Positions 1 through 64,000 of a stretch of 64,000 nucleotides of DNA are shown here, piece after piece. Source of the stretch: an uncultured Paracoccaceae bacterium (GTDB taxonomy: Bacteria > Pseudomonadota > Alphaproteobacteria > Rhodobacterales > Rhodobacteraceae). A program made the translations under genes and the position numbers. The notes under the pieces were generated by a model that did not search any database, was not told the origin of the DNA, and saw only the letters and a program-made list of their open reading frames with translations. The DNA is taken from contig CALKXV010000032.1 in assembly GCA_938005545.1 (NCBI GenBank), forward strand, positions 124,001 to 188,000, read 5' to 3'. Position 1 is the first letter of the stretch. Every line of letters begins with the position of its first letter.

Positions 1-237
1 TTCATGGTTTCCGCCTGTGCGGTTGGCCCGATCCATGGCGGTGGCGAAAGCTATGGCCATTCTTTGGTGGTCAACCCTTGGGGCGAGGTTCTGAGCGATG
101 GCGGCACCTTGCCAGGTGTCATCCATGCTCAATTGGATCTCGGCCTTGTTGAGGCGACAGGTGCAAGAATTCCAAGCTTGGACAATGACCGTCATTACCG
201 GGTGCATCGCAATCGCCCGCAAAGCGAGGTCGCATGA
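1..237 (+). CDS. Carbon-nitrogen hydrolase (nitrilase superfamily), C-terminal part only
   Basis: The frame is open from the window edge, so the N-terminus and the catalytic Glu-Lys-Cys residues lie outside. The visible 78 residues have the typical nitrilase-superfamily tail: the GESYGHSLVVNPWGEV segment (a short glycine-rich turn, then the V-x-P-x-G strand), a D-L-G-L-V-E-A turn and a closing region around PSLDNDRHY. Family members are cytosolic amidases or ureidopropionase-like enzymes that release ammonia or an amine from a C-N bond. Its stop overlaps the next start in an ATGA, and close spacing continues to tmm, so it probably belongs to the same transcript. The substrate cannot be read from this fragment. 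Confidence 0.8.
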   Translation, partial: FMVSACAVGPIHGGGESYGHSLVVNPWGEVLSDGGTLPGVIHAQLDLGLVEATGARIPSLDNDRHYRVHRNRPQSEVA

Positions 238-824
238 GCATGTTGGGCACCGCCTTGGGAGAGACCTATTCAACGTCGCCATTGCGTTTGGCATTTCTGA
301 AATGGCAGTGCCGTGTCCGGCAAGTTTCGATGCGCGACAATGCCGGGCGACCCGACGACGCAATCACACCAGAATTGTTTTTGGCCGGACAAGATGAAGC
401 TTTGGGCGCGATCATCACGATCATGAATAAATCACCGGGTTACTCGGTGACGCCGGAAATGAACCATATGGCGGCAAAAACAAATGATCCGGCGCAAAGA
501 CGGCAAGCCGCACTCACGTTTTTTTCGTCAACGTATTATCAAAAGGCAACTGAGTTTTCCGATATTCTGACGGCAACCTTTCCACCGGATAGTCCGGGCG
601 CGGCGCAAATTCGGAATGCAGATCATGTGCGTTTGCATTTCGATGCCTACAATCAGACTTTTGATTTAACGTGCAAGGTTTGGCGATTGGCGGCCCATAA
701 CCCGCTTTATCAATCCACTGTCGCCCACAACAAACTTTTCAATCCATCGTTCCCACCCGGTACCGAAGTGTTGGGATTTGAACCGAATTGGGACCAATCA
801 AAATCAGACCCGGAGCAGCGTTAA
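234..824 (+). CDS. Uncharacterised protein, 196 aa, in the tmm operon
   Basis: Not recognised as a known family. The start ATG overlaps the upstream hydrolase stop (ATGA), which suggests translational coupling. There is no signal peptide and no membrane segment. The middle part is rich in polar helices (residues about 75-160, with several Asn, His and Tyr) and the C-terminus is acidic. Only one base separates its stop from the following DUF1330 gene, so the two and tmm are very likely one transcript. Coding is supported by the tight overlaps at both ends and by the absence of a better frame. A role in methylamine metabolism is inference from position only. Confidence 0.7.
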   Translation: MSMLGTALGETYSTSPLRLAFLKWQCRVRQVSMRDNAGRPDDAITPELFLAGQDEALGAIITIMNKSPGYSVTPEMNHMAAKTNDPAQRRQAALTFFSSTYYQKATEFSDILTATFPPDSPGAAQIRNADHVRLHFDAYNQTFDLTCKVWRLAAHNPLYQSTVAHNKLFNPSFPPGTEVLGFEPNWDQSKSDPEQR

Positions 825-825
825 A

Positions 826-1113
826 ATGCCAAATGGATACGTCGTGGCTCAAATAAGCGTCACAGAGCCAGAGACTTACAAGAGCTATGTCGCGCAAGTT
901 GGCGCGACCGTTGAGAAATTTGGCGGGGAGTACATCATTCGTGGTGGTCAATCTGAGAATGTCGAAGGCACGCCGCCGGGCGAACGGACTGTGGTGATCC
1001 GGTTTCCCACTTACCAGGCAGCGCAAGATTGGTACCATTCGGACGATTACGCAGACGTGGGCGCGATCCGACGATCTGCGTCAACTGGTGTAATGACCAT
1101 CATTGAGGGATAA
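826..1113 (+). CDS. DUF1330 family protein
   Basis: A 95-residue ferredoxin-fold-like (dimeric alpha-beta barrel) protein. DUF1330 features are visible: an N-terminal GYVVAQISV strand, a P-E-T-Y-K-x-Y helix, a GGEYIIRGG hairpin and a C-terminal FPTYQAAQDWYHS helix start with a Y-H-S-x-x-Y motif. The longer open frame begins inside the preceding gene; ATG 826 follows that gene's stop directly and matches the family's usual N-terminus. Members are small cytosolic proteins of unknown reaction, often beside oxidoreductases. Here it sits three bases upstream of tmm. Confidence 0.85.
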   Translation: MPNGYVVAQISVTEPETYKSYVAQVGATVEKFGGEYIIRGGQSENVEGTPPGERTVVIRFPTYQAAQDWYHSDDYADVGAIRRSASTGVMTIIEG

Positions 1114-1116
1114 TAA

Positions 1117-2451
1117 ATGACAAAACGGGTTTGCATTATTGGCGCAGGTCCATCCGGGTTGGCGCAAATGCGCGCGTTCCAGTCGGCGGCAGTGGCTGGC
1201 GCAGATGTGCCTGAAGTCGTTTGCTATGAAAAGCAAAGCGATTGGGGCGGTCTTTGGAATTACACATGGCGCACCGGCGTTGATGAACATGGCAACCCAT
1301 GCCACGGGTCGATGTACCGATACCTATGGTCAAATGGACCTAAAGAGGGTCTGGAGTTTGCGGACTATACGTTCGAGGAACATTTCGGAAAACCAATTGC
1401 CAGTTATCCACCACGCGCTGTGCTGTTTGACTATATCAAAGGGCGGGTCGAGAAAGCCGGCGTCCGCGACCAGACCAAGTTCAATACGATTGTGCGAGAC
1501 GTACGTGCCGTTGATGGCGGCTTTGACGTTACCGTTCGCGATGCCGTTGCAGACGCCGAAACGACGGAACGTTTTGACAATGTGATCGTCGCCACTGGCC
1601 ATTTTAGCGTGCCGAATGTGCCCGAATATCCCGGATTTGATACCTTCAATGGGCGCATTTTACACGCCCATGATTTCCGTGATGCGAGAGAGTTTGCGGG
1701 TAAAGACATCTTAATCCTGGGCACGTCCTATTCTGCCGAGGATATAGGGTCGCAGTGCTGGAAGTATGGCGCCAAGTCGATCACGGTTGCGCATCGGACA
1801 GCGCCGATGGGGTACGATTGGCCCGAGAACTGGCAGGAAGTCCCGAAACTGGACCGCGTCGATCCCAAGACCGCATACTTTATTGACGGCACGTCCAAAG
1901 ACGTCGACGTGATCATTCTGTGCACGGGCTATAAGCACCACTTCCCGTTTTTACCCGATGATCTGCGTCTGAAAACGCCGAACGTATTGGCGTCGGACGA
2001 TCTTTATAAAGGTGTGGTTTATAACCATAATCCGGCACTGTTTTACCTTGGCATGCAGGACCAATGGTTCACGTTCAATATGTTCGACGCCCAAGCTTGG
2101 TACGTGCGAGACATCATATTGGATCGGATTGCGGTTCCGGATATGGCGGCGCGTATTGCAGATGTGAAAACGCGCCAAGATGCTGAAGCGGCTTTGGCTG
2201 ACGACTATGCCTGCATCGACTATCAGGCGGCTTACACAAACGAGCTTGTCGCAGAAACGGATTACCCAAGCTTCGACATTCAAGCGGCATCACAAGCATT
2301 CTACGAATGGAAGAAGCACAAGAAGAAGGGAATCATGACGTTCCGCGATCATGGGTACGCCAGCCCGATGACGGGCACCCAGGCACCTGCGCATCACACG
2401 CCGTGGAAAGACGCGTTGGATGACAGCTTGGAGGACTACCTAAGGGGTTGA
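1117..2451 (+). CDS. tmm: Trimethylamine monooxygenase (bacterial FMO)
   Basis: Oxidises trimethylamine to trimethylamine N-oxide in the cytoplasm using NADPH and O2. The protein has 444 residues, the usual length for Tmm. Seen: the FAD loop GAGPSG at residues 9-14; the flavin-monooxygenase fingerprint FxGxxLHxxxF at 177-187; and in the NADPH domain the Tmm-typical GTSYSAEDI at 202-210 in place of the standard GxGxxG. The W-rich N-terminal part ([15 protein letters not shown]) is also typical. Start ATG 1117 has a purine-rich leader. The genes that follow import and demethylate the product TMAO, which strongly supports Tmm over another FMO. Confidence 0.95.
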
Positions 2452-2462
2452 AAAAAATCTGA

Positions 2463-3494
<1,032 letters not shown>

Positions 3495-3516
3495 TCTAAG
3501 CTTGATTTGACTTTTG

Positions 3517-3550
3517 GCACCCGCCCCGCTGAACTTGGTGGGGCGGGTGC
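3517..3550 (+). terminator. GC-rich stem-loop between tmoX and tmoW
   Basis: A perfect 11-bp inverted repeat, GCACCCGCCCC (3517-3527) with GGGGCGGGTGC (3540-3550), around a 12-base loop. There is no U-run after it, so full termination is unlikely. More likely it stabilises the tmoX message or trims read-through, raising binding-protein output over the transporter core. A similar hairpin follows tauA at 24034-24063. Confidence 0.65.
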
Positions 3551-3572
3551 AGCAATAACGGGGCGGGCACAA

Positions 3573-4586
3573 ATGAACCCGGTGATTTCGGCAAAAAACG
3601 TATGGAAGCTGTTCGGGCCCGATCCGGAAAGCTATCTGAAATCGATGACGGCCGGGCACAGTTTCGACGACATTCGCGCCGATGGATATATCGCCGGCGT
3701 AAAAGACGTTTCGCTTGACGTGTCCAAGGGCGAGATGCTTGTGATCATGGGGCTTTCCGGTTCCGGTAAATCAACGCTGGTGCGGTGTTTTTCACGGCTT
3801 CACGATATCACAGGCGGAAAAATCGAGGTCGACGGTCAGGATATCATGGGCTTGAAAGAAGTCGAACTGATCGAACTCCGTCGCTCGAAAATGGGTATGG
3901 TGTTCCAATCCTTCGGGCTTTTACCGCACCGAACAGTTCTTCAGAACGTTGCGTTTCCCTTGGAAATGCGTGGCCAAGACAAACATTCAACGCGCGACCG
4001 TGCGATGGAAGTTGTAAAGCTTGTTGGGCTTGAAGGGCGCGAGGATTATTTCCCGCGCGAGCTTTCGGGCGGTCAGCAACAACGGGTCGGTATTGCGCGG
4101 TCGCTGGCGATTGAACCCGACATTTGGTTTCTGGACGAACCGTTTTCGGCGCTTGATCCATTGATCCGTCGCGAGATGCAGGACGAGTTTTTGCGTCTTC
4201 AAGCGATGTTGGGGAAGACCATTGTTTTCATCACGCACGACTTTGATGAAGCTTTGCGGCTTGCGGATCGCATTGCAATTATGAAAGACGGAGCGGTCGA
4301 ACAGATCGATACACCGGACAAGATCGTGCTGAATCCGGCAACGGACTACGTTGCAAAATTCACCGAAGAAGTCGACAAGGCCCGCGTTGTGCACGCCAGT
4401 GTTCTGGTCGAAGACGGCTCGATGGGCAAAGGCGAGCCGGTGGCGGCGGACGCAACCATTCTGTCGTTGGCGCGTCGGTTGATCAATGACGCCGCCGACG
4501 TGATCCCGGTGCAGATGCCAGACGGAAATGTGAAAGGTATGCCGCGCCAAGCGGCATTGGATATTCTTTTGGGAGAGGCGAAATGA
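3573..4586 (+). CDS. tmoW: TMAO ABC transporter, ATP-binding subunit
   Basis: A 337-residue ABC ATPase of the glycine betaine (ProV/OpuAA) type. Seen: Walker A GLSGSGKST, Q-loop in VFQSFGLLPHRT, signature LSGGQQQRVGIAR, Walker B IWFLDEPFSALD and switch His in FITHD. The C-terminal 80 residues form a degenerate CBS-like tail, as in ProV relatives. ATG 3573 gives the expected N-terminus (NPVISAKNVWKLFG); the extra 22 residues of the longer frame would be encoded by the preceding stem-loop. It overlaps tmoV by four bases. Confidence 0.92.
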   Translation: MNPVISAKNVWKLFGPDPESYLKSMTAGHSFDDIRADGYIAGVKDVSLDVSKGEMLVIMGLSGSGKSTLVRCFSRLHDITGGKIEVDGQDIMGLKEVELIELRRSKMGMVFQSFGLLPHRTVLQNVAFPLEMRGQDKHSTRDRAMEVVKLVGLEGREDYFPRELSGGQQQRVGIARSLAIEPDIWFLDEPFSALDPLIRREMQDEFLRLQAMLGKTIVFITHDFDEALRLADRIAIMKDGAVEQIDTPDKIVLNPATDYVAKFTEEVDKARVVHASVLVEDGSMGKGEPVAADATILSLARRLINDAADVIPVQMPDGNVKGMPRQAALDILLGEAK

Positions 4587-6568
4587 CCATCGTGTCGGAC
4601 GCCAATCTTGCGGTGCCTGAAGGGGGCACTCCAGCGATGGCAGTCCGCCGAAAAGTTCTGATCGGACTCTTTGGTTTCGCGGCCTTGTTGACGGTTCTTC
4701 GCCCGTGGTTGCCAGAGGCGCTGATCCGGTTGCCCGAGGCGATGCTGCTTCCGTGGTCTGATTGGTTGGACGTCGGTTTCGCTTGGGTTCAAAATGATCT
4801 GGGCCTGATCCACGTGACCCGCGAGATAGCAAGTTGGCTTGGATTTCTGATCGATGCGGCGGCCAATGTGCTTTATGGCAAATCCCGTTGGCCCAATTTC
4901 GAAGCAATGCCGTGGTCTGTTGTGGCGGGATGTCTTGCGGTTTTGGGGTATTGGTTGGGCGGCTGGAAACTGGCGCTTTTGGCAGGCGGTACAATGGTTT
5001 GGACCGCGTTGATGGGCCAATGGAAATGGGCGATGGAGACGATGTCGGTCATCGTCGTCGCAGCACCCGTCGGTTTCGCAGTCGGACTGTTGATCGGGAT
5101 ATTAGCATGGCGATCCGCGCGTTTTGAAAAAGCCATGCGGCCCGTTCTACTGGTTCTGCAAACGCTGCCATTTTACAGCTACCTTTTGCCCGCCGTTATT
5201 TTCTTCAAAGTCGGCCCAACTGCGGCGTCGGTTGCGACCATTGCATATTCCATGCCACCGATGATCCTAATGACGATCGTAGGTCTGAAAAAAGTGCCGC
5301 CAGAAGTCGTCGAGGCTGGGAAAATGGCGGGCTGCTCGCGGTGGCAAATGCTGCGTTCAGTCTACATCCCATCGGCGCGGACAGAAATTCTCGTGGGTCT
5401 CAATCAGGTCATCATGTTGGCCTTGGCCATGGTCGTTCTGACAGCCTTTATCGGCATGCCGGGTTTGGGTGCGAAACTGTTGGCGATGATGAACAGTTTC
5501 AAACTTGGTCGGTCGTTTGAAATCGGTGTGACGATTGTTCTATTGGCGGTGACGTTGGATCGACTAAGCAAAGCATGGGTCGTCAAACAACCCGAACACT
5601 TCGAAAAGGGCACACCCTGGTGGCAACGTCACATCCTGCTTTTGATCGGGGTGGCGACCTTCGTGGTGTTCATGGTGTTGGCCCAAGTGATCCCTATTTT
5701 GAATGAAATCGGGCGGCGTCAATCGCTATCCATGGGCTCGGAAATTGATGTCGCCATCAAAGGTTTTCTGAACTTGAGCTGGGTCAAGGAAACAACAGGG
5801 TTTATTCGCTGGTTCTTCAATCTTTGGATTTTGATCCCAACAGAACGCGCCCTTTTGTACGTTCCAACCGCAGCAGTAATCGCCGTTGTCACAGGCTTTT
5901 GCTATGCGCTTGGCGGAAGACGACCAGCCTTGATCGGAGTATTGTTCTTTTCAATTGTCGCCGGATTTGGTTGGTGGGATCGCGCAATGATCACACTTCA
6001 TTCGACGTTGACGGCCGTCATACTGGCGATGGTATTCGGAATGCCGTTGGCCGTTTGGGCCGCACGCCGCGAAACATGGTCGGCGCGCATGATCTTTGTG
6101 TGCGACACCGCGCAAACCTTCCCGAGTTTCATTTACTTGCTTCCCGCAATCATGCTGTTCGGGATCACACCATTCACTGTCATCTTGTCGATCCTGATCT
6201 ACACGATGGTGCCCGTGATCCGTTACACCATCGAAGGCTTGCGCGGTGTGCCACCCGAATTGACCGAAGCCGCCGACATGTCTGGTGCCACCCGCTGGCA
6301 AAAACTTTGGAATGTGCAATTGCCCCTCGCAATGCCGACAATTGCCGTTGGATTGAACCAGGCGCTTATCTTCGCATTCTTCATGGTCATTATTGCAGCC
6401 TTTATTGGCACACGCGATTTGGGTCAGGAAATGCAACGCACGCTTGCCGGAACGCAATTGGGAAAGAATTTCACACTCGGATTTTCCGTGGTCTTTATGG
6501 CGCTGACTTTCGATATCGCGATCAATGCATGGGCCGAAAAGCGGCGCAGGATTTTAGGGCTGGCTTAA
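4583..6568 (+). CDS. tmoV: TMAO ABC transporter, fused double permease
   Basis: A 661-residue inner-membrane protein made of two tandem binding-protein-dependent permease domains. Each half ends with an EAA loop: EAGKMAGCSRWQ in the first and EAADMSGATRWQ in the second, both followed by a V-G-L-N-Q segment. About a dozen or more hydrophobic segments are visible. Most betaine transporters use two copies of a single-domain ProW; here the pair is one chain, matching the TmoV reported from Ruegeria pomeroyi. It starts within the end of tmoW (ATGA overlap) and stops five bases before tdm. Confidence 0.92.
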   Translation: MTIVSDANLAVPEGGTPAMAVRRKVLIGLFGFAALLTVLRPWLPEALIRLPEAMLLPWSDWLDVGFAWVQNDLGLIHVTREIASWLGFLIDAAANVLYGKSRWPNFEAMPWSVVAGCLAVLGYWLGGWKLALLAGGTMVWTALMGQWKWAMETMSVIVVAAPVGFAVGLLIGILAWRSARFEKAMRPVLLVLQTLPFYSYLLPAVIFFKVGPTAASVATIAYSMPPMILMTIVGLKKVPPEVVEAGKMAGCSRWQMLRSVYIPSARTEILVGLNQVIMLALAMVVLTAFIGMPGLGAKLLAMMNSFKLGRSFEIGVTIVLLAVTLDRLSKAWVVKQPEHFEKGTPWWQRHILLLIGVATFVVFMVLAQVIPILNEIGRRQSLSMGSEIDVAIKGFLNLSWVKETTGFIRWFFNLWILIPTERALLYVPTAAVIAVVTGFCYALGGRRPALIGVLFFSIVAGFGWWDRAMITLHSTLTAVILAMVFGMPLAVWAARRETWSARMIFVCDTAQTFPSFIYLLPAIMLFGITPFTVILSILIYTMVPVIRYTIEGLRGVPPELTEAADMSGATRWQKLWNVQLPLAMPTIAVGLNQALIFAFFMVIIAAFIGTRDLGQEMQRTLAGTQLGKNFTLGFSVVFMALTFDIAINAWAEKRRRILGLA

Positions 6569-6572
6569 GACA

Positions 6573-8948
6573 ATGACCGTGAAACCCATCTTCGAAGTTC
6601 CTTGGCAAAGATCAGGGGTCATCCAACCGGGGTTGCCAATTTTGCCGCATGGCGTTGAACGACACCCGATCCCCGGTGGCGGATCGCGGGCCGTGCCGAT
6701 TTCCAAAGGCGACGAGATCATCGTTCAGGATCGCGAAGGATTGCAACCAGGCCAGTTGGTCTTTTTCGCACCGGACAAGACGTCGGATGCGGCGATGCTT
6801 GGAACTAAGGGGCAGGGGCGCCCGACCGCAACAATCAAAACGCTCGCGAACGGATCACCGTCAGGCGCGCGCGTCCTAAAGGCGTTGGTTGCGTCTGGAT
6901 TTAACATTGAGACCGGTGATGCGATTGGCGTTTTCGCCGACGGATCGCGCGCCGGAGATTTTGAAGAATTCACATCCGCTTGCGATGGATTGCTGATCTG
7001 TGCCGCTCCGGGCGGACCAATGTCGCCTGAATTACAAAATGTTCCGACCGAGTTGGTGCTGTACATCAGACGCGCATCGCCGGGCGATGCAAAGCTGGGA
7101 ATTGGCCCGCCAGACCCTTTGGCCGATCCTTTGCATGACGCCAATATTCAGCCGGGCCAAGCCAACACCTATGAAGTGAAGAAAGGCGAGTACATCCAGA
7201 TCCTTGACGTTCAGGGGCGTGAATGCTCGGACTTTCAAGCCTTCAGTCGACGTGCTTTGGATAAGGGGATTGAGCGTGAAATCGATCCAACCACGACGCG
7301 CAGTCTAATGGGCAGTCTTTATCCTCAGCCCGGAATTTTCTCAAAATATTGGAGCGTGGATCAAGAGCCTTTGGTCGAAATCATTCAAGACACCTGCGGG
7401 CGTCATGATACTTTCGGATTGGCTTGCACGGCGCGGTATTACGAAGACTTGGGATACCCGGGCCACATCAATTGTTCGGACAATATGAACGCTGATCTGG
7501 CACGTTTCGACATCAAACCACGCGGGGGATGGCCCGCGATCAATTTCTTTTTCAACACAATGCTGGACGAAACGAACGCGCTTGGCATGGACGAACCTTG
7601 GTCGCGACCGGGCGACTATGTTTTGTTACGAGCACTTTCCGATCTGGTCTGCGTGTCAACGGCTTGCCCTTGCGATGTCGATCCAGCGAACGGCTGGAAC
7701 CCGACTGACATCCAAGTGCGCACCTACAAGGCCGACGAAAGTTTTAAACGTTCGATCGGATATAGAAAATCTGCGGAGGCGGATGTGGAAGAAACAAAAG
7801 AAACCGCGTTTCATTCCTGTTTTGCGAAACACACGCAGGATTTCGTGGAATACAATGGCTATTGGCTGGCGAATTCCTTTCCTAAACACGGCAGTATTGA
7901 CGAATATTGGGCGGCACGTGACGGTGTGGCGATCATGGATCTGTCGCCCTTGCGAAAGTACGAAGTCACCGGGCCCGATGCGGAAGAATTGATGCAGGCC
8001 TGTGTCACGCGAAACGTCAGGAAAATCAGTGTTGGTCAGGTGAGCTATACGGCCATGTGTTACGAGCATGGCGGTATGATCGACGACGGCACAATCTATC
8101 GTTTGGGCGAAACGAACTTCCGCTGGATCGGTGGAAATGACACCAGCGGTTTGTGGCTGAAAGAGCAGGCTCAGAAACGTGGGCTTCATGCATGGGTCCG
8201 CCCATCGACGGATCAGTTGCACAATGTCGCGGTGCAAGGACGTCATTCACGAACGATCATGGATCAGGTGTTTTGGACGCCGCCAACCCAACCTACAATC
8301 CAAGAGCTGCCGTGGTTCCGGCTAACCATCGCACGTCTTGGTGATTTCGACGGAAAATCGGTTGTGATTTCGCGCACCGGTTATTCTGGCGAATTAGGAT
8401 ACGAGGTCTTTTGTCATCCAAAGGACGCTGTCGCGATTTTCGATGCACTTTGGGCTGCTGGCGAACCTTTTGGAATGAAACCTCTGGGTTTGACAGCTTT
8501 GGATATGGTGCGTATCGAAGGCGGATTGATTCTTGCCGGTTCCGAGTTTGACGACACCACAGATCCATTCGAAGCCGGAATTGGATTTACGGTGCCCTTG
8601 AAAACCCAAGACGACGATTTCATCGGCCGCGCGGCATTGGAAGAACGCAAAGCGCATCCCCATCGGAAACTGGTTGGCTTTGAAATTGAAGGTGGCGTCG
8701 TGCCATCACCAGGCGATTGTGTGCGAGTGGGCAAGGCTCAGGTCGGTGAAATTACGTCGGCCATGAAATCTCCGGTTCTTGGAAAAGTCATCGCATTGGG
8801 CCGCGTGGCGATGGCTCATTCAGAAATTGGCACCGAAATTCAGATCGGGCAATTGGACGGTCAACAAAAACGCCTTAGTGCAAAGATTGTACCATTCCCA
8901 CATTTCGACCCGACGAAAGAGCGCGTCAAAGGCAACTACGGCGACTGA
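6573..8948 (+). CDS. tdm: Trimethylamine N-oxide demethylase
   Basis: Splits TMAO into dimethylamine and formaldehyde in the cytoplasm. The C-terminal GcvT-like tetrahydrofolate domain can take up the one-carbon unit. The 791 residues show an N-terminal region, a DUF1989 (urea carboxylase-associated) domain at about 190-380 and a GcvT/aminomethyltransferase fold at about 415-790. Likely zinc ligands of the family's three-Cys-one-His site are visible: C275, H278, C285 and the Cys pair at 365-367 (TACPCD). It directly follows the TMAO importer. The first 180 residues carry a weak copy of the DUF1989 strand pattern (compare residues 37-66 with 195-225), suggesting an internal duplication. Confidence 0.93.
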   Translation: MTVKPIFEVPWQRSGVIQPGLPILPHGVERHPIPGGGSRAVPISKGDEIIVQDREGLQPGQLVFFAPDKTSDAAMLGTKGQGRPTATIKTLANGSPSGARVLKALVASGFNIETGDAIGVFADGSRAGDFEEFTSACDGLLICAAPGGPMSPELQNVPTELVLYIRRASPGDAKLGIGPPDPLADPLHDANIQPGQANTYEVKKGEYIQILDVQGRECSDFQAFSRRALDKGIEREIDPTTTRSLMGSLYPQPGIFSKYWSVDQEPLVEIIQDTCGRHDTFGLACTARYYEDLGYPGHINCSDNMNADLARFDIKPRGGWPAINFFFNTMLDETNALGMDEPWSRPGDYVLLRALSDLVCVSTACPCDVDPANGWNPTDIQVRTYKADESFKRSIGYRKSAEADVEETKETAFHSCFAKHTQDFVEYNGYWLANSFPKHGSIDEYWAARDGVAIMDLSPLRKYEVTGPDAEELMQACVTRNVRKISVGQVSYTAMCYEHGGMIDDGTIYRLGETNFRWIGGNDTSGLWLKEQAQKRGLHAWVRPSTDQLHNVAVQGRHSRTIMDQVFWTPPTQPTIQELPWFRLTIARLGDFDGKSVVISRTGYSGELGYEVFCHPKDAVAIFDALWAAGEPFGMKPLGLTALDMVRIEGGLILAGSEFDDTTDPFEAGIGFTVPLKTQDDDFIGRAALEERKAHPHRKLVGFEIEGGVVPSPGDCVRVGKAQVGEITSAMKSPVLGKVIALGRVAMAHSEIGTEIQIGQLDGQQKRLSAKIVPFPHFDPTKERVKGNYGD

Positions 8949-8952
8949 CGCC

Positions 8953-10275
8953 ATGGGAAAGTCGGTGTTCTCTGACAATGCCGTGCCGATAGGCCAGCCC
9001 TATTGGTGGGATGGTATCGACTGGCCGGAACTTGGTGGCGATCCCCCAGAACAAGCGGATTTGCTTGTGATTGGGGCAGGTTACACGGGTCTATCCGCAG
9101 CAATTGCGGCACATGATGCAGGCGCCAAGGTCGTCGTAATCGAGGCGAGCGTGCCCGGCAAAGGCGCGTCCAGCCGCAATGGCGGTATGGTCGGCGCGCA
9201 TCCGCGATTGGGATGGGATGCATTGAAGGCGTCCTATGGCGCCGTTACGGCCGACGCAATTTTTGCCGAAAGCGGGGCGGCTTTGGATTGGGTTCAAAAC
9301 CTGATCGCGCGCGAAAACATCAATTGTGACTACGTAAATTCCGGCCGCATCCAACTTGCCTACACCCAAAATCATCTTACTGCACAGCGGGTATTGGTTG
9401 ACTGGTTAGATGAGAAGAGCGCCGTGAAATGTTCCTTGGTTGACGCGGAACATCTGGCGCAAGAAATTGTGACGCCTTTATACAGAGGCGGATTACTATT
9501 TCCCGAACACGGCGCTTTGCATCCGGCAAAGTACTATCTGGGTTTGTTGAATGCCGTACTGCGCCGCGACGTTCCTGTGATTGCGCAAGCCCCGGCAATT
9601 TCGGTTCAATCCGAAGGAGCGCACAAGATCGTCGGGACACCGAAAGGCGCAATAAAGGCTGCAAATGTTGTTCTTGCGACGAACGGATACACCACCAAGC
9701 CATTCAACTGGTTCATGCGCCGCGTCTTTCCAATTCCCAGTTTTCTGATTGCGACGGAACCGCTTTCGCCGAAGGTGATCGAAGAATTGGCACCGGGCGG
9801 ACGCATGATGGTCGAAACCCGTGCGCGGCATTCGTACTTTCGTGCATCACCCGATGGAACACGGATCATTTTTGGCGGGCGCGCGGCGATGGTCAACGTG
9901 AACCTGAGGACGGCAGCCTTACGGCTGCACGACACGATGTCTGAGATTTGGCCCAGCATGAAAGACACGAAAATCTCACATGTTTGGACTGGCAATACGG
10001 GGTTCTCCTTTGGACAGATGCCAGTCGTCGGACAGCACGATGGTATCCATTTCGCTATGGGTTTTTCAGGCTCGGGCACGGTTCTTGCGCCATACCTTGG
10101 GGCGAAGGCGGCGCTGCAAGCGCTTGGTGATCCCGAGGGTGAAACGGCCTATAGCCACATTCACTTAAAGACCCGTTGGTTTCATCCTGGCGGGTGCCCG
10201 CACTTTTTGAAAGGCGGCGAGTTCTGGTTCAAACACTGGATTGATCGTCGCGAAAACCAGGCGGCTCGCCGGTAA
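8953..10275 (+). CDS. FAD-dependent amine oxidoreductase (DAO family)
   Basis: A 440-residue flavoprotein of the glycine oxidase / sarcosine-oxidase-like DAO family. Seen: dinucleotide-binding motif VIGAGYTGLSAA at about residues 37-48, followed by SSRNGGMVG, the usual flavin contact, and a C-terminal GFSGSGTVLAPYLG segment. ATG 8953, four bases after the tdm stop, is chosen; an upstream in-frame start would lie deep inside tdm. Position after tdm suggests oxidation of an N-methylated intermediate such as a secondary amine or N-methyl amino acid, but the substrate is not evident. Its stop is one base from the stop of gmaS on the other strand. Confidence 0.85.
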   Translation: MGKSVFSDNAVPIGQPYWWDGIDWPELGGDPPEQADLLVIGAGYTGLSAAIAAHDAGAKVVVIEASVPGKGASSRNGGMVGAHPRLGWDALKASYGAVTADAIFAESGAALDWVQNLIARENINCDYVNSGRIQLAYTQNHLTAQRVLVDWLDEKSAVKCSLVDAEHLAQEIVTPLYRGGLLFPEHGALHPAKYYLGLLNAVLRRDVPVIAQAPAISVQSEGAHKIVGTPKGAIKAANVVLATNGYTTKPFNWFMRRVFPIPSFLIATEPLSPKVIEELAPGGRMMVETRARHSYFRASPDGTRIIFGGRAAMVNVNLRTAALRLHDTMSEIWPSMKDTKISHVWTGNTGFSFGQMPVVGQHDGIHFAMGFSGSGTVLAPYLGAKAALQALGDPEGETAYSHIHLKTRWFHPGGCPHFLKGGEFWFKHWIDRRENQAARR

Positions 10276-10276
10276 T

Positions 10277-11584
10277 TTAGCAATCCAGCGTTTGCTCACG
10301 TTCCCACTCGGTAAGGTGCTGGGCGTAAGAATTCCAATTCTTGTAACGAAGCTTCAGATAAGCCGATGAAAATTCGTGGCCCAAAGCGGCATTATAAGTT
10401 CGGTCCATTTCCAAGGCCCGCAATGCATCGAGCAAATTGAGCGGTAGCTTGCCCGCCTTATTCAGCTTTTCGGGTTCAGCGTAGGCATCGATATCCATGC
10501 GTTTGCCGGGATTGATCTTGCCCGCCATTCCAAGGCGACCCGCCGCAAGGATCCCTGCCATCAGCAAGTATGGGTTGGCCGACCCGTCCGCCAATCGCAG
10601 TTCGATGCGGCCTTTGTCGGGGATGCGGATCATATGGGTGCGATTGTTGCCGCCATAAGTGATCGAATTTGGCGACCATGTAGCACCAGAAGATGTGGTT
10701 GGCGCGTTGATGCGTTTATAGCTGTTCACGGTTGGATTTGTCAGCGCGCACATGGCCTCGGCGTGGTTCATCAGACCACCAATAAAGTGATAACAGGTTT
10801 CACTTAAACCCATTTCGTCATTGGCATCGGCAAAGTGGTTTTTGCGTTTCGTTTTGGTCCACAAAGACAGATGCGCGTGGCATCCGTTGCCGGTGAGATG
10901 GGCAAAGGGCTTCGGCATGAACGTCGCGCGAAAGCCGTGTTTTCCAGCAATCTCTTTGACCATAAACTTGAAGAACGCCAGCCGGTCGGCGGTAGTAAGA
11001 ACGTCGGAATATTCCCAGTTGATCTCAAACTGGCCGTTGGCGTCTTCGTGGTCGTTTTGGTAAGGGCCCCAACCGAGCGTCTCCATGTGGCGGCAAATCT
11101 CGGCAATGACTTCATAGCGGCGCATGAGCGCGGATTGATCGTAGCAGGGTTTCTCCTGAGTATCGCGTGGGTCTGAAATGTCGGTGCCTTCTGCGTCGAT
11201 TAGGTGAAACTCGGGTTCGACACCGGCCATCAGAACCTGGTTGTCTATTGCAGCGTCCGCCATCAGCGACAAAAGCACGTTGCGCGGCGCTTGTGCTACG
11301 GGCGCGCCGTCCATCCAGAGGTTTCCCGGAACCCACGCCAATTCGGGTTTCCATGGCAATTGGATAATGCTGGCGGCGTCGGGCATCACAAACATGTCTG
11401 GATGGGCTGGCGTCATGTCCAGCCATGCCGCAAATCCGGCAAAGCCCGCACCGCTTTTCTGCATGCCAGCGACAGCGGATGTTGGCACCAGTTTCGCCCT
11501 TTGGTTTCCAAAAAGATCGGTGAAGTTAAAGAGAAAGAAGTCGACTTTCTTCTTCTTTGCGAAATCGGCAAGTGACGTGGCCAT
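10277..11584 (-). CDS. gmaS: Gamma-glutamylmethylamide synthetase / type III glutamine synthetase
   Basis: A 435-residue glutamine-synthetase-fold enzyme that ligates methylamine (GmaS) or ammonia (GlnT) to glutamate with ATP. Seen: VEPEFH metal ligands, NGCHAHLS ATP/metal loop, GGNNRTH glutamate-binding segment and RIELRLADGSANPY. The N-terminal TDLFGNQRAKLVP and GFAGFAAWLDMTPAHPD segments are characteristic of the GmaS/GlnT group. ATG 11584 has a perfect AGGAGG five bases ahead and is preferred over the TTG at 11611. The methylamine cluster and the adjacent amt favour GmaS, but no N-methylglutamate synthase or dehydrogenase genes are present here, so GlnT remains possible. Confidence 0.85.
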   Translation of the reverse strand: MATSLADFAKKKKVDFFLFNFTDLFGNQRAKLVPTSAVAGMQKSGAGFAGFAAWLDMTPAHPDMFVMPDAASIIQLPWKPELAWVPGNLWMDGAPVAQAPRNVLLSLMADAAIDNQVLMAGVEPEFHLIDAEGTDISDPRDTQEKPCYDQSALMRRYEVIAEICRHMETLGWGPYQNDHEDANGQFEINWEYSDVLTTADRLAFFKFMVKEIAGKHGFRATFMPKPFAHLTGNGCHAHLSLWTKTKRKNHFADANDEMGLSETCYHFIGGLMNHAEAMCALTNPTVNSYKRINAPTTSSGATWSPNSITYGGNNRTHMIRIPDKGRIELRLADGSANPYLLMAGILAAGRLGMAGKINPGKRMDIDAYAEPEKLNKAGKLPLNLLDALRALEMDRTYNAALGHEFSSAYLKLRYKNWNSYAQHLTEWEREQTLDC

Positions 11585-11616
11585 TGCTACCTCCTGAACT
11601 GCTGTATCCAAATGGA

Positions 11617-11643
11617 AAAGGGGCCACAGATTGCAGCCCCTTT
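11617..11643 (-). terminator. Stem-loop between the 55-aa gene and gmaS
   Basis: Inverted repeat AAAGGGGC (11617-11624) with GCCCCTTT (11636-11643). Read on the minus strand, the stem ends in CCCCTTTTCC, a weak U-run. It lies after the micro-gene stop and overlaps the space before gmaS, so it may partly separate amt expression from gmaS. Confidence 0.6.
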
Positions 11644-11664
11644 CTAGCTTTTACGACACTCTGA

Positions 11665-11832
11665 TTATTTCTTCAGCTTATCGTAGGCTTGGTGTTCGTG
11701 GCGATTACCGCTCCAAAGGGCATAGACGCAGACAATCGCTGCAATCAGTGTCCAAATGGCCGGCATTGCACCGCCTGCACCCATGAAGATCGAGCCCGCC
11801 ATGGCTTCGGTGCTTTCAAAATCAAATCCCAT
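11665..11832 (-). CDS. Small single-pass membrane protein next to amt (55 aa)
   Basis: Too short for ordinary gene calls but well supported. ATG 11832 has GGAG seven bases upstream, and the 55-residue frame ends in TAA at 11665. The peptide has an acidic N-terminus (MGFDFESTEA), a glycine/alanine stretch, one hydrophobic helix at about residues 24-40 (PAIWTLIAAIVCVYALW) and a basic, helical tail ending in KLKK. Twenty-three bases separate it from the amt stop, so they are probably one transcript. The family is not recognised. An accessory role for the ammonium channel is inference from position. Confidence 0.75.
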   Translation of the reverse strand: MGFDFESTEAMAGSIFMGAGGAMPAIWTLIAAIVCVYALWSGNRHEHQAYDKLKK

Positions 11833-11855
11833 TTATTGTCTCCTTTTTAATCAGG

Positions 11856-13244
11856 TTATTCCGCAGGCATGGCCGAAGCCGTAATGCCATCTGGATAGGC
11901 TTGCATGGGTACTTTTGTTGCATCCAATCCGGCCAGTTCTGCTTCCTTGGTGACACGCAACATGCCCATGGCATTCAAAAGCCAACTGACCACATAGCCG
12001 GGCACAAAGCCCACCAGGAAGAACACAACTGCGCCCACGAACTGACCCAAAAGCGAAACCGTCGCGACACCGTCACCTTGCAGTGCTGGAAGGCCCGAGC
12101 CCCAGACGCCAAACATGATCAGGCCGAACAGACCTATCGTGCCGTGCACCGTGACCGCACCAACTGCATCGTCGATGCCGCGCCGTTCCAGCCAGTTGTA
12201 ACATGGCTTTAGCAACGCACCGCCCGCAAAGCCCATTACGAAGGCCAAAGGTGGCCAGTACACATCCAGACCTGACGCTGTTGCAATGATGCCCGCAAGT
12301 GCGCCTGACATCATAAAGAAAGGGTCTCGTGCGATCACCCAGGCTCCGATAATGCCGCCCGACATGCCCATCAGGATGTTGAACGCCAGCGACGACAGGG
12401 TCATTGGAGTTCCATAGATGGTGGTTGCTTTGTCGCCGTACCAACTCCAGGCTTCGCCCGGAATAATGACGCAAGCCATCAAGAATCCCCAGAAACCGAC
12501 GATGATCAGCATCAGTCCGGTTACCGTGAACGGCATGTTGTGACCGCCAATATGATTGGCCGAACCGTCTTCGTTGAACTTGCCAATACGTGGCCCAAGG
12601 TTGATCAGAACGCCCAAGGCAAAGAAACCCGCAACGGCGTGCACAAGGCCCGCTGCTCCGAAATCATGCAAGCCGAATTTGGTGACCAACCAGCCATCCG
12701 CGTGCCAGCCCCAAGCCGCCGCAAGAACCCAAGCGAACGAGCCAAGGACAACGGCCAAGATAACGAAGCCAACGGTTTGGATACGTTCGATGACGGCGCC
12801 CGAGAAGATCGACGCTGTTGTTGCGGCGAACATCGCAAAGGCACCCCAGAAAACGCCCGAAGCCTGATCTGCAATGTTTGGACCCATCGCCGCAGCAGAG
12901 CCGCCCCAGCCAAGTGCAAGCGAGTTTGCATATCCCGCGCCCGAAATTCCCATTCCGCCTTCCGAGAATGTAAGCCCTGTTGGGAAACCCCAATAAATCC
13001 ACCAGCCAAAGAAATAGAACGTCGGCATCATAAAGGCGAAAGCGAGAATGTTTTTAATTCCCGACGCCAAGGCATTCTTTTGCCGGGATGCGCCCATTTC
13101 ATAGGCCAGAAACCCTGCGTGAATGATCACCATCAACGGAATTGACAGATAGTAGTACGTTTCCGCGAACATCGTATTCGTGACATTCGCCTTGGCTTCT
13201 AGCTCGGCGACTTTCGCCACCAGCTCGGCTAATTGTTCTTCCAT
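11856..13244 (-). CDS. amt: Ammonium transporter (Amt/Rh family)
   Basis: A 462-residue inner-membrane ammonium channel with about eleven hydrophobic segments. Family marks are visible: the aromatic and glycine-rich FYFFGWWIYWGFPTG segment, HDFGAAGLVHAVAG (the signature with the first pore His) and AVTVHGTIGLFG (the second pore His). Unusually, the N-terminus is a 20-residue charged heptad-like helix (MEEQLAELVAKVAELEAKA) instead of a cleavable signal. GGTGGGAG lies just before the ATG. It is grouped with the small membrane protein and gmaS. No PII gene (glnK) is adjacent. Confidence 0.95.
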   Translation of the reverse strand: MEEQLAELVAKVAELEAKANVTNTMFAETYYYLSIPLMVIIHAGFLAYEMGASRQKNALASGIKNILAFAFMMPTFYFFGWWIYWGFPTGLTFSEGGMGISGAGYANSLALGWGGSAAAMGPNIADQASGVFWGAFAMFAATTASIFSGAVIERIQTVGFVILAVVLGSFAWVLAAAWGWHADGWLVTKFGLHDFGAAGLVHAVAGFFALGVLINLGPRIGKFNEDGSANHIGGHNMPFTVTGLMLIIVGFWGFLMACVIIPGEAWSWYGDKATTIYGTPMTLSSLAFNILMGMSGGIIGAWVIARDPFFMMSGALAGIIATASGLDVYWPPLAFVMGFAGGALLKPCYNWLERRGIDDAVGAVTVHGTIGLFGLIMFGVWGSGLPALQGDGVATVSLLGQFVGAVVFFLVGFVPGYVVSWLLNAMGMLRVTKEAELAGLDATKVPMQAYPDGITASAMPAE

Positions 13245-13636
13245 TCTCCCACCTCTGTATCTTTAGGACATATCCCTCAATTGACTCGCGATTTCCGCAG
13301 CGTCACAGAAAGCCTACACTAGACCAAATCAAATCCGATAAGAGTTTTTTTGCGCCAAAACTGTGCCAATTCGCCCATGTATTAGCAGTGTGAATAATTC
13401 GGGCGTTTCATATGACGTGCCGTTGGCAATTCGAATGAATTGGCGAATTCTACCAGCGAAAAGGCATCCAAATTTGATCGCAACTTTAAGGTATTTAAGG
13501 ACTTTCTGGTAAATTCGAATATAATCGGCGCTCCGCGTCGACTTGTATGCACGGGTCCAACTGAAACGATGTTTTCACAGTGAACCGCCATGCGCCGGAC
13601 CGCAGGTTCTCGGGCGTTGCTATTATACTCGAATCA
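13245..13636. other. Intergenic region between amt and the liu operon (about 390 bases)
   Basis: No convincing gene. It holds the divergent control regions: a possible sigma-54 site for amt near 13354-13369 and AT-rich stretches such as 13341-13350. The half near the TetR gene has a TATTATACT -10-like box at 13621-13629 just before the operator. Confidence 0.5.
13354..13369 (-). promoter_or_regulatory. Possible sigma-54 promoter of amt
   Basis: On the minus strand the sequence TTGGCACAGTTTTGGC has the -24 GG and -12 GC dinucleotides ten bases apart, with TGGCAC matching the -24 consensus; the -12 element (TGGC rather than TTGC) is imperfect. It would start transcription about 100 bases upstream of amt. 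Nitrogen control of amt by NtrC with RpoN is common in proteobacteria. This is inference from one site. Confidence 0.35.
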
Positions 13637-13664
13637 AAATATGAATGAATGATCATTCATATTT
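13637..13664. promoter_or_regulatory. Palindromic operator of the TetR regulator
   Basis: A perfect 12-bp inverted repeat, AAATATGAATGA (13637-13648) and TCATTCATATTT (13653-13664), around four bases. It follows a -10-like box (13621-13629), so a bound repressor would cover the transcription start. The size and placement fit a TetR-family operator and autoregulation of the whole liu operon. Confidence 0.7.
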
Positions 13665-13675
13665 GCTTGAGCACC

Positions 13676-14266
13676 GTGCCGAACGTAAATGATACCAAAG
13701 CCGTCATTCAAAGCGAAGCCAGCCGGCTTTTCGCCGAGAAAGGCTATGCTGCTGTTTCCATGCGAGAATTGGCAGATGCAGTTGGTGTCAGACAGGGCGG
13801 TCTTTACAACCATTTCGAAAGCAAACAGGCGCTTCTTGTCGGCCTGATGGCAAGCCATATGGAAGCGCTGATTGCGACTTTGGACGAAGTCCTGAATGGT
13901 TTGACCGGCCCTATTCCACGGCTCGAAGCTTTTGTCCGGCATCACGTGTCCTACCATCTGGATTTTCCGAACGACGTTTTTCTGGCCTACATGGAAATCC
14001 GAAGCCTTGAACCCGACGGGCGACATCATGTGGTTGCGCTCCGCGACAGCTATGAAGGCGTGTTGCGGGATATTCTTAACGACGGAGTTGAGGCGGGTCT
14101 GTTTCGGATTTCGGACGTGGCCGTCCAATCCCGAATGCTATTGTCGATGATGACGGGGGCCACAGTCTGGTTTCGCGCAAACGGACGGTTAAGCCGCGAA
14201 ACGGTTGTCGACTGCCATTTGCAAAGCGCACTGCAAAGTGTCGGATTGAGGGTGGAACACACATGA
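13676..14266 (+). CDS. TetR-family regulator of the liu operon
   Basis: A repressor-type regulator of about 196 residues. An N-terminal helix-turn-helix is seen in [36 protein letters not shown]; the rest is the all-helical ligand domain. An ATG at 13649 in the same frame lies inside the 28-base palindrome and has no ribosome site, so the GTG at 13676 (or TTG 13667) is preferred; neither has a strong Shine-Dalgarno. The stop overlaps mccB (ATGA), making it the first gene of the operon. The likely ligand is an acyl-CoA of leucine breakdown, by analogy with LiuQ/LiuR-type regulators. Confidence 0.85.
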
Positions 14267-15867
14267 AGATCGATAGCCAAATATCCATCTCATCAGATGA
14301 ATTTATCGCCAACAGCGCCGCAATGCTGGAACACCTTTCAGCGGTTGAAGCCGTCTCGGAAGCCGCAAAGAAAGGCGGCACGGACGAAGCCCAAAGCCGT
14401 CACGCGTCGCGCGGGAAAATGTTGCCGCGTGATCGGGTGCAGGCATTGCTTGATCCGGGTTCGCCATTTCTGGAAGTCGGGCTTTTTGCCGCTCACCAAA
14501 TGTACGACGGCGACATTCCCGCAGCCGGCGCAATTGCCGGCGTTGGTCAGGTGGCCGGGCGACAAGTCATGGTGTTGGCCAATGATGCCACTGTGAAGGG
14601 CGGGACGTACTTCCCACTGACCGTGAAGAAACACTTGCGCGCTCAGGAAATTGCGCAGGAAAACCGGCTGCCTTGCGTCTATCTTGTCGACAGCGGCGGT
14701 GCCAACCTTCCGAACCAAGACGAGGTGTTCCCGGATCGCGAGCACTTTGGTCGCATTTTTTACAACCAGGCCCAGATGAGCGCGGCGGGTATTCCACAAA
14801 TCGCGGTCGTCATGGGATCCTGCACCGCGGGCGGTGCTTATGTTCCTGCGATGAGCGATGAAACCGTGATCGTGAAAGGCCAGGGCACCATCTTTCTGGC
14901 AGGCCCCCCATTGGTAAAAGCAGCCACAGGTGAAGACGTCACTGCCGAGGAACTGGGCGGCGGCGAAATGCACACGTCGATTTCCGGCGTTGCAGATCAC
15001 TTGGCTGAAAACGATGCGCACGCGTTGCAGATTGCGCGTACGATTGTCGGGAACCTAGGTGTTGAAAGTCGCGCCAATTTGAACCTCCAAACGCCAGAAG
15101 ACCCGGCCTATGACCCGAGCGAACTCATGGGGATCATCCCGTCTGATCCGCGCATCCCCTTCGACATCCGCGAAGTGATCGCGCGCCTTGTCGATGGCAG
15201 CCGATTCGATGAATTCAAAGCGCGGTATGGCGAAACACTGGTGTGCGGTTTCGCGCATGTGCATGGGATCCCTGTCGGTCTGATTGCCAACAACGGTGTT
15301 TTGTTTTCGGAAAGCGCGCAGAAGGGCGCGCATTTCGTCGAGCTTTGCTCACAGCGCCGTATCCCGTTGGTGTTCTTACAAAACATCACGGGGTTCATGG
15401 TCGGACGCCAAGCGGAGGAAGGCGGCATCGCGCGTCATGGGGCGAAACTGGTAACCGCAGTGGCGACGACATCGGTGCCAAAAATCACGATGATCGTTGG
15501 CGCGTCTTACGGGGCGGGCAACTATGGGATGTCGGGCCGCGCTTTCGGGCCGCGCTTCCTTTGGACATGGCCCAATTCGCGGATTGCCGTCATGGGCGGC
15601 GAACAGGCCGCAAAGACGCTGGCCTTGGTCAAACGCCAAGCCATGGAAAAACGAAACGAGGCATGGTCGAAAGCCGAAGAAGCCGCATTCAGCGTCCCAA
15701 CAGAAGAGATGTTTCTGCGCCAAAGCCATCCCTTATACGCCAGCGCTCGCCTTTGGGACGACGGCATCATCGACCCGCGTAAAAGCCGCGACGTGCTGGG
15801 TCTGTCGCTGGCCACCACGTTGAATGCGCCGGTTGAAGAAACTCGGTTCGGGCTGTTTAGGATGTGA
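14263..15867 (+). CDS. mccB: Methylcrotonyl-CoA carboxylase, beta (carboxyltransferase) subunit
   Basis: Transfers CO2 from carboxybiotin to 3-methylcrotonyl-CoA in leucine degradation. The 534 residues match the MCC-beta length and contain two crotonase-like halves. Seen: the CoA/biotin loop [16 protein letters not shown] in the first half and [22 protein letters not shown] in the second, the latter typical for MCC over propionyl-CoA carboxylase, followed by [16 protein letters not shown]. The start overlaps the TetR stop and the stop overlaps the mccA start, so the genes are translationally coupled. Confidence 0.95.
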
Positions 15868-17831
15868 TGGTGATGGCAATTCAAAAACTCCTCATTGCGA
15901 ACCGGGGCGAGATCGCCTGTCGGATTATCGAAAGCTGTGGCGAACTGGGGATCGCGAGCGTGGCGGTGTATTCGGACGCTGACGCAAATGCCCGCCATGT
16001 GGATATGGCGGATGAAGCTGTGCGACTTGGGTCTGCTCCGGTTGCAGAAAGCTATTTGCGCGGCGATGCCATATTGGAAGCGGCGCGTGCGACGGGTGCG
16101 GATGCGATCCATCCGGGTTATGGGTTCTTGTCGGAAAACCCCGAATTTGTGGACAAGGTCGAAGCCGCCGGATTGACGTTCGTCGGCCCTTCGGCAACTG
16201 CGATCCGCGCTATGGGTCTGAAAGATCAGGCGAAAATTCTGATGGAAGACGCCGGTGTGCCAGTGGTTCCGGGCTATCACGGGGCAGAACAAGATCCGGC
16301 ATTCATGGCGGAACAAGCCGCTGGTATCGGGTATCCGGTTTTGATCAAAGCGCGCGCGGGTGGTGGCGGCAAGGGCATGCGTCTGGTGGAACGCGCGGAA
16401 GATTTCGCCGAAGCGCTTGGCAGTGCGGCGCGCGAAGCCGAGGCGAGCTTCGGTGATCCGGTTTGTCTGATTGAAAAATACATTCAATCGCCGCGTCATA
16501 TCGAAGTTCAGGTTTTTGGCGATGCCCATGGCAATGTGGTGCATCTGTTTGAACGGGATTGTTCGCTGCAACGCCGCCATCAAAAGGTGATCGAAGAGGC
16601 GCCCGCGCCGGGTATGACAGAAGAACTGCGCGCCGCCATGGGGGCTGCCGCTGTCGCTGCGGCGCGCGCGGTGCACTACGAAAGTGCGGGAACGGTCGAG
16701 TTCATTGTGGACGGGGCCGCATTCCCAAGCCCCGATGCCTTTTGGTTCATGGAAATGAACACCCGACTTCAGGTCGAACACCCGGTGACCGAGGCAGTGA
16801 CGGGGCTTGATCTTGTGGCGCTCCAGCTTTCTGTCGCTGCGGGCGTTGCCCTGCCGTTCACGCAAGACGAGGTGACACTGACCGGCCATGCTTTTGAGGC
16901 CCGACTTTATGCCGAAGACCCAAGTGTCGGATTTTTGCCCGCAATAGGCAAACTAACCCGGCTTCGGTTCGGCGGTGGCGCGCGCATTGATACCGGCGTA
17001 CGCGAATGCGACGCGATCACGCCCCATTACGACCCGATGATCTCCAAGGTCATTACTCATGGAGCAGACCGGGCCACGGCGCTGCGCCATCTGGCCCGCG
17101 CGCTTGAAAAGACGAGTGTGGTGGGCGTCGAAACCAATCGCGATTTCCTGATCCGTCTTACGCGCGATCCCGAATTCATGAAAGGTCAGGTCGATACCGG
17201 TCTTATTGCGCGAAAAGCCGAAGACCTTGTCGCCCTGCCGCACACAGGTGCTTTGGATTGGTCCGTAGCGGCGCTTGCCATCTTGCGGCCCGGCGAAACA
17301 AAAGAAGTGTTCGATCGGCTCGCCAATTTTCGTCACTTTGGTCCGGCGCGTCAGATCGTATGGTTCGATGACGACGCCGACGTGATTGTCGAAACCACGA
17401 ACGGCGAGTGCTGCGTCCAAACACCGGATGGCCATGCAACTCTCAACACCATCACATGGAACGGCGATGCCCTGACGTTCGTGTCCAACGACACCCGTTA
17501 CAAGTTCCACGTTTATAGTGACAACGATACCGTGACTGTGGAGCGCGGCGGGACCACACGGCGGTTTAGCCGTCTGCAACCGGGCGCTGGTGCCGGACCA
17601 GACAGCGCCGATGTGATCCTTGCGCCCCTGACGGGACGGGTGGTGTCCGTCATCGCGGGCGTCGGCGATCATGTGGCAAAGGGCGACGCGCTTCTTGTTC
17701 TGGAAGCCATGAAGATGGAGCATCGCCTGGTCGCGCCGCGTGATGGGATAATCGCAGAAATGAACGCGACCGATGATGCCCAAGTCCAACAGGGGATCGC
17801 ATTGGTCCGGTTGATCGAGGAAGACGCATGA
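15867..17831 (+). CDS. mccA: Methylcrotonyl-CoA carboxylase, alpha (biotin carboxylase) subunit
   Basis: ATP-dependent biotin carboxylase with its own biotin carrier. Seen: N-terminal KLLIANRGEIACRI, ATP-grasp loop KARAGGGGKGM, EKYIQSPRHIEVQVFGD, catalytic MEMNTRLQVEHPVTE, and near the C-terminus the biotinyl-lysine site EAMKMEH in a lipoyl-like domain. About 654 residues, normal for the family. ATG 15867 forms a TGATG overlap with the mccB stop; ATG 15873 is an equally good start two codons later. It partners the upstream beta subunit. Confidence 0.95.
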   Translation: MVMAIQKLLIANRGEIACRIIESCGELGIASVAVYSDADANARHVDMADEAVRLGSAPVAESYLRGDAILEAARATGADAIHPGYGFLSENPEFVDKVEAAGLTFVGPSATAIRAMGLKDQAKILMEDAGVPVVPGYHGAEQDPAFMAEQAAGIGYPVLIKARAGGGGKGMRLVERAEDFAEALGSAAREAEASFGDPVCLIEKYIQSPRHIEVQVFGDAHGNVVHLFERDCSLQRRHQKVIEEAPAPGMTEELRAAMGAAAVAAARAVHYESAGTVEFIVDGAAFPSPDAFWFMEMNTRLQVEHPVTEAVTGLDLVALQLSVAAGVALPFTQDEVTLTGHAFEARLYAEDPSVGFLPAIGKLTRLRFGGGARIDTGVRECDAITPHYDPMISKVITHGADRATALRHLARALEKTSVVGVETNRDFLIRLTRDPEFMKGQVDTGLIARKAEDLVALPHTGALDWSVAALAILRPGETKEVFDRLANFRHFGPARQIVWFDDDADVIVETTNGECCVQTPDGHATLNTITWNGDALTFVSNDTRYKFHVYSDNDTVTVERGGTTRRFSRLQPGAGAGPDSADVILAPLTGRVVSVIAGVGDHVAKGDALLVLEAMKMEHRLVAPRDGIIAEMNATDDAQVQQGIALVRLIEEDA

Positions 17832-18685
17832 GCGATAGGGTTCTTCTTTTTGAGATGGCGCCTCGCGACGGATTGCAGAATGAGGCGCGCGCAATATCCA
17901 CGGCCGACAAAATCAAGCTGGTCGATCTGTTGTCGGCGACCGGGCTACGCAAGATTGAAACGGCCAGCTTTGTGTCACCCAAATGGGTGCCCCAGATGGC
18001 CGATGGCGCTGAGGTGATGGCGGGAATACAAAGACGCCCCGGCGTCACCTATACGGCTCTGACCCCGAATATGCGCGGGCTGGAACGCGCCTTGGCGGCT
18101 AAAGTCGATGAAATCGCAGTCTTTGGGGCCGCGTCTGAAACCTTCAGTCAAAAGAACATCAATTGCTCGATCTCGGAAAGCCTTGAGCGATTTGAACCCG
18201 TTGTTGCGCGCGCATTAAGCGAAGGTCTGCCGGTGCGGGGCTATATCTCCTGCGTGACCGATTGCCCCTATGAAGGGCGGATTGCGCCAAAAGCTGTGGG
18301 CGATGTGGCGCGGGTTTTAAAACGCATGGGGGTTTACGAAGTCTCGGTCGGCGATACCATCGGCAAGGGCACACCGGATCGGGTGACGGCGATGTTGGAC
18401 GCCGTGTTAGAACACGTACCTGCGCGCGACATCGGCGCACATTTTCATGACACCAACGGTCGCGCTTTGGATAACATCCGGGCATCGCTGGCGCTTGGGG
18501 TTCGAACCTTCGATGCTTCGGCTGGTGGTTTGGGCGGCTGTCCTTATGCGCCCGGGGCCGCAGGCAACGTCGCGATGGAGGCTGTGGTCGATATGTTGGA
18601 CGCGGATGGGTTTGAAACAGGCATTGACCGCGCTTCCCTTGGCGAAGCGGCCAAGTTTGCGCAAAGCCTGCGGAGTGGGGCGTGA
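17828..18685 (+). CDS. mvaB: Hydroxymethylglutaryl-CoA lyase
   Basis: Cleaves HMG-CoA to acetoacetate and acetyl-CoA, the last step of the leucine route. 285 residues with the TIM-barrel motifs FEMAPRDGLQNE (catalytic Arg and metal Asp), GAHFHDTNGRAL (metal His pair) and the family signature around GGCPYAPGAAGN, containing the active-site Cys. It overlaps mccA by four bases and the hydratase by one. Also named hmgL or liuE in other systems. Confidence 0.95.
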   Translation: MSDRVLLFEMAPRDGLQNEARAISTADKIKLVDLLSATGLRKIETASFVSPKWVPQMADGAEVMAGIQRRPGVTYTALTPNMRGLERALAAKVDEIAVFGAASETFSQKNINCSISESLERFEPVVARALSEGLPVRGYISCVTDCPYEGRIAPKAVGDVARVLKRMGVYEVSVGDTIGKGTPDRVTAMLDAVLEHVPARDIGAHFHDTNGRALDNIRASLALGVRTFDASAGGLGGCPYAPGAAGNVAMEAVVDMLDADGFETGIDRASLGEAAKFAQSLRSGA

Positions 18686-19479
18686 TGGACAGATACCAAC
18701 AGATCAAGGTCACGATTGACGCCCGAGGTGTTGCGGCCCTTTGCCTGAACAACCCCAAACGCAAGAACGCGCTGTCGGCCCTGATGATGGACGAACTGAC
18801 AGATTTCGCGGCTCAGGCCCCGAAACAGGACATTAAAGCGGTGGTCTTGTCAGGGGCGGATGGGGTCTTTTGCGCCGGCGGCGATTTGACGTGGATGCAA
18901 GCTCAAATCGAGGCGGACCGGGCAGGGCGCAAACGCGAAGCCCGCCGACTGGCCATGATGCTGAAAGCGTTGAACGAAATGCCACTTCCGTTGATCGGAC
19001 GGATCGAGGGCGTGGCCATGGGCGGCGGTATTGGTATGGCCTGTATATGCGACGTAGCGATTGCAACGCACGATGCCAAGTTCGGTCTGACCGAAACACG
19101 TCTCGGGCTGATCCCGGCAACGATTTCCCCTTACGTGATGGCGCGCATGGGCGAAGGGGCCGCGCGGCAGGTTTTCATGAACTCCCGCATTTTCAACGGC
19201 GACGAAGCCGTCCGTCTGGGGCTTGCGGCCCGCGCGGTGGCAGTCGATGATTTAGACGCCGCCGTCGAAGCCGAAGTTGCTCCGTATCTTCTACTGCCGA
19301 CCGCCACCGTTGGGCGCGCGAAAGCCTTGGCTCGGATGTTGGGCCCGAAGATAAACGATGACGTGATCGAAGCCACCATCGAACGGCTGGCAGATACGTG
19401 GGACACCGAAGAAGCGCGCGAAGGCATCGCGGCGTTTCTGGAAAAACGCAAACCCGTTTGGGCGCAAAAGGAAGTTTGA
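18685..19479 (+). CDS. liuC: Methylglutaconyl-CoA hydratase (enoyl-CoA hydratase family)
   Basis: Hydrates 3-methylglutaconyl-CoA to HMG-CoA, linking MCC to the lyase. 264 residues with crotonase motifs: oxyanion loop GVFCAGGDLTWM, second loop GVAMGGGIGMACICDVA, and FGLTETRLGLIPATISPYV, whose LGLIPATISPYV stretch is typical of the AUH/LiuC group. ATG 18685 overlaps the lyase stop (TGATG). Position between the lyase and a thiolase in this operon supports the assignment over a general enoyl-CoA hydratase. Confidence 0.9.
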   Translation: MDRYQQIKVTIDARGVAALCLNNPKRKNALSALMMDELTDFAAQAPKQDIKAVVLSGADGVFCAGGDLTWMQAQIEADRAGRKREARRLAMMLKALNEMPLPLIGRIEGVAMGGGIGMACICDVAIATHDAKFGLTETRLGLIPATISPYVMARMGEGAARQVFMNSRIFNGDEAVRLGLAARAVAVDDLDAAVEAEVAPYLLLPTATVGRAKALARMLGPKINDDVIEATIERLADTWDTEEAREGIAAFLEKRKPVWAQKEV

Positions 19480-19480
19480 T

Positions 19481-20695
19481 ATGGACGGACAAAACCCCTC
19501 AGACCCGATCATGATCTGTGGTGCCGCAAGAACGCCGCTTGGCGCATTCCAAGGCGTGTTTTCAGGCGTTTCGGCAACCGATCTTGGGGCCACTGCGATC
19601 AAGGCGGCCCTGACAGACGCGGGCCTGTCGCCGGAAAACGTCGATGAAGTCTTGATGGGCAACGTGTTGTCTGCCGGGTTGGGTCAGGCACCAGCGCGCC
19701 AAGCCTCAATCAATGCAGGCATTCCAACGTCCGCACCTTGCACGACGGTTTCGAAAGTCTGTGGTTCCGGCATGAAATCGGTGATGCAAGCCCATGATGC
19801 CATGGTTGCTGGGGCCATCGGTGTGGCTGTTGCGGGCGGTATGGAAAGCATGACCGGCGCGCCGTATCTGTTGCCGTCGGGCCGGGGTGGTGCACGGATC
19901 GGGCACACTCAGATGCTGGACCATATGATGATGGACGGGCTTGAAGATGCCTTTGATGTCGCCCCTGACGGTCGTCGCCGTTCGATGGGAACCTTTGGCG
20001 AAGATTGCGCCGAAAAATACCAGTTCACCCGCGACGACCAAGATGCCTACGCCATCGAAAGCGTGTCTCGCGCGCAAAAAGCCGCAGCAAACGGTAGTTT
20101 TGATTGGGAAATTGCGCCGGTGACACGCCAAACCCGAAAAGGTGACGTCACACAAACCCAAGACGAAGGCCCCCAAAAAATCGATCCAGCCAAAATCCCG
20201 AATCTCCGTCCAGCCTTCAAGAAAGACGGAACGATCACGGCGGCTTCGTCATCGTCGATCAATGACGGTGCTGCGGCCTTGGTGCTGGCGAAGGCTAGCC
20301 AGGTTGACGCCCTTGGCCTAACGCCTTTGGCCCGCATCGTGGGACACGCGGCTTTCGCTGGCGCGCCTGATTGGTTCACCACCGCACCGGTTTACGCCAA
20401 AAAAACGCTGTTCGAAAAGATTGGTTGGCGCCTTGAAGATGTGGATCTGTTCGAGATCAACGAAGCCTTTGCCTGCGTGCCTATGGCGTCCATGCGTGAA
20501 TTGGGGATCGAGCATGAAAGGCTGAACGTGCATGGCGGTGCTGTTGCATTGGGCCACCCGATCGGTGCCTCGGGCGCACGCATTCTTGTGACGCTTCTGG
20601 GCGCGATGAAGTCGCGGAATGCCAAGCGCGGCGTTGCGTCAATCTGCATCGGTGGCGGCGAAGCAACTGCCATAGCGCTGGAGGCTGAATTTTAA
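19481..20695 (+). CDS. Acetyl-CoA acetyltransferase (thiolase II)
   Basis: A 404-residue biosynthetic/degradative thiolase that would split acetoacetyl-CoA formed from the lyase product. Seen: nucleophile C94 in KVCGSGMKSV, the GGMESMTGAPYLL segment, catalytic His in GGAVALGHPIGASGAR and the second Cys in CIGGGEATA. One base separates it from the hydratase stop, so it is the last gene of the operon. Its stop overlaps the convergent LacI gene by four bases, with no visible terminator between. Confidence 0.93.
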   Translation: MDGQNPSDPIMICGAARTPLGAFQGVFSGVSATDLGATAIKAALTDAGLSPENVDEVLMGNVLSAGLGQAPARQASINAGIPTSAPCTTVSKVCGSGMKSVMQAHDAMVAGAIGVAVAGGMESMTGAPYLLPSGRGGARIGHTQMLDHMMMDGLEDAFDVAPDGRRRSMGTFGEDCAEKYQFTRDDQDAYAIESVSRAQKAAANGSFDWEIAPVTRQTRKGDVTQTQDEGPQKIDPAKIPNLRPAFKKDGTITAASSSSINDGAAALVLAKASQVDALGLTPLARIVGHAAFAGAPDWFTTAPVYAKKTLFEKIGWRLEDVDLFEINEAFACVPMASMRELGIEHERLNVHGGAVALGHPIGASGARILVTLLGAMKSRNAKRGVASICIGGGEATAIALEAEF

Positions 20696-21705
20696 GGCTG
20701 CGGCAGGTTTTCCGGCACATAGATGTTGATGCCACAGGGATCGGTTGTTGGACAATCTGCCAAATTGCACCAAGTCGCGTGAAGCGCTTTGTGGCCCATT
20801 TCATAGACGTTTAGGGCAATAATGTAGTTCGCGGTTCCGTTTGCCAGCGCGTCACGGGTGTGATCCGTAACTTCGTGAGCGATCACTTTGACGTCTTTTG
20901 AGGCAAACGTCTCAAAGATTTCGGGGAATACACCACCGCAAAGGTAGAATCCGGTTATGTCAGGGTGCGCTTCAATTAGATTATTTATTGTGCGTTGAGC
21001 GTTTCCTGGCTCGGTGCCGTGGGGCTCTGCAAAGATGATTTGGTGGTCTTCCTCGCGCATCGAAATGAATTGTTCAAAGCCAGCGCGTCGGTCCATGAGG
21101 TGCCGAAACTGCATCTGGCTCACGACTGTTGCAAACGTACCGGGGGTTTGGCCAGACATTTCGACCATCAAACGTCCGGCTGTGCGTCCGGCGGCGAAAT
21201 TATCCAGACCAACGTAGGTCGAGCGCCGCGACATTGCGACATCTGAAATGATAACGATCACCCGAACTCCGCGAGATTCCAAGGCATTTATCGCCCTGAC
21301 TACCACAGGAGAATCAATCCCGACTAGTATAACGGCCTTGGTGTCTGGCTGCACATTCTTGAGTTTTTCTGCAAGATTTTCAGGGGTGTATGGGGCGAAG
21401 CCGTGAAAAGTGATGTCGCACTTGCCGTCGTTTCGATCATCCGCAAACTGCAAGCCTTTGGCAAGTTCATGAAAGAACGGATTGCTTCCTTCTACGACGA
21501 AGGCTTCGACCTTGGTCGGACCCGAATGCAACAAAGTATCCAAACGGCTTGGCGCGAAGCCAAGCTCGCCAAGTGCGATATCAATCCGTTTTCTGGTCGC
21601 CAAACTAACCCCGCCGCGGTCGTTGATCACACGGTCAATCGTTGCACGTGACAGCCCGGTACGGGCGACGATATCGGCGATGCGGGTCCGGTTCAATTTC
21701 CCCAT
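20692..21705 (-). CDS. LacI-family transcriptional regulator
   Basis: 337 residues. The N-terminal LacI helix-turn-helix is seen in RTRIADIVARTGLSRATIDRVINDRGGVS with the hinge after residue 45; a periplasmic-binding-protein-like sensor domain of the ribose-binding type follows (about 65-320, including IVIISDVAMSRRSTYVGLDNFAAGRTAG). Such regulators usually respond to a sugar or polyol. No sugar genes are next to it; it is divergent from the GAF gene and the tau transporter and convergent with the thiolase. The target is unknown. Confidence 0.9.
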   Translation of the reverse strand: MGKLNRTRIADIVARTGLSRATIDRVINDRGGVSLATRKRIDIALGELGFAPSRLDTLLHSGPTKVEAFVVEGSNPFFHELAKGLQFADDRNDGKCDITFHGFAPYTPENLAEKLKNVQPDTKAVILVGIDSPVVVRAINALESRGVRVIVIISDVAMSRRSTYVGLDNFAAGRTAGRLMVEMSGQTPGTFATVVSQMQFRHLMDRRAGFEQFISMREEDHQIIFAEPHGTEPGNAQRTINNLIEAHPDITGFYLCGGVFPEIFETFASKDVKVIAHEVTDHTRDALANGTANYIIALNVYEMGHKALHATWCNLADCPTTDPCGINIYVPENLPQP

Positions 21706-21760
21706 GTTTCACCTTTGGCTATCCAAAAGACAGTGTTGCTTAAAAAATTGCTCATGGGCT

Positions 21761-21772
21761 GCATAATTATGC
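21761..21772. promoter_or_regulatory. Palindrome in the lacI - GAF divergent promoter region
   Basis: GCATAATTATGC is a perfect 12-base palindrome about 55 bases upstream of the lacI start. It could be an operator for the LacI protein, though it lacks the central CG usual for that family. The intergenic region is 173 bases and shows no gene. Confidence 0.35.
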
Positions 21773-21878
21773 GTACAACTTTGACGAGAGGAGAAGTTGC
21801 GCTAGGTTAATTATAGCACATCACCGGCTTGAGTTATTCGCCTCAATTCTTCGATGACGCCAATGTGAAGGGGACCAC

Positions 21879-22745
21879 GTGGAAGATCGCTCCGGTAAGC
21901 AACTTGTCGATGGACGTGCGTCTTGGGAACATGAGGCGAATTACCTACTTGGCGTGATCAAGGATCTGGACCAGCTGGCCTTGATCGTCTCACAGGATCT
22001 TGGCGTGGACCGTGTTGTTGTCAGTATTCTGCAAGACGAAATTCTTCATACCGTAGGTATGTTCCCGTCACCGGGCCTCTCATTTAGTGGCCGCGAGCAG
22101 GTATTGGGGGAGTCCATATGTTCCTACACAATGAAGAAGGGCGGGCTTCTTGAGGTCGTCGACGCGCGCAAAGACCCAGAACTCTGCTTGAAGAGGTCTG
22201 TCGTTGCCGGTGAAATCGTTGGTTATTTGGGCGTTCCGATCATAACCCGCGACGCTGAGGTGGTTGGCGCAGTCGGTTGTGCGACCACCAATCCCAGACG
22301 TTGGTCGGTGTTCGAACGTAAATACCTTGAACAAATCGCCAGAAATACCGAGTTGATCCTGTTTCGCGGACGCAGCGATCTTGAGATAAACGAGCTCATT
22401 ACCGACTTAAGCGACATGGATCAGATCATTTCGGCGCTGTCCTCTCAGGCAAAGATGCCGATCAGCATTTATAAACCGGGCGGCGAACTGGTTTTCGTGA
22501 ACGCCGAACTGACCCAGCATGTGCCGATCGAATTGGTGGCCGACTATTGGGTCAGTCACAGTGACAGCCTGGCCGTAAGGCTGAAAGAGCGAAGTGCGAC
22601 GACCTTATCCAACCATGTCTTCGCGACAACCAAGGTCAATGTACCGGGTCAAGGAACGTCCTATAGCGTGTCGATTGCGATCTCCAAGTCCGGGCTTGTG
22701 GTCTGCACCTGGTTTCAAGGGCCAAAGCCAGTTTCGCCCGTCTAA
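21879..22745 (+). CDS. GAF and PAS-like sensory protein without output domain
   Basis: 288 residues, cytosolic, GTG start with AAGGGG just upstream (an in-frame stop closes the frame further up). A GAF domain spans about residues 28-165, with the typical GESICSYTMKKGGLLEVVDARKDP and YLGVPIITRDAEVVGAVGC segments. A PAS-like part follows (about 185-280, MPISIYKPGGELVFVN). No histidine kinase, GGDEF, DNA-binding or other effector domain is present. It lies upstream of tauABC in the same direction, but a 280-base gap with regulatory repeats separates them. The ligand and partner are not evident. Confidence 0.8.
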   Translation: MEDRSGKQLVDGRASWEHEANYLLGVIKDLDQLALIVSQDLGVDRVVVSILQDEILHTVGMFPSPGLSFSGREQVLGESICSYTMKKGGLLEVVDARKDPELCLKRSVVAGEIVGYLGVPIITRDAEVVGAVGCATTNPRRWSVFERKYLEQIARNTELILFRGRSDLEINELITDLSDMDQIISALSSQAKMPISIYKPGGELVFVNAELTQHVPIELVADYWVSHSDSLAVRLKERSATTLSNHVFATTKVNVPGQGTSYSVSIAISKSGLVVCTWFQGPKPVSPV

Positions 22746-22806
22746 ACACGCGCAGGTCCGCATGGCCTTCTAAGCGCGCAGTTTATTTATGCAAAAGCCT
22801 CAAAAA

Positions 22807-22839
22807 CTGGCCCTAATTGTGGCAGTCGACTGGCCTTAA
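22807..22839 (+). promoter_or_regulatory. Direct repeat resembling a TauR binding site
   Basis: CTGGCCCTAA (22807-22816) and CTGGCCTTAA (22830-22839) are direct repeats 23 bases apart, about 190 bases before tauA. They differ by one base from the CTGGACYTAA repeats that I recall for TauR, the MocR-type activator of taurine genes in Rhodobacter. They support a taurine role for the genes downstream. No tauR gene is in the window. Confidence 0.5.
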
Positions 22840-23024
22840 ATAATTTTCTATGAATCAATAGAGTTGACGTGCCGAACGAAAGGCTTTCTGTTTACGGATG
22901 GACGGAGCCGTTCGAGGTTTTGGACGACCCATGCGGCACGAAACGTGCGGCGTAAAAACAAGAACGCAGATGACCGGAAATCGGCGTTTACTTAGAAATT
23001 CCGGGACTCTAACAGGAGGAATCC

Positions 23025-24023
23025 ATGTTTAAAAAAATTCTAACCACCGCAACGGCGGGTGCTGTGATGTCGCTTTCGACGATGTCGGCACAAGCAGACG
23101 GTCACGCGATCACAGTTGCTTACTTCCTTGAGTGGCCCATGCCATTCCAGTTTGCCAAAGTTGAAGGCAAGTACGAAGAAGCGCTCGGCGTGCCAATCAA
23201 CTGGGTAAGCTTCGACACCGGTACGGCTATGTCGGCTGCAATGGCATCGGGCGACGTTCAGATTTCGGTCAGCCAAGGTCTGCCACCTTTCGTGGTTGCC
23301 GCGTCCGCAGGTCAGGACATTCAGGTTCTTGACGTTGCCGTCAGCTATTCTGACAACGACAACTGCGTTGTGGCGTCGGGGCTTGAGATCGACAAATCTT
23401 CGGCCGGCGAACTGGCTGGCAAGAAAGTCGCTGTCCCACTTGGTACAGCTGCGCACTTTGGTTTCCTGAAGCAGATGGAGCACTTCGGTGTAGATATCGC
23501 ATCGATGGAAATCGTTGACATGGCGCCAGCTGAAAGTGCCGCTGCTTTGGCACAGGGCTCGCTTGACATGGCATGTGGTTGGGGTGGTGCACTGCGCCGT
23601 ATGACCGAGCATGGCAACACATTGCTGACCGGCGCCGAGAAAGAAGAGCTTGGCATTCTTGTGTTTGACGCGACAACAGCTCCGGCATCCTATGTTGCTG
23701 AAGAAGGTGACATTGTCGCCAAGTTCCTGGCTGTGACGGCTGAAGCCAACGCAATGTGGGCGGATGAATCCAACCGCGCCAAAATGCTTCCGGTTATCGC
23801 AAAAGACGCGGGTATGGATGAAGAAGCAACGGCTGCCACAATGGCAACTTTTGTCTTCCCATCGGTTGAAGACCAGCTGAGCGACAAATGGCTCGGTGGC
23901 GGTGTTGCTGCCTTTATGTCAGGCGCGGCAGACGTCTTTGTAAACGCAGGTGCGATCCCTGCGGCATTGCCAAGCTATGACGGTGCGGTCAACGCAGGCC
24001 CACTTTCGGCAGCAGCCAAGTAA
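23025..24023 (+). CDS. tauA: Taurine-type ABC transporter, periplasmic binding protein
   Basis: A 332-residue binding protein with a signal peptide (MFKKILTTATAGAVMSLSTMSAQA). A strong AGGAGGA precedes the ATG. The mature protein has the segments WPMPFQFAKVEGKYEEALG, FDTGTAMSAAMASGDVQ and DMACGWGGALRRM, characteristic of the alphaproteobacterial TauA group of the NitT/TauT superfamily. It begins a tauABC operon and is preceded by TauR-like repeats. Taurine is the best guess; another short sulfonate is possible. Confidence 0.9.
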   Translation: MFKKILTTATAGAVMSLSTMSAQADGHAITVAYFLEWPMPFQFAKVEGKYEEALGVPINWVSFDTGTAMSAAMASGDVQISVSQGLPPFVVAASAGQDIQVLDVAVSYSDNDNCVVASGLEIDKSSAGELAGKKVAVPLGTAAHFGFLKQMEHFGVDIASMEIVDMAPAESAAALAQGSLDMACGWGGALRRMTEHGNTLLTGAEKEELGILVFDATTAPASYVAEEGDIVAKFLAVTAEANAMWADESNRAKMLPVIAKDAGMDEEATAATMATFVFPSVEDQLSDKWLGGGVAAFMSGAADVFVNAGAIPAALPSYDGAVNAGPLSAAAK

Positions 24024-24033
24024 GTAACGATCA

Positions 24034-24063
24034 GTCCGCGCGGGAAACCCTTTCCGCGCGGAC
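24034..24063 (+). terminator. Stem-loop after tauA
   Basis: A perfect 10-bp stem, GTCCGCGCGG (24034-24043) with CCGCGCGGAC (24054-24063), around a 10-base loop, eleven bases after the tauA stop. No long U-run follows. It probably causes partial termination or 3' protection so that tauA is expressed above tauBC. Confidence 0.65.
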
Positions 24064-24118
24064 ACTTTGACAGGCCAACCTGTCATCTTACGGCGAATTC
24101 ACAAGAGCGGGGTGTGTG

Positions 24119-24925
24119 ATGCCGGGTCTCCAGATCCAGAATATTTCGATGCGCTTTGACTTGCCAAACGGCAGTCATGTGCAGGCACTTCAAGATGTGT
24201 CGCTTGACCTGAAACAGGGCGAGTTGCTCAGCGTGCTTGGCCCCTCGGGGTGCGGTAAAACAACGTTGCTCAACATCGTGGCAGGCTTTTTGGCACCGAC
24301 CGAAGGCAGCATCATCCTGAACGATCAACCCGCCATAGGTCCAGATGCCGAACGCGGTATGGTCTTCCAACAAGGCGCTTTGTTCGAATGGATGGGTGTC
24401 CGCGAAAACGTATCCTTTGGCCCCCGAATGGCTGGCAAACGCGCCAGCGAATGGGCGGAAAACGTCGACCACCTGTTGGACGTGGTTGGCTTGCAGGATT
24501 TCAAGGAAAAGATGGTTTATGAACTGTCTGGCGGTATGCAGCAACGTGTGGCTTTGGCCCGTTGTCTGGCCAATGACCCCGACGTCATATTGATGGACGA
24601 ACCACTGGGCGCGCTTGACGCGCTGACGCGCGAAAAAATGCAAGGCTTGGTTCTGAAGCTATGGAAAGAAACCGGAAAGACGATCATCCTGATCACTCAC
24701 TCGGTTGAAGAGGCACTTTTATTGGGCGAACGACTGTTGGTTATGGCGCCGCGTCCGGGACGTATTCACAAAGAATACCGTCTGCCGTTCGCCGATATGG
24801 GCGTCGGCAAAGATCTCCGCGAGGTCAAGAAAGAACCCGATTTTGGCGAACGCCGCGAAGAAATTCTAGGAATGATCTGGGACATGGAAGAAGAGATTAT
24901 GGGCCGCACCGAGGAAAGCGCATAA
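24119..24925 (+). CDS. tauB: Taurine-type ABC transporter, ATP-binding subunit
   Basis: 268 residues. Walker A GPSGCGKT, Q-loop in VFQQGALFEWM, signature LSGGMQQRVALAR, Walker B VILMDEPLGALD and switch His in LITHSVEEA are all present, the pattern of NitT/TauT ATPases. ATG 24119 follows GAGCGGGGTG; a GTG one codon earlier is the alternative. It sits one base ahead of the permease start. Confidence 0.93.
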   Translation: MPGLQIQNISMRFDLPNGSHVQALQDVSLDLKQGELLSVLGPSGCGKTTLLNIVAGFLAPTEGSIILNDQPAIGPDAERGMVFQQGALFEWMGVRENVSFGPRMAGKRASEWAENVDHLLDVVGLQDFKEKMVYELSGGMQQRVALARCLANDPDVILMDEPLGALDALTREKMQGLVLKLWKETGKTIILITHSVEEALLLGERLLVMAPRPGRIHKEYRLPFADMGVGKDLREVKKEPDFGERREEILGMIWDMEEEIMGRTEESA

Positions 24926-24926
24926 A

Positions 24927-26264
24927 ATGGGACAAATCATTTCAGACCTTTCCGGCGAATTGGCACAGCTGTTTGTGTCGATCCTATCCGCATTGCCCGC
25001 GATCATCGGCTACCTGGCGTTGATTTTTCTGTTCTTGTTTCTATGGGGCATCGTCAAAAAGCGGCTGACACCGACACAGGATTATACGTCCTTGAAAACA
25101 GTGACGTTCGGTGACGAAAGCACGGTTGTCTCGGACAAAGCAGCTTCGATCATCTCGGTTGTGTTGATCTTTGTGATCTGGGGCGCATTTACCGGCACCA
25201 GCTGGTTGCCGAACTTTCTTCATGCACCGGGGCCCTTTATCGGGCAGGACACGTTTACCTATACCGTCGAAACCGAAGACGGCACACGCGATGACGCAAC
25301 CGTTACGCTGGTGTCTCATCGCGCAGGCGAACTGCCTGAAACACCCGAAATCACTCCGGGGGACGGTATTGCCAAGGATGATGTCATTGTCGTTCAGGCG
25401 TATCGCACAAAGCTGTTAAGCTGGGACGCCAACGACGACGTGACCCGCAGCGAGGGTGCCAAAATCGTCGCTATCGACGGCCGCGAAATCACCCGCGAAA
25501 CGGACGTGGAAACCGGATTTGCGCGCGTCGCTTTGACCGACAAGGGAACGCTAAACATCGAACCCGGAAAAGGGTGGCAGATGGAGAGCATCTGGTTGCC
25601 AGCCCCCGACAGCGTCGTCAGCCGTCTGATGTCCGTCAGTCGCGATGGATACCAGAACGTGACCCTTGCCGAACACCTTAGCTATTCGTTGTTCCGCGTG
25701 ATTGTGGGCTTTTTTCTTGGTGCACTGATCGGCATTCCCATGGGCTATGCCATGGGGCTTTCAAACTGGTTCCGGGGTTGGTTCGATCCAATCGTCGAAT
25801 TCATGCGCCCCGTGCCGCCCCTGGCCCTGATCCCTTTGGTGATCATCTGGGCAGGGATCGGCGAACAAGGCAAAATCATTCTGATTTTCCTTGCAGCCCT
25901 TTGGATCATGGCAATCGCGGCTCGCTCGGGCGTGTCAGGCGTTGCGATCACCAAGGTCCACGCCGCCTATTCGCTTGGAGCGTCAAAGATGCAGATCATG
26001 CGTCATGTGATCGTGCCCAATAGTCTGCCGGAAATCTTTACCGGCGCGCGGGTTGCCATGGGGGTTTGCTGGGGCACAGTTGTTGCCGCAGAACTGGTGG
26101 CCGCTGAAAAGGGCATCGGCAAGATGATCGTGGCTGCGTCCAAATTCCAGGATACCGACATTGTTTTGATGGGTATCATCCTGATCGGCATCATCGGTTT
26201 TGGCATCGACGTGCTGATGCGGATGGCCGAAAAGTGGCTGGTCCCGTGGAAGGGTCGTGTTTAA
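24927..26264 (+). CDS. tauC: Taurine-type ABC transporter, permease with extended N-terminus
   Basis: 445 residues, much longer than the roughly 260-residue TauC of enterobacteria. Two hydrophobic segments (about residues 20-40 and 72-90) frame a cytosolic stretch; a large hydrophilic, probably periplasmic part (about 95-230) comes next; and a normal permease domain fills 240-440, with the EAA-type loop GASKMQIMRHVIVPNSLPE. Rhodobacterales TauC proteins often have this extension; its job is not known to me. It closes the tau operon. Confidence 0.9.
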   Translation: MGQIISDLSGELAQLFVSILSALPAIIGYLALIFLFLFLWGIVKKRLTPTQDYTSLKTVTFGDESTVVSDKAASIISVVLIFVIWGAFTGTSWLPNFLHAPGPFIGQDTFTYTVETEDGTRDDATVTLVSHRAGELPETPEITPGDGIAKDDVIVVQAYRTKLLSWDANDDVTRSEGAKIVAIDGREITRETDVETGFARVALTDKGTLNIEPGKGWQMESIWLPAPDSVVSRLMSVSRDGYQNVTLAEHLSYSLFRVIVGFFLGALIGIPMGYAMGLSNWFRGWFDPIVEFMRPVPPLALIPLVIIWAGIGEQGKIILIFLAALWIMAIAARSGVSGVAITKVHAAYSLGASKMQIMRHVIVPNSLPEIFTGARVAMGVCWGTVVAAELVAAEKGIGKMIVAASKFQDTDIVLMGIILIGIIGFGIDVLMRMAEKWLVPWKGRV

Positions 26265-26280
26265 GGTCGTCGGCTAACAT

Positions 26281-26490
26281 ATGGCGGGGCGGAAACTTCT
26301 TGGGTTTGGGCTGGTTGGTTCCGGTCTTGCGGCGCTATGTTGTTTCACCCCGCTTTTGCCGGTGGTTCTGTCGGCACTTGGTTTGACGTCGGCGCTTGGG
26401 TTTCTGTATAGCGACGCCATTCTACTGCCAGTTCTGGCGGGGTTCCTATGTTTGACGGGGGTGGCGCTGTGGCGACGGAAAAAGAAGTAG
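26281..26490 (+). CDS. merF: MerF-like mercury transport protein
   Basis: A 69-residue inner-membrane protein with two hydrophobic helices (about residues 8-32 and 43-62). The metal-binding vicinal pair is C20-C21 in AALCCFTPLLPV, as in MerF, which passes Hg(II) across the inner membrane. Known MerF proteins carry a second Cys pair near the C-terminus; this one ends WRRKKK without it. The next gene overlaps its end. No merA, merP, merT or merR is near, so it is an orphan transport gene 16 bases after tauC. Confidence 0.85.
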   Translation: MAGRKLLGFGLVGSGLAALCCFTPLLPVVLSALGLTSALGFLYSDAILLPVLAGFLCLTGVALWRRKKK

Positions 26491-26690
26491 TTCTGCAATC
26501 AAGGATCACCTGCCCGAACTGTCGTCATGCGGTGGTCGAAGAGATGCCGACAGACGCCTGCCAGTGGTTTTATGAATGCACCTCGTGCAAAACCGTTCTG
26601 AAACCCAAACCGGGCGATTGCTGCGTATTTTGTTCTTATGGAACAGTGCCTTGCCCACCGATCCAAGCCGGCGACGGCTGCTGCGGGTAG
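26469..26690 (+). CDS. Cys-rich GDCCVFCSYG-motif protein next to merF
   Basis: 73 residues from the GTG at 26469, which has a G-rich leader (an ATG at 26448 in frame is the alternative); it overlaps merF by 22 bases. Ten cysteines: a CPNC knuckle, a C-x10-11-CTSC zinc-ribbon-like pair, then GDCCVFCSYGTVPCPPIQ and a terminal CC. The GDCCxxCSYG...CPPIQ motif defines a small conserved group that I recall beside MerF-type transporters. It looks like a metal- or zinc-binding cytosolic partner. Biochemical function unknown. Confidence 0.8.
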   Translation: MATEKEVVLQSRITCPNCRHAVVEEMPTDACQWFYECTSCKTVLKPKPGDCCVFCSYGTVPCPPIQAGDGCCG

Positions 26691-26765
26691 GGTTTGGAAA
26701 ACAGATTGCTAGCATTTGCTTGGCTCTGCTAGACTTGCCCAAGTTTTATGTGGTTGGAGCTCAAA

Positions 26766-27107
26766 ATGTTTCGAATGGTTCTATTGATCGCGTTGATGGC
26801 GGGTATTTCTGCGCAAGCAAATTCTGACAACGTCATTCCATATCGCGAGAATGTGGAAATGAAGGTCGGACAATCCGTTATCGTCAATGGGTTTCGTGGG
26901 GATTGCGGCAAGAGGCCCAAAAACGTTGATCCAAAACGCACACGGGCGACGAAACTTGGCGTATTGAGCATCGGAAAATGGGGGGTCACAAAAAGCCGCC
27001 ATTGTGGTGGGCTAACGCCAGCGGTCGAGGTGATATTTACCGCCAAGAAAAAAGGCCGCGAGACATTTGAAGTCTTTCACGCCAACGTCAATGTGGTCGT
27101 AAAATAG
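26766..27107 (+). CDS. Small secreted protein of unknown function
   Basis: 113 residues from ATG 26766, with GGAG eight bases upstream. A short signal peptide is likely (MFRMVLLIALMAGISAQA). The mature part is basic (many Lys/Arg), with only two cysteines (GDCG and RHCGG), which could form one disulfide, and strand-like repeats ending in VNVVVK. The fold may be a small beta-sandwich. Family not recognised. It is followed by the convergent acyl-CoA synthetase after 28 bases. Confidence 0.7.
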   Translation: MFRMVLLIALMAGISAQANSDNVIPYRENVEMKVGQSVIVNGFRGDCGKRPKNVDPKRTRATKLGVLSIGKWGVTKSRHCGGLTPAVEVIFTAKKKGRETFEVFHANVNVVVK

Positions 27108-27135
27108 GCTTTTGAGACGGGTCTGACCCCTAAGA

Positions 27136-28779
27136 TCAGGCGGTTCTACTGTCCTTCAATCCAAATTCTTTGGTCAGTCGATCCCGCAAGATGAACTTTT
27201 GAACCTTGCCGGTCACGGTCATGGGAAAGCTCTCCATAAACGCCACATAGCGCGGGATTTTGTAGTGCGCGATCTGGCCTTGGCAAAAACCGCGCACCTC
27301 GTCCTCGCTCATCGGGTCTTTGGCAATCACACAAGCACATAGTTCTTCGCCGTATGTGTCATCCGGCAGCCCGATCACCTGCACATCCAGAATTTTGGGG
27401 TGCTGGTACAGGAATTCTTCCACTTCGCGGGGGTAAATGTTTTCGCCGCCCCGGATCACCATGTCTTTCAGGCGACCGGATATGTTCACATAGCCCGCCT
27501 CATCCATCTGAGCGAGATCGCCGGTATGCATAAACCCGTCGGCATCAATGGCCGCGCGCGTGGTCGTGTCGTCGTTCCAATAGCCCTGCATCACCAGATA
27601 CCCACGCGTGCACAATTCACCCGAGGTTCCGCGCGGCACAATGGCTCCGGTTTCGTCGATCAGCTTTACTTCGGCGTGCGGTTGGATGCGGCCAACCGTC
27701 GACACGCGGCGTTCAATCGGGTCATCAAGGGCTGATTGAAACGACACCGGCGCGGTTTCTGTCATACCATAAGCAATGGTCACGCCCGAACACCCCAATT
27801 CACCGATCACGCGTTTCATCACTTCGATCGGGCAGGGGCTGCCTGCCATGATCCCGGTACGCAGCGCCGACAGATCGCGCCCAGCAAGGCTGTCGTGTTC
27901 CAGCATCGCAATGAACATGGTCGGCACGGCGTAGAGGCCTACGCAACGTTCTGCCTCAAGCGCGTCAAGCACTGCGACGGGATCAAAGGCTTCGCTTGGA
28001 TAGACGATGGTCGCCCCATGGGTCAGACACCCCAGATTGCCCATGACCATGCCGAAGCAATGATAAAGCGGAACCGGAACACAAAGCGCTTCGCCCGACT
28101 TTAACCCAATGGCATCAACGACAAAGTGGCCGTTGTTCAGAATGTTACGATGCGTCAAGGTGGCCCCTTTGGGTGCGCCTGTGGTGCCCGACGTAAACTG
28201 AATATTGATCGCATCCTTGGCACTCAGCGTCTCGCCAATCCGGCGCAGATTTTCCAATTCATCAGGCGTCGGCGGGTTTAACAGATCATCAAAGCTCAAG
28301 AAATTTGACGCGGTATCGCCGCCCATCTGAATTGCGAATTCAAGTGCGGCAAGACGCAGGCGTAAATCTTGCAACATTCCAATATAGTCGCTGGATTTGA
28401 AACGTGTTGCTGTCACAAGAGCGCGGCAACCGACCTTGGTCAGCGCATACTCGATTTCCGACAACTGATATGCCGGGTTCACATTGACCAGGATGAGCCC
28501 AAGTTTCGCCGTTGCATATTGGGTCAGGGCCCATTCCGCGCAATTGGGTGCCCAGATGCCGACCCTGTCCCCCTTGCGCAGGCCCAATCGATGAAACCCA
28601 CAAGCCAGCGCATCAACCTTTGCGCGCAAATCACCATAGGTCAGCCGAACACCCTGATGACGCGAAATCAGCGCCAGAGTATGCGCATGGTGCTCTGTGA
28701 TCCGGTCAAACATCTGACCAATCGTGCATTCGATCAAAGGTTGATCTGTGGCACCCACAACGTGTGATGGCTCTGGCAT
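27136..28779 (-). CDS. Acyl-CoA synthetase, AMP-binding (ACSF2-like)
   Basis: 547 residues. Adenylates a fatty or aryl acid and forms its CoA thioester. The ANL-superfamily motifs are complete: [17 protein letters not shown] (A3), AYGMTETAP (A5), [36 protein letters not shown] (A7-A8) and the catalytic Lys in TVTGKVQKF (A10). ATG 28779 is chosen because AGGA precedes it nine bases upstream; the longer frame adds an unlikely leader. Overall pattern is that of medium-chain acyl-CoA synthetases of the ACSF2 type; the exact substrate is open. It is transcribed alone. Confidence 0.9.
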
Positions 28780-28901
28780 GGCCTTATTCCTTTGGAGTTC
28801 GCGGAAAGACTGGCACGTGACACAAGGAACAACAATACAAGGGAAGGCGCACACTTTCGGCGGGGATGGTTGTTTGCGCACAAAGCATTTAGGTTTACCT
28901 C

Positions 28902-29480
28902 ATGACGCACAACACCTCTTACTGGCGCTGCGATTGTGGCGCGGTTGAATTTGAACTTGCCGCCGTGAAAGGCACGCGTTGTATCTGTTATTGCGCGGAT
29001 TGCCGGGCGTTTTTGACCCACCTTGGGCGCGGTAAACTGACTGACGCCGCTGGTGGGACGGATCTGTTCCAAACCACACCGGACAAGCTTCAAATCACCA
29101 AAGGCGCGGAACACCTTGCCTGTCTGCGCCTGTCCGAAAAAGGCCCATTGCGCTGGCACGCGACCTGCTGCAACACGCCGATTTGCAATACAGGTGCGTC
29201 GCGCGCCGTTCCACTGGCCAGCATGATGGTGCGATCCTTTGACGAACAAGACGCGATTGGCCCGGTGATCGCGCGCATTCACCGAAAAGGCGCAACGGCG
29301 CGTGTTGAAGGTGATGCGGGCAGTCTGCGCAAATTCATTTTGTCCTTTGCAGGCAGCGCCGCCCTAAGCCTTGTTACGGGCCGTTATCGCAAGACACCGT
29401 TCTTTGACGCCAAAGGTCGCCCAGTGACGAAACCGAAACGTCTTGAAGCAACTGAACGCGCCGCTGCCTATGGCAGTTGA
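28902..29480 (+). CDS. DUF6151 (GFA/CENP-V-like zinc) protein
   Basis: 192 residues. Cysteines are spaced as in the glutathione-dependent formaldehyde-activating (Gfa) fold: CDC near residue 10, C-x-CYCADC around 27-33, and CCNTPIC around 88-94, enough for two zinc sites. DUF6151 proteins share this pattern without proven activity. In an organism that makes formaldehyde from TMAO a Gfa-like role is tempting but unproven. It is divergent from the acyl-CoA synthetase and upstream of trkH. Confidence 0.75.
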   Translation: MTHNTSYWRCDCGAVEFELAAVKGTRCICYCADCRAFLTHLGRGKLTDAAGGTDLFQTTPDKLQITKGAEHLACLRLSEKGPLRWHATCCNTPICNTGASRAVPLASMMVRSFDEQDAIGPVIARIHRKGATARVEGDAGSLRKFILSFAGSAALSLVTGRYRKTPFFDAKGRPVTKPKRLEATERAAAYGS

Positions 29481-29511
29481 CTTGGCCCTTTAGGCGCGAC
29501 AAGGCTCGCCC

Positions 29512-30960
29512 ATGATCGATTTCCGACCGGTTGGATATGTGATTGGCCTATTGGTGGCCTTGCTTGGGGTGACCATGCTGATCCCGATGTTGGCCGACTT
29601 GGGTGCGGGGAACGATCATGCGGGTGCGTTCTTTGAATCCATGATCATCACCGTTCTCATCGGTGGGCTGATCGCGCTTGCCTCGGCCAATTCGGTCGGT
29701 GAACGCATGAGCACCCAACAGCTTTTCATACTGACCACGGGCGTTTGGGTGGTTTTGCCGATGTTCGGCGCATTGCCCTTCCTGCGCGGTGCAACCGAAG
29801 CTGGCATCACGGATGCCTATTTCGAAGCGATGTCGGGGCTGACCACCACAGGGTCCACGGTTTTCGCCGGTTTGGATGAACTGCCAGTGGGGCTTTTGCT
29901 GTGGCGGTCCATGCTGCAATGGTTTGGGGGTATTGGCATTATCGTGGTTGCCATGGCGTTCTTGCCGGAATTGCGCGTTGGTGGCATGCAAATCTTCCGC
30001 TCCGAAGGATTTGACACAGACGGCAAGGTGCTGCCACGGGCAGGTGAAATCGCATCGCGTATTTCAATCGTTTATCTGGCGTTAACCATCGCCTGTGGCT
30101 TGGCTTATTTCGCGTCAGGCATGACGTTTTTCGATGCGATAAACCACGCCATGACCACCATCGCTACGGGCGGTTTTTCCACCCACGATTTGTCTTTTGA
30201 GGTCTATCGGGGCCCCGTCGAAATTGTCGCCGTGGTGTTCATGGTGCTCGCCAGCTTACCGTTCGTGCGATACGTCCAACTGTTGGCCGGTTCCACGCAG
30301 CCCATTCTAAGTGACAGTCAGGTTCGAGCCTTTGTCGCCACACTCTTCGTTCTCGTGCTGATCCTTGCCTTGTTTCGAGTCTCGTCGTCAGAGCAAGGTG
30401 TTTGGGCGGCCATTCGTGAGACCGCATTCAACATTACGTCGATCACGACGGGCACGGGCTTTGCCAGCACAGACTATCAGCTTTGGGGCAGTTTCCCGGT
30501 GGCCATTTTCTTCTTTGCTGGGCTCATCGGGGGCTGCGCTGGCTCAACCTGCTGTTCAGTCAAGATATTCAGATACCAATTGCTGGTCAGCTCGATCGCC
30601 AATCAAATCCGCCGCATTCATAGCCCCCATGGGGTGTACCAACTGAAATACGCAGGCCGCACGCTCAGCGAAGATGTGATTTCTTCCGTTATGGTGTTTT
30701 TGACCCTGTTTCTTGTGACATTCGGTGTTGTTGCCGTTCTGCTGTCCGCCACTGGGCTAGATTTCATCACCTCGGTTAGCGGCGCGGCCACGGCAATCGC
30801 CAACGTTGGCCCCGGTCTTGGCGACACGATTGGACCAGACGGCAATTTCAGTTCAATCAATGATCCTGCGAAATGGATTCTCTTATCCGCCATGCTGGTC
30901 GGACGGTTGGAGCTTTTGGTGGTTTTCGTCCTGTTTACGTCGCGGTTCTGGCGCACCTGA
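29512..30960 (+). CDS. trkH: Potassium uptake protein TrkH
   Basis: 482-residue inner-membrane K+ translocating subunit with four pore-loop repeats. Selectivity-filter loops are seen: LTTTGSTV, TIATGGFST, SITTGTGFAS and IANVGPGLG. It needs the cytosolic NAD-binding regulator TrkA, which is not in this window. It follows the DUF6151 gene by 31 bases and is convergent with the pseudo-protease gene. Confidence 0.93.
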   Translation: MIDFRPVGYVIGLLVALLGVTMLIPMLADLGAGNDHAGAFFESMIITVLIGGLIALASANSVGERMSTQQLFILTTGVWVVLPMFGALPFLRGATEAGITDAYFEAMSGLTTTGSTVFAGLDELPVGLLLWRSMLQWFGGIGIIVVAMAFLPELRVGGMQIFRSEGFDTDGKVLPRAGEIASRISIVYLALTIACGLAYFASGMTFFDAINHAMTTIATGGFSTHDLSFEVYRGPVEIVAVVFMVLASLPFVRYVQLLAGSTQPILSDSQVRAFVATLFVLVLILALFRVSSSEQGVWAAIRETAFNITSITTGTGFASTDYQLWGSFPVAIFFFAGLIGGCAGSTCCSVKIFRYQLLVSSIANQIRRIHSPHGVYQLKYAGRTLSEDVISSVMVFLTLFLVTFGVVAVLLSATGLDFITSVSGAATAIANVGPGLGDTIGPDGNFSSINDPAKWILLSAMLVGRLELLVVFVLFTSRFWRT

Positions 30961-31011
30961 AACGGGCATTCAGCCCCTGTTCAGATGCGCAACATATGGC
31001 GTCCGTTCCGA

Positions 31012-32703
31012 TTAGTTCCAGCAATTGACCAGAACGGTCATGTCAGCTGCCAAAATCGTCAGATCTTCGGGGGCCATTTCAGTGGCGCGGTCGGTTGCCG
31101 CAACTGAAACCCCGTTTTCTGACAAAAACGTTGCCAAAACCGGCGCGTCCGCGGCAAATGCAACGCCCGTCGGCAATGTCCGGCCATTGCTAGTTCGGTC
31201 CAAAAGCATCCCCGTCACGGCGCCCGAACCTGAAAACACTGGCCCTCCGGCATCGCTAGGCTCGCTTGTCACGCTCAGGCGTTGAACGCGCGTATCGCCG
31301 TCCAGCCCCTTTAGGTCCACCAGCGTGCCGTACGTCACTGAAGGCGCTGTCAACACTCCGCCAAAGCTGAAACCGGCTATGGCCACATCCGATTGAAGCC
31401 GTGGCGTCGCGGTTGCCAGTTCGGCCACGGACAGGGGGGCCAAGGCTTCGGTCGGTGTCAGCAACGCAAGCCCCAAACCGACGTCCTGTGCGGCAATCAC
31501 CGCATCCGTCTCATCGTTCAAAGTGATGCGCGCGCATTGCTGCACTGCTTCCAGCGTCGTCAGCACACCGCCGTTTCCATCGATGAAAAACCCGGATCGC
31601 GCACGGTCAGCGCGTCGAACTTCCAGCCCCGACAACAGATCGATGTTCTGTTCAACGGCCCCGGCGCTGTCGGACAAGACGCCGTCGGTGACTCTAAAGC
31701 TTGTTTGCATGGCTTCAAGCGCCAGTCGAAACCGCTTTTCATCGCCCGCAGGCCAGATCAGCGTATAGCCTTTCACCGCGTTCCCGGCAATCCGCACGAA
31801 TGTATGGGAAATGATCTCGTCGTTTGCGCCCTCAAGCGTGAACGAGGTGTTCCGAAGCGCGCGACTGCCGTTCAGGGGCACGATCTCGAGGGTTTGCATG
31901 ATGTCGTAAAGCGCCGCCAGCGTCGCGTCATCGCCGGTTTGCGAAATCAACAAAACCTGTACGCCTTCATCGGTTGCGGGCACATAGTGAACAAAAGGGG
32001 CTTCATAGCGGTCGAATTTCACCAACCGCGACGGAATGCTAATTTCGATCCCGGCTTCCGCATCGATGATCGGTGTCAAAGACAGGGACTGAAGCACGCC
32101 AAAGTACCCTTCGCTCAAAGCGGCGCGCTGTAACGTCGTCAGAATGCCAGTCGCTTCAAACCCGTTTGCTGCCTGCCAGGCGCTCATCGCGCGCCGCGTG
32201 CCGGGGCCAAAGGATGCATCAATGGTCGAATTGTAAAAGCCTTCCCACCGAAGCGCGATTTGCAGGTTCGCACGGTCTTCGCGGGTCAACGCGCGTTCGC
32301 TCGCGCGGGCCTCGGCTGGAGTTTCCTCGCCGGGTTCTGGCACGGGGGCAGGGGCCAATGGTTCGGGGGTCAAGGCTGCGACATCATCGCCACCGAAGAT
32401 TTGCGCTCCGAAACTACGACCGTCAGAGACAAAAGCATCGCCCGGAATTTGGCGTGCGGCGCGTAATTGTAACAGCTGTCGGCGGGCTTCGTCGTCCTCA
32501 AAGGGACCAATCGCAATGACATGCCAGTTTGATCCGGTGCGATAAGCCTTCACGTTTGCAATGCGGCCTGCATAATCTTCCGCCCGATCCAAAGCACGGG
32601 CCTCCGAGGGCTGGGCTTCGACCTGAACCCAGCTTTGTGCGGCCAAAGCGGTTGCAGACACACTCAGAAATATCGTAGCAGCAAGTCTTATCATATATCG
32701 CAT
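31012..32703 (-). CDS. Secreted SPOR / peptidoglycan-binding protein with degenerate trypsin-like domain
   Basis: 563 residues from ATG 32703, which gives a clean signal peptide (MRYMIRLAATIFLSVSATALAA); longer starts exist. Order: SPOR-like repeat (about 25-95), Pro-rich linker (110-130), PF01471-type peptidoglycan-binding helices (about 145-200, GFYNSTIDASFGPGTRRAMSAWQ), a central region, then a trypsin/DegP-like beta-barrel (about 355-550). The protease triad seems lost: the His position reads LTTLEAV instead of LTNxHV, and the Ser position reads PSDAGGPVF instead of GDSGGP. It is probably a periplasmic, septum- or wall-associated scaffold rather than a protease. Confidence 0.8.
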   Translation of the reverse strand: MRYMIRLAATIFLSVSATALAAQSWVQVEAQPSEARALDRAEDYAGRIANVKAYRTGSNWHVIAIGPFEDDEARRQLLQLRAARQIPGDAFVSDGRSFGAQIFGGDDVAALTPEPLAPAPVPEPGEETPAEARASERALTREDRANLQIALRWEGFYNSTIDASFGPGTRRAMSAWQAANGFEATGILTTLQRAALSEGYFGVLQSLSLTPIIDAEAGIEISIPSRLVKFDRYEAPFVHYVPATDEGVQVLLISQTGDDATLAALYDIMQTLEIVPLNGSRALRNTSFTLEGANDEIISHTFVRIAGNAVKGYTLIWPAGDEKRFRLALEAMQTSFRVTDGVLSDSAGAVEQNIDLLSGLEVRRADRARSGFFIDGNGGVLTTLEAVQQCARITLNDETDAVIAAQDVGLGLALLTPTEALAPLSVAELATATPRLQSDVAIAGFSFGGVLTAPSVTYGTLVDLKGLDGDTRVQRLSVTSEPSDAGGPVFSGSGAVTGMLLDRTSNGRTLPTGVAFAADAPVLATFLSENGVSVAATDRATEMAPEDLTILAADMTVLVNCWN

Positions 32704-32865
32704 CGTCACCAGTCTCATTTCGCAAATTCGCATCAGGCCCCCCCAAGGAATTGATGCTGAAGTTCTAGCAGAGCCACGCACGGTTGCACGCGGATTCGCG
32801 CGGCTGATTGACCGTAACGCTGACCTTGCCTATGCAGAGCGCAAACATTTCCGTGAGGTACCACC

Positions 32866-33795
32866 ATGGCCGCCATCGAGCGCCCAAAAAGTTTTCAGGA
32901 CATCATTCTGCGCCTTCAATCCTATTGGGCCGCAAAAGGCTGTGCGATCCTTCAACCTTACGACATGGAAGTCGGAGCAGGGACGTTTCACCCGGCCACC
33001 ACATTGCGCGCTTTGGGAAGCAAATCCTGGGCAGTGGCTTATGTGCAACCTTCGCGGCGTCCGACCGATGGTCGTTACGGTGAGAACCCGAACCGGTTAC
33101 AGCACTATTATCAGTACCAGGTGCTGATCAAACCCTCGCCACCGGATTTGCAGGACCTGTATCTGGGTTCGCTAGAAGCTATCGGCATCGACATGGACAT
33201 GCACGACATTCGTTTTGTCGAAGATGACTGGGAAAGCCCGACGCTTGGCGCTTGGGGGTTGGGCTGGGAAGTCTGGTGCGATGGAATGGAAGTGAGCCAA
33301 TTCACTTATTTTCAACAGGTTGGCGGCCATGATTGCAAACCAGTGTCAGGCGAGCTGACCTATGGTTTGGAACGGTTGGCGATGTATGTCTTGGGTGTCG
33401 ATCACGTGATGGAAATGCCGTTTAACGATCCGCAGACTGAAATCGCGCTCAGTTATGGCGATATATTCAAGCAGACCGAACAGGAATACTCCCGTTGGAA
33501 CTTTGATGTGGCTGATACGGATGTGTTGTTGCAGCATTTTGTCGACGCCGAAGCAGAATGCGCGCGCATTTTGGACACGGATGCGAAAGACCCCAAAACC
33601 GGCAAGCACATCGTCATGGCGCATCCGGCCTATGATCAATGCATCAAAGCCAGCCATGTCTTTAACTTGCTGGACGCGCGCGGCGTGATTTCTGTCACGG
33701 AACGCCAAGCCTATATTGGCCGCGTCCGGACTTTGGCCAAGGCGTGCGCCGATGCCTTCGTGACAACCGAAGCCGCCGGGGCCAATGTAACATGA
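32866..33795 (+). CDS. glyQ: Glycyl-tRNA synthetase, alpha subunit
   Basis: 309-residue class II catalytic subunit that charges tRNA-Gly together with GlyS. Typical segments: [17 protein letters not shown] at the N-terminus, [46 protein letters not shown] and the C-terminal [22 protein letters not shown] precedes the ATG. It overlaps the DUF6446 gene by four bases, so the glyQ - DUF6446 - glyS group is a transcript. Confidence 0.97.
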
Positions 33796-34322
33796 GCGGA
33801 AAGCTCCTTGCTCTGTTCCTGCTGGCCGTGGCCGCCTTTGGTGGCATGGGCATGTATTACTTGCAGGTTTATGGGTTTTACTCCGAAGTGCAGGCGGCTG
33901 GCGCTGAAGACGTGCAACTGACCTCGCTCATCAGTGGCGCGCCCGAAACGGTTCCACATGAGGCGTTTCAGGCCATCGATGCGGAAAGTTCGCCGCTGCG
34001 ATACCGGGCCTGTTTCACAACACCGTTAAGCCAGGCGCTTTTGACGGAAACCTATGTGCTTTACGACAAGGCGATCCCCACGGTGGCACCGGGCTGGTTC
34101 AAGTGTTTTGATGCTGTGACCGTTGGTGAAGCCCTGGAAGACGAAACCGCAATTGCCTTTCTGGGCACGGCCAACGTGATCTATGGCTTTGACCGGGTCG
34201 TGGCCGTGACCGAAGATGGTCGCGGATACGTCTGGCACCAGATGAACATTTGCGGCGAAAAGGCCTTTGACGGGGACCCTTTGCCGCCCGAATGCCCGGC
34301 ACAGCCCGAGGCAGGCCAATGA
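33792..34322 (+). CDS. DUF6446 protein between glyQ and glyS
   Basis: 176 residues. An uncleaved N-terminal membrane helix ([26 protein letters not shown]) is followed by a periplasmic domain with three Cys residues ([25 protein letters not shown]) and a conserved-looking LRYRACF..PLSQALL core. DUF6446 lies between the two glycyl-tRNA synthetase genes in Rhodobacterales, as recalled. It starts inside the glyQ stop (ATGA). Function unknown; a link with tRNA charging is not expected for a membrane-anchored periplasmic protein. Confidence 0.85.
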
Positions 34323-34411
34323 CACCAGAAATGATGATTTCCGAGACAGAATTTGCGGCGGAAAGTCTGAACTTTCCGATGCGCCAACGAACAGGATACG
34401 CCCATGCCTGA
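34319..34411 (+). CDS. Possible 30-codon linker ORF between DUF6446 and glyS
   Basis: An ATG at 34319 overlaps the DUF6446 stop (ATGA), and this 30-codon frame ends at 34411, inside the first codons of glyS (ATG 34404). It could keep ribosomes moving from DUF6446 to glyS. The peptide has no recognisable features and no own ribosome site, so it may be fortuitous. Confidence 0.3.
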   Translation: MTPEMMISETEFAAESLNFPMRQRTGYAHA

Positions 34412-36602
34412 TCTTTTGATCGAGCTTTTTTCGGAAGAAATTCCGGCCCGAATGCAGGCGCGTGCCGCCGCAGACTTAAAGCGTTTGGTGACGGATGGCA
34501 TGGTTGAGGCCGGTTTAACCTATGGAAGTGCCACGGCGTTTTCGACCCCGCGCCGCTTGGCTTTAGCGGTTGAAGGCGTGTTGGCCGAAAGCCCCGCAAC
34601 CCGCGAAGAACGCAAAGGTCCGCGCACCGATGCGCCCGAAAAAGCGTTGGAAGGTTTCCTACGGTCGACCGGTTTGACGAAGGATCAGCTTGAAGCGCGG
34701 GACGACAAAAAAGGGCAGGTTTGGTTCGCGGTTATCGCACGTGCTGGCCGACCCGCAGGCGAGATTATCGCCGAGGTGTTGAGCGACACAATTCGGAATT
34801 TCCCATGGCCCAAATCCATGCGATGGGGTGCCGGATCACTGAAGTGGGTGCGCCCATTACAGTCGATACTCTGCGTGCTCAGCGATGAGGCCGGTGCCGC
34901 AATCGTGGATTTCGAGATCGACGGTTTCAAACCCGGTGACACCACCCAAGGCCACCGTTTTATGGCGCCGGGGCCAATCCGGGTCACCGGCTTTGACGAT
35001 TACGCCGCAAAGCTTCGCGCCGCCCACGTGGTGTTGTCCGCCGAAGACCGTGCGGAGGCGATCTGGCACGACGCCACGCAGTTGGCATTCGCTCAAGGGC
35101 TGGAGGTTGTTGAAGACAAGGGGCTTTTGAACGAAGTTGCGGGCCTCGTAGAATGGCCCGTCGCTTTGATGGGTGCGATAGACACCGATTTTCTGGAATT
35201 ACCAGCCGAGGTTTTGCAAACCTCGATGAAAGAACACCAAAAGTTCTTCTCGGTGAAAGATAAACGCGGAAAAATCACGCATTTCATAACGATTGCCAAC
35301 CGCGAAACAGCCGACAATGGCGCGACGATTCTAGCGGGCAATCAAAAAGTGCTGTCCGCACGTTTGGCGGATGCGAAATTCTTTTGGGAGAACGATCTTC
35401 GTGTCGCCTCTGTCGATATCACCCAATGGACGGACGCTTTGGCCAATGTGACGTTTCACAACAAGCTTGGGTCACAACAGGCACGGATTAAACGGGTGTC
35501 GAAATTGGCGCGCGAAATTGCACCACTGGTCGGCGCCGATGCGGACGAAGTGCAAACGGCAGCCCTTGTCGCCAAGGCTGATCTGTCGTCCGAGATGGTG
35601 TACGAATTCCCGGAATTGCAAGGGATCATGGGCGAATACTACGCCCAGAAAGCTGAGCTGTCGGACGAAATCGCCGCCGCAGCCCGCGAACACTACCAGC
35701 CTTTGGGGCCTTCGGACGACGTGCCAAGTGCACCGGTTTCCGTTGCCGTGGCTTTGGCCGACAAGATAGATACGCTGACCGGCTTCTGGGCGATTGATGA
35801 AAAGCCGACGGGATCAAAGGATCCCTTTGCACTTCGGCGCGCTGCTTTGGGCGTTATTCGGTTGGTTTTGGAGCATGATCTCAGAAGTAGCACTTTAGAT
35901 TTGATGGACGTGCACCTTCAGCTAGTCAAAAAGTCCCGGTCGGAAACTTCCACGGCCCAGAAAAGAAAAGCCGTAAATGAAGCGCAGGAAAAAGGTGTCG
36001 GTCCGTCATTTGTGACGACCGGCCCGTATTTGACGGCCAAATCCGACTTTGATGGGCGGTTTGTTGACACCATTGCTCTAGATCTTCTCGCATTCATCCA
36101 CGACCGTCTCAAGGTCTTTCTGCGCGATAAAGGCATCCGTCACGATGTGATTGATGCGGCCCTTGCCATGCCAAACGCAGACGATCTGACGCTTTTGGTG
36201 AAACGGGCCGAAGCGTTGCAGACGTTCTTGGGTACAGAAGACGGCGAGAACCTGACCCAGGGGTTCAAGCGCGCGCATAATATTCTGAAGCAGGCCGAGG
36301 AAAAGGACGGGGTCGAATATTCCTATGGGCCCGATCCGAAACTGGCCGAAGCGGGCGCAGAAACCGATCTGTTCAAGGCCCTCGATGCGGTTGAAGCGGT
36401 AATTGCGACAGCCATGAAAAAGGAAGATTTCGGCGCGGCGATGGCGGCAATGGCGACCTTACGCGGACCGGTGGATGCGTTTTTTGAGGGTGTGCAGGTC
36501 AATGCCGAGAATGCGATCCTGCGACGGAACCGTTTGAACCTGTTGCACCGGATTTCGGAAACCTGCCTAAGCGTGGCTGATTTGACCCGTATCGAAGGGT
36601 GA
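34404..36602 (+). CDS. glyS: Glycyl-tRNA synthetase, beta subunit
   Basis: 732 residues; the beta chain binds tRNA-Gly. Typical start PDLLIELFSEEIPARMQ, the FPWPKSMRWG segment, KEHQKFFSVKD and a C-terminal anticodon-binding-like region ending LLHRISETCLSVADLTRIEG. It is about 40 residues longer than the enterobacterial protein, with a charged insert around residues 505-530, usual in this order. Pairs with glyQ 600 bases upstream. Confidence 0.96.
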   Translation: MPDLLIELFSEEIPARMQARAAADLKRLVTDGMVEAGLTYGSATAFSTPRRLALAVEGVLAESPATREERKGPRTDAPEKALEGFLRSTGLTKDQLEARDDKKGQVWFAVIARAGRPAGEIIAEVLSDTIRNFPWPKSMRWGAGSLKWVRPLQSILCVLSDEAGAAIVDFEIDGFKPGDTTQGHRFMAPGPIRVTGFDDYAAKLRAAHVVLSAEDRAEAIWHDATQLAFAQGLEVVEDKGLLNEVAGLVEWPVALMGAIDTDFLELPAEVLQTSMKEHQKFFSVKDKRGKITHFITIANRETADNGATILAGNQKVLSARLADAKFFWENDLRVASVDITQWTDALANVTFHNKLGSQQARIKRVSKLAREIAPLVGADADEVQTAALVAKADLSSEMVYEFPELQGIMGEYYAQKAELSDEIAAAAREHYQPLGPSDDVPSAPVSVAVALADKIDTLTGFWAIDEKPTGSKDPFALRRAALGVIRLVLEHDLRSSTLDLMDVHLQLVKKSRSETSTAQKRKAVNEAQEKGVGPSFVTTGPYLTAKSDFDGRFVDTIALDLLAFIHDRLKVFLRDKGIRHDVIDAALAMPNADDLTLLVKRAEALQTFLGTEDGENLTQGFKRAHNILKQAEEKDGVEYSYGPDPKLAEAGAETDLFKALDAVEAVIATAMKKEDFGAAMAAMATLRGPVDAFFEGVQVNAENAILRRNRLNLLHRISETCLSVADLTRIEG

Positions 36603-36721
36603 TCGGCGGCTTTTTTGACCCGTTTTGTAAGCTAGCGAAATCCCCATAAATCCTCAGTCCGCGCATTTTTCTGCCGTGCAGAAATGCGACGTTTGGCGTG
36701 AGATTGGCGGAACCACTACAG

Positions 36722-36745
36722 GTTTACTTGATCGTTAACGTAAAC
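36722..36745. promoter_or_regulatory. Inverted repeat upstream of the PPDK-like gene
   Basis: GTTTAC (36722-36727) and GTAAAC (36740-36745) flank a GTTAAC palindrome. The part TTAC-N7-TTAAC (36724-36739) is close to the CtrA consensus TTAA-N7-TTAA. It lies 32 bases upstream of the GTG start. The rest of the 174-base gap after glyS holds nothing recognisable. Confidence 0.3.
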
Positions 36746-36776
36746 TCAGTATGTTGCGCACAAAGGATACGCTGCG

Positions 36777-39326
36777 GTGCAGAAAGAGATCAAAATAGAA
36801 GATTTCGTCGTCATCGATGAAACCACGCCAATGGCGGGGAACACGCATGGTGGGCGTGCAAAGTGTCTTCAACGTTTGATCCGTCTGAATTTGCCTGTGC
36901 CCTTGACGGTTGCTTTACCCTTCGCAACCGTGCGGGGCTTGGCGACTGGTGTTCTGGTCGATACGAACGCGATTCTGTCGCATTTTGGGCCGGCACCTTT
37001 GGTGTCGGTTCGCCCGTCGTCCGAAGACCCCGATTGGGGGGGGCCGGGCGCCGTGCTGAACATCGGGATGAATGATGCGCGCCATGGTGAATACACAAAC
37101 CTTTTGGGTCACGAGGCTGCGGATCAGCTCTATGCGCGGTTTGTGCAGACCTATTCGGTGAATGTTGCCCATTTGGATGCAGATGCGTTTGAACGCCAAG
37201 GCGAAACCGATGCCGCCACGTTGCGCGCGATGCTGGACGCTTACGAAGATGAAATGGACGAGCCGTTCCCACAAGATCCTGCCCATCAGTTGGCGGATGT
37301 TCTGAAATCGATGGCGCGGGCTTGGGATGGCACATCGGCCCGGCTATTGCGGCAAGCGCGCGGTGCTCCAGCGGACGCTGGTCTGGGCCTTGTGGTTCAG
37401 GCGATGGCACCGGGGCTTGGGCCACCTGAGTCTGGATCGGGTGTGATCCAGTTCGTGACATCAGATCGCGGTGACGCACAGATTACAGGCCGCTACCTAA
37501 GCCAAAGTCAGGGCCGTGATGCGCTGGCGGACAAAAGCGCCGCCTATCTAACCCGAGATCCAAGGGGCGCGTCCTTGGAAGAGCTGTGCCCGGAAGCGTT
37601 CGATAAGCTTGTCGAATTTGGCTCTGTCTGTCGCCAACGCCTGCGCGAAGAAATGCAGATCGAATTCACGCTGGATGGCGGTTCGCTCAGCGTTCTGGAT
37701 GCTGTGCGCATTCAGCGCCGACCTTTGGCTGCTGTGCGGATTGCGGTGGCCTTGGCCGAAGACGGTGTGATTTCCAAGGATGACGCTTTGATGCGGATCG
37801 CGCCCGGATTGCTGACCGAGCTGATGCACCGGCAGGTTGATCCCGCAGCCAAGCGGGACATTTTGGCGACCGGTGTTGCGGCCAGCCCGGGCGCTGCAAC
37901 GGGCAAGTTGGTATTCACGTCTGCGGCTGCACAAGCAGCGGCAGCGCGCGGTGAAGCGGTCATTTTGGTGCGGCGCGAAACGTCATCGGAAGATATTCGC
38001 GGAATGCATGCGGCCCAAGGCGTGTTGACCGGGCGCGGCGGAATGACAAGCCATGCGGCCATGGTGGCCCGTGGGCTTGGATTGCCGGGTGTCGTCGGCG
38101 CATCCAAAATCACGCTGGATCGGCGGCACAGAACGCTGACGGCGGAAGACGGTCGCGTTTTCAAAGACGGCGAATTGGTCACGATCGACGGAACAACGGG
38201 CACGCTTTTGGCAGGCGAAATTCCGTTGAGCGAGCCTGAACTGGATGACGCCTTTCGCAAGTTGCTAAGCTGGGCCGACGACGCGCGCGATATTGGGGTT
38301 CGCGCCAACGCAGATACCTACGCCGAAGCCAGGGTTGCCCGTGCGTTCGAAGCCGAAGGCATTGGCTTGTGCCGCACAGAACATATGTTTTTCGAAGAAG
38401 ACCGCCTGACGCTGATGCGCGAGATGATCTTTGCCGACAACTCCGAAGGGCGCGCGGCGTCTTTGGAACGTCTGGTTCCTTTGCAAGTCGAAGATTTCAC
38501 GCATCTTTTTCGCCTGATGGACGGAATGCCGGTTTGTATCCGTCTGTTTGATCCACCTTTGCACGAATTTCTGCCGAACAGCCGCGATGGGCTACGCGAT
38601 CTGGCGGACGCCATGAACCTGTCCTTGTCGCGGGTCACCCGGCGGGTTGAGGCGTTGGAGGAATTCAACCCCATGCTTGGCCTGCGCGGTGTGCGACTGG
38701 GCGTCACGATCCCCGAGATCTACGAAGCCCAAGCCACGGCGATCTTCTTGGCCGCGATTGCCGCCAGTGATAACGAACAGACTGTCGTGCCCGAGATCAT
38801 GATCCCGCTGGTTTCTGACAAGCGCGAAGTCGAGCTGGTACGCGGACGCATCGACGCTGTCGCGGCAGCCGTTCAAACTCAGACAGACATGAAGCTGAAT
38901 TATAAACTGGGCGTGATGGTTGAAACGCCGCGTGCCGCTTTGCGCGCACATGACATTGCAAGCCAGGTGTCGTTCCTGAGTTTCGGCACCAACGATTTGA
39001 CGCAAATGACCTATGGTCTGTCCCGTGATGACGCGGGTCGCTTTATGGCGGATTACGTCCGTCAGGGTATTTTTCCCGAAGACCCGTTTCACAAACTCGA
39101 CGTCGAAGGTGTTGGCGAGCTCTTGTCGATGGGGGCCGAACGCGCCCGAAGCGCAAAAAGCGATCTGACCTTGTCGATCTGTGGCGAACATGGCGGCGAC
39201 CCGGAATCAATTGCGTTTTGCCGCGCTGCCGGATTCGATTATGTAAGCTGCTCCCCGTTCCGTGTGCCCGTCGCCCGGCTTGCAGCGGCGCAATTGGCCG
39301 TCGGTGATTTAAGCCGTCCGAAATAG
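36777..39326 (+). CDS. Divergent pyruvate phosphate dikinase-like (PEP-utilising) protein
   Basis: 849 residues, GTG start with AGGA nine bases ahead. The central swivelling domain has the phosphohistidine site GGMTSHAAMVARG (H426), and the C-terminal PEP/pyruvate barrel has GLCRTEHMFF, LRGVRLGV, SFGTNDLTQMTYG and the catalytic-Cys segment CGEHGGDP. The N-terminal nucleotide-binding part is degenerate: GGRAKCLQRL replaces the usual GGKGANLAEM, VSVRPSSEDPDW replaces the VRSGA-type loop, and the LQTR/GKR end reads LDAVRIQRRP. It is shorter than canonical PPDK. It may be a PEP-binding enzyme of altered specificity, or a PPDK homologue no longer using ATP normally. Confidence 0.8.
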   Translation: MQKEIKIEDFVVIDETTPMAGNTHGGRAKCLQRLIRLNLPVPLTVALPFATVRGLATGVLVDTNAILSHFGPAPLVSVRPSSEDPDWGGPGAVLNIGMNDARHGEYTNLLGHEAADQLYARFVQTYSVNVAHLDADAFERQGETDAATLRAMLDAYEDEMDEPFPQDPAHQLADVLKSMARAWDGTSARLLRQARGAPADAGLGLVVQAMAPGLGPPESGSGVIQFVTSDRGDAQITGRYLSQSQGRDALADKSAAYLTRDPRGASLEELCPEAFDKLVEFGSVCRQRLREEMQIEFTLDGGSLSVLDAVRIQRRPLAAVRIAVALAEDGVISKDDALMRIAPGLLTELMHRQVDPAAKRDILATGVAASPGAATGKLVFTSAAAQAAAARGEAVILVRRETSSEDIRGMHAAQGVLTGRGGMTSHAAMVARGLGLPGVVGASKITLDRRHRTLTAEDGRVFKDGELVTIDGTTGTLLAGEIPLSEPELDDAFRKLLSWADDARDIGVRANADTYAEARVARAFEAEGIGLCRTEHMFFEEDRLTLMREMIFADNSEGRAASLERLVPLQVEDFTHLFRLMDGMPVCIRLFDPPLHEFLPNSRDGLRDLADAMNLSLSRVTRRVEALEEFNPMLGLRGVRLGVTIPEIYEAQATAIFLAAIAASDNEQTVVPEIMIPLVSDKREVELVRGRIDAVAAAVQTQTDMKLNYKLGVMVETPRAALRAHDIASQVSFLSFGTNDLTQMTYGLSRDDAGRFMADYVRQGIFPEDPFHKLDVEGVGELLSMGAERARSAKSDLTLSICGEHGGDPESIAFCRAAGFDYVSCSPFRVPVARLAAAQLAVGDLSRPK

Positions 39327-39466
39327 ATTTTCCCCGACCAGTGGTAAATCTTCAATATTTTCGGCAAGATCTCGCTCAATTGCCCCTTGGTTAGGCCGGT
39401 TTTGTACTACCTGCCCGGCTGGATGTTCCCTCATTTTGCGGGTATTTCCCCCTGAACGACAAGATA

Positions 39467-39492
39467 GCGCGTGTCGTGTTTTTTTCACGCGC
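39467..39492 (+). other. Hairpin in the leader of the cell-wall hydrolase gene
   Basis: GCGCGTG (39467-39473) and CACGCGC (39486-39492) form a 7-bp stem 21 bases before the start codon at 39514. With the T-rich loop it could limit ribosome access. Elsewhere in this 187-base gap no feature is recognised. Confidence 0.35.
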
Positions 39493-39513
39493 AACACCTG
39501 GGGAAGAAAACGA

Positions 39514-40185
39514 ATGACGAAAGTCAGGATTTTTACGCTGCTGGCGACTGTCGGGACATTGGCTGGCTTACCTGCAAGCGCAGATGTCACGCTCGGCACA
39601 TCCGGAGACCCACGGGTCGATTTGAGCTCACGACTGACCAGCTTGTTTGACGCTGAAAGCAAGTCGGTCGACAAAGTTCACAAACGCGGACTTTCGAAAC
39701 TGATTGTATCACCAGAAGCCGACACCGCAGGGCTGTATTCCCGCGATGCGCTAAAGGCTTTGCCAGCAGCCAAAGGCGGCAAGGAATGGTATTGCCTGTC
39801 CGAGGCGCTGTACTTTGAAGCGCGCGGCGAAACACTGCGCGGCATTTTTGGAGTAGCAGAAGTCATTCTGAACCGGGTCGATAGCCCGCGTTACCCAAGC
39901 ACGGTATGCGGTGTTGTCAATCAGGGCACGGGTGCCAAGCACCGTTGTCAGTTCAGCTATACCTGCGATGGCCGCCCCGAACATATGAATGACGGAAGAG
40001 CTGAATCCATGGTCGGTAAAGTGGCACGCATTATGCTTGATGGCGCGCCCCGCACTTTGACGAACGGTGCAACCCATTATCACACCAAGGCCGTACGCCC
40101 GAAGTGGTCCAAGGTTCTGCGCCGCACGACAACAATCGGCTACCACCACTTTTACCGCAAAGCACCGCGTCTGGCGTCTCGTTAA
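39514..40185 (+). CDS. Cell wall hydrolase, SleB family
   Basis: 223 residues from ATG 39514, preceded by GGGAAGA and giving a signal peptide (KVRIFTLLATVGTLAGLPASA); a longer frame reaches 39436. The C-terminal Hydrolase_2 (PF07486-type) domain is clear: WYCLSEALYFEARGE with the probable catalytic Glu, GVAEVILNRVDSPRYPSTVCGVV, CQFSYTCDG and THYHTKAVRPKW. It would cut peptidoglycan in the periplasm, here in a non-sporulating bacterium. Transcribed alone or with glmM, which starts 82 bases on. Confidence 0.88.
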   Translation: MTKVRIFTLLATVGTLAGLPASADVTLGTSGDPRVDLSSRLTSLFDAESKSVDKVHKRGLSKLIVSPEADTAGLYSRDALKALPAAKGGKEWYCLSEALYFEARGETLRGIFGVAEVILNRVDSPRYPSTVCGVVNQGTGAKHRCQFSYTCDGRPEHMNDGRAESMVGKVARIMLDGAPRTLTNGATHYHTKAVRPKWSKVLRRTTTIGYHHFYRKAPRLASR

Positions 40186-40266
40186 TCACTCAGACCGCGA
40201 AATCCCTGTCCGCTTTCTTTTCAATTGTGCTATGGTTTTGGAAAATATGAGAGCGGAACAGGCAGA

Positions 40267-41610
40267 ATGACTCGTAAACTTTTCGGAACCGATGGCGTGC
40301 GCGGGCACGCCAATGTGCACCCTATGACCGCTGAAACCGTGCTGCGTCTTGGCGCGGCGGCAGGGCGGTATTTTCGCCGCGATGGATCGGTCGCACACCG
40401 GGTGGTGATCGGCAAGGACACACGGTTGTCGGGCTATATGTTCGAAAATGCCCTGACTGCCGGATTTACATCGACAGGCATGAATGTGCTGTTGCTCGGT
40501 CCTGTTCCGACACCGGCTGTCGGCCTGCTGGTCCGCTCCATGCGGGCAGACGTCGGTGTGATGATTTCGGCCAGCCACAATCCGCACGAAGACAATGGGA
40601 TCAAGTTTTTTGGCCCTGACGGGTTCAAACTTTCGGATGACGCCGAAGCCGAGATCGAGGCGATCATGGGCGGCGAAATTGCTCCATCGGTTGCCGCCAA
40701 CATTGGCCGCGCCAAGCGGATCGACGATGGGTTGTTCCGCTATGTCGAACGGATCAAATCAACCTTTCCCGCCGATCTGACGCTGGATGGGCTTAAGGTG
40801 GTCGTCGATTGTGCCAATGGCGCAGGCTACCGCGCTGCGCCTCAGGTTCTGTGGGAGCTTGGCGCCGAAGTGATCCCGGTTGGCGTTGCACCAGATGGCA
40901 CCAACATCAATGACGGCTGCGGATCAACCAACACCGGGCTTGCCGTCGAAACCGTCGTTGCAAATAATGCGGATGTGGGCATCTGTCTTGATGGCGATGC
41001 TGACCGCGTGATGATCATCGACGAAAACGGACAGGTGGCCGACGGCGATCAGATCATGGGTCTCTTTGCGGCAAGATGGGCCAATGACGGACGCCTGGCC
41101 GGTAACACCTTGGTCGCAACGGTCATGTCGAACCTCGGGCTCGAACGCTATCTTGACGGCAAGGGTGTTTCACTGACACGCACCTCGGTCGGTGACCGCT
41201 ATGTGGTTGAGGCGATGCGTCAAGGCGGCTTTAATTTGGGCGGCGAACAATCCGGGCACATCGTGATGACGGATTATGCGACAACGGGCGATGGTCTTTT
41301 GGCCGGCCTTCAGTTTCTGGCCGAAATGAAACGCACGTTGAAACCGGCAAGCGACTTGCGACAAGCCTTCGAACCCGTGCCGCAGCTGCTCAAGAACGTC
41401 CGGTACGACGCAAGTTCCCAACCGCTCGAAACAACTCAGGTGAAATCCGCAATTGCAGATGCGGAAAGCCAGTTGGAAGGCACGGGCCGGTTGCTGATCC
41501 GCAAATCCGGCACTGAACCATTGATCCGTGTCATGGCCGAATGCGAAGACGAAACCTTGTTGCACAAAGTCGTCGACGCGATTGTGGCCGAAGTCGAAAA
41601 CGCAGCTTAA
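40267..41610 (+). CDS. glmM: Phosphoglucosamine mutase
   Basis: 447 residues; converts glucosamine-6-phosphate to glucosamine-1-phosphate for peptidoglycan and lipopolysaccharide. Seen: [10 protein letters not shown] at the N-terminus, phosphoserine loop [13 protein letters not shown] (S103), metal loop DGDADR, sugar-binding GGEQSGH and phosphate-binding [15 protein letters not shown] 40267 is chosen because it gives the family N-terminus; the frame extends to 40225. It overlaps the convergent next gene by four bases. Confidence 0.97.
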
Positions 41611-42197
41611 CTTCCGGCGTTGAACATGCGGCCTGTCACGGGATTGATCATCAGCATGATCAGAGTGCCAGCCAAGGCATAGGCCGCTCCAATTTGTTTG
41701 GCTTCTTTGCGAATGTCTTCGGGCGTCCGGTCGCCAAGTTGTACAATCTTCAGGGCCGCTTCTAAATCCCAACTCAGATATTGGTGATAAAGATTGTATT
41801 CCATCTGTTTGAAATTCAACTGTGTGTCTGGCAGCATGACCAGACTGCTGTTCACCAGATAAATCGTCCCCACAAGTTCGGCGAGTTTCATGCGTTGCGA
41901 CACCGTGGGGCGCTGATACCCCCTCAGCAAACCGCCAAGCGACGATCTTTTTTCATTGTACTGGCGAAAATCGCGGGCAAGGTTCATCCCAATCCAATCC
42001 GACCCTGTATTGATCAAAAACCACTTTAAAACAACGTTTCTGGCTGCATGTCGGATAACCGGTCGCGCGGTTTCGGCCAGTCGCGCTTCCTCTTCTTTTT
42101 CATCCAGCGGATTAGACCAAGTGGTCTTCGGGTGGATCAATGCAGGCGCTGCAAATGATCCGGTTAGAATTAACTTCGACGCATAACGACGATCCAT
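41607..42197 (-). CDS. Uncharacterised membrane-associated protein, 196 aa
   Basis: ATG 42197 is preceded by GGGGAGT, a good ribosome site; the longer frame to 42254 lacks one. One or two weak hydrophobic segments are present, one near residues 130-145 and one close to the C-terminus ([21 protein letters not shown]). The middle is helical and charged. The family is not recognised. It lies convergent to glmM and downstream of the DMT exporter after a 90-base gap. Confidence 0.65.
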
Positions 42198-42287
42198 AAC
42201 ATTACTCCCCAACACTAAATAGATCGCTCTCATAGCATGGAATGGTGAATTCACGAAAAACCGGGAATGCGCGGACGGATTTTCGGC

Positions 42288-43214
42288 TCAAGTTCTTCCA
42301 AATAATCGCTTCAATGCGCCCCATTGCGAAAGCGCGACACCCATCAAGATCAGGATAAGCGCCATCAAAAGCGAGGCCCGGAAAGGTTCACCGAGGAAAA
42401 GCACACCTAATGCGACGGACCACATCGGGACCTGATAATTGGTCAGGGACATAAACGTTGGTCCGGCTGATCGGATCACAAGTATGCGCAACAGATTTGC
42501 GGCCGCCGTCGGGACGAGCCCCAGCAATGCAATCAGTATCCAGCCGCGCGGTGTCGGCCAGCTTGGCAAACCTTCGGTGATCAATGCCGCCGTTACGACA
42601 ATGACCGCGCCGATCAACAGCGTGATCGCCGAAAGTCCAACCGCATCCATTGCGGGCAATCGGCGCATGCTGACAGATGACACGGCATAACAACCCGCCG
42701 CCGTAAGACAGGCCAAACGCCCCGCCAATTCACCGTCTGCGCCGCTTGGACTGAAGGCTTGTGGTCCGATCAAGACTGCAACACCGACAAACCCGATCAA
42801 AAACCCGAAGGTCTTTCGGCGGTTCAGACTTTCGCCGGGGATCAAGACGTGGGCCAGGGGCAAAACCATCAAAGCAACCGACGCCATGGATACGCCCGCA
42901 AATCCCGCGGAAACGTAATTCTGACCCCAGGAAATCAGCATGAAAGGCAGGGCCGTGCTCATCGCACCAATCGCCACCAGGTTGACTTTCTGCTTTTGCG
43001 TGGGTGGCTGTTCGAACAGCTTACCGCCAAGTGCGCGCCAGATCGCCAGCGTCAAAACGGCGGCGAACACAACACGTCCCGCCGCAAGCCAAAACGGCGT
43101 GAACTCTGTCAGGGCCAGTTCGATAACAGGGAACGTGCCACCCCAAACAAGACCAAGGATCGCCACCATGACCCAACTGCGGGCGGTGATGTCGGGGGTG
43201 AGCGGTGTCGTCAA
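42288..43214 (-). CDS. DMT-superfamily (EamA) transporter
   Basis: 308 residues with about ten hydrophobic helices in two EamA repeats (ITARSWVMVAILGLVWGGTFPVIELAL at the start of the first; LAGRLACLTAAGCYAVSSVSMRR at the start of the second). Members export amino acids or other metabolites, or act as permeases; the substrate is not predictable. It is divergent from the Lin0512 pair. Confidence 0.9.
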   Translation of the reverse strand: MTTPLTPDITARSWVMVAILGLVWGGTFPVIELALTEFTPFWLAAGRVVFAAVLTLAIWRALGGKLFEQPPTQKQKVNLVAIGAMSTALPFMLISWGQNYVSAGFAGVSMASVALMVLPLAHVLIPGESLNRRKTFGFLIGFVGVAVLIGPQAFSPSGADGELAGRLACLTAAGCYAVSSVSMRRLPAMDAVGLSAITLLIGAVIVVTAALITEGLPSWPTPRGWILIALLGLVPTAAANLLRILVIRSAGPTFMSLTNYQVPMWSVALGVLFLGEPFRASLLMALILILMGVALSQWGALKRLFGRT

Positions 43215-43332
43215 AACGTTTGGCTTTCAAATCTGCGAGGCTCTGGTGTTATCCCGGAAATCAAGCGGCCACCAGCGCTGCGGTCTTGCGTCTGAATTGG
43301 TGCCAAGGCAAACAGACTCAAAGCAGGAGGAT

Positions 43333-43680
43333 ATGCGCTTGGGAAAGAGATTGCTGACGGAATTCGGCATGGGCACATCGTTGCGCCGACAGGATTACAC
43401 CGAAGCCGCCGTGCGCGCTTTGAAAGATGCGCTTTGGCATAATTCGATCAACTTGGCCGAGCTGTTCGGCGTCGAAAAATCCGCGATGGTTCTGGATGTC
43501 GAAATCGGCGTCGCAGCACCGGATCAGGTCGATGCGGCGGAATTGGCCAAAGTGTTTCCATACGGCCAGCCGCACATTTCAGTCGTTAAAGGCGGCTTGG
43601 ATGTACCAAGACGTGACGGCGGCAAACCAACGGTAATCGCCAACGCCGCGATCTCGGTCTCTCTGGAAGGGGTCGCATGA
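43333..43680 (+). CDS. Lin0512 family protein, first of a tandem pair
   Basis: 115 residues from ATG 43333, with a strong AGGAGG three bases upstream; the frame is open further up but only through the divergent promoter region. Small alpha/beta protein with the pattern EFGMGTSLRRQDYTEAAVRALKDAL, VEIGVAAPDQVD and VVKGGLDVP. Lin0512 proteins are conserved but uncharacterised. It overlaps the second copy by four bases (ATGA). Confidence 0.85.
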   Translation: MRLGKRLLTEFGMGTSLRRQDYTEAAVRALKDALWHNSINLAELFGVEKSAMVLDVEIGVAAPDQVDAAELAKVFPYGQPHISVVKGGLDVPRRDGGKPTVIANAAISVSLEGVA

Positions 43681-44039
43681 TGCAGCGCTTTATCATCGAA
43701 ATGGGCATGGGCAACGATTTGCACGGGGCTGATTACACCAAGGCCGCAAAACGCGCGATCGAAGACGCGATCCGGCATTCATCCATCCCGATGCTGCCCG
43801 CATTGGGCATCGATCATGCCGAGATGCAGGTGCAGGTGACGGTCGGAGTCCAAAATCCCGAGGCATTGGACATCAAGGCGTTGGAGGCCGGGTTGCCGCG
43901 TGGAAGCGTTACGATAAAGGCCGTGGAAGGCGGTTTGAACATCACCAACCCGGACACGGGCGAGGTGAGCGTGGTCGCAACAGCGGCTGTTGAAGCCTTT
44001 TTGGATGTTGAGACCGTTCGCGCGAAAGCCGACGCGTAA
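43677..44039 (+). CDS. Lin0512 family protein, second of a tandem pair
   Basis: 120 residues. It aligns over its whole length with the upstream gene: IEMGMGNDLHGADYTKAAKRAIEDAI, VTVGVQNPEALD and AVEGGLNI in matching positions, so the two arose by duplication and probably form a heteromer. Coupled translation through an ATGA overlap. No catalytic motif is obvious. Function unknown; no metabolic genes share the operon. Confidence 0.85.
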   Translation: MMQRFIIEMGMGNDLHGADYTKAAKRAIEDAIRHSSIPMLPALGIDHAEMQVQVTVGVQNPEALDIKALEAGLPRGSVTIKAVEGGLNITNPDTGEVSVVATAAVEAFLDVETVRAKADA

Positions 44040-44083
44040 CAGACGCAATCCAGAAAGGCGGACCGCGCCTGTATCCTTGGTTT

Positions 44084-45427
44084 TTAAAAGCCGCCTAGTA
44101 GGTTGACCTGTTCTTCAAAAGTCAAAAGATTGCTCGCGTTTAGATCGGTGACGTCAACGCCTTGAAGCAGGATCGACGCATCATCGGCATAGGTGAGTAA
44201 GGCACCATCGGTGGTTTGAGTGAGATCGGCAAATGGATCATAAGATTCGAAATAGGCGTCGAACTGCACAATCAACAGGTCCATCGTGGGATCGAAGTCG
44301 GTGACAATATCGTGGCCATCGCCGACAGGAACGGTATTGCCGAAAGTGTCGCGATCAACGAAGACGAAATCAAATCCGTCGCCTGTGGTGATCAGATCAT
44401 CGCCATCAAGGCCTCCCATCTGATCATCGCCAGTTCCGCCGATGAGCGTATCGTTCCCGTTGGATCCAAGAACAATGTCGTTGCCCGCGCCACCGTCAAT
44501 GAAGGTCACGTCGCCATTGATGATCATGAACATGTCATCGTGATCGGTACCGATCATACGCTCAATACCCAAGCTGCCACCTACGGCAGATGAAATGTCT
44601 AAGTTGTCAGTTGACGCCACAACCACGTTTGCAGTCGGGGGCGGAGGAGGAGAGCCAATAGGTGGGAGTGTGCTAAGGCCTAAGTCAACCACTTGCACGC
44701 CTATCGTGTTATCCGAAAAATCGAACGTGTCGACGCCATCGCCACCAAAGAAGTAGTCGTTCAGATTGTCTCCGGTCAATGTGTCATTGCCCGCACCACC
44801 GTCGAAGGTTTCATCCGCTGCTGTTCCAACGAACAGGTCATCGGGATTCACATAAGGCTGAACGACTTCGTCAAAGCTTTGCGTGATGTCGGCAAATTCG
44901 AAATTCTCAACTTTCACCACACGGGCTTCGTTACCGTCGGCATCCGTGATGACCACGATTGTCGCATTCACCTGACGGATCGTATAGTCAGCCCGGTTGC
45001 CCGAGAATTGAACCGTGTCGGTTCCGCTTCCGCCATTCAGCGTGTCGTTGCCGGTACTTGCCACCAAGACATCCGAGCCGTCGCCACCGAAGACCTTGTC
45101 GTTCCCTGCGCCGCCATCAAGCGTGTCGTCGTCATTCCCGCCATAGAGCGAATCCGATCCTGCGCCGCCAAACAATATGTCGTTGCCCGAACCACCATAG
45201 ACTTTGTCGGTGCCTTCGCCTCCGTCGACAACATCATTGCCCGAGGCCCCATAAACTGAGTCATTGCCCAAGCCGCCGAACACCGTGTCGTCGCCAGCAT
45301 TGCCGTTGACCGTGTCGTTGCCATCGCCACCGTCAACGACGTCATTGCCGCCATAGCCTTGGATTTTGTCTGAAAAAGAGGTGCCGACCAATGTGTTGTC
45401 GAATCTGTTTCCGCGAATGTCTGCCAT
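44084..45427 (-). CDS. RTX calcium-binding repeat protein
   Basis: 447 residues, acidic, no signal peptide. Two blocks of GGxGxDxUx nonapeptide repeats (about residues 25-135 and 305-345, with a short block near 205-230) would form calcium-filled parallel beta-rolls outside the cell. A Pro-rich linker (SPPPPPTANV) lies between the blocks. The C-terminus is typical of type I secretion substrates: few charged Lys/Arg and a hydrophobic end, LLTFEEQVNLLGGF. No enzyme domain is visible, and no type I exporter genes are adjacent. A surface or extracellular role is likely. Confidence 0.88.
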   Translation of the reverse strand: MADIRGNRFDNTLVGTSFSDKIQGYGGNDVVDGGDGNDTVNGNAGDDTVFGGLGNDSVYGASGNDVVDGGEGTDKVYGGSGNDILFGGAGSDSLYGGNDDDTLDGGAGNDKVFGGDGSDVLVASTGNDTLNGGSGTDTVQFSGNRADYTIRQVNATIVVITDADGNEARVVKVENFEFADITQSFDEVVQPYVNPDDLFVGTAADETFDGGAGNDTLTGDNLNDYFFGGDGVDTFDFSDNTIGVQVVDLGLSTLPPIGSPPPPPTANVVVASTDNLDISSAVGGSLGIERMIGTDHDDMFMIINGDVTFIDGGAGNDIVLGSNGNDTLIGGTGDDQMGGLDGDDLITTGDGFDFVFVDRDTFGNTVPVGDGHDIVTDFDPTMDLLIVQFDAYFESYDPFADLTQTTDGALLTYADDASILLQGVDVTDLNASNLLTFEEQVNLLGGF

Positions 45428-45514
45428 GTTTTAATGATCCCGAGTTAATATATCGATGAATATTGGAACATCATGACTTTGGCATAAGTATGGCTAATGG
45501 GGAAACACAAACAA

Positions 45515-45541
45515 AACGGCCCTCCAATCAGGAAGGCCGTT
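45515..45541 (-). terminator. Rho-independent terminator of ilvC
   Basis: AACGGCC (45515-45521) and GGCCGTT (45535-45541) form a stem. On the minus strand it is followed by TTGTTTGTGTTT, a U-rich tail. It lies 22 bases after the ilvC stop. Confidence 0.8.
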
Positions 45542-45563
45542 CAAGCGTCATTTACAAAACCGC

Positions 45564-46931
<1,368 letters not shown>

Positions 46932-47294
46932 ATGGACAAGGCGACAGGCAAAATCGGCCCGGATCATCCGTTCTTCGAGTTGATCGAGGAGGCGTACCGG
47001 GTGTTCGAGAGCCCGAAGCCAACCGAGACAGGTGTTTGTGTAAAGTGCTGTATGGACGGGAAGATCGAGGCGGATTTTTTCACGCCACCCATTCGGGACA
47101 TGCCGCTTCATTATATTCAAGATTGGTATCATGGTGCTTATGACCCTGAAGGTGTGCCAAAGGCGGTCTGGGAATATCTTTTGCCGCGCATTTTGGAGCT
47201 GTTGGCGGGTGGCGAAGACCTGTGGATCACTGCTTTCTGGGAAGGCGATCTTAGGACCGAAGCCTTCAACTTTTATACCTCGCGCGTTGTATGA
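46932..47294 (+). CDS. Conserved hypothetical protein, possibly frameshifted at its 3' end
   Basis: 120 residues: DHPFFELIEEAYRVFE, GVCVKCCMDGKIEADFF, PPIRDMPLHYIQDWY and AVWEYLLPRILELLAGGED look like a real, conserved family of unknown function with a Cys cluster (C-x2-CC). Just where this frame stops (47292-47294), the next frame continues protein-like to 47406 (LYDRMANLVLSDDTPEELATKASAVASVIEAN...). A one-base shift near 47275-47285, in the CGCGCG run, would join them into a protein of about 157 residues. Either the gene is frameshifted or the assembly has an error. Confidence 0.65.
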   Translation: MDKATGKIGPDHPFFELIEEAYRVFESPKPTETGVCVKCCMDGKIEADFFTPPIRDMPLHYIQDWYHGAYDPEGVPKAVWEYLLPRILELLAGGEDLWITAFWEGDLRTEAFNFYTSRVV

Positions 47295-47484
47295 CAGGAT
47301 GGCAAATTTGGTGCTATCAGATGACACCCCCGAAGAACTGGCGACCAAAGCCTCGGCTGTGGCCAGTGTGATCGAGGCCAATACTGATTGGACCGCCAGT
47401 CGGTGAAGTATACCAAAGTAGGCTTTGCATCCCGAGCCTTCGGCGATTAACGACGTGTCAAATTTTACGCGAGGAGCCAAACTC

Positions 47485-48624
47485 ATGCCTGCACTCAGAT
47501 CCGATATTGATCCCGACGGATTGCTGGAATTCTCGGTCGTTTTCACCGACCGGTCGCTGAACCATATGTCGGCGGCGTTTCAGGGGGTGATGAAGGATAT
47601 CTCGGGGCTGTTGCGCGAGGTTTACAACGCCGATGGGGTGGCCTTGGTGCCGGGTGGCGGGACCTATGCGATGGAGGCCGTTGCGCGCCAGTTGGCCGAA
47701 GATGAAACGGTAATGGTTATTCGGAACGGTTTCTTTTCATTCCGGTGGAGCCAGCTTTTCGAAGCCTCTGGCCTGCCGAGCGAAGAAATTGTCATGATGG
47801 CACGGCGCACGGGCAACGATGCTCAGGCGCCTTTTGCACCTGCTCCGATTGACGAGGTGGTTGCGCGTATTCGGGCCGACAAACCATCGGTTGTTTTTGC
47901 ACCGCACGTCGAAACATCTGCCGGTATGATCCTGCCGGATGATTATATTCGCGCGGTGTCTGATGCCGTTCACGAGGTTGGCGGGCTGTTTGTGCTCGAT
48001 TGCATCGCGTCGGGTTGTGTCTGGGTCGATATGAAGGCTTGCGGTGTCGACGTTCTGATTTCCGCCCCGCAAAAAGGGTGGTCTGCGGCCCCTTCGACGG
48101 GTTTGGTGATGATGTCGGATGCGGCTTTGGAGCGCGTGAAATCCAGAAAATCCAACAGCTTCGCCGTCGATCTTGGCAAATGGCTGACCATCATGGAAGC
48201 CTATGAGGCCGGTGGCCATGCCTATCACGCCACCATGCCGACGGATGCTTTGCGGGATTTCCGCGATGTGATGGTTGAAACCAAAGCGCTTGGCTTTGCC
48301 AAACTGGCCGACGCGCAATGGGAACAGGGTCAAAAGATACGCGCGGTTCTGGCGGATCGCGGCATTCGGTCTGTCGCCGCTGAGGGGTTTGCGGCACCGG
48401 GCGTTGTGGTTTGTTACACCGATGACGGTGAGGTGCAGTCGGGCCGGGCCTTTGCCGCAGAAGGGGCGCAGATCGCAGCCGGGGTGCCGTTGATGGTGGG
48501 CGAGGGTGATGATTACAAAAGCTTCCGCCTTGGGCTGTTCGGGCTGGATAAGCTTTTGGATGTGGACGCCAGTGTTGCGCGCTTTGAAAAAGTGTTGGAC
48601 GCGGCGATGCCGTCAGCCACCTAA
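47485..48624 (+). CDS. Class V aminotransferase (alanine-glyoxylate type)
   Basis: 379 residues from ATG 47485, with GAGGAG ahead. A PLP enzyme of the alanine-glyoxylate / serine-pyruvate group: VPGGGTYAMEAVARQL binds phosphate, LDCIASGC holds the PLP-facing Asp (D172), and SAPQKGWSAAP has the Schiff-base Lys (K197). The amino donor and acceptor are not certain. Its last twelve bases overlap the convergent hydroxylase gene. Confidence 0.88.
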   Translation: MPALRSDIDPDGLLEFSVVFTDRSLNHMSAAFQGVMKDISGLLREVYNADGVALVPGGGTYAMEAVARQLAEDETVMVIRNGFFSFRWSQLFEASGLPSEEIVMMARRTGNDAQAPFAPAPIDEVVARIRADKPSVVFAPHVETSAGMILPDDYIRAVSDAVHEVGGLFVLDCIASGCVWVDMKACGVDVLISAPQKGWSAAPSTGLVMMSDAALERVKSRKSNSFAVDLGKWLTIMEAYEAGGHAYHATMPTDALRDFRDVMVETKALGFAKLADAQWEQGQKIRAVLADRGIRSVAAEGFAAPGVVVCYTDDGEVQSGRAFAAEGAQIAAGVPLMVGEGDDYKSFRLGLFGLDKLLDVDASVARFEKVLDAAMPSAT

Positions 48625-49800
48625 TCCTGCGCGCATAATGCCGTGGCGCAAAGGCGTGATGTCGTGCGTCAGGCGCAGTCCGAGGCGTCTGAGTGATTGC
48701 ACTGGGGGCACGTCGGAGCGGCAGATGCGGTTATAGAGATCGATGACGCGCGCACGTGCGGCGATGTCTTGGGTGCGCGCTTTTGCGAAGTGATCCAGAA
48801 ACTTGGGCGTGCCGATGTCGTCGGGCATGTTGCGGGCAACGTCCAAAAGCCAGTGAACATCCACAAGCGAAGTGTTCAGCCCCTGCGCCCCGATGGGTGG
48901 CAAGACATGGGCGGCTTCGGCGATGATTGCCACACGGCGCGCCGTGAGCGCACGCGCGGTTTGGGTGATGACGGGCCAAATCTGGCGTTCGCTGGTCAGG
49001 GTCAGATTGCCAAGAACGCCGGTGGAGCGTTGGGTGGCCGCGTCGGAAAACGCCGTTTCGTTCAGGTTTGCCAAGCGCAGGGCTTCGGGGCCGTCGTTCA
49101 TCCAGACCACGGCGGAGGCGGGTTTGCTTTCGAAGTCGGGCAGGGGCACCAGAACAAACGCGCCGCCGGAATGGTACAGCTCGGTTGACACCGCGTTGTG
49201 CGGTTGGTCATGGGTCACGTGGAAGGCGAGCGCCTTTTGGCCATAGCGTGTGACGTCGACGTCGATGCCTGCGGCTTGGCGCAAGGTTGAACCGCGCCCG
49301 TCTGCCGCAATGGCAAGTTTTGAGCGGAGTTGCGTGCCATCGGAAAGCGTTGTGATGGCTTCGGTATCGCGGGCCAAGAGCGATTTGAATCCGGTGCCAA
49401 AACGCAGATCGATCCGGTCGTTTGCGGCGGCGGCCTGTGCCAGTTCGCACCGCATCAGGGCGTTTGGCAGGTTCCATCCGAATGCAGGTGCGCCGAGGTC
49501 TGCGGCCTCAAACGCGCGTTCGGTTTTGGCCGTAGTTGGGTCGCCTGCGCAATCAATGACCCGCAGAACTTCAAGCGGTGTGGCGCGATCCGCCACGGTT
49601 TCCCAAACGCCGATGGTCTGAAGGAGATCGCGCGCGGGTTGCAGATAGGCGGTTGATCGAAGGTCTGTCATTATATCACCGGGCATGGGGGCCGGGTCGG
49701 CCAGGACGACACTGAAACCTTCCTTGGCAAAGCCAAGGGCGGCAATCAGCCCGGCGATGCCGCCGCCTGCGATGAAGATGTCGGCTGTGCGTCTGTCCAT
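48613..49800 (-). CDS. UbiH/UbiF-family FAD-dependent hydroxylase
   Basis: 395 residues; aromatic-ring hydroxylase type used in ubiquinone synthesis. Seen: FAD motif IAGGGIAGLIAALGFA at the N-terminus, the DG motif AADGRGSTLRQAAG (about residues 165-180) and the second flavin motif around AEAAHVLPPIGAQGLNTSLVD (about 295-315), the typical ubiquinone-hydroxylase signature. Rhodobacterales have more than one such enzyme, so which ring position it modifies cannot be told. It is upstream, on the same strand, of nothing obviously related. Confidence 0.88.
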   Translation of the reverse strand: MDRRTADIFIAGGGIAGLIAALGFAKEGFSVVLADPAPMPGDIMTDLRSTAYLQPARDLLQTIGVWETVADRATPLEVLRVIDCAGDPTTAKTERAFEAADLGAPAFGWNLPNALMRCELAQAAAANDRIDLRFGTGFKSLLARDTEAITTLSDGTQLRSKLAIAADGRGSTLRQAAGIDVDVTRYGQKALAFHVTHDQPHNAVSTELYHSGGAFVLVPLPDFESKPASAVVWMNDGPEALRLANLNETAFSDAATQRSTGVLGNLTLTSERQIWPVITQTARALTARRVAIIAEAAHVLPPIGAQGLNTSLVDVHWLLDVARNMPDDIGTPKFLDHFAKARTQDIAARARVIDLYNRICRSDVPPVQSLRRLGLRLTHDITPLRHGIMRAGLGG

Positions 49801-49849
49801 GGTGGTTAGACTAGCCTGACAATGCGTGCCGTAAAGCGGGTGGATTGTC

Positions 49850-50494
49850 TCATGTCAGTTGGGTCAGGAATTGGGTCAAATCGTCGGTGTGATATTCGAT
49901 GAACGGGGCCGGTGCGGGGGTCGGTGCGACGTGGACAGTGCGCATCCCAAGGGCCATCGGGGCTTCGAGGTTGCGTGTGTCGTCTTCGAACATGGCTGCG
50001 CGGCCGGGTTGAAACCCATCCAGCGCGATAATCGTATCGAAGGCCGCGCGTTCGGGTTTGGGGCGAAATTCGGCGTGTTCGACACCATAGATCGCCTCAA
50101 AACAATCGGTCAGTCCGCGCGCCTCTAACACGTTTCGTGCATAGGGTTCGCAGCCGTTGGTATAGACGATGGCGCGTCCGGGCAGCGCTTTGATGGCGGC
50201 GGCAAGCTTTGGGTCCGGTTGAAGTGCGTCAAAGGAAATGTCGTGCACATCCGTCAGATAGGGCCCCGGATCGACATTGTGTTCGCGCATCAATCCGGCC
50301 AATGTCGTGCCATAGCGCGCCCAATAGTCTTTGCGCAGATGGTTGGCGGTTTCCGCATCGACGCCCAGAACGTTGGACACCCAATTCGTCATGCGGACTT
50401 CGATCTGGTCAAAAAGCCGGACGTCTGGCGGATAAAGGGTGTTATCAAGGTCGAACACCCAGGTTTCAACGTGAGCAAAAGCGGTCTTTGGCAT
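49850..50494 (-). CDS. HAD-family hydrolase, pyrimidine 5'-nucleotidase type
   Basis: 214 residues from ATG 50494; the frame extends further but through the divergent promoter. HAD motifs: VFDLDNTLYP (motif I), VYTNG (motif II), RPKPERAAFD with the conserved Lys (motif III) and MFEDDTRNLEAP (motif IV). The DLDNTLYP start and FEDD end match the yeast SDT1-like / YjjG-like pyrimidine nucleotidases. Cytosolic. It is divergent from the GntR regulator. Confidence 0.88.
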   Translation of the reverse strand: MPKTAFAHVETWVFDLDNTLYPPDVRLFDQIEVRMTNWVSNVLGVDAETANHLRKDYWARYGTTLAGLMREHNVDPGPYLTDVHDISFDALQPDPKLAAAIKALPGRAIVYTNGCEPYARNVLEARGLTDCFEAIYGVEHAEFRPKPERAAFDTIIALDGFQPGRAAMFEDDTRNLEAPMALGMRTVHVAPTPAPAPFIEYHTDDLTQFLTQLT

Positions 50495-50597
50495 GTTCGG
50501 CGGTGTAGCCGAGGTGCCGGGGCTTGGCCAGCGGATGGGGCCTTTGCATCGCGCTTTTGTTCTCGTACCCTTCGGAACGGGAAGCAAAAGGTAGATC

Positions 50598-51263
50598 ATG
50601 GACAACCGGCACGGCCACAAGGACGCGTATCAACTTATCCTGAATGCGATTGACTGCGGCACCTATCGTCCGGGTGATCGTTTGGTGGAAAGCGAGTTGG
50701 CGGATCGGTTCGGTGTGTCGCGAACCCCGATCCGAGAAGCCTTGCAACGGCTTGAGACGCAATCCTTGTTGTCACGGGACGGACGCTCGCTGATGGTGGC
50801 GTCCTTGGATCACAACCAGATGGCCGAGCTTTACGTGGTGCGATCCGAGCTTGAAGCATTGGCGGCGCGGTTGGCTGCGTTGCACGCGACCGAAGAAGAA
50901 GTCCGCATTCTGCGATCCTTTGTCGAAGACGACCGCAATCTGGTCGGCGATCCTGTTGCTTTGGCACGCACCAACCGGCGCTTTCACAGACAAGTGCATC
51001 TTGCGTCGCACAACAGGTTTTTGGTGAAGCAATTGGATCTGGTTTATCGGTCGATGGCCTTGATGGCGACAACGTCTTTGTCCGCGAAAGGGCGCAGCAA
51101 TGTTGCTGTCGACGAACATGCGTCCATTGTGGATGCGATCGAAGCGCGCGATGGCGACGCCGCCCATGAGCGTCTGAAAGGGCATATCAGCCGTGCGTTT
51201 GAAGCGCGGCTGCGGCGCGACGCGGACGCCGCCGTCGAAACCGATGCGTCCTGGTCCGGATAG
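50598..51263 (+). CDS. GntR-family regulator (FadR/FCD type)
   Basis: 221 residues. Winged helix: GTYRPGDRLVESELADRFGVSRTPIREALQRLE. FCD ligand domain: metal-binding Asp/His positions in the DDRNLVGDPVALARTNRRFHRQVHLASHN and DEHASIVDAIEARDGDAAHERLKGH segments. Such regulators sense small organic acids. Its last 77 bases are shared with the convergent glycosyltransferase gene. The target is unknown. Confidence 0.9.
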   Translation: MDNRHGHKDAYQLILNAIDCGTYRPGDRLVESELADRFGVSRTPIREALQRLETQSLLSRDGRSLMVASLDHNQMAELYVVRSELEALAARLAALHATEEEVRILRSFVEDDRNLVGDPVALARTNRRFHRQVHLASHNRFLVKQLDLVYRSMALMATTSLSAKGRSNVAVDEHASIVDAIEARDGDAAHERLKGHISRAFEARLRRDADAAVETDASWSG

Positions 51264-52998
51264 GCTTGGCGCTTCCGTGCGCGGTTTTGTCCCAGAAAAA
51301 GGGCCGGGTCACCAGTTCGGCGATCCCTTTCCACGAGGCGACAGCCGCCAGCGGGAAGTAGAGATGCATCAAGGGCACCCATTTGATCAACCACGCATGT
51401 CGCGGTGTGGCCACGGCCATGGCGGCGATCAGCAAGGTGGTGATCTCGGATATGAAAAACAGGATGCCGATGCCAAGGACAACGCTGCCCGGGAAGGTTG
51501 CGCTGACTGGATGGGAAAATCCGAACAGGATCAGCCAGAACGACCACAGGAACGGGGCCAAAAGGAAATGGCTGAGCGTTCCCAGAAACACGATTTGTAC
51601 ACCGATAAAACGCATCGGCCCCAAATCCCCCAACAGGCGCAAGGGATCGCGCATATGGACGGCCCATGTGATCGCATAACCTTTGATCCAGCGGGATCGT
51701 TGGCGCAGCCATGGCCCGACGCGGTGTGTTGCTTCTTCTTCTGTGACCGATTGCACGAACTGGGTGCGATAACCGCGCCGTGCCAGTCTGAGGCCCAGAT
51801 CGGCATCCTCGGTTACGTTATGGGCATCCCAGCGGCCCAAGTCTTCTAATGCGCCGCGGCGGAAAAAGACTGTTGTGCCCCCGAGCGGGATCACCATGCC
51901 CAGGCGCACCAGACCGGGCAGGACCAGACGAAACCAGGCCGCATAGTCGATGGCAAAACAGCGCGACAACCAGCTTTCGGAAGCGTTGTAGAAATCGAGA
52001 ATACCTTGCAGGCAGGCGACGTCTGGATCTGCGCGGGCAAATCCGAGAGCGACTTTACGCAACTGGTCGCGTGCAGGTTTGTCTTCGGCGTCATAAATTC
52101 CCACAATCTCGCCCCGCGTAAAGTCCAAGGCATAGTTCATTGCGCGGGGTTTGGTTTGAATGGGGCCGTTGGGCACATGCACGATGCGCATCCATCTGGG
52201 TATCCGGGCGTGTTTCAGAGCGGATTCGGTGCGCAGATCGCCGTGTTCCAGAATAAGGCACACATCCAGCTTGTCGCGCGGGTAATCCAAAGCGCTCAGG
52301 CGTTTGACCAGATGGCCCGCGATGTTGAGTTCGTCAAACAAGGGCACCAACAGGGAAATGGTTGGAAGGTCATTGTTCGCGATGTGATCCGGTCGCCCGC
52401 TGGACCATTTACGCTTGTGGCGCGCATGGCGAAAGGCTTCGAGCGTGCCGATCGAGCGCAGTATTGTGACGGATATCAGTGTCACCACGGCCCAGATGGT
52501 GATGAGGCTTAGTGCGAGTGTCGGGGCCAGAAGGACCAGAGCTGCAAGCGTCAGGAAGAATAGCGAAACCACAATTGCGGTGCGCCTGCCGGACCACGTT
52601 CGACAACTTTCCGCCCTTGGTGTTCGGGTTTCGGCGCGCCGTGCCAATTGGCCGGAGCGAAGGCGCAGAATCTCGGCTTCGATGGTGTCTGCGGGTTTGG
52701 TGCGACAGATGACGGGGCCCAAAAGCGATTTCAGATGGGGTTCGAGCCGGCGAAAATCCTGAACGCTTTTGCACGCAACAGGCGTGACGGCCCCGGCAGG
52801 TTCCATGGGCAGGGCACAATTGCGCAGGGCGGTTTCCAAACCCATGTGATCCAGTGACCGCGTATCGGCGCGCCCGGCGTGCGAGGTTTCCCCGTTCGCA
52901 CGCGCCGAGCCGGTGTCAAAGTCTGCGCGGTTGGCGGACTTTAAGGGAACGGGCGGAGATCGATGGAATGTGAGCACGCGGGAGGGGCACCAATACAT
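51187..52998 (-). CDS. Membrane glycosyltransferase, family 2 (cellulose-synthase-like)
   Basis: 603 residues. The N-terminal about 130 are cytosolic (start uncertain; an internal ATG at 52845 is possible), followed by two membrane helices (about 135-175). The GT2 domain has LLVPLFDE, YDAEDKP (donor-binding), TEDADLGLRL (catalytic ED) and QRSRWIKG, the QxxRW motif of processive enzymes such as cellulose and hyaluronan synthases. Several membrane helices follow. The last 25 residues are an Arg-rich tail read antisense to the GntR gene. It probably makes an exopolysaccharide or lipid-linked sugar. No BcsB or PilZ partner is near. Confidence 0.85.
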   Translation of the reverse strand: MYWCPSRVLTFHRSPPVPLKSANRADFDTGSARANGETSHAGRADTRSLDHMGLETALRNCALPMEPAGAVTPVACKSVQDFRRLEPHLKSLLGPVICRTKPADTIEAEILRLRSGQLARRAETRTPRAESCRTWSGRRTAIVVSLFFLTLAALVLLAPTLALSLITIWAVVTLISVTILRSIGTLEAFRHARHKRKWSSGRPDHIANNDLPTISLLVPLFDELNIAGHLVKRLSALDYPRDKLDVCLILEHGDLRTESALKHARIPRWMRIVHVPNGPIQTKPRAMNYALDFTRGEIVGIYDAEDKPARDQLRKVALGFARADPDVACLQGILDFYNASESWLSRCFAIDYAAWFRLVLPGLVRLGMVIPLGGTTVFFRRGALEDLGRWDAHNVTEDADLGLRLARRGYRTQFVQSVTEEEATHRVGPWLRQRSRWIKGYAITWAVHMRDPLRLLGDLGPMRFIGVQIVFLGTLSHFLLAPFLWSFWLILFGFSHPVSATFPGSVVLGIGILFFISEITTLLIAAMAVATPRHAWLIKWVPLMHLYFPLAAVASWKGIAELVTRPFFWDKTAHGSAKPIRTRTHRFRRRRPRRAAAALQTHG

Positions 52999-53045
52999 TG
53001 CAGCAGAACTGCCCTGTCTATGCCCCGCGCGTGGTTAATTGGCGA

Positions 53046-54212
53046 TTAATTCGCGACCTTGATGTTTTGGGCCATTGCGCTGGCAAAACGGTCGAACAGA
53101 TACATGCTGTCGGTCGGCCCGGGGCTTGCTTCGGGGTGGTACTGAACGGAAAAGATCGGACGATCTTCCATGCGTATCCCGCAATTCGAGCCGTCAAAGA
53201 GCGACACATGGGTTTCTTTCACGCCCTTTGGCAGGGTTTGACTATCGACTGTAAAGCCATGGTTCATCGAGGTTATTTCGACTTTGCTGGTCTCGATATC
53301 CTTGACGGGATGGTTCGCGCCGTGATGGCCGTGGTTCATCTTGACGGTTTTGGCACCAAGCGCCAGGGCCAGCATTTGATGGCCCAAACAAATGCCGAAA
53401 ATCGGCATCTGGCTGTTCGCCATGACACCTTGGATCATGGGAACCGCATACGCACCTGTCGCCGCGGGGTCGCCGGGGCCGTTGGACAGAAAAAGACCAT
53501 CTGGATTTTGAGCCAGAACGTCTTCGGTGGTAGCAGATGCAGGTAAGACTGTGACGTCACAGCCGACGCTGGCAAGACACCGCAGGATGTTGCGCTTGGC
53601 CCCGTAGTCAATTGCGACCACTTTGAATTTTGCGTCTGGCTGGGTGCCATATCCTTCGGGCCAGGCCCAGCGGGTTTGGTTCCAGCGATAAGATTGACGA
53701 CAGGTGACATCTTTCGCCAAATCCCGCCCTTCAAGGCCCGAAAACGCCCGTGCCTCTGCCACGAGCGCTTCGATATCAAAAACACCGTCCGGGTTATGTG
53801 CAAGCGCGACATGGGGCGCGCCTTGTTGCCGGATGGCGCGAGTCAGACGGCGGGTATCGACACCACCGATGCCGATCCGGCCCCGCTTGGCGAGCCACGT
53901 GACCAAAGCCTCCATCGCGCGCCAGTTCGAGGGCGCAGTCGGATCCCATTTGACGACCATGCCATTTGCCACGGGGTCAGCGGTTTCGTCGTCTTCTTCT
54001 GTGACGCCGGTGTTGCCAATATGTGGGAATGTGAAGGTAACCACCTGTCCTGCATAGGACGGATCGGTCATGATTTCCTGATAGCCTGTCATTGCGGTGT
54101 TAAAGCAAAGCTCGGCCACAGTCTGGCCCGTTGCACCGAACCCCTGACCATAAAACAGCGTGCCATCTGCGAGTGCGAGACAGGCGGTCGGGGTTTTTTG
54201 AGCATCCGGCAT
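53046..54212 (-). CDS. carA: Carbamoyl-phosphate synthase, small (glutaminase) subunit
   Basis: 388 residues; hydrolyses glutamine and channels ammonia to CarB for arginine and pyrimidine synthesis. The N-terminal domain has LCFNTAMTGYQEIMTDPSYAGQ. The class I glutaminase domain has FLSNGPGDP, the nucleophile C275 in GICLGHQ and the catalytic His-Glu in QYHPEASPGP. The ATG at 54212 gives the family N-terminus; an upstream in-frame start is rejected. carB is not in the window. Confidence 0.96.
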   Translation of the reverse strand: MPDAQKTPTACLALADGTLFYGQGFGATGQTVAELCFNTAMTGYQEIMTDPSYAGQVVTFTFPHIGNTGVTEEDDETADPVANGMVVKWDPTAPSNWRAMEALVTWLAKRGRIGIGGVDTRRLTRAIRQQGAPHVALAHNPDGVFDIEALVAEARAFSGLEGRDLAKDVTCRQSYRWNQTRWAWPEGYGTQPDAKFKVVAIDYGAKRNILRCLASVGCDVTVLPASATTEDVLAQNPDGLFLSNGPGDPAATGAYAVPMIQGVMANSQMPIFGICLGHQMLALALGAKTVKMNHGHHGANHPVKDIETSKVEITSMNHGFTVDSQTLPKGVKETHVSLFDGSNCGIRMEDRPIFSVQYHPEASPGPTDSMYLFDRFASAMAQNIKVAN

Positions 54213-54398
54213 GGGGGCGTCAGAACCTTGTATGATGGTAAACGGAGGTGGGTGTACGGGGCTTCCCAATTGGGGTCAAGGGGGAAGGCGATTTTATGAA
54301 ATCGTTTTAAAACAGTGGGTTATGTTAAATATGTGGTGTTGCAGGGGGATTTTTGCTCGGGTAGTGTGGGCTTTCTCCTATGGGACGTGAGGGATGTG

Positions 54399-54866
54399 AT
54401 GGAGTTGCGCGAACAAATCAGCGATGCGCTGAAACAAGCGATGCGGGACAAGGATCGCAGCCGGCTCTCGACGCTGCGGCTGATCAGTGCCGCGATCAAG
54501 GATCGAGACATTGCATTGCGTGCCGAAGGGGGCGATGGCGGCGATGTGGGTGTCGGCTCGGACGGGATCTTGATGATCCTTGGTAAGATGGTGAAACAAC
54601 GTCAGGAATCCGCGCGCGCCTATGAAGAAGGCGGGCGGTTGGAACTGGCGGAAAAGGAACGTTCGGAGATCACGGTCATCGAGGATTTTCTGCCCAGACA
54701 GCTGGATGACGCCGAAACATCTGCGGCTGTTGAGGCCGCTATTGCCAAAACAGGCGCCGAATCGATCCGTGACATGGGCAAGGTGATGGGCGCTTTGAAG
54801 GAGCGCTATACCGGTCAAATGGACTTTGGTACCGTTGGCCCCATGGTGAAGGCCAAACTCGGTTAG
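54399..54866 (+). CDS. GatB/YqeY domain protein
   Basis: 155 residues from ATG 54399, preceded by GAGGG (an in-frame start at 54315 adds a leader with no support). The YqeY family is similar to the tail domain of GatB, the amidotransferase that corrects Asn-/Gln-tRNA. Seen: LREQISDALKQAMRDKDRSRLSTLRLISAAIKDRDIA, the KQRQESARAYEEGGRLELAEKE core and a C-terminal MGKVMGALKERYTGQMDFGTVGPMVKAKL. Its precise role is unsettled; tRNA binding is likely. It is divergent from carA. Confidence 0.92.
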   Translation: MELREQISDALKQAMRDKDRSRLSTLRLISAAIKDRDIALRAEGGDGGDVGVGSDGILMILGKMVKQRQESARAYEEGGRLELAEKERSEITVIEDFLPRQLDDAETSAAVEAAIAKTGAESIRDMGKVMGALKERYTGQMDFGTVGPMVKAKLG

Positions 54867-54893
54867 GATTTGCGCCGACTTCGTCGTCGCGAG

Positions 54894-54922
54894 AGGGCCG
54901 CGCACCTTCGGTGCGCGGCCCT
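54894..54922 (+). terminator. Strong hairpin terminator of the YqeY gene
   Basis: A perfect 13-bp stem (54894-54906 with 54910-54922, GGGCCGCGCACC arm) closed by a short TTC loop, then CTTTGCT. It is 28 bases after the YqeY stop and may also serve the convergent DUF2244 gene. Confidence 0.85.
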
Positions 54923-55012
54923 TTGCTATGCTGGAACGTGGTTTGAACAGGGAACGCGCATTTGCGCGATGTTCGCCGCGACCAACAATGGTGCAGATCA
55001 CGACGGTGCAGA

Positions 55013-55489
55013 TCACGGCGCCCGCAAAATCGGACAAAGTTCGTGGTAGAGGTCTTTTCGTTCGTCCGGTGTCAGGAACGCGCCCAATTCGACTTCGCGA
55101 CCACCGCCCCGCAACGTGAGGTAATCGTCGACCGGCCCTTTGGGTGTGATGTGGACAGAGACCCAGTGCGGGTTGGCATCCCAGGTAAGTGGCGCGCCTT
55201 TGGGCGGCACGTGTTCAAGGTGCACGTGATCCGGCGACAGGATCAGTTCTTCGTGCATTGTGCGCGCGGTTCTGTTGGCCATGATCGCGCGCCAGACGCC
55301 CCAGATGGCGGCCAGAAAGAACATCATCAATATCCAAACAACGGGCGATCCCAGAACCGCCAGAAGCGGCAGGGTGAGCATGGCGGCGGTCACGCCGATG
55401 AACCACACGAACCCCTTTGGCGTCATGGATTGGTGCGGCCAGAGCTTCAGGCGCTTTTGTTTGGTGGTTTCTGTCCAACGGTACGGCAT
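55013..55489 (-). CDS. DUF2244 integral membrane protein
   Basis: 158 residues. Two adjacent hydrophobic helices (about 26-67, FVWFIGVTAAMLTLPLLAVLG and VVWILMMFFLAAIWGVW) and a soluble C-terminal beta domain with NPHWVSVHITPKGPVDDYLTLRG and a final EVELGAFLTPDERKDLYHEL motif. DUF2244 proteins are widespread in Alphaproteobacteria and uncharacterised. Found convergent with the YqeY gene. Confidence 0.88.
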   Translation of the reverse strand: MPYRWTETTKQKRLKLWPHQSMTPKGFVWFIGVTAAMLTLPLLAVLGSPVVWILMMFFLAAIWGVWRAIMANRTARTMHEELILSPDHVHLEHVPPKGAPLTWDANPHWVSVHITPKGPVDDYLTLRGGGREVELGAFLTPDERKDLYHELCPILRAP

Positions 55490-55507
55490 AGGGTGGAAAA
55501 TAGAGCG

Positions 55508-55836
55508 TCAGGGATCACCGATCAATGCGGCATCTGGGACATCGAGGTGACCGTGATAGCGCGTGAGTTGAGCGTCAATCAGAGGCAGCGCGATGCGGAT
55601 GTCGAAGTGATAGCGTCCGTTTTCGCCGGTTTCGCGTGTCGTGACCTTGGGGGCGAGCATGCGTGGCATGGGCAGGCATGACCCCGACACAGAAATTGGA
55701 TGCAGCTTAGATTCTACTGACGTGCCCTTCCAAAAATGGGGGGATTACCGAATGTGCCGTGGGTTTTGTGCAATGCCTGAACCTTGGGCGCGCAGTGGGC
55801 CAGTTCGGGGCCGAGGCATTGTGCGAAGGGTGTCAT
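55508..55836 (-). pseudogene. Remnant of a DUF4166 gene (deleted and frameshifted)
   Basis: An ATG at 55836 overlaps the DCC gene stop (ATGA) and opens a 40-codon frame (MTPFAQCLGPELAHCAPKV...GRARQ), resembling the start of DUF4166 proteins, ending in TAG at 55714-55716. Twenty-four bases on, another frame gives the C-terminal half-like segment LPMPRMLAPKVTTRE...GRYHFDIRIALPLIDAQLTRYHGHL (to 55508). DUF4166 proteins are about 180-200 residues, so roughly 90-100 codons between are missing. The match to the family rests on my recollection; the two frames and the missing middle are seen directly. Confidence 0.6.
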
Positions 55837-56294
55837 GGGATCAACCGGTGCTTCAGTGCGGGGTCGGGCAGGGCGCAGAGATCGTCGTGGCCGAACAACG
55901 CGTAACGATTGCGGGCCAGACGAGCGTAGAGCCAGTCCTGGAGCCTTTGGGGCAGGATGCGAAGGACGTTGAACACTTTGAGCCTCGGATGCAACTGGCC
56001 GCCGAGGCGCAGCATCGCGTCCAAAGACCCATAGGCGCGTCCATGCTGGATCATCAGCCAAGATGCGGGATCGCCGGGGTCGAAGCCATAGTGGGTCAGG
56101 AGTGCGGTTCCAAGCGGGCTGGTGCAGGTGGTGATGCGGATGTGATCCCCAGTATCCATGCGGGCGATGCGGCGGGCCGCACGCGAGCAAATGGCGCAAT
56201 GGCCGTCCATGACCAGCAGAATACGGGTTTCGTCGAAGGACGGCACCTTTGGATCGTTAAGATAGCTTTGGGGTGGGCGTTGAACCGGCTGCAT
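55833..56294 (-). CDS. DCC-family (DUF393) thiol-disulfide oxidoreductase
   Basis: 153 residues. The DCC motif is seen as DGHCAICSRAARRIARMD (C-x-x-C, about residues 33-36), with a C-terminal GRAYGSLDAMLRL and LPQRLQDWLYARLARNRYALFG typical of DUF393. Predicted thioredoxin-like disulfide oxidoreductase in the cytosol. In relatives a DUF4166 gene often follows; here only its remnant overlaps. It lies downstream of ctaD after a terminator. Confidence 0.88.
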   Translation of the reverse strand: MQPVQRPPQSYLNDPKVPSFDETRILLVMDGHCAICSRAARRIARMDTGDHIRITTCTSPLGTALLTHYGFDPGDPASWLMIQHGRAYGSLDAMLRLGGQLHPRLKVFNVLRILPQRLQDWLYARLARNRYALFGHDDLCALPDPALKHRLIP

Positions 56295-56371
56295 TGGCGC
56301 ATCCCCTATCTTGAAAACCAGGCAAGAAATCGACGGGTTGAATGGGGCATTTGCGTTGTTGAGACGGCGAA

Positions 56372-56400
56372 AAAAAGCCCCGCTTGAAGCAGGGCTTTTT
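56372..56400 (-). terminator. Rho-independent terminator of ctaD
   Basis: AAAAAGCCC (56372-56380) and GGGCTTTTT (56392-56400) form a stem with U-runs on both strands. It starts three bases after the ctaD stop and probably separates it from the DCC gene. Confidence 0.88.
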
Positions 56401-56402
56401 CG

Positions 56403-58067
56403 TTAGTGTAAGTGACCTTTGTCCCAGTCTTCGCGCTTTGGAAGTTGTTCGAAGGTGTGCGCGGGCGGTGGGGATGGCAATGTCCATTCCAGCGTATCCG
56501 CGTGTTCATTCCAGTAGTTGTTCGCATTGACCGGCTTGCCTGCGAAGATCGTGTAAAAGACGATCCCGATGAACAAAAGGAAGCTGGCGAAGGCGAGGAA
56601 GGCGCCCCAGCTGGAAACCTCGTTCCAAAAGGCGAAGGCTTCGGGATAGTCGATGTAGCGGCGTGGCATGCCTTGGCGACCCAGAAAGTGTTGTGGGAAG
56701 AAGGTGATGTTTGCGCCGATGAACATCATCCAGAACTGGATCTTGCCCAAGGTTTCCGGGTACTGGCGGCCAGACATTTTGCCGATCCAGTAATAGACGC
56801 CGGCAAAGATGCAGAAGACCGCACCAAGGCTCATCACATAGTGGAAGTGCGCGACCACATAGTATGTGTCGTGATAGGCGCGGTCGATGCCAGCCTGTGA
56901 CAACACGATGCCAGTGACGCCGCCGAGTGTGAAGAGGAACAAAAAGCCGAACGCATAGAGCATCGGTGTTTTGAGTTCGATCGAACCGCCCCACATCGTT
57001 GCGATCCAACTGAAGATCTTCACGCCCGTTGGTACCGCGATCACCATGGTCGCCAGCATAAAGTACGTCTGTTGCTGAAGGCTCATTCCGACGGTGTACA
57101 TGTGGTGCGCCCAGACGACGAAACCCAAAGCGCCAATGGCAATCAGTGCCCAGACCATAGGCAGATAGCCGAAGACGGGTTTGCGCGAGAAGGTTGAGAT
57201 TACGTGGCTGATCAGGCCAAAGCCCGGCAGGATAATGATATAGACTTCCGGGTGACCGAAGAACCACAAAATGTGCTGATAAAGGATCGGATCACCGCCG
57301 CCTTCCGGCTGGAAGAACGTGGTGCCGAAGTTCCGGTCCGTCAAAAGCATCGTGATGGCACCGGCCAAAACGGGCAGGGACAAAAGGATCAGCCAAGCGG
57401 TGACAAAGATCGACCACGCGAACAATGGCACCTTGAACAAGGTCATGCCGGGGGCACGCATGTTCAGGAACGTTGTGATCATATTGATCGCGCCCAGGAT
57501 CGACGAGGCCCCCGATAAGTGAACCGCGAAGATCGCCAAATCCATCGAGAAGCCTTGTTCAGAGGTCGATAGCGGCGGGTAAAGTACCCAACCCACGCCA
57601 GACCCCAACTGTCCGTTCCCGCCCGGTGAGAACACCGAGGCGATGGCAAGCGACGACCCGGCAACGTACAGCCAGTAAGACAGGTTGTTCATCCGCGGGA
57701 AGGCCATGTCTGGTGCACCAATGTGCAGCGGCATGAAATAGTTGCCAAATCCGCCGAATAGGGCGGGGATCACAACGAAGAACATCATCAGGATACCATG
57801 AGCCGTGACAATCACGTTCCACAGATGGCCGTTCGGCGCGCAGGTGCCATCGGCAAACAACCGGGCACCTTCATCGCACATATATTGAACGCCGGGGTCT
57901 TTCAGCTCCATCCGCATGTAAACGGTGAAGGCGACGGCGATAAAACCGACGAAACCGGACGTAAATAGGTAGAGAATTCCGATGTCCTTGTGGTTCGTAG
58001 ACATGAACCAGCGTTGGAAAAATCCGAGTTCGTGGTCGTCGTGCTCGTGTGCGGCGGCGTCGGCCAT
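56403..58067 (-). CDS. ctaD: Cytochrome c oxidase subunit I (aa3 type)
   Basis: 554 residues with twelve or so membrane helices; carries heme a, heme a3 and CuB. Seen: [23 protein letters not shown] (heme a His), [17 protein letters not shown] (CuB His and the crosslinked Tyr), [11 protein letters not shown] (CuB His pair) and [11 protein letters not shown] (heme ligands). AGGAGG precedes the ATG at 58067. Subunits II and III and assembly genes are not in the window, as is usual for a solitary ctaD in this order. Confidence 0.97.
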
Positions 58068-58410
58068 TGAGAAAGCCTCCTGATTCTCATTGCTGCAAAG
58101 GCTTTAAACCCAATGCGTTTCCCGCCTTTTAATGCGGCGTCACTATTGTCGCAATGGGCGAAACCGCCGCACGGGGCAGTTAAATTGTCTCAGCTTCCTT
58201 TTTCGGTTGAATCGCTGACATCCAGTCCAAAATGGGACTGAGAATGGCTGAACTCGCCCATTCGCGGCCAAAGACGTCGCAAGTCTGCCAAATGCGTGGC
58301 GTGGGTTGTATGCCATGGGATTTGATATTTGCTGGTGCCGCCCATGGAGCACCAGAATGTATCTGCGGTGCGGGATGGATATCCCTGACGCCAGAGAATG
58401 TTGATTTTGT
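58068..58410. other. Intergenic region between ctaD and the M16 peptidase
   Basis: 343 bases. It includes the ctaD promoter side. On the minus strand a frame runs open from inside the M16 gene to about 58190 and looks somewhat protein-like (Trp-, His- and Ser-rich), but has no start codon near its beginning and no ribosome site, so it is not called. No tRNA or hairpin was found. Confidence 0.4.
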
Positions 58411-59715
58411 CTAGCCAGCCCGCTTCAATAGCCCACCCAGCAAACCGCTTCGTTTGTTGCCTAGTCGGTTTCGCAGATCGCTCAATTTGGGTGCGTACCG
58501 CAAGGGTGCCGAGATGACGATACTTGGCTGCACGGATAGCAGCGCGCGACCGGCTTCGGTCAAGTCTTTTGTGGTTAGGGCCTGATAGGCTTTGTAGCGA
58601 TCGCTCGGATCGCAGATTCGACCCATTTCACTAATGTCCGTCATCATGTCTAAGGCGCGACCTTCCAATTCATCGAGGCTCATCAACTCGTTGACATGAT
58701 GTCGACGCAGGGTCTTGGTCACTTCGGCGTCGCTCAGTGTTTTGGCGGCTGCGTGTATCGTATCGATCGCGACGTCACAGATTTCGGCGATCTTTCGTGA
58801 CGGTCCTTCCAGATAAACCCGAACCATGTCGCGGCGGGCATAGGTCCGTTCTTCGACGGATACGTGATAAACCAACCCCCGTTTTTCTCGCAATTCCTGC
58901 ATCAAGAGCGACTGTCCATGGCCGCCAAGGATGTGGCTGAACATCCCGATGGCGCGCTTCTGTTCCACAGAGTAATCGGTTATGTCAAAGCCGAGCCAGA
59001 CACTCGATTCCTCGGAACTTGTGCCCATGTGCATGTCGCCGCCATGATAGGTTAATTCGGGCAGGGCGCTGACGTCGCCTGCAGGCAGTTCGGCAAGACA
59101 CGCCTTGACCAGCACCACGACGTCGTCGTGGGAAATGTCGCCACATACGGCAATGGTGATGTTGCGGCCCACATAAAAAGTGTTGTGGAAGGCCACCAGA
59201 TCATCGCGTGTGATCGCATCAACAGTATCCTTGTAGCCGATGACCGGACGCGACATTGGCTGATCGGGGTAGGCGGCTTCGAACAAGGCTTCGTTCATCG
59301 AGCAGTTGAAGCACCCCCGGCAACTTTCATCTTCGATGATTTGTTTTTCAAGTTCAATGTCTTCCACGTCAAGTTTGGGGCGTTGGATCAGATCGGCCAA
59401 AAGTTGCATGGCACGTGGAACATCATCGTTCAGGACTGTACAATAGTACGAAGTCTGATCCAGTTGTGTCCGCCCGTTGACATTGCCGCCCAGGTCTTCG
59501 ATCCGATCTTGAAGTTCGATCCCCGAATGGGTCTCGGTGCCCCGAAACATCAAATGTTCGAGAAGATGGGCCATGCCCGCCAAATGTGCAGGTTCGTGAA
59601 TGCCGCCCGCCAAAACGTTAATACCAAGGGCTGTTCGGTTGAAATGCGGGGCGGTCTCGGAAATGACTGTGATGCCGTTTTCCAGAACGGTTGAATTGCG
59701 GGTAACGTCGTACAT
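58411..59715 (-). CDS. M16 family metallopeptidase (mitochondrial-processing-peptidase-like)
   Basis: 434 residues from ATG 59715, preceded by GGAG (a start 33 bases further up lacks it). The inverted zinc motif HxxEH is intact as H50-LLE-H54 in AHLLEHLMFRGT, and the third ligand Glu lies in the IELEKQIIEDE stretch (121-130). The C-terminal half has the usual catalytically silent M16 repeat with REKRGLVYHVS. No signal peptide: cytosolic. Usually M16 genes of this group sit beside thrC; here the neighbour is a divergent dioxygenase. Confidence 0.92.
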   Translation of the reverse strand: MYDVTRNSTVLENGITVISETAPHFNRTALGINVLAGGIHEPAHLAGMAHLLEHLMFRGTETHSGIELQDRIEDLGGNVNGRTQLDQTSYYCTVLNDDVPRAMQLLADLIQRPKLDVEDIELEKQIIEDESCRGCFNCSMNEALFEAAYPDQPMSRPVIGYKDTVDAITRDDLVAFHNTFYVGRNITIAVCGDISHDDVVVLVKACLAELPAGDVSALPELTYHGGDMHMGTSSEESSVWLGFDITDYSVEQKRAIGMFSHILGGHGQSLLMQELREKRGLVYHVSVEERTYARRDMVRVYLEGPSRKIAEICDVAIDTIHAAAKTLSDAEVTKTLRRHHVNELMSLDELEGRALDMMTDISEMGRICDPSDRYKAYQALTTKDLTEAGRALLSVQPSIVISAPLRYAPKLSDLRNRLGNKRSGLLGGLLKRAG

Positions 59716-59748
59716 GAATTGCGCTCCGATAATGCTGCCGACAAACAA

Positions 59749-59800
59749 GTCGGAAATATTGGCGACAAAATGGCAAATTTATTGTTGAATGTCGGAAATA
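59749..59800. promoter_or_regulatory. Direct repeats in the M16 - dioxygenase divergent promoter
   Basis: GTCGGAAATA occurs at 59749-59758 and again, same orientation, at 59791-59800, exactly 42 bases (about four helix turns) apart. They fill the 154-base gap between the two divergent genes and may be a regulator's binding sites. Confidence 0.45.
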
Positions 59801-59869
59801 GTACAGAGCGTGTTGATTGCGCGAGGTTTCTTGGGAGCACCCTGGATTTTTCAGCCAAAGAGAAGTAGC

Positions 59870-60745
59870 ATGACACCGCAATCTACGACAGAAACAGGTT
59901 TGACCGCCGACCAAGTCGACGCCTATTGGCGCGACGGGTATTTGTACCCGATTTCGGTTCTGGATGCGGCTGAGGCGGCCAATGCGCGGACCGCACTGGA
60001 GGACATCGAGCATGACTGGCGCGATGCTGGTTTGCCGTTGCCTTTGAACACCTACAAACGGGTCAATTCGCATGTGGTGATGCCTTTTGCCGCAGAACTT
60101 GCCCGCAATCCGCGCGTTTTGGATGTGGTTGAAGGAGTGATTGGCCCTGACATCCTGATTTACGCCGCTGAGTTCTTCATCAAAGAACCACGAACCTCCG
60201 CAATCGTGTCGATGCATCAGGATCTGACCTATTGGGGGTTGGGGGCGATTGACGGGTTGGTCACGGCTTGGATCGCTTTGTCACCGGCAACGCGGGCGTC
60301 TGGTTGCATGGATTTTGTCCAAGGCAGCCACAAGAACCCGATTTTGCCCCATGAAGACACGTTTGACGCCAACAACCTGCTTAGTCGCGGCCAGGAGGTG
60401 AAGGTGGACATCGCCGAGGCCGACAAAGCGCGGATCGTGTTGGAGCCCGGTCAGATGAGCCTTCACCACGGGCTGACGATCCATGGGTCGGGGCCGAATA
60501 CCTCGGACGATCGCCGGATCGGATGCGTGATCCGCTATGTGCGCCCGGATATGGAGCAGCGTGTCGGCGCAAAGGATTATGTTATGGCCGCGCGCGGCGA
60601 GGATCGGTTTGGGCATTTTGAGCATGTTGAGGCACCAAAGGCGAATTTTGATGCGGAAAGCCTTGGCATTTATGATGAAATTCGTGCGGAGCAGGCCAAG
60701 ACGATGATGAAGGGTGCCGCAAACAACACAGGGATTTATTCCTGA
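59870..60745 (+). CDS. PhyH-family Fe(II)/2-oxoglutarate dioxygenase (TmpA/PhnY*-like)
   Basis: 291 residues from ATG 59870; the frame extends upstream, but this start fits the family. Iron ligands H116-x-D118 (MHQDLTYWG) and H205 (IHGSGPN) are present, with the 2-oxoglutarate Arg at about 215-216 (DDRRIG). PhyH enzymes hydroxylate small acids and alcohols. The next gene, overlapping by one base, is an HD-domain oxygenase, the same pairing as PhnY*-PhnZ and TmpA-TmpB, which hydroxylate then oxidatively cleave aminophosphonates. The substrate here is inferred, not shown. Confidence 0.85.
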   Translation: MTPQSTTETGLTADQVDAYWRDGYLYPISVLDAAEAANARTALEDIEHDWRDAGLPLPLNTYKRVNSHVVMPFAAELARNPRVLDVVEGVIGPDILIYAAEFFIKEPRTSAIVSMHQDLTYWGLGAIDGLVTAWIALSPATRASGCMDFVQGSHKNPILPHEDTFDANNLLSRGQEVKVDIAEADKARIVLEPGQMSLHHGLTIHGSGPNTSDDRRIGCVIRYVRPDMEQRVGAKDYVMAARGEDRFGHFEHVEAPKANFDAESLGIYDEIRAEQAKTMMKGAANNTGIYS

Positions 60746-61344
60746 TGGACCACGTCAAATTCACAGCCATGAAAGACGGTGACAAGGAAGACTATGATTT
60801 CCTGACCGAACACGAGGTGGAATACACCAAAGGCACGGCGGATCGTTTGCTGAAAGCGCTGATGTCGCTGGATGAAAGCCTGTCGGGGTACAAAGTCACG
60901 CGGCTTGAGCATTCTTTGCAAGCGGCCAGTCGCGCCGAGCGGGACGGGGCGGATATCGACTGGATCGTGTCAGCCTTGCTGCATGACATTGGCGATATTT
61001 TTGCACCCTACAATCACGACGAATACGCGGCTGCGATCCTAAAGCCTTTTGTGCGTGAGCAATGCACGTGGGTCGTGGAAAAGCACGGCGATTTCCAGAT
61101 GGTCTATTTCGGCGAACATGTAGGTGCTGATCCCATGAAGCGTGAGGCCTATGCCGGGCATATGTATTTCAACGATTGCGTAACGTTCTGCGAACGCTGG
61201 GATCAGTCGAGCTTTGATCCTGAGTATGAGACGCTGGCCTTGGAACACTTTGAACCCTTGGTGCATCGGGTCTTTGCCCGCGCGCCCTATGATCCAGATG
61301 TTGTGCGGGCAGGTGTGCGTGAACCGCTTGTTGGTCAGGTTTAG
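60745..61344 (+). CDS. HD-domain mixed-valent di-iron oxygenase (TmpB/PhnZ-like)
   Basis: 199 residues; ATG 60745 overlaps the dioxygenase stop (TGATG). Metal ligands of the PhnZ/MIOX oxygenase subset are all seen: H56 (RLEHSLQAA), H80-D81 (LLHDIGD), H91 (YNHDEYAA), H114 (VVEKHGDFQ) and D153 (CERWDQ), rather than the simple HD phosphohydrolase set. PhnZ and TmpB cleave the C-P bond of a hydroxylated aminophosphonate with O2. With its partner, this would convert a phosphonate such as an aminoethylphosphonate or its trimethylated form to phosphate plus glycine or betaine. The reaction is inferred. Confidence 0.82.
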   Translation: MDHVKFTAMKDGDKEDYDFLTEHEVEYTKGTADRLLKALMSLDESLSGYKVTRLEHSLQAASRAERDGADIDWIVSALLHDIGDIFAPYNHDEYAAAILKPFVREQCTWVVEKHGDFQMVYFGEHVGADPMKREAYAGHMYFNDCVTFCERWDQSSFDPEYETLALEHFEPLVHRVFARAPYDPDVVRAGVREPLVGQV

Positions 61345-62030
61345 CCGTTTTGTTGGGGCTGGGCGGCTTCGACAGCGGCCGTGACGTCTTCCAATAGCGT
61401 GCGGACCTCGGCGCGTCTTGTGCGGCGCGCATAGTCGACTGGCCGCTCGGAGCTGTATTCCAGATCCCGTTTCAAAGGGTCCGCCCCATGGTCCAACAGT
61501 AATTTGACGGTGTCCAGGCTTCCCCATATGGCAGCGATATGAAGCGGGTTTTCCATCGTTCCTTGCGCGTTCGGATCAGCACCGCGGTCCAGTAAAAGTG
61601 CCACCATTTGTGCGCCGTCGGTTTCCCGTTCGATTGCTGCGGTCAGCGGTGATCTTCCCTCATCATTGTAGCCCTCAAATTGGGCACCTTTGTCCAATAT
61701 CCATTGTACTGAACCAACTGTACCTTCGTCGATCGCATTCATCAGCCAACTGCGTCCAATGAAGTGATCGTTACAGTTCGGAAACTCGGGAACACTGGCG
61801 GCATAGGTTTCCAAAAATGGGATGTCGCCTTCCCGCAATGCGGCGATAAGTCCTTGGTATTCATCCATGTTTTTGGCGTCGTATTTGGGATTGAAAGCTT
61901 CCCAGATCATCATGAAAGGTACTGCTAAAAGGGCAATGGCAAATCCAGCCACTACAAGGACCGCAACGAACACTAAAAGCACGCTACCGACGAGTATTGT
62001 TCCCAGTATTGTTAAGTATTTTTCGATCAT
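61341..62030 (-). CDS. Ankyrin repeat membrane protein
   Basis: 229 residues from ATG 62030 (a TTG lies nine bases earlier; no clear ribosome site). One N-terminal membrane helix (ILGTILVGSVLLVFVAVLVVAGFAIALLAVPFM) with the rest cytosolic or periplasmic. Ankyrin-type repeats span about 60-200 (GRSWLMNAIDEGTVGSVQWILDKGA, GRSPLTAAIERETDGAQMVALLLDRGADP, NPLHIAAIWGSLDTVKLLLDHGADP), and the end is basic. Interaction scaffold; partner unknown. Its stop overlaps that of the HD gene by three bases. Confidence 0.85.
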   Translation of the reverse strand: MIEKYLTILGTILVGSVLLVFVAVLVVAGFAIALLAVPFMMIWEAFNPKYDAKNMDEYQGLIAALREGDIPFLETYAASVPEFPNCNDHFIGRSWLMNAIDEGTVGSVQWILDKGAQFEGYNDEGRSPLTAAIERETDGAQMVALLLDRGADPNAQGTMENPLHIAAIWGSLDTVKLLLDHGADPLKRDLEYSSERPVDYARRTRRAEVRTLLEDVTAAVEAAQPQQNG

Positions 62031-62084
62031 AGCGTGCAATTAAATCATGCAAAATGGGCATTGATAAGGCCTTAAACTGCGTGA

Positions 62085-62729
62085 TCAGAATATCTGAGAG
62101 AACGTTCTTTCCAAGGCAGAATCTACATCCGCCATTGTCACCGGCAAGCCGAGATCGACCAGTGACGTGACGCCGTGTTCGGCGATGCCGCAAGGGACGA
62201 TGCCGTCGAAGTGGGTGAGGTCTGGTTCGACGTTGATCGACAGCCCATGAAACGACACCCATTTCCGAATGCGGATGCCGAGGGCCGCGATTTTATCCTC
62301 GCGCGGGCTGCCGTCGGGCAGGGGCGGTTTTTCGGGGCGCACGACCCAAACGCCAACGCGACCCGTCCGGCGTTCGCCTTTGACGTTGAACTCGGCAAGG
62401 GTGGCGATGATCCAATCTTCCAGATCGTGCACGAACCGGCGGATGTCTTGGCCGCGCTTGGCGACATCCAGCATGACATAGGCGACCCGCTGTCCGGGGC
62501 CGTGATAGGTGTATTGCCCGCCGCGTTTTGACGCATAAACCGGGAAGCGGTCAGGGTCTTTCAGATCGCGCACATTGGCCGAGGTTCCGGCGGTGTAGAG
62601 CGGGGGGTGCTCGACGAGCCAGATCGCCTCGTCCAAGGTGCCTGCACGGATGGCACCGGCGCGGGTTTCCATGAAAGACACCGCTTCGTCGTAGTCGAGC
62701 AGCCCGTTTTGGGTGATCCAGTCAACCAT
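62085..62729 (-). CDS. lipB: Octanoyl-[ACP]:protein N-octanoyltransferase
   Basis: 214 residues; transfers octanoyl from ACP to lipoyl domains, starting lipoate synthesis. Seen: [15 protein letters not shown], the Lys-containing [14 protein letters not shown] (K146) and the nucleophile C180 in [14 protein letters not shown] 62729 begins [17 protein letters not shown], normal for this order. Between lipB and the binding-protein gene (62730-62881) nothing is recognised. Confidence 0.95.
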
Positions 62730-62881
62730 CAGTCGGCGGATCGCTTTAGGGCAGGGTGTGCGAATGACATTTTCAAGCGCTTCTTCGGTGGGTTTGAGCG
62801 TCTTTGTTCAAATAGCACACCCGGCTGATGGTACACCAGCGGCGGCGTTAATCTTTGATCGGTCCACCAAGGCGCTTGTGC

Positions 62882-64000
62882 TTACAGATCGCGCAACCGG
62901 CTACGAAGGTGTTTTGGATATTTTGCGCGGAGTTCCTGCCAGCGTTGTTGTTGTCTGGCGTAATCCGTGCGCACGGATATCAGCTCCCAGTGTTCAGCCG
63001 CATGGGTCAGGGCTTGCCGGGGCGGGATTTCTTTGTGAAGCGCGCGGTTCAGCCATTCGCTGAGCACGCGAAAGTATTCGCCTTGATGCGCAAGATAGAG
63101 ATCGGGAATGGCGTTCTTCATGCTTTCCAAATGTACGTCCAGAAAGTCTTCGGAATAAGCCTCGATGATCGAGGCATCTTGGTAATGTTCTGAGCGGAAC
63201 GGGTCGAAATACCCATCGCGCTGACGCACGGCGAGCGTCGACATCTCGGAACTTGAGGCAAATAACGCGAACAGATAGGCGATTTCGGGTTCGGTGGATT
63301 GGGTGGTGACAACATAGTTCCAGCCCCAGTTGAAATAGGGTGTTTGAAAGGTTTCGTCGCCATCAATGCCGCCGGGGGTGGGGCTGTAAACCATGCGGTT
63401 CTTCATCGTCGAATTGGGGCCATTCAGGTGCTTTTGCGACCCCCCCCAGCCGATGTTGCAATAGATATCGCCTTTGGCGAAACGATCCCAGTTTTCAAAG
63501 AGCCCAAGCGTCATGGTTTCGGGGCAAAGGTAATCTGTCACCGCAATCAGTTCTTCCAGCGCCGCAACGCCCGCGTCATCGTTAATCTGCGGTGTCAGGT
63601 CCTCGGCCATCGGCCAATAGCCTTTTGCGTGAAACCGAACCCACCATTCCCACGTCACATAGCTTGGGGTGCGGAACAAAAGTCCGCCGCACATGTTATC
63701 GTCCGGTCGGTGGAAATAGGCGATCTGCCTGTCGAGTTCATCCCAAGTTTTGGGGGCTGTGAGCGCATGATCAAAAATGTCGGCGTATCGCGCTTGTTCA
63801 ACGGGGTTTTCAAGCAAGTCTTTATGGTAGAACATGACATAGGCGTCACCGTCAGCCTGAAACCCATAGACATCATTGTCGAAAGTATCGCCAATCTGAT
63901 ACAAGATGTCGTCGCGAAAACCGGGTGGTTCGTGTTTTTTGGCAAAATTCGAAATTGGCATGATGGCATTGGCTTCGACCAGATCTGGCAATCCGAAGGT
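62882..64000 (-). CDS. Family 1 ABC transporter substrate-binding protein, N-terminus outside window
   Basis: At least 372 residues, open to the window edge, so the signal peptide and first part are missing. An extracellular solute-binding protein (sugar, family 1): YGFQADGDAYVMFYHKDLL, PKTWDELDRQIAYFH, WEWWVRFHAKGYWPM and AKGDIYCNIGWGGSQKHLNG are typical hinge and lobe segments. The Trp-rich middle is unusual for a sugar binder. The permease and ATPase genes would lie beyond the edge. Confidence 0.85.
   Translation of the reverse strand, partial: TFGLPDLVEANAIMPISNFAKKHEPPGFRDDILYQIGDTFDNDVYGFQADGDAYVMFYHKDLLENPVEQARYADIFDHALTAPKTWDELDRQIAYFHRPDDNMCGGLLFRTPSYVTWEWWVRFHAKGYWPMAEDLTPQINDDAGVAALEELIAVTDYLCPETMTLGLFENWDRFAKGDIYCNIGWGGSQKHLNGPNSTMKNRMVYSPTPGGIDGDETFQTPYFNWGWNYVVTTQSTEPEIAYLFALFASSSEMSTLAVRQRDGYFDPFRSEHYQDASIIEAYSEDFLDVHLESMKNAIPDLYLAHQGEYFRVLSEWLNRALHKEIPPRQALTHAAEHWELISVRTDYARQQQRWQELRAKYPKHLRSRLRDL

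Follow-up and report, generated by a model that had tools for sequence, protein, structure and literature searches.

PhnZ-type chemistry follows the scheme R-CH(OH)-X + O2 -> R-COOH + HO-X. The hydroxylase partner of PhnZ, PhnY*, is of the PhyH type, the family of phytanoyl-CoA alpha-hydroxylase, whereas TmpA is an oxygenase of the gamma-butyrobetaine hydroxylase type and not a PhyH protein. Both TmpA and gamma-butyrobetaine hydroxylase place their hydroxyl group on the carbon that is beta to the nitrogen. A 2020 review lists three HD-domain mixed-valent diiron oxygenases, myo-inositol oxygenase (MIOX), PhnZ and TmpB, two of which cleave C-P bonds (PMC8177086). A YxxE loop is a feature of PhnZ and TmpB (PMC8177086), and a fifth conserved histidine is the marker of the TIGR03276 clade (PMC11203657). 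In ocean surveys, counts of PhnZ-like genes disagree widely (PMC10574752).

Here, we describe a PhyH-HD gene pair on a 64,000-nucleotide stretch of DNA from an uncultured Paracoccaceae bacterium; this whole stretch is henceforth referred to as the window. In an earlier note the pair had been read as a candidate two-step aminophosphonate pathway. Our analysis retains the two steps, a hydroxylase followed by an HD diiron-type oxygenase, but not C-P as the bond that is cut. Instead, the two genes probably encode hydroxylate-then-cleave enzymes for carnitine- or betaine-like compounds. A literature search returned no relevant paper joining PhyH with HD, or carnitine with HD oxygenases.

Organization of the gene pair and its surroundings

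The presence of a PhyH gene paired with an HD gene was borne out, as the reading frames overlap by one base and the family scores of the products exceed the cut-offs (Table 1). An in-frame ATG at 59789 offers an alternative PhyH start, giving a protein of 318 aa; the alignment of PhyH relatives begins only around residue 11 of the 291-aa form.

Table 1. Features of the PhyH-HD pair and of the trimethylamine region, in window positions
Feature	Position	Strand	Evidence
PhyH-family Fe(II)/2-oxoglutarate oxygenase, 291 aa (P0001)	59870..60745	+	Pfam PF05721, 98.1 bits (cut-off 22)
HxD iron ligands H116, D118 of PhyH	60215..60223	+	invariant in 29 relatives
Distal iron ligand H205 of PhyH	60482..60484	+	invariant in 29 relatives
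TGATG stop/start overlap, 1 shared base	60743..60747	+	stop 60743-60745, start 60745-60747 (sequence)
HD-domain protein, predicted mixed-valent diiron oxygenase, 199 aa (P0002)	60745..61344	+	predicted structure, pLDDT 95.7
L46-S-G-Y49, aligned to YxGE loop of TmpB/PhnZ (loop absent)	60880..60891	+	alignment; L, Y in 24/24 close relatives
H56, first metal ligand of HD	60910..60912	+	invariant, 47/47
H80-D81, HD motif	60982..60987	+	invariant, 47/47
D84, aligned to fifth His of organophosphonate oxygenase clade	60994..60996	+	D in 42/47, and in 24/24 close relatives
H91, HD metal ligand	61015..61017	+	invariant, 47/47
H114, HD metal ligand	61084..61086	+	invariant, 47/47
Q118, aligned to conserved Lys of TmpB/PhnZ (HVAAK)	61096..61098	+	Q in 47/47; Lys invariant in 6 TmpB
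D153, HD metal ligand	61201..61203	+	invariant, 47/47
Trimethylamine monooxygenase	1117-2448	+	798 bits (cut-off 675)
TMAO demethylase	6573-8945	+	1186 bits (cut-off 1100)

The full iron ligand sets that had been claimed for both proteins are indeed present. In the PhyH protein, the H116-x-D118...H205 triad and the downstream R215/R216 are invariant among 29 relatives with identities down to 30%, and both the PhyH domain and the HxD...H triad assign it to the Fe/2OG PhyH oxygenases. Its nearest solved structures are 6zyk (E 1.9e-37, 132.7 bits), which we take to be ThoJ, and SnoK (5epa; 65.1 bits). Against the model for PhnY-type methylphosphonate hydroxylases it scored only 19 bits (cut-off 500).

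Upstream of the pair, an M16 peptidase gene and ctaD lie on the other strand, and an ankyrin-repeat gene and lipB follow downstream, so that the window provides no pathway clue. Here, as in the majority of Roseobacter genomes, housekeeping genes (valS, ctaD, lipB), and not a carnitine operon, surround the pair or the HD gene on its own. The Roseobacter neighbours (valS, metF, xanthine-dehydrogenase-like and aminotransferase genes) were considered as a functional clue and judged to reflect housekeeping synteny, because HD stays in place with or without PhyH.

The TMA/TMAO pathway reported earlier for this genome was recovered, with both of its enzymes over their cut-offs (Table 1). Betaine/choline-type ABC transporter genes are found within the same region (1117-8945, + strand). 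At 14263-20692 (+ strand), genes for a carboxyltransferase, a biotin carboxylase, an HMG-CoA-lyase-like protein and a thiolase have the appearance of leucine/isovalerate degradation. The same contig (C32 of the source genome, G000) carries a further operon some 24 kb downstream (L258:761-11570), which encodes an AraC-type regulator, an acyl-CoA dehydrogenase, an ATP-grasp CoA ligase, an enoyl-CoA hydratase and a BKACE protein; genes for an ABC transporter and for a choline sulfatase lie beside it. This region is a probable locus of gamma-butyrobetaine/carnitine and choline-sulfate catabolism. A carnitine 3-dehydrogenase is encoded elsewhere in the genome.

Ligands and fold of the HD protein

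The six HD ligands had been numbered correctly, and all of them are invariant in 47 relatives with identities down to 32%. In Pfam, the protein scored 27.4 bits for HD (cut-off 22) and 25.3 bits for MIOX (cut-off 25). A profile built from 41 HD relatives retrieved PhnZ (E 1.7e-13) and TmpB (2.5e-11) from the PDB, followed after a gap by a dGTPase-like protein (0.09) and MIOX (0.4). The predicted structure, for which plasmid-derived alignment rows were left out, matched PhnZ with Z 17.4, TmpB with 16.6 and MIOX with 11.7, all remaining structures scoring 8.3 or less; Foldseek gave 1e-7 to 1e-5 for PhnZ/TmpB versus 0.09 for HD hydrolases. Since profile and fold both put PhnZ and TmpB on top, with a clear gap to the HD hydrolases, there is good support for the prediction that the protein functions in the manner of an HD mixed-valent diiron oxygenase, bearing in mind that fold alone is no proof of function and that Arg53 recalls the HD phosphatases. 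This residue occupies position -3 from the first ligand histidine, and strict conservation of an arginine has been reported for HD phosphatases (PMC8177086).

Among 24 close HD relatives, L46, Y49, D84, W109, Q118, Y121 and W152 are invariant (24/24). Aromatic residues are conserved in the family at positions 49, 109, 117, 121, 152 and 157, and would suit a pocket for a trimethylammonium group.

Distribution of HD and its association with PhyH

The 80 HD loci in the species-genome scan belong nearly all to Rhodobacteraceae/Roseobacteraceae, together with the gammaproteobacterium Luminiphilus. HD was found in 48 of the 147 genomes of relatives and in 59 of the 398 of the phylum sample. No virus-borne copies were found when these were looked for.

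A PhyH relative is present on the same stretch in 65 of the 110 HD loci examined first, nearly always directly upstream and with small gaps or overlaps; the other 45 loci, in which HD identity reaches 84%, have no PhyH. Across 90 genomes of the family, each of the 19 with a close PhyH also has HD (19/19; Fisher P = 1e-11), and 12 have HD while a close PhyH is absent. The recurrence of the pair is far beyond chance. PhyH depends on HD and not the reverse, suggesting that HD is the constant step and PhyH one of several feeders. At one locus (L118, genome G037), PhyH carries an in-frame TGA and the adjoining HD gene is free of stops, so that the hydroxylase seems to be the first to decay.

HD is also modestly associated with carnitine dehydrogenase across the family genomes (29/31, P = 0.002). 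The association with TmpB (12/15, P = 1e-4) is as strong, and a shared lifestyle may therefore explain both.

Genomic context of HD relatives

Neighbours were identified by profile scores, and the counts given here cover identified neighbours. A BKACE (cdhC-type) gene lies directly upstream of HD in one Rhodobacteraceae genome (G011) and in three genomes of another family (G308, G196 and G212). In all four, BKACE and HD are followed, in this order, by genes for carnitine 3-dehydrogenase, acyl-CoA dehydrogenase, an ATP-grasp CoA ligase and enoyl-CoA hydratase. Three further genomes from the genus of the latter (G192, G262 and G410) show the HD-dehydrogenase part, and in G009 HD is accompanied by a carnitine dehydrogenase of 496 aa and preceded by the end of a BKACE gene. 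The dehydrogenase next downstream of HD scored 770 bits at L240 and 785 bits at L180 (cut-off 592); that of G308 (L231) reached 590.8 bits versus the same cut-off. The HD relatives in carnitine operons come from about three genera and share 66-71% identity with the window copy, which is itself not in such an operon. In G080, G014 and G010, BKACE adjoins the dehydrogenase and HD is located elsewhere. The possibility that HD replaces the betainyl-CoA thioesterase (cdhB) of these operons was rejected, because L240 and L180 retain full-length proteins of dehydrogenase-thioesterase size (486 and 496 aa).

In four unrelated families (L161, L211, L220 and L221), the gene immediately upstream of HD encodes a TmpA/gamma-butyrobetaine-hydroxylase-like oxygenase. 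These partners score 318-357 bits on the TmpA model versus 236-266 on the gamma-butyrobetaine model. They share 45-48% identity among themselves and 31-35% with the TmpA found beside true TmpB; being near each other and far from true TmpA, they suggest that hydroxylase and HD diverged together from TmpA and TmpB. More generally, HD is retained while the hydroxylase upstream of it varies (PhyH, TauD type, or a different 2OG oxygenase in L155) or is missing.

Choline genes form a further context. Plasmid pF045_1 of Pseudomonas carries a pair of a TmpA-like oxygenase and HD (51%) (L211:6872-8597), with genes for a choline SBP, a choline dehydrogenase and an ALDH after it; the pair lies near an IS66 element. 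The Rhizobium HD (76%) has as neighbours a GbcB-like (glycine-betaine-monooxygenase-reductase-like) protein, an amidohydrolase, a choline dehydrogenase, a choline SBP and an ALDH. Taken together, the carnitine, choline and TmpA-like contexts lend support to the earlier suggestion of a quaternary-amine substrate, as do the related BKACE operon, the carnitine 3-dehydrogenase and the choline sulfatase of the source genome.

Other arrangements were observed as well. In the genus of the window (L181:7048-8691) and on a Phaeobacter plasmid (L210:8001-9647), a membrane protein of the FA_hydroxylase family is encoded directly downstream of HD (71%). At L142:6038-7024, a methylenetetrahydrofolate-reductase-like protein is encoded directly upstream of HD (52%); genes for AraC-type regulators and for an FAD oxidoreductase are close by. 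Distant HD relatives (<50%) have varied neighbours.

The same oxygenase chemistry might also serve compounds other than quaternary amines. PhyH would then alpha-hydroxylate some other metabolite, such as a carboxylic acid, with HD removing one carbon (alpha-oxidation) or cleaving a diol as MIOX does. The membership of phytanoyl-CoA alpha-hydroxylase in the PhyH family, the C-C cleavage by MIOX, and the FA_hydroxylase, acyltransferase and enoyl-CoA hydratase genes near some HD relatives would all fit. However, where close HD relatives (at least 50% identity) reside in informative operons, these mostly indicate carnitine, choline or betaine, and we regard a substrate outside the quaternary amines as unlikely.

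Comparison with phosphonate-cleaving HD oxygenases

The HD protein scored far below the curated cut-offs of the NCBIfam organophosphonate HD models: 40.9 bits for TIGR03276 (cut-off 214.6), 36.5 for TmpB (300) and 33.5 for PhnZ (300), the cut-offs for TmpB, PhnZ1 and Phn-HD being missed by at least 5-fold. In a tree, which includes only 4 PhnZ-type rows, a 100/100 branch separates the HD family from TmpB/PhnZ; many forks in this tree are open, and its inner branch order was used at starred nodes only.

For residue comparison, six true TmpB sequences from relatives served as reference. In the alignment, YLGE of TmpB corresponds to LSGY of HD, HDIGH to HDIGD, HVAAK to HGDFQ and VRYLDE to CERWDQ. 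The ASxHxxxLQGG segment of TmpB/PhnZ is deleted in HD, and in the column of the VRxxDE arginine the HD relatives have E, A, H, D or Q. The clade-marker fifth histidine would, from its alignment column, be the HDxGH histidine. For PhnZ K108, R158 and other residues with presumed functional roles, it was conservation that was compared. Judged from these alignments, the HD protein is a distinct relative of the known phosphonate-cleaving enzymes that appears to lack their phosphonate-binding residues.

True TmpB, over the curated cut-off, coexists with HD in 12 Rhodobacteraceae genomes (G032, G033, G037, G039, G044, G050, G055, G056, G073, G074, G080 and G087). In the source genome no TmpB-like protein was found at E 1e-20, and the sole PhnZ-like protein is this HD, at 34 bits. 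No phosphonate genes were recognised beside HD relatives wherever neighbours were identified. No Pho-box-like site is found near 59700-59870, the window as a whole having 5 matches versus 3.9 by chance.

Orthology to TmpB or PhnZ was rejected on the basis of the cut-offs, the residues, the tree and the coexistence with true TmpB. The proposed parallel with TmpA/TmpB and the C-P cleavage by a PhnZ-type HD protein are not supported: the alignment and tree that the earlier note had suggested place HD outside the TmpB/PhnZ clade (100/100), with the YxxE loop, the HDIGH histidine, the HVAAK lysine and the ASxHxxxLQGG segment all missing, and 12 genomes have a separate true TmpB. A divergent C-P-cleaving pair, in which PhyH would hydroxylate an aminophosphonate (e.g. 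TMAEP) and HD would release phosphate, is favored by the nearest structures (PhnZ and TmpB), by the higher scores of the TmpA-like partners on the TmpA model and by the frequent presence of this HD in genomes with TmpB. It nevertheless seems quite unlikely given the missing residues, the separate clade, the coexistence with true TmpB, the greater likeness of the TmpA-like partners to each other than to true TmpA, and the lack of an upstream Pho-box-like site.

Least likely of all is that HD is a dinuclear phosphohydrolase acting on a nucleotide or sugar phosphate, the job of PhyH being unrelated: Arg53 resembles the HD-phosphatase arginine (PMC8177086), the dGTPase appears in the profile search at E 0.09, the ligand motif is shared by known bimetallic phosphohydrolases (PMC11203657) and stand-alone HD genes occur among housekeeping genes, but PhnZ/TmpB/MIOX are by far the closer matches in both structure and profile, and hydroxylases of differing folds and carnitine enzymes make little sense as operon partners of a hydrolase.

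Proposed function of the pair

From the computed ligands, fold, clade, PhyH-HD co-occurrence, contexts of relatives and absent phosphonate-site residues, we infer the oxygenase chemistry, the substrate class, the bond and the products. Our main reading, a general statement that names no one substrate, is that HD is an oxygenase, that the pair acts on a quaternary amine and that a bond other than C-P is cut; we give it a probability of about one half. Carnitine-like compounds lead as the substrate class.

PhyH, with Fe(II), 2-oxoglutarate and O2, would hydroxylate the carbon next to the scissile bond of a quaternary-ammonium (carnitine/betaine-type) compound. HD, as a PhnZ/TmpB/MIOX-like enzyme with an Fe(II)/Fe(III) diiron centre, would then use O2 to cut the C-C bond at the carbinol carbon, yielding a shorter betaine, most simply glycine betaine, and a small oxygenated fragment. 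In the leading specific form, (CH3)3N+-CH2-CH(OH)-X would be converted to glycine betaine and HO-X, the latter being glycolate if X is CH2COO- (L-carnitine) and bicarbonate if X is COO- (hydroxylated beta-alanine betaine). With R = (CH3)3N+CH2, the product would be glycine betaine whatever X is, including the phosphonate of the TmpB substrate. As TmpA and gamma-butyrobetaine hydroxylase act at the same beta carbon, an exchange of hydroxylases upstream of one HD is easy to picture. Reasoning from the CIP rules, L-carnitine and the TmpB substrate (R)-hydroxy-TMAEP have the same spatial configuration.

This mechanism would explain why HD occurs alone, as its substrate may be taken up ready-made, as well as its sites in carnitine operons and its lost phosphonate-binding residues. 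Left unexplained is the retention of an O2-dependent step where the BKACE/dehydrogenase route is complete. As BKACE and carnitine dehydrogenase are already enough for carnitine, an HD in these operons would be redundant. In R. pomeroyi, CdhABC is more abundant on carnitine (PMC12478193). Further points against the main reading are the housekeeping surroundings of the window copy and of most Roseobacter copies, the modest association with carnitine dehydrogenase across genomes, and the varied neighbours of distant HD relatives. In its boldest form, the proposal makes HD the founder of a family of carnitine (or carnitine-like betaine) oxygenases, O2-dependent diiron enzymes that would cut the C-C bond of L-carnitine directly to give glycine betaine and glycolate and would be supplied by hydroxylases that can replace one another (PhyH in the window, gamma-butyrobetaine-hydroxylase-like enzymes elsewhere); we put this forward as tentative and rather doubtful.

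The HD family constitutes a sister clade that is widespread among alpha- and gammaproteobacteria, is often present in the genomes of marine Roseobacter and Planktomarina, and is tied to carnitine/choline genes. If our main reading is true, HD mixed-valent diiron chemistry would extend to C-C cleavage of betaines, the sea would have an added O2-dependent route to glycine betaine, and such HD genes should not be scored as phosphonate degraders in ocean surveys.

Comparison with known systems

The pair resembles TmpA/TmpB of Leisingera caerulea (6npa) in its two-gene makeup of hydroxylase and HD oxygenase, its six iron ligands and its fold; in addition, some HD relatives have a TmpA-like oxygenase as their partner. 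It differs in that the hydroxylase is a PhyH protein instead of the TmpA type and in that HD falls outside the TmpB clade, without the YxxE loop, fifth histidine, conserved lysine and LQGG segment. PhnY*/PhnZ (2-AEP; 4mln) and G. maris PhnY/PhnZ1 likewise combine a PhyH-type hydroxylase with an HD diiron oxygenase, and provide the nearest fold. However, identity is 22-24%, the phosphonate-site residues are absent and the PhyH score is far below the cut-off. The PhyH oxygenases 6zyk and SnoK are the nearest solved structures of the hydroxylase, yet they are distant and their substrates differ. MIOX shares the HD diiron fold and ligands and cleaves a C-C bond at a carbinol, but is less similar in structure, with a Pfam score barely at the cut-off and another pocket and size. 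Finally, the CdhABC system of carnitine catabolism (carnitine dehydrogenase, BKACE) is the genomic home of several HD relatives, in which HD is an additional gene inside that operon.
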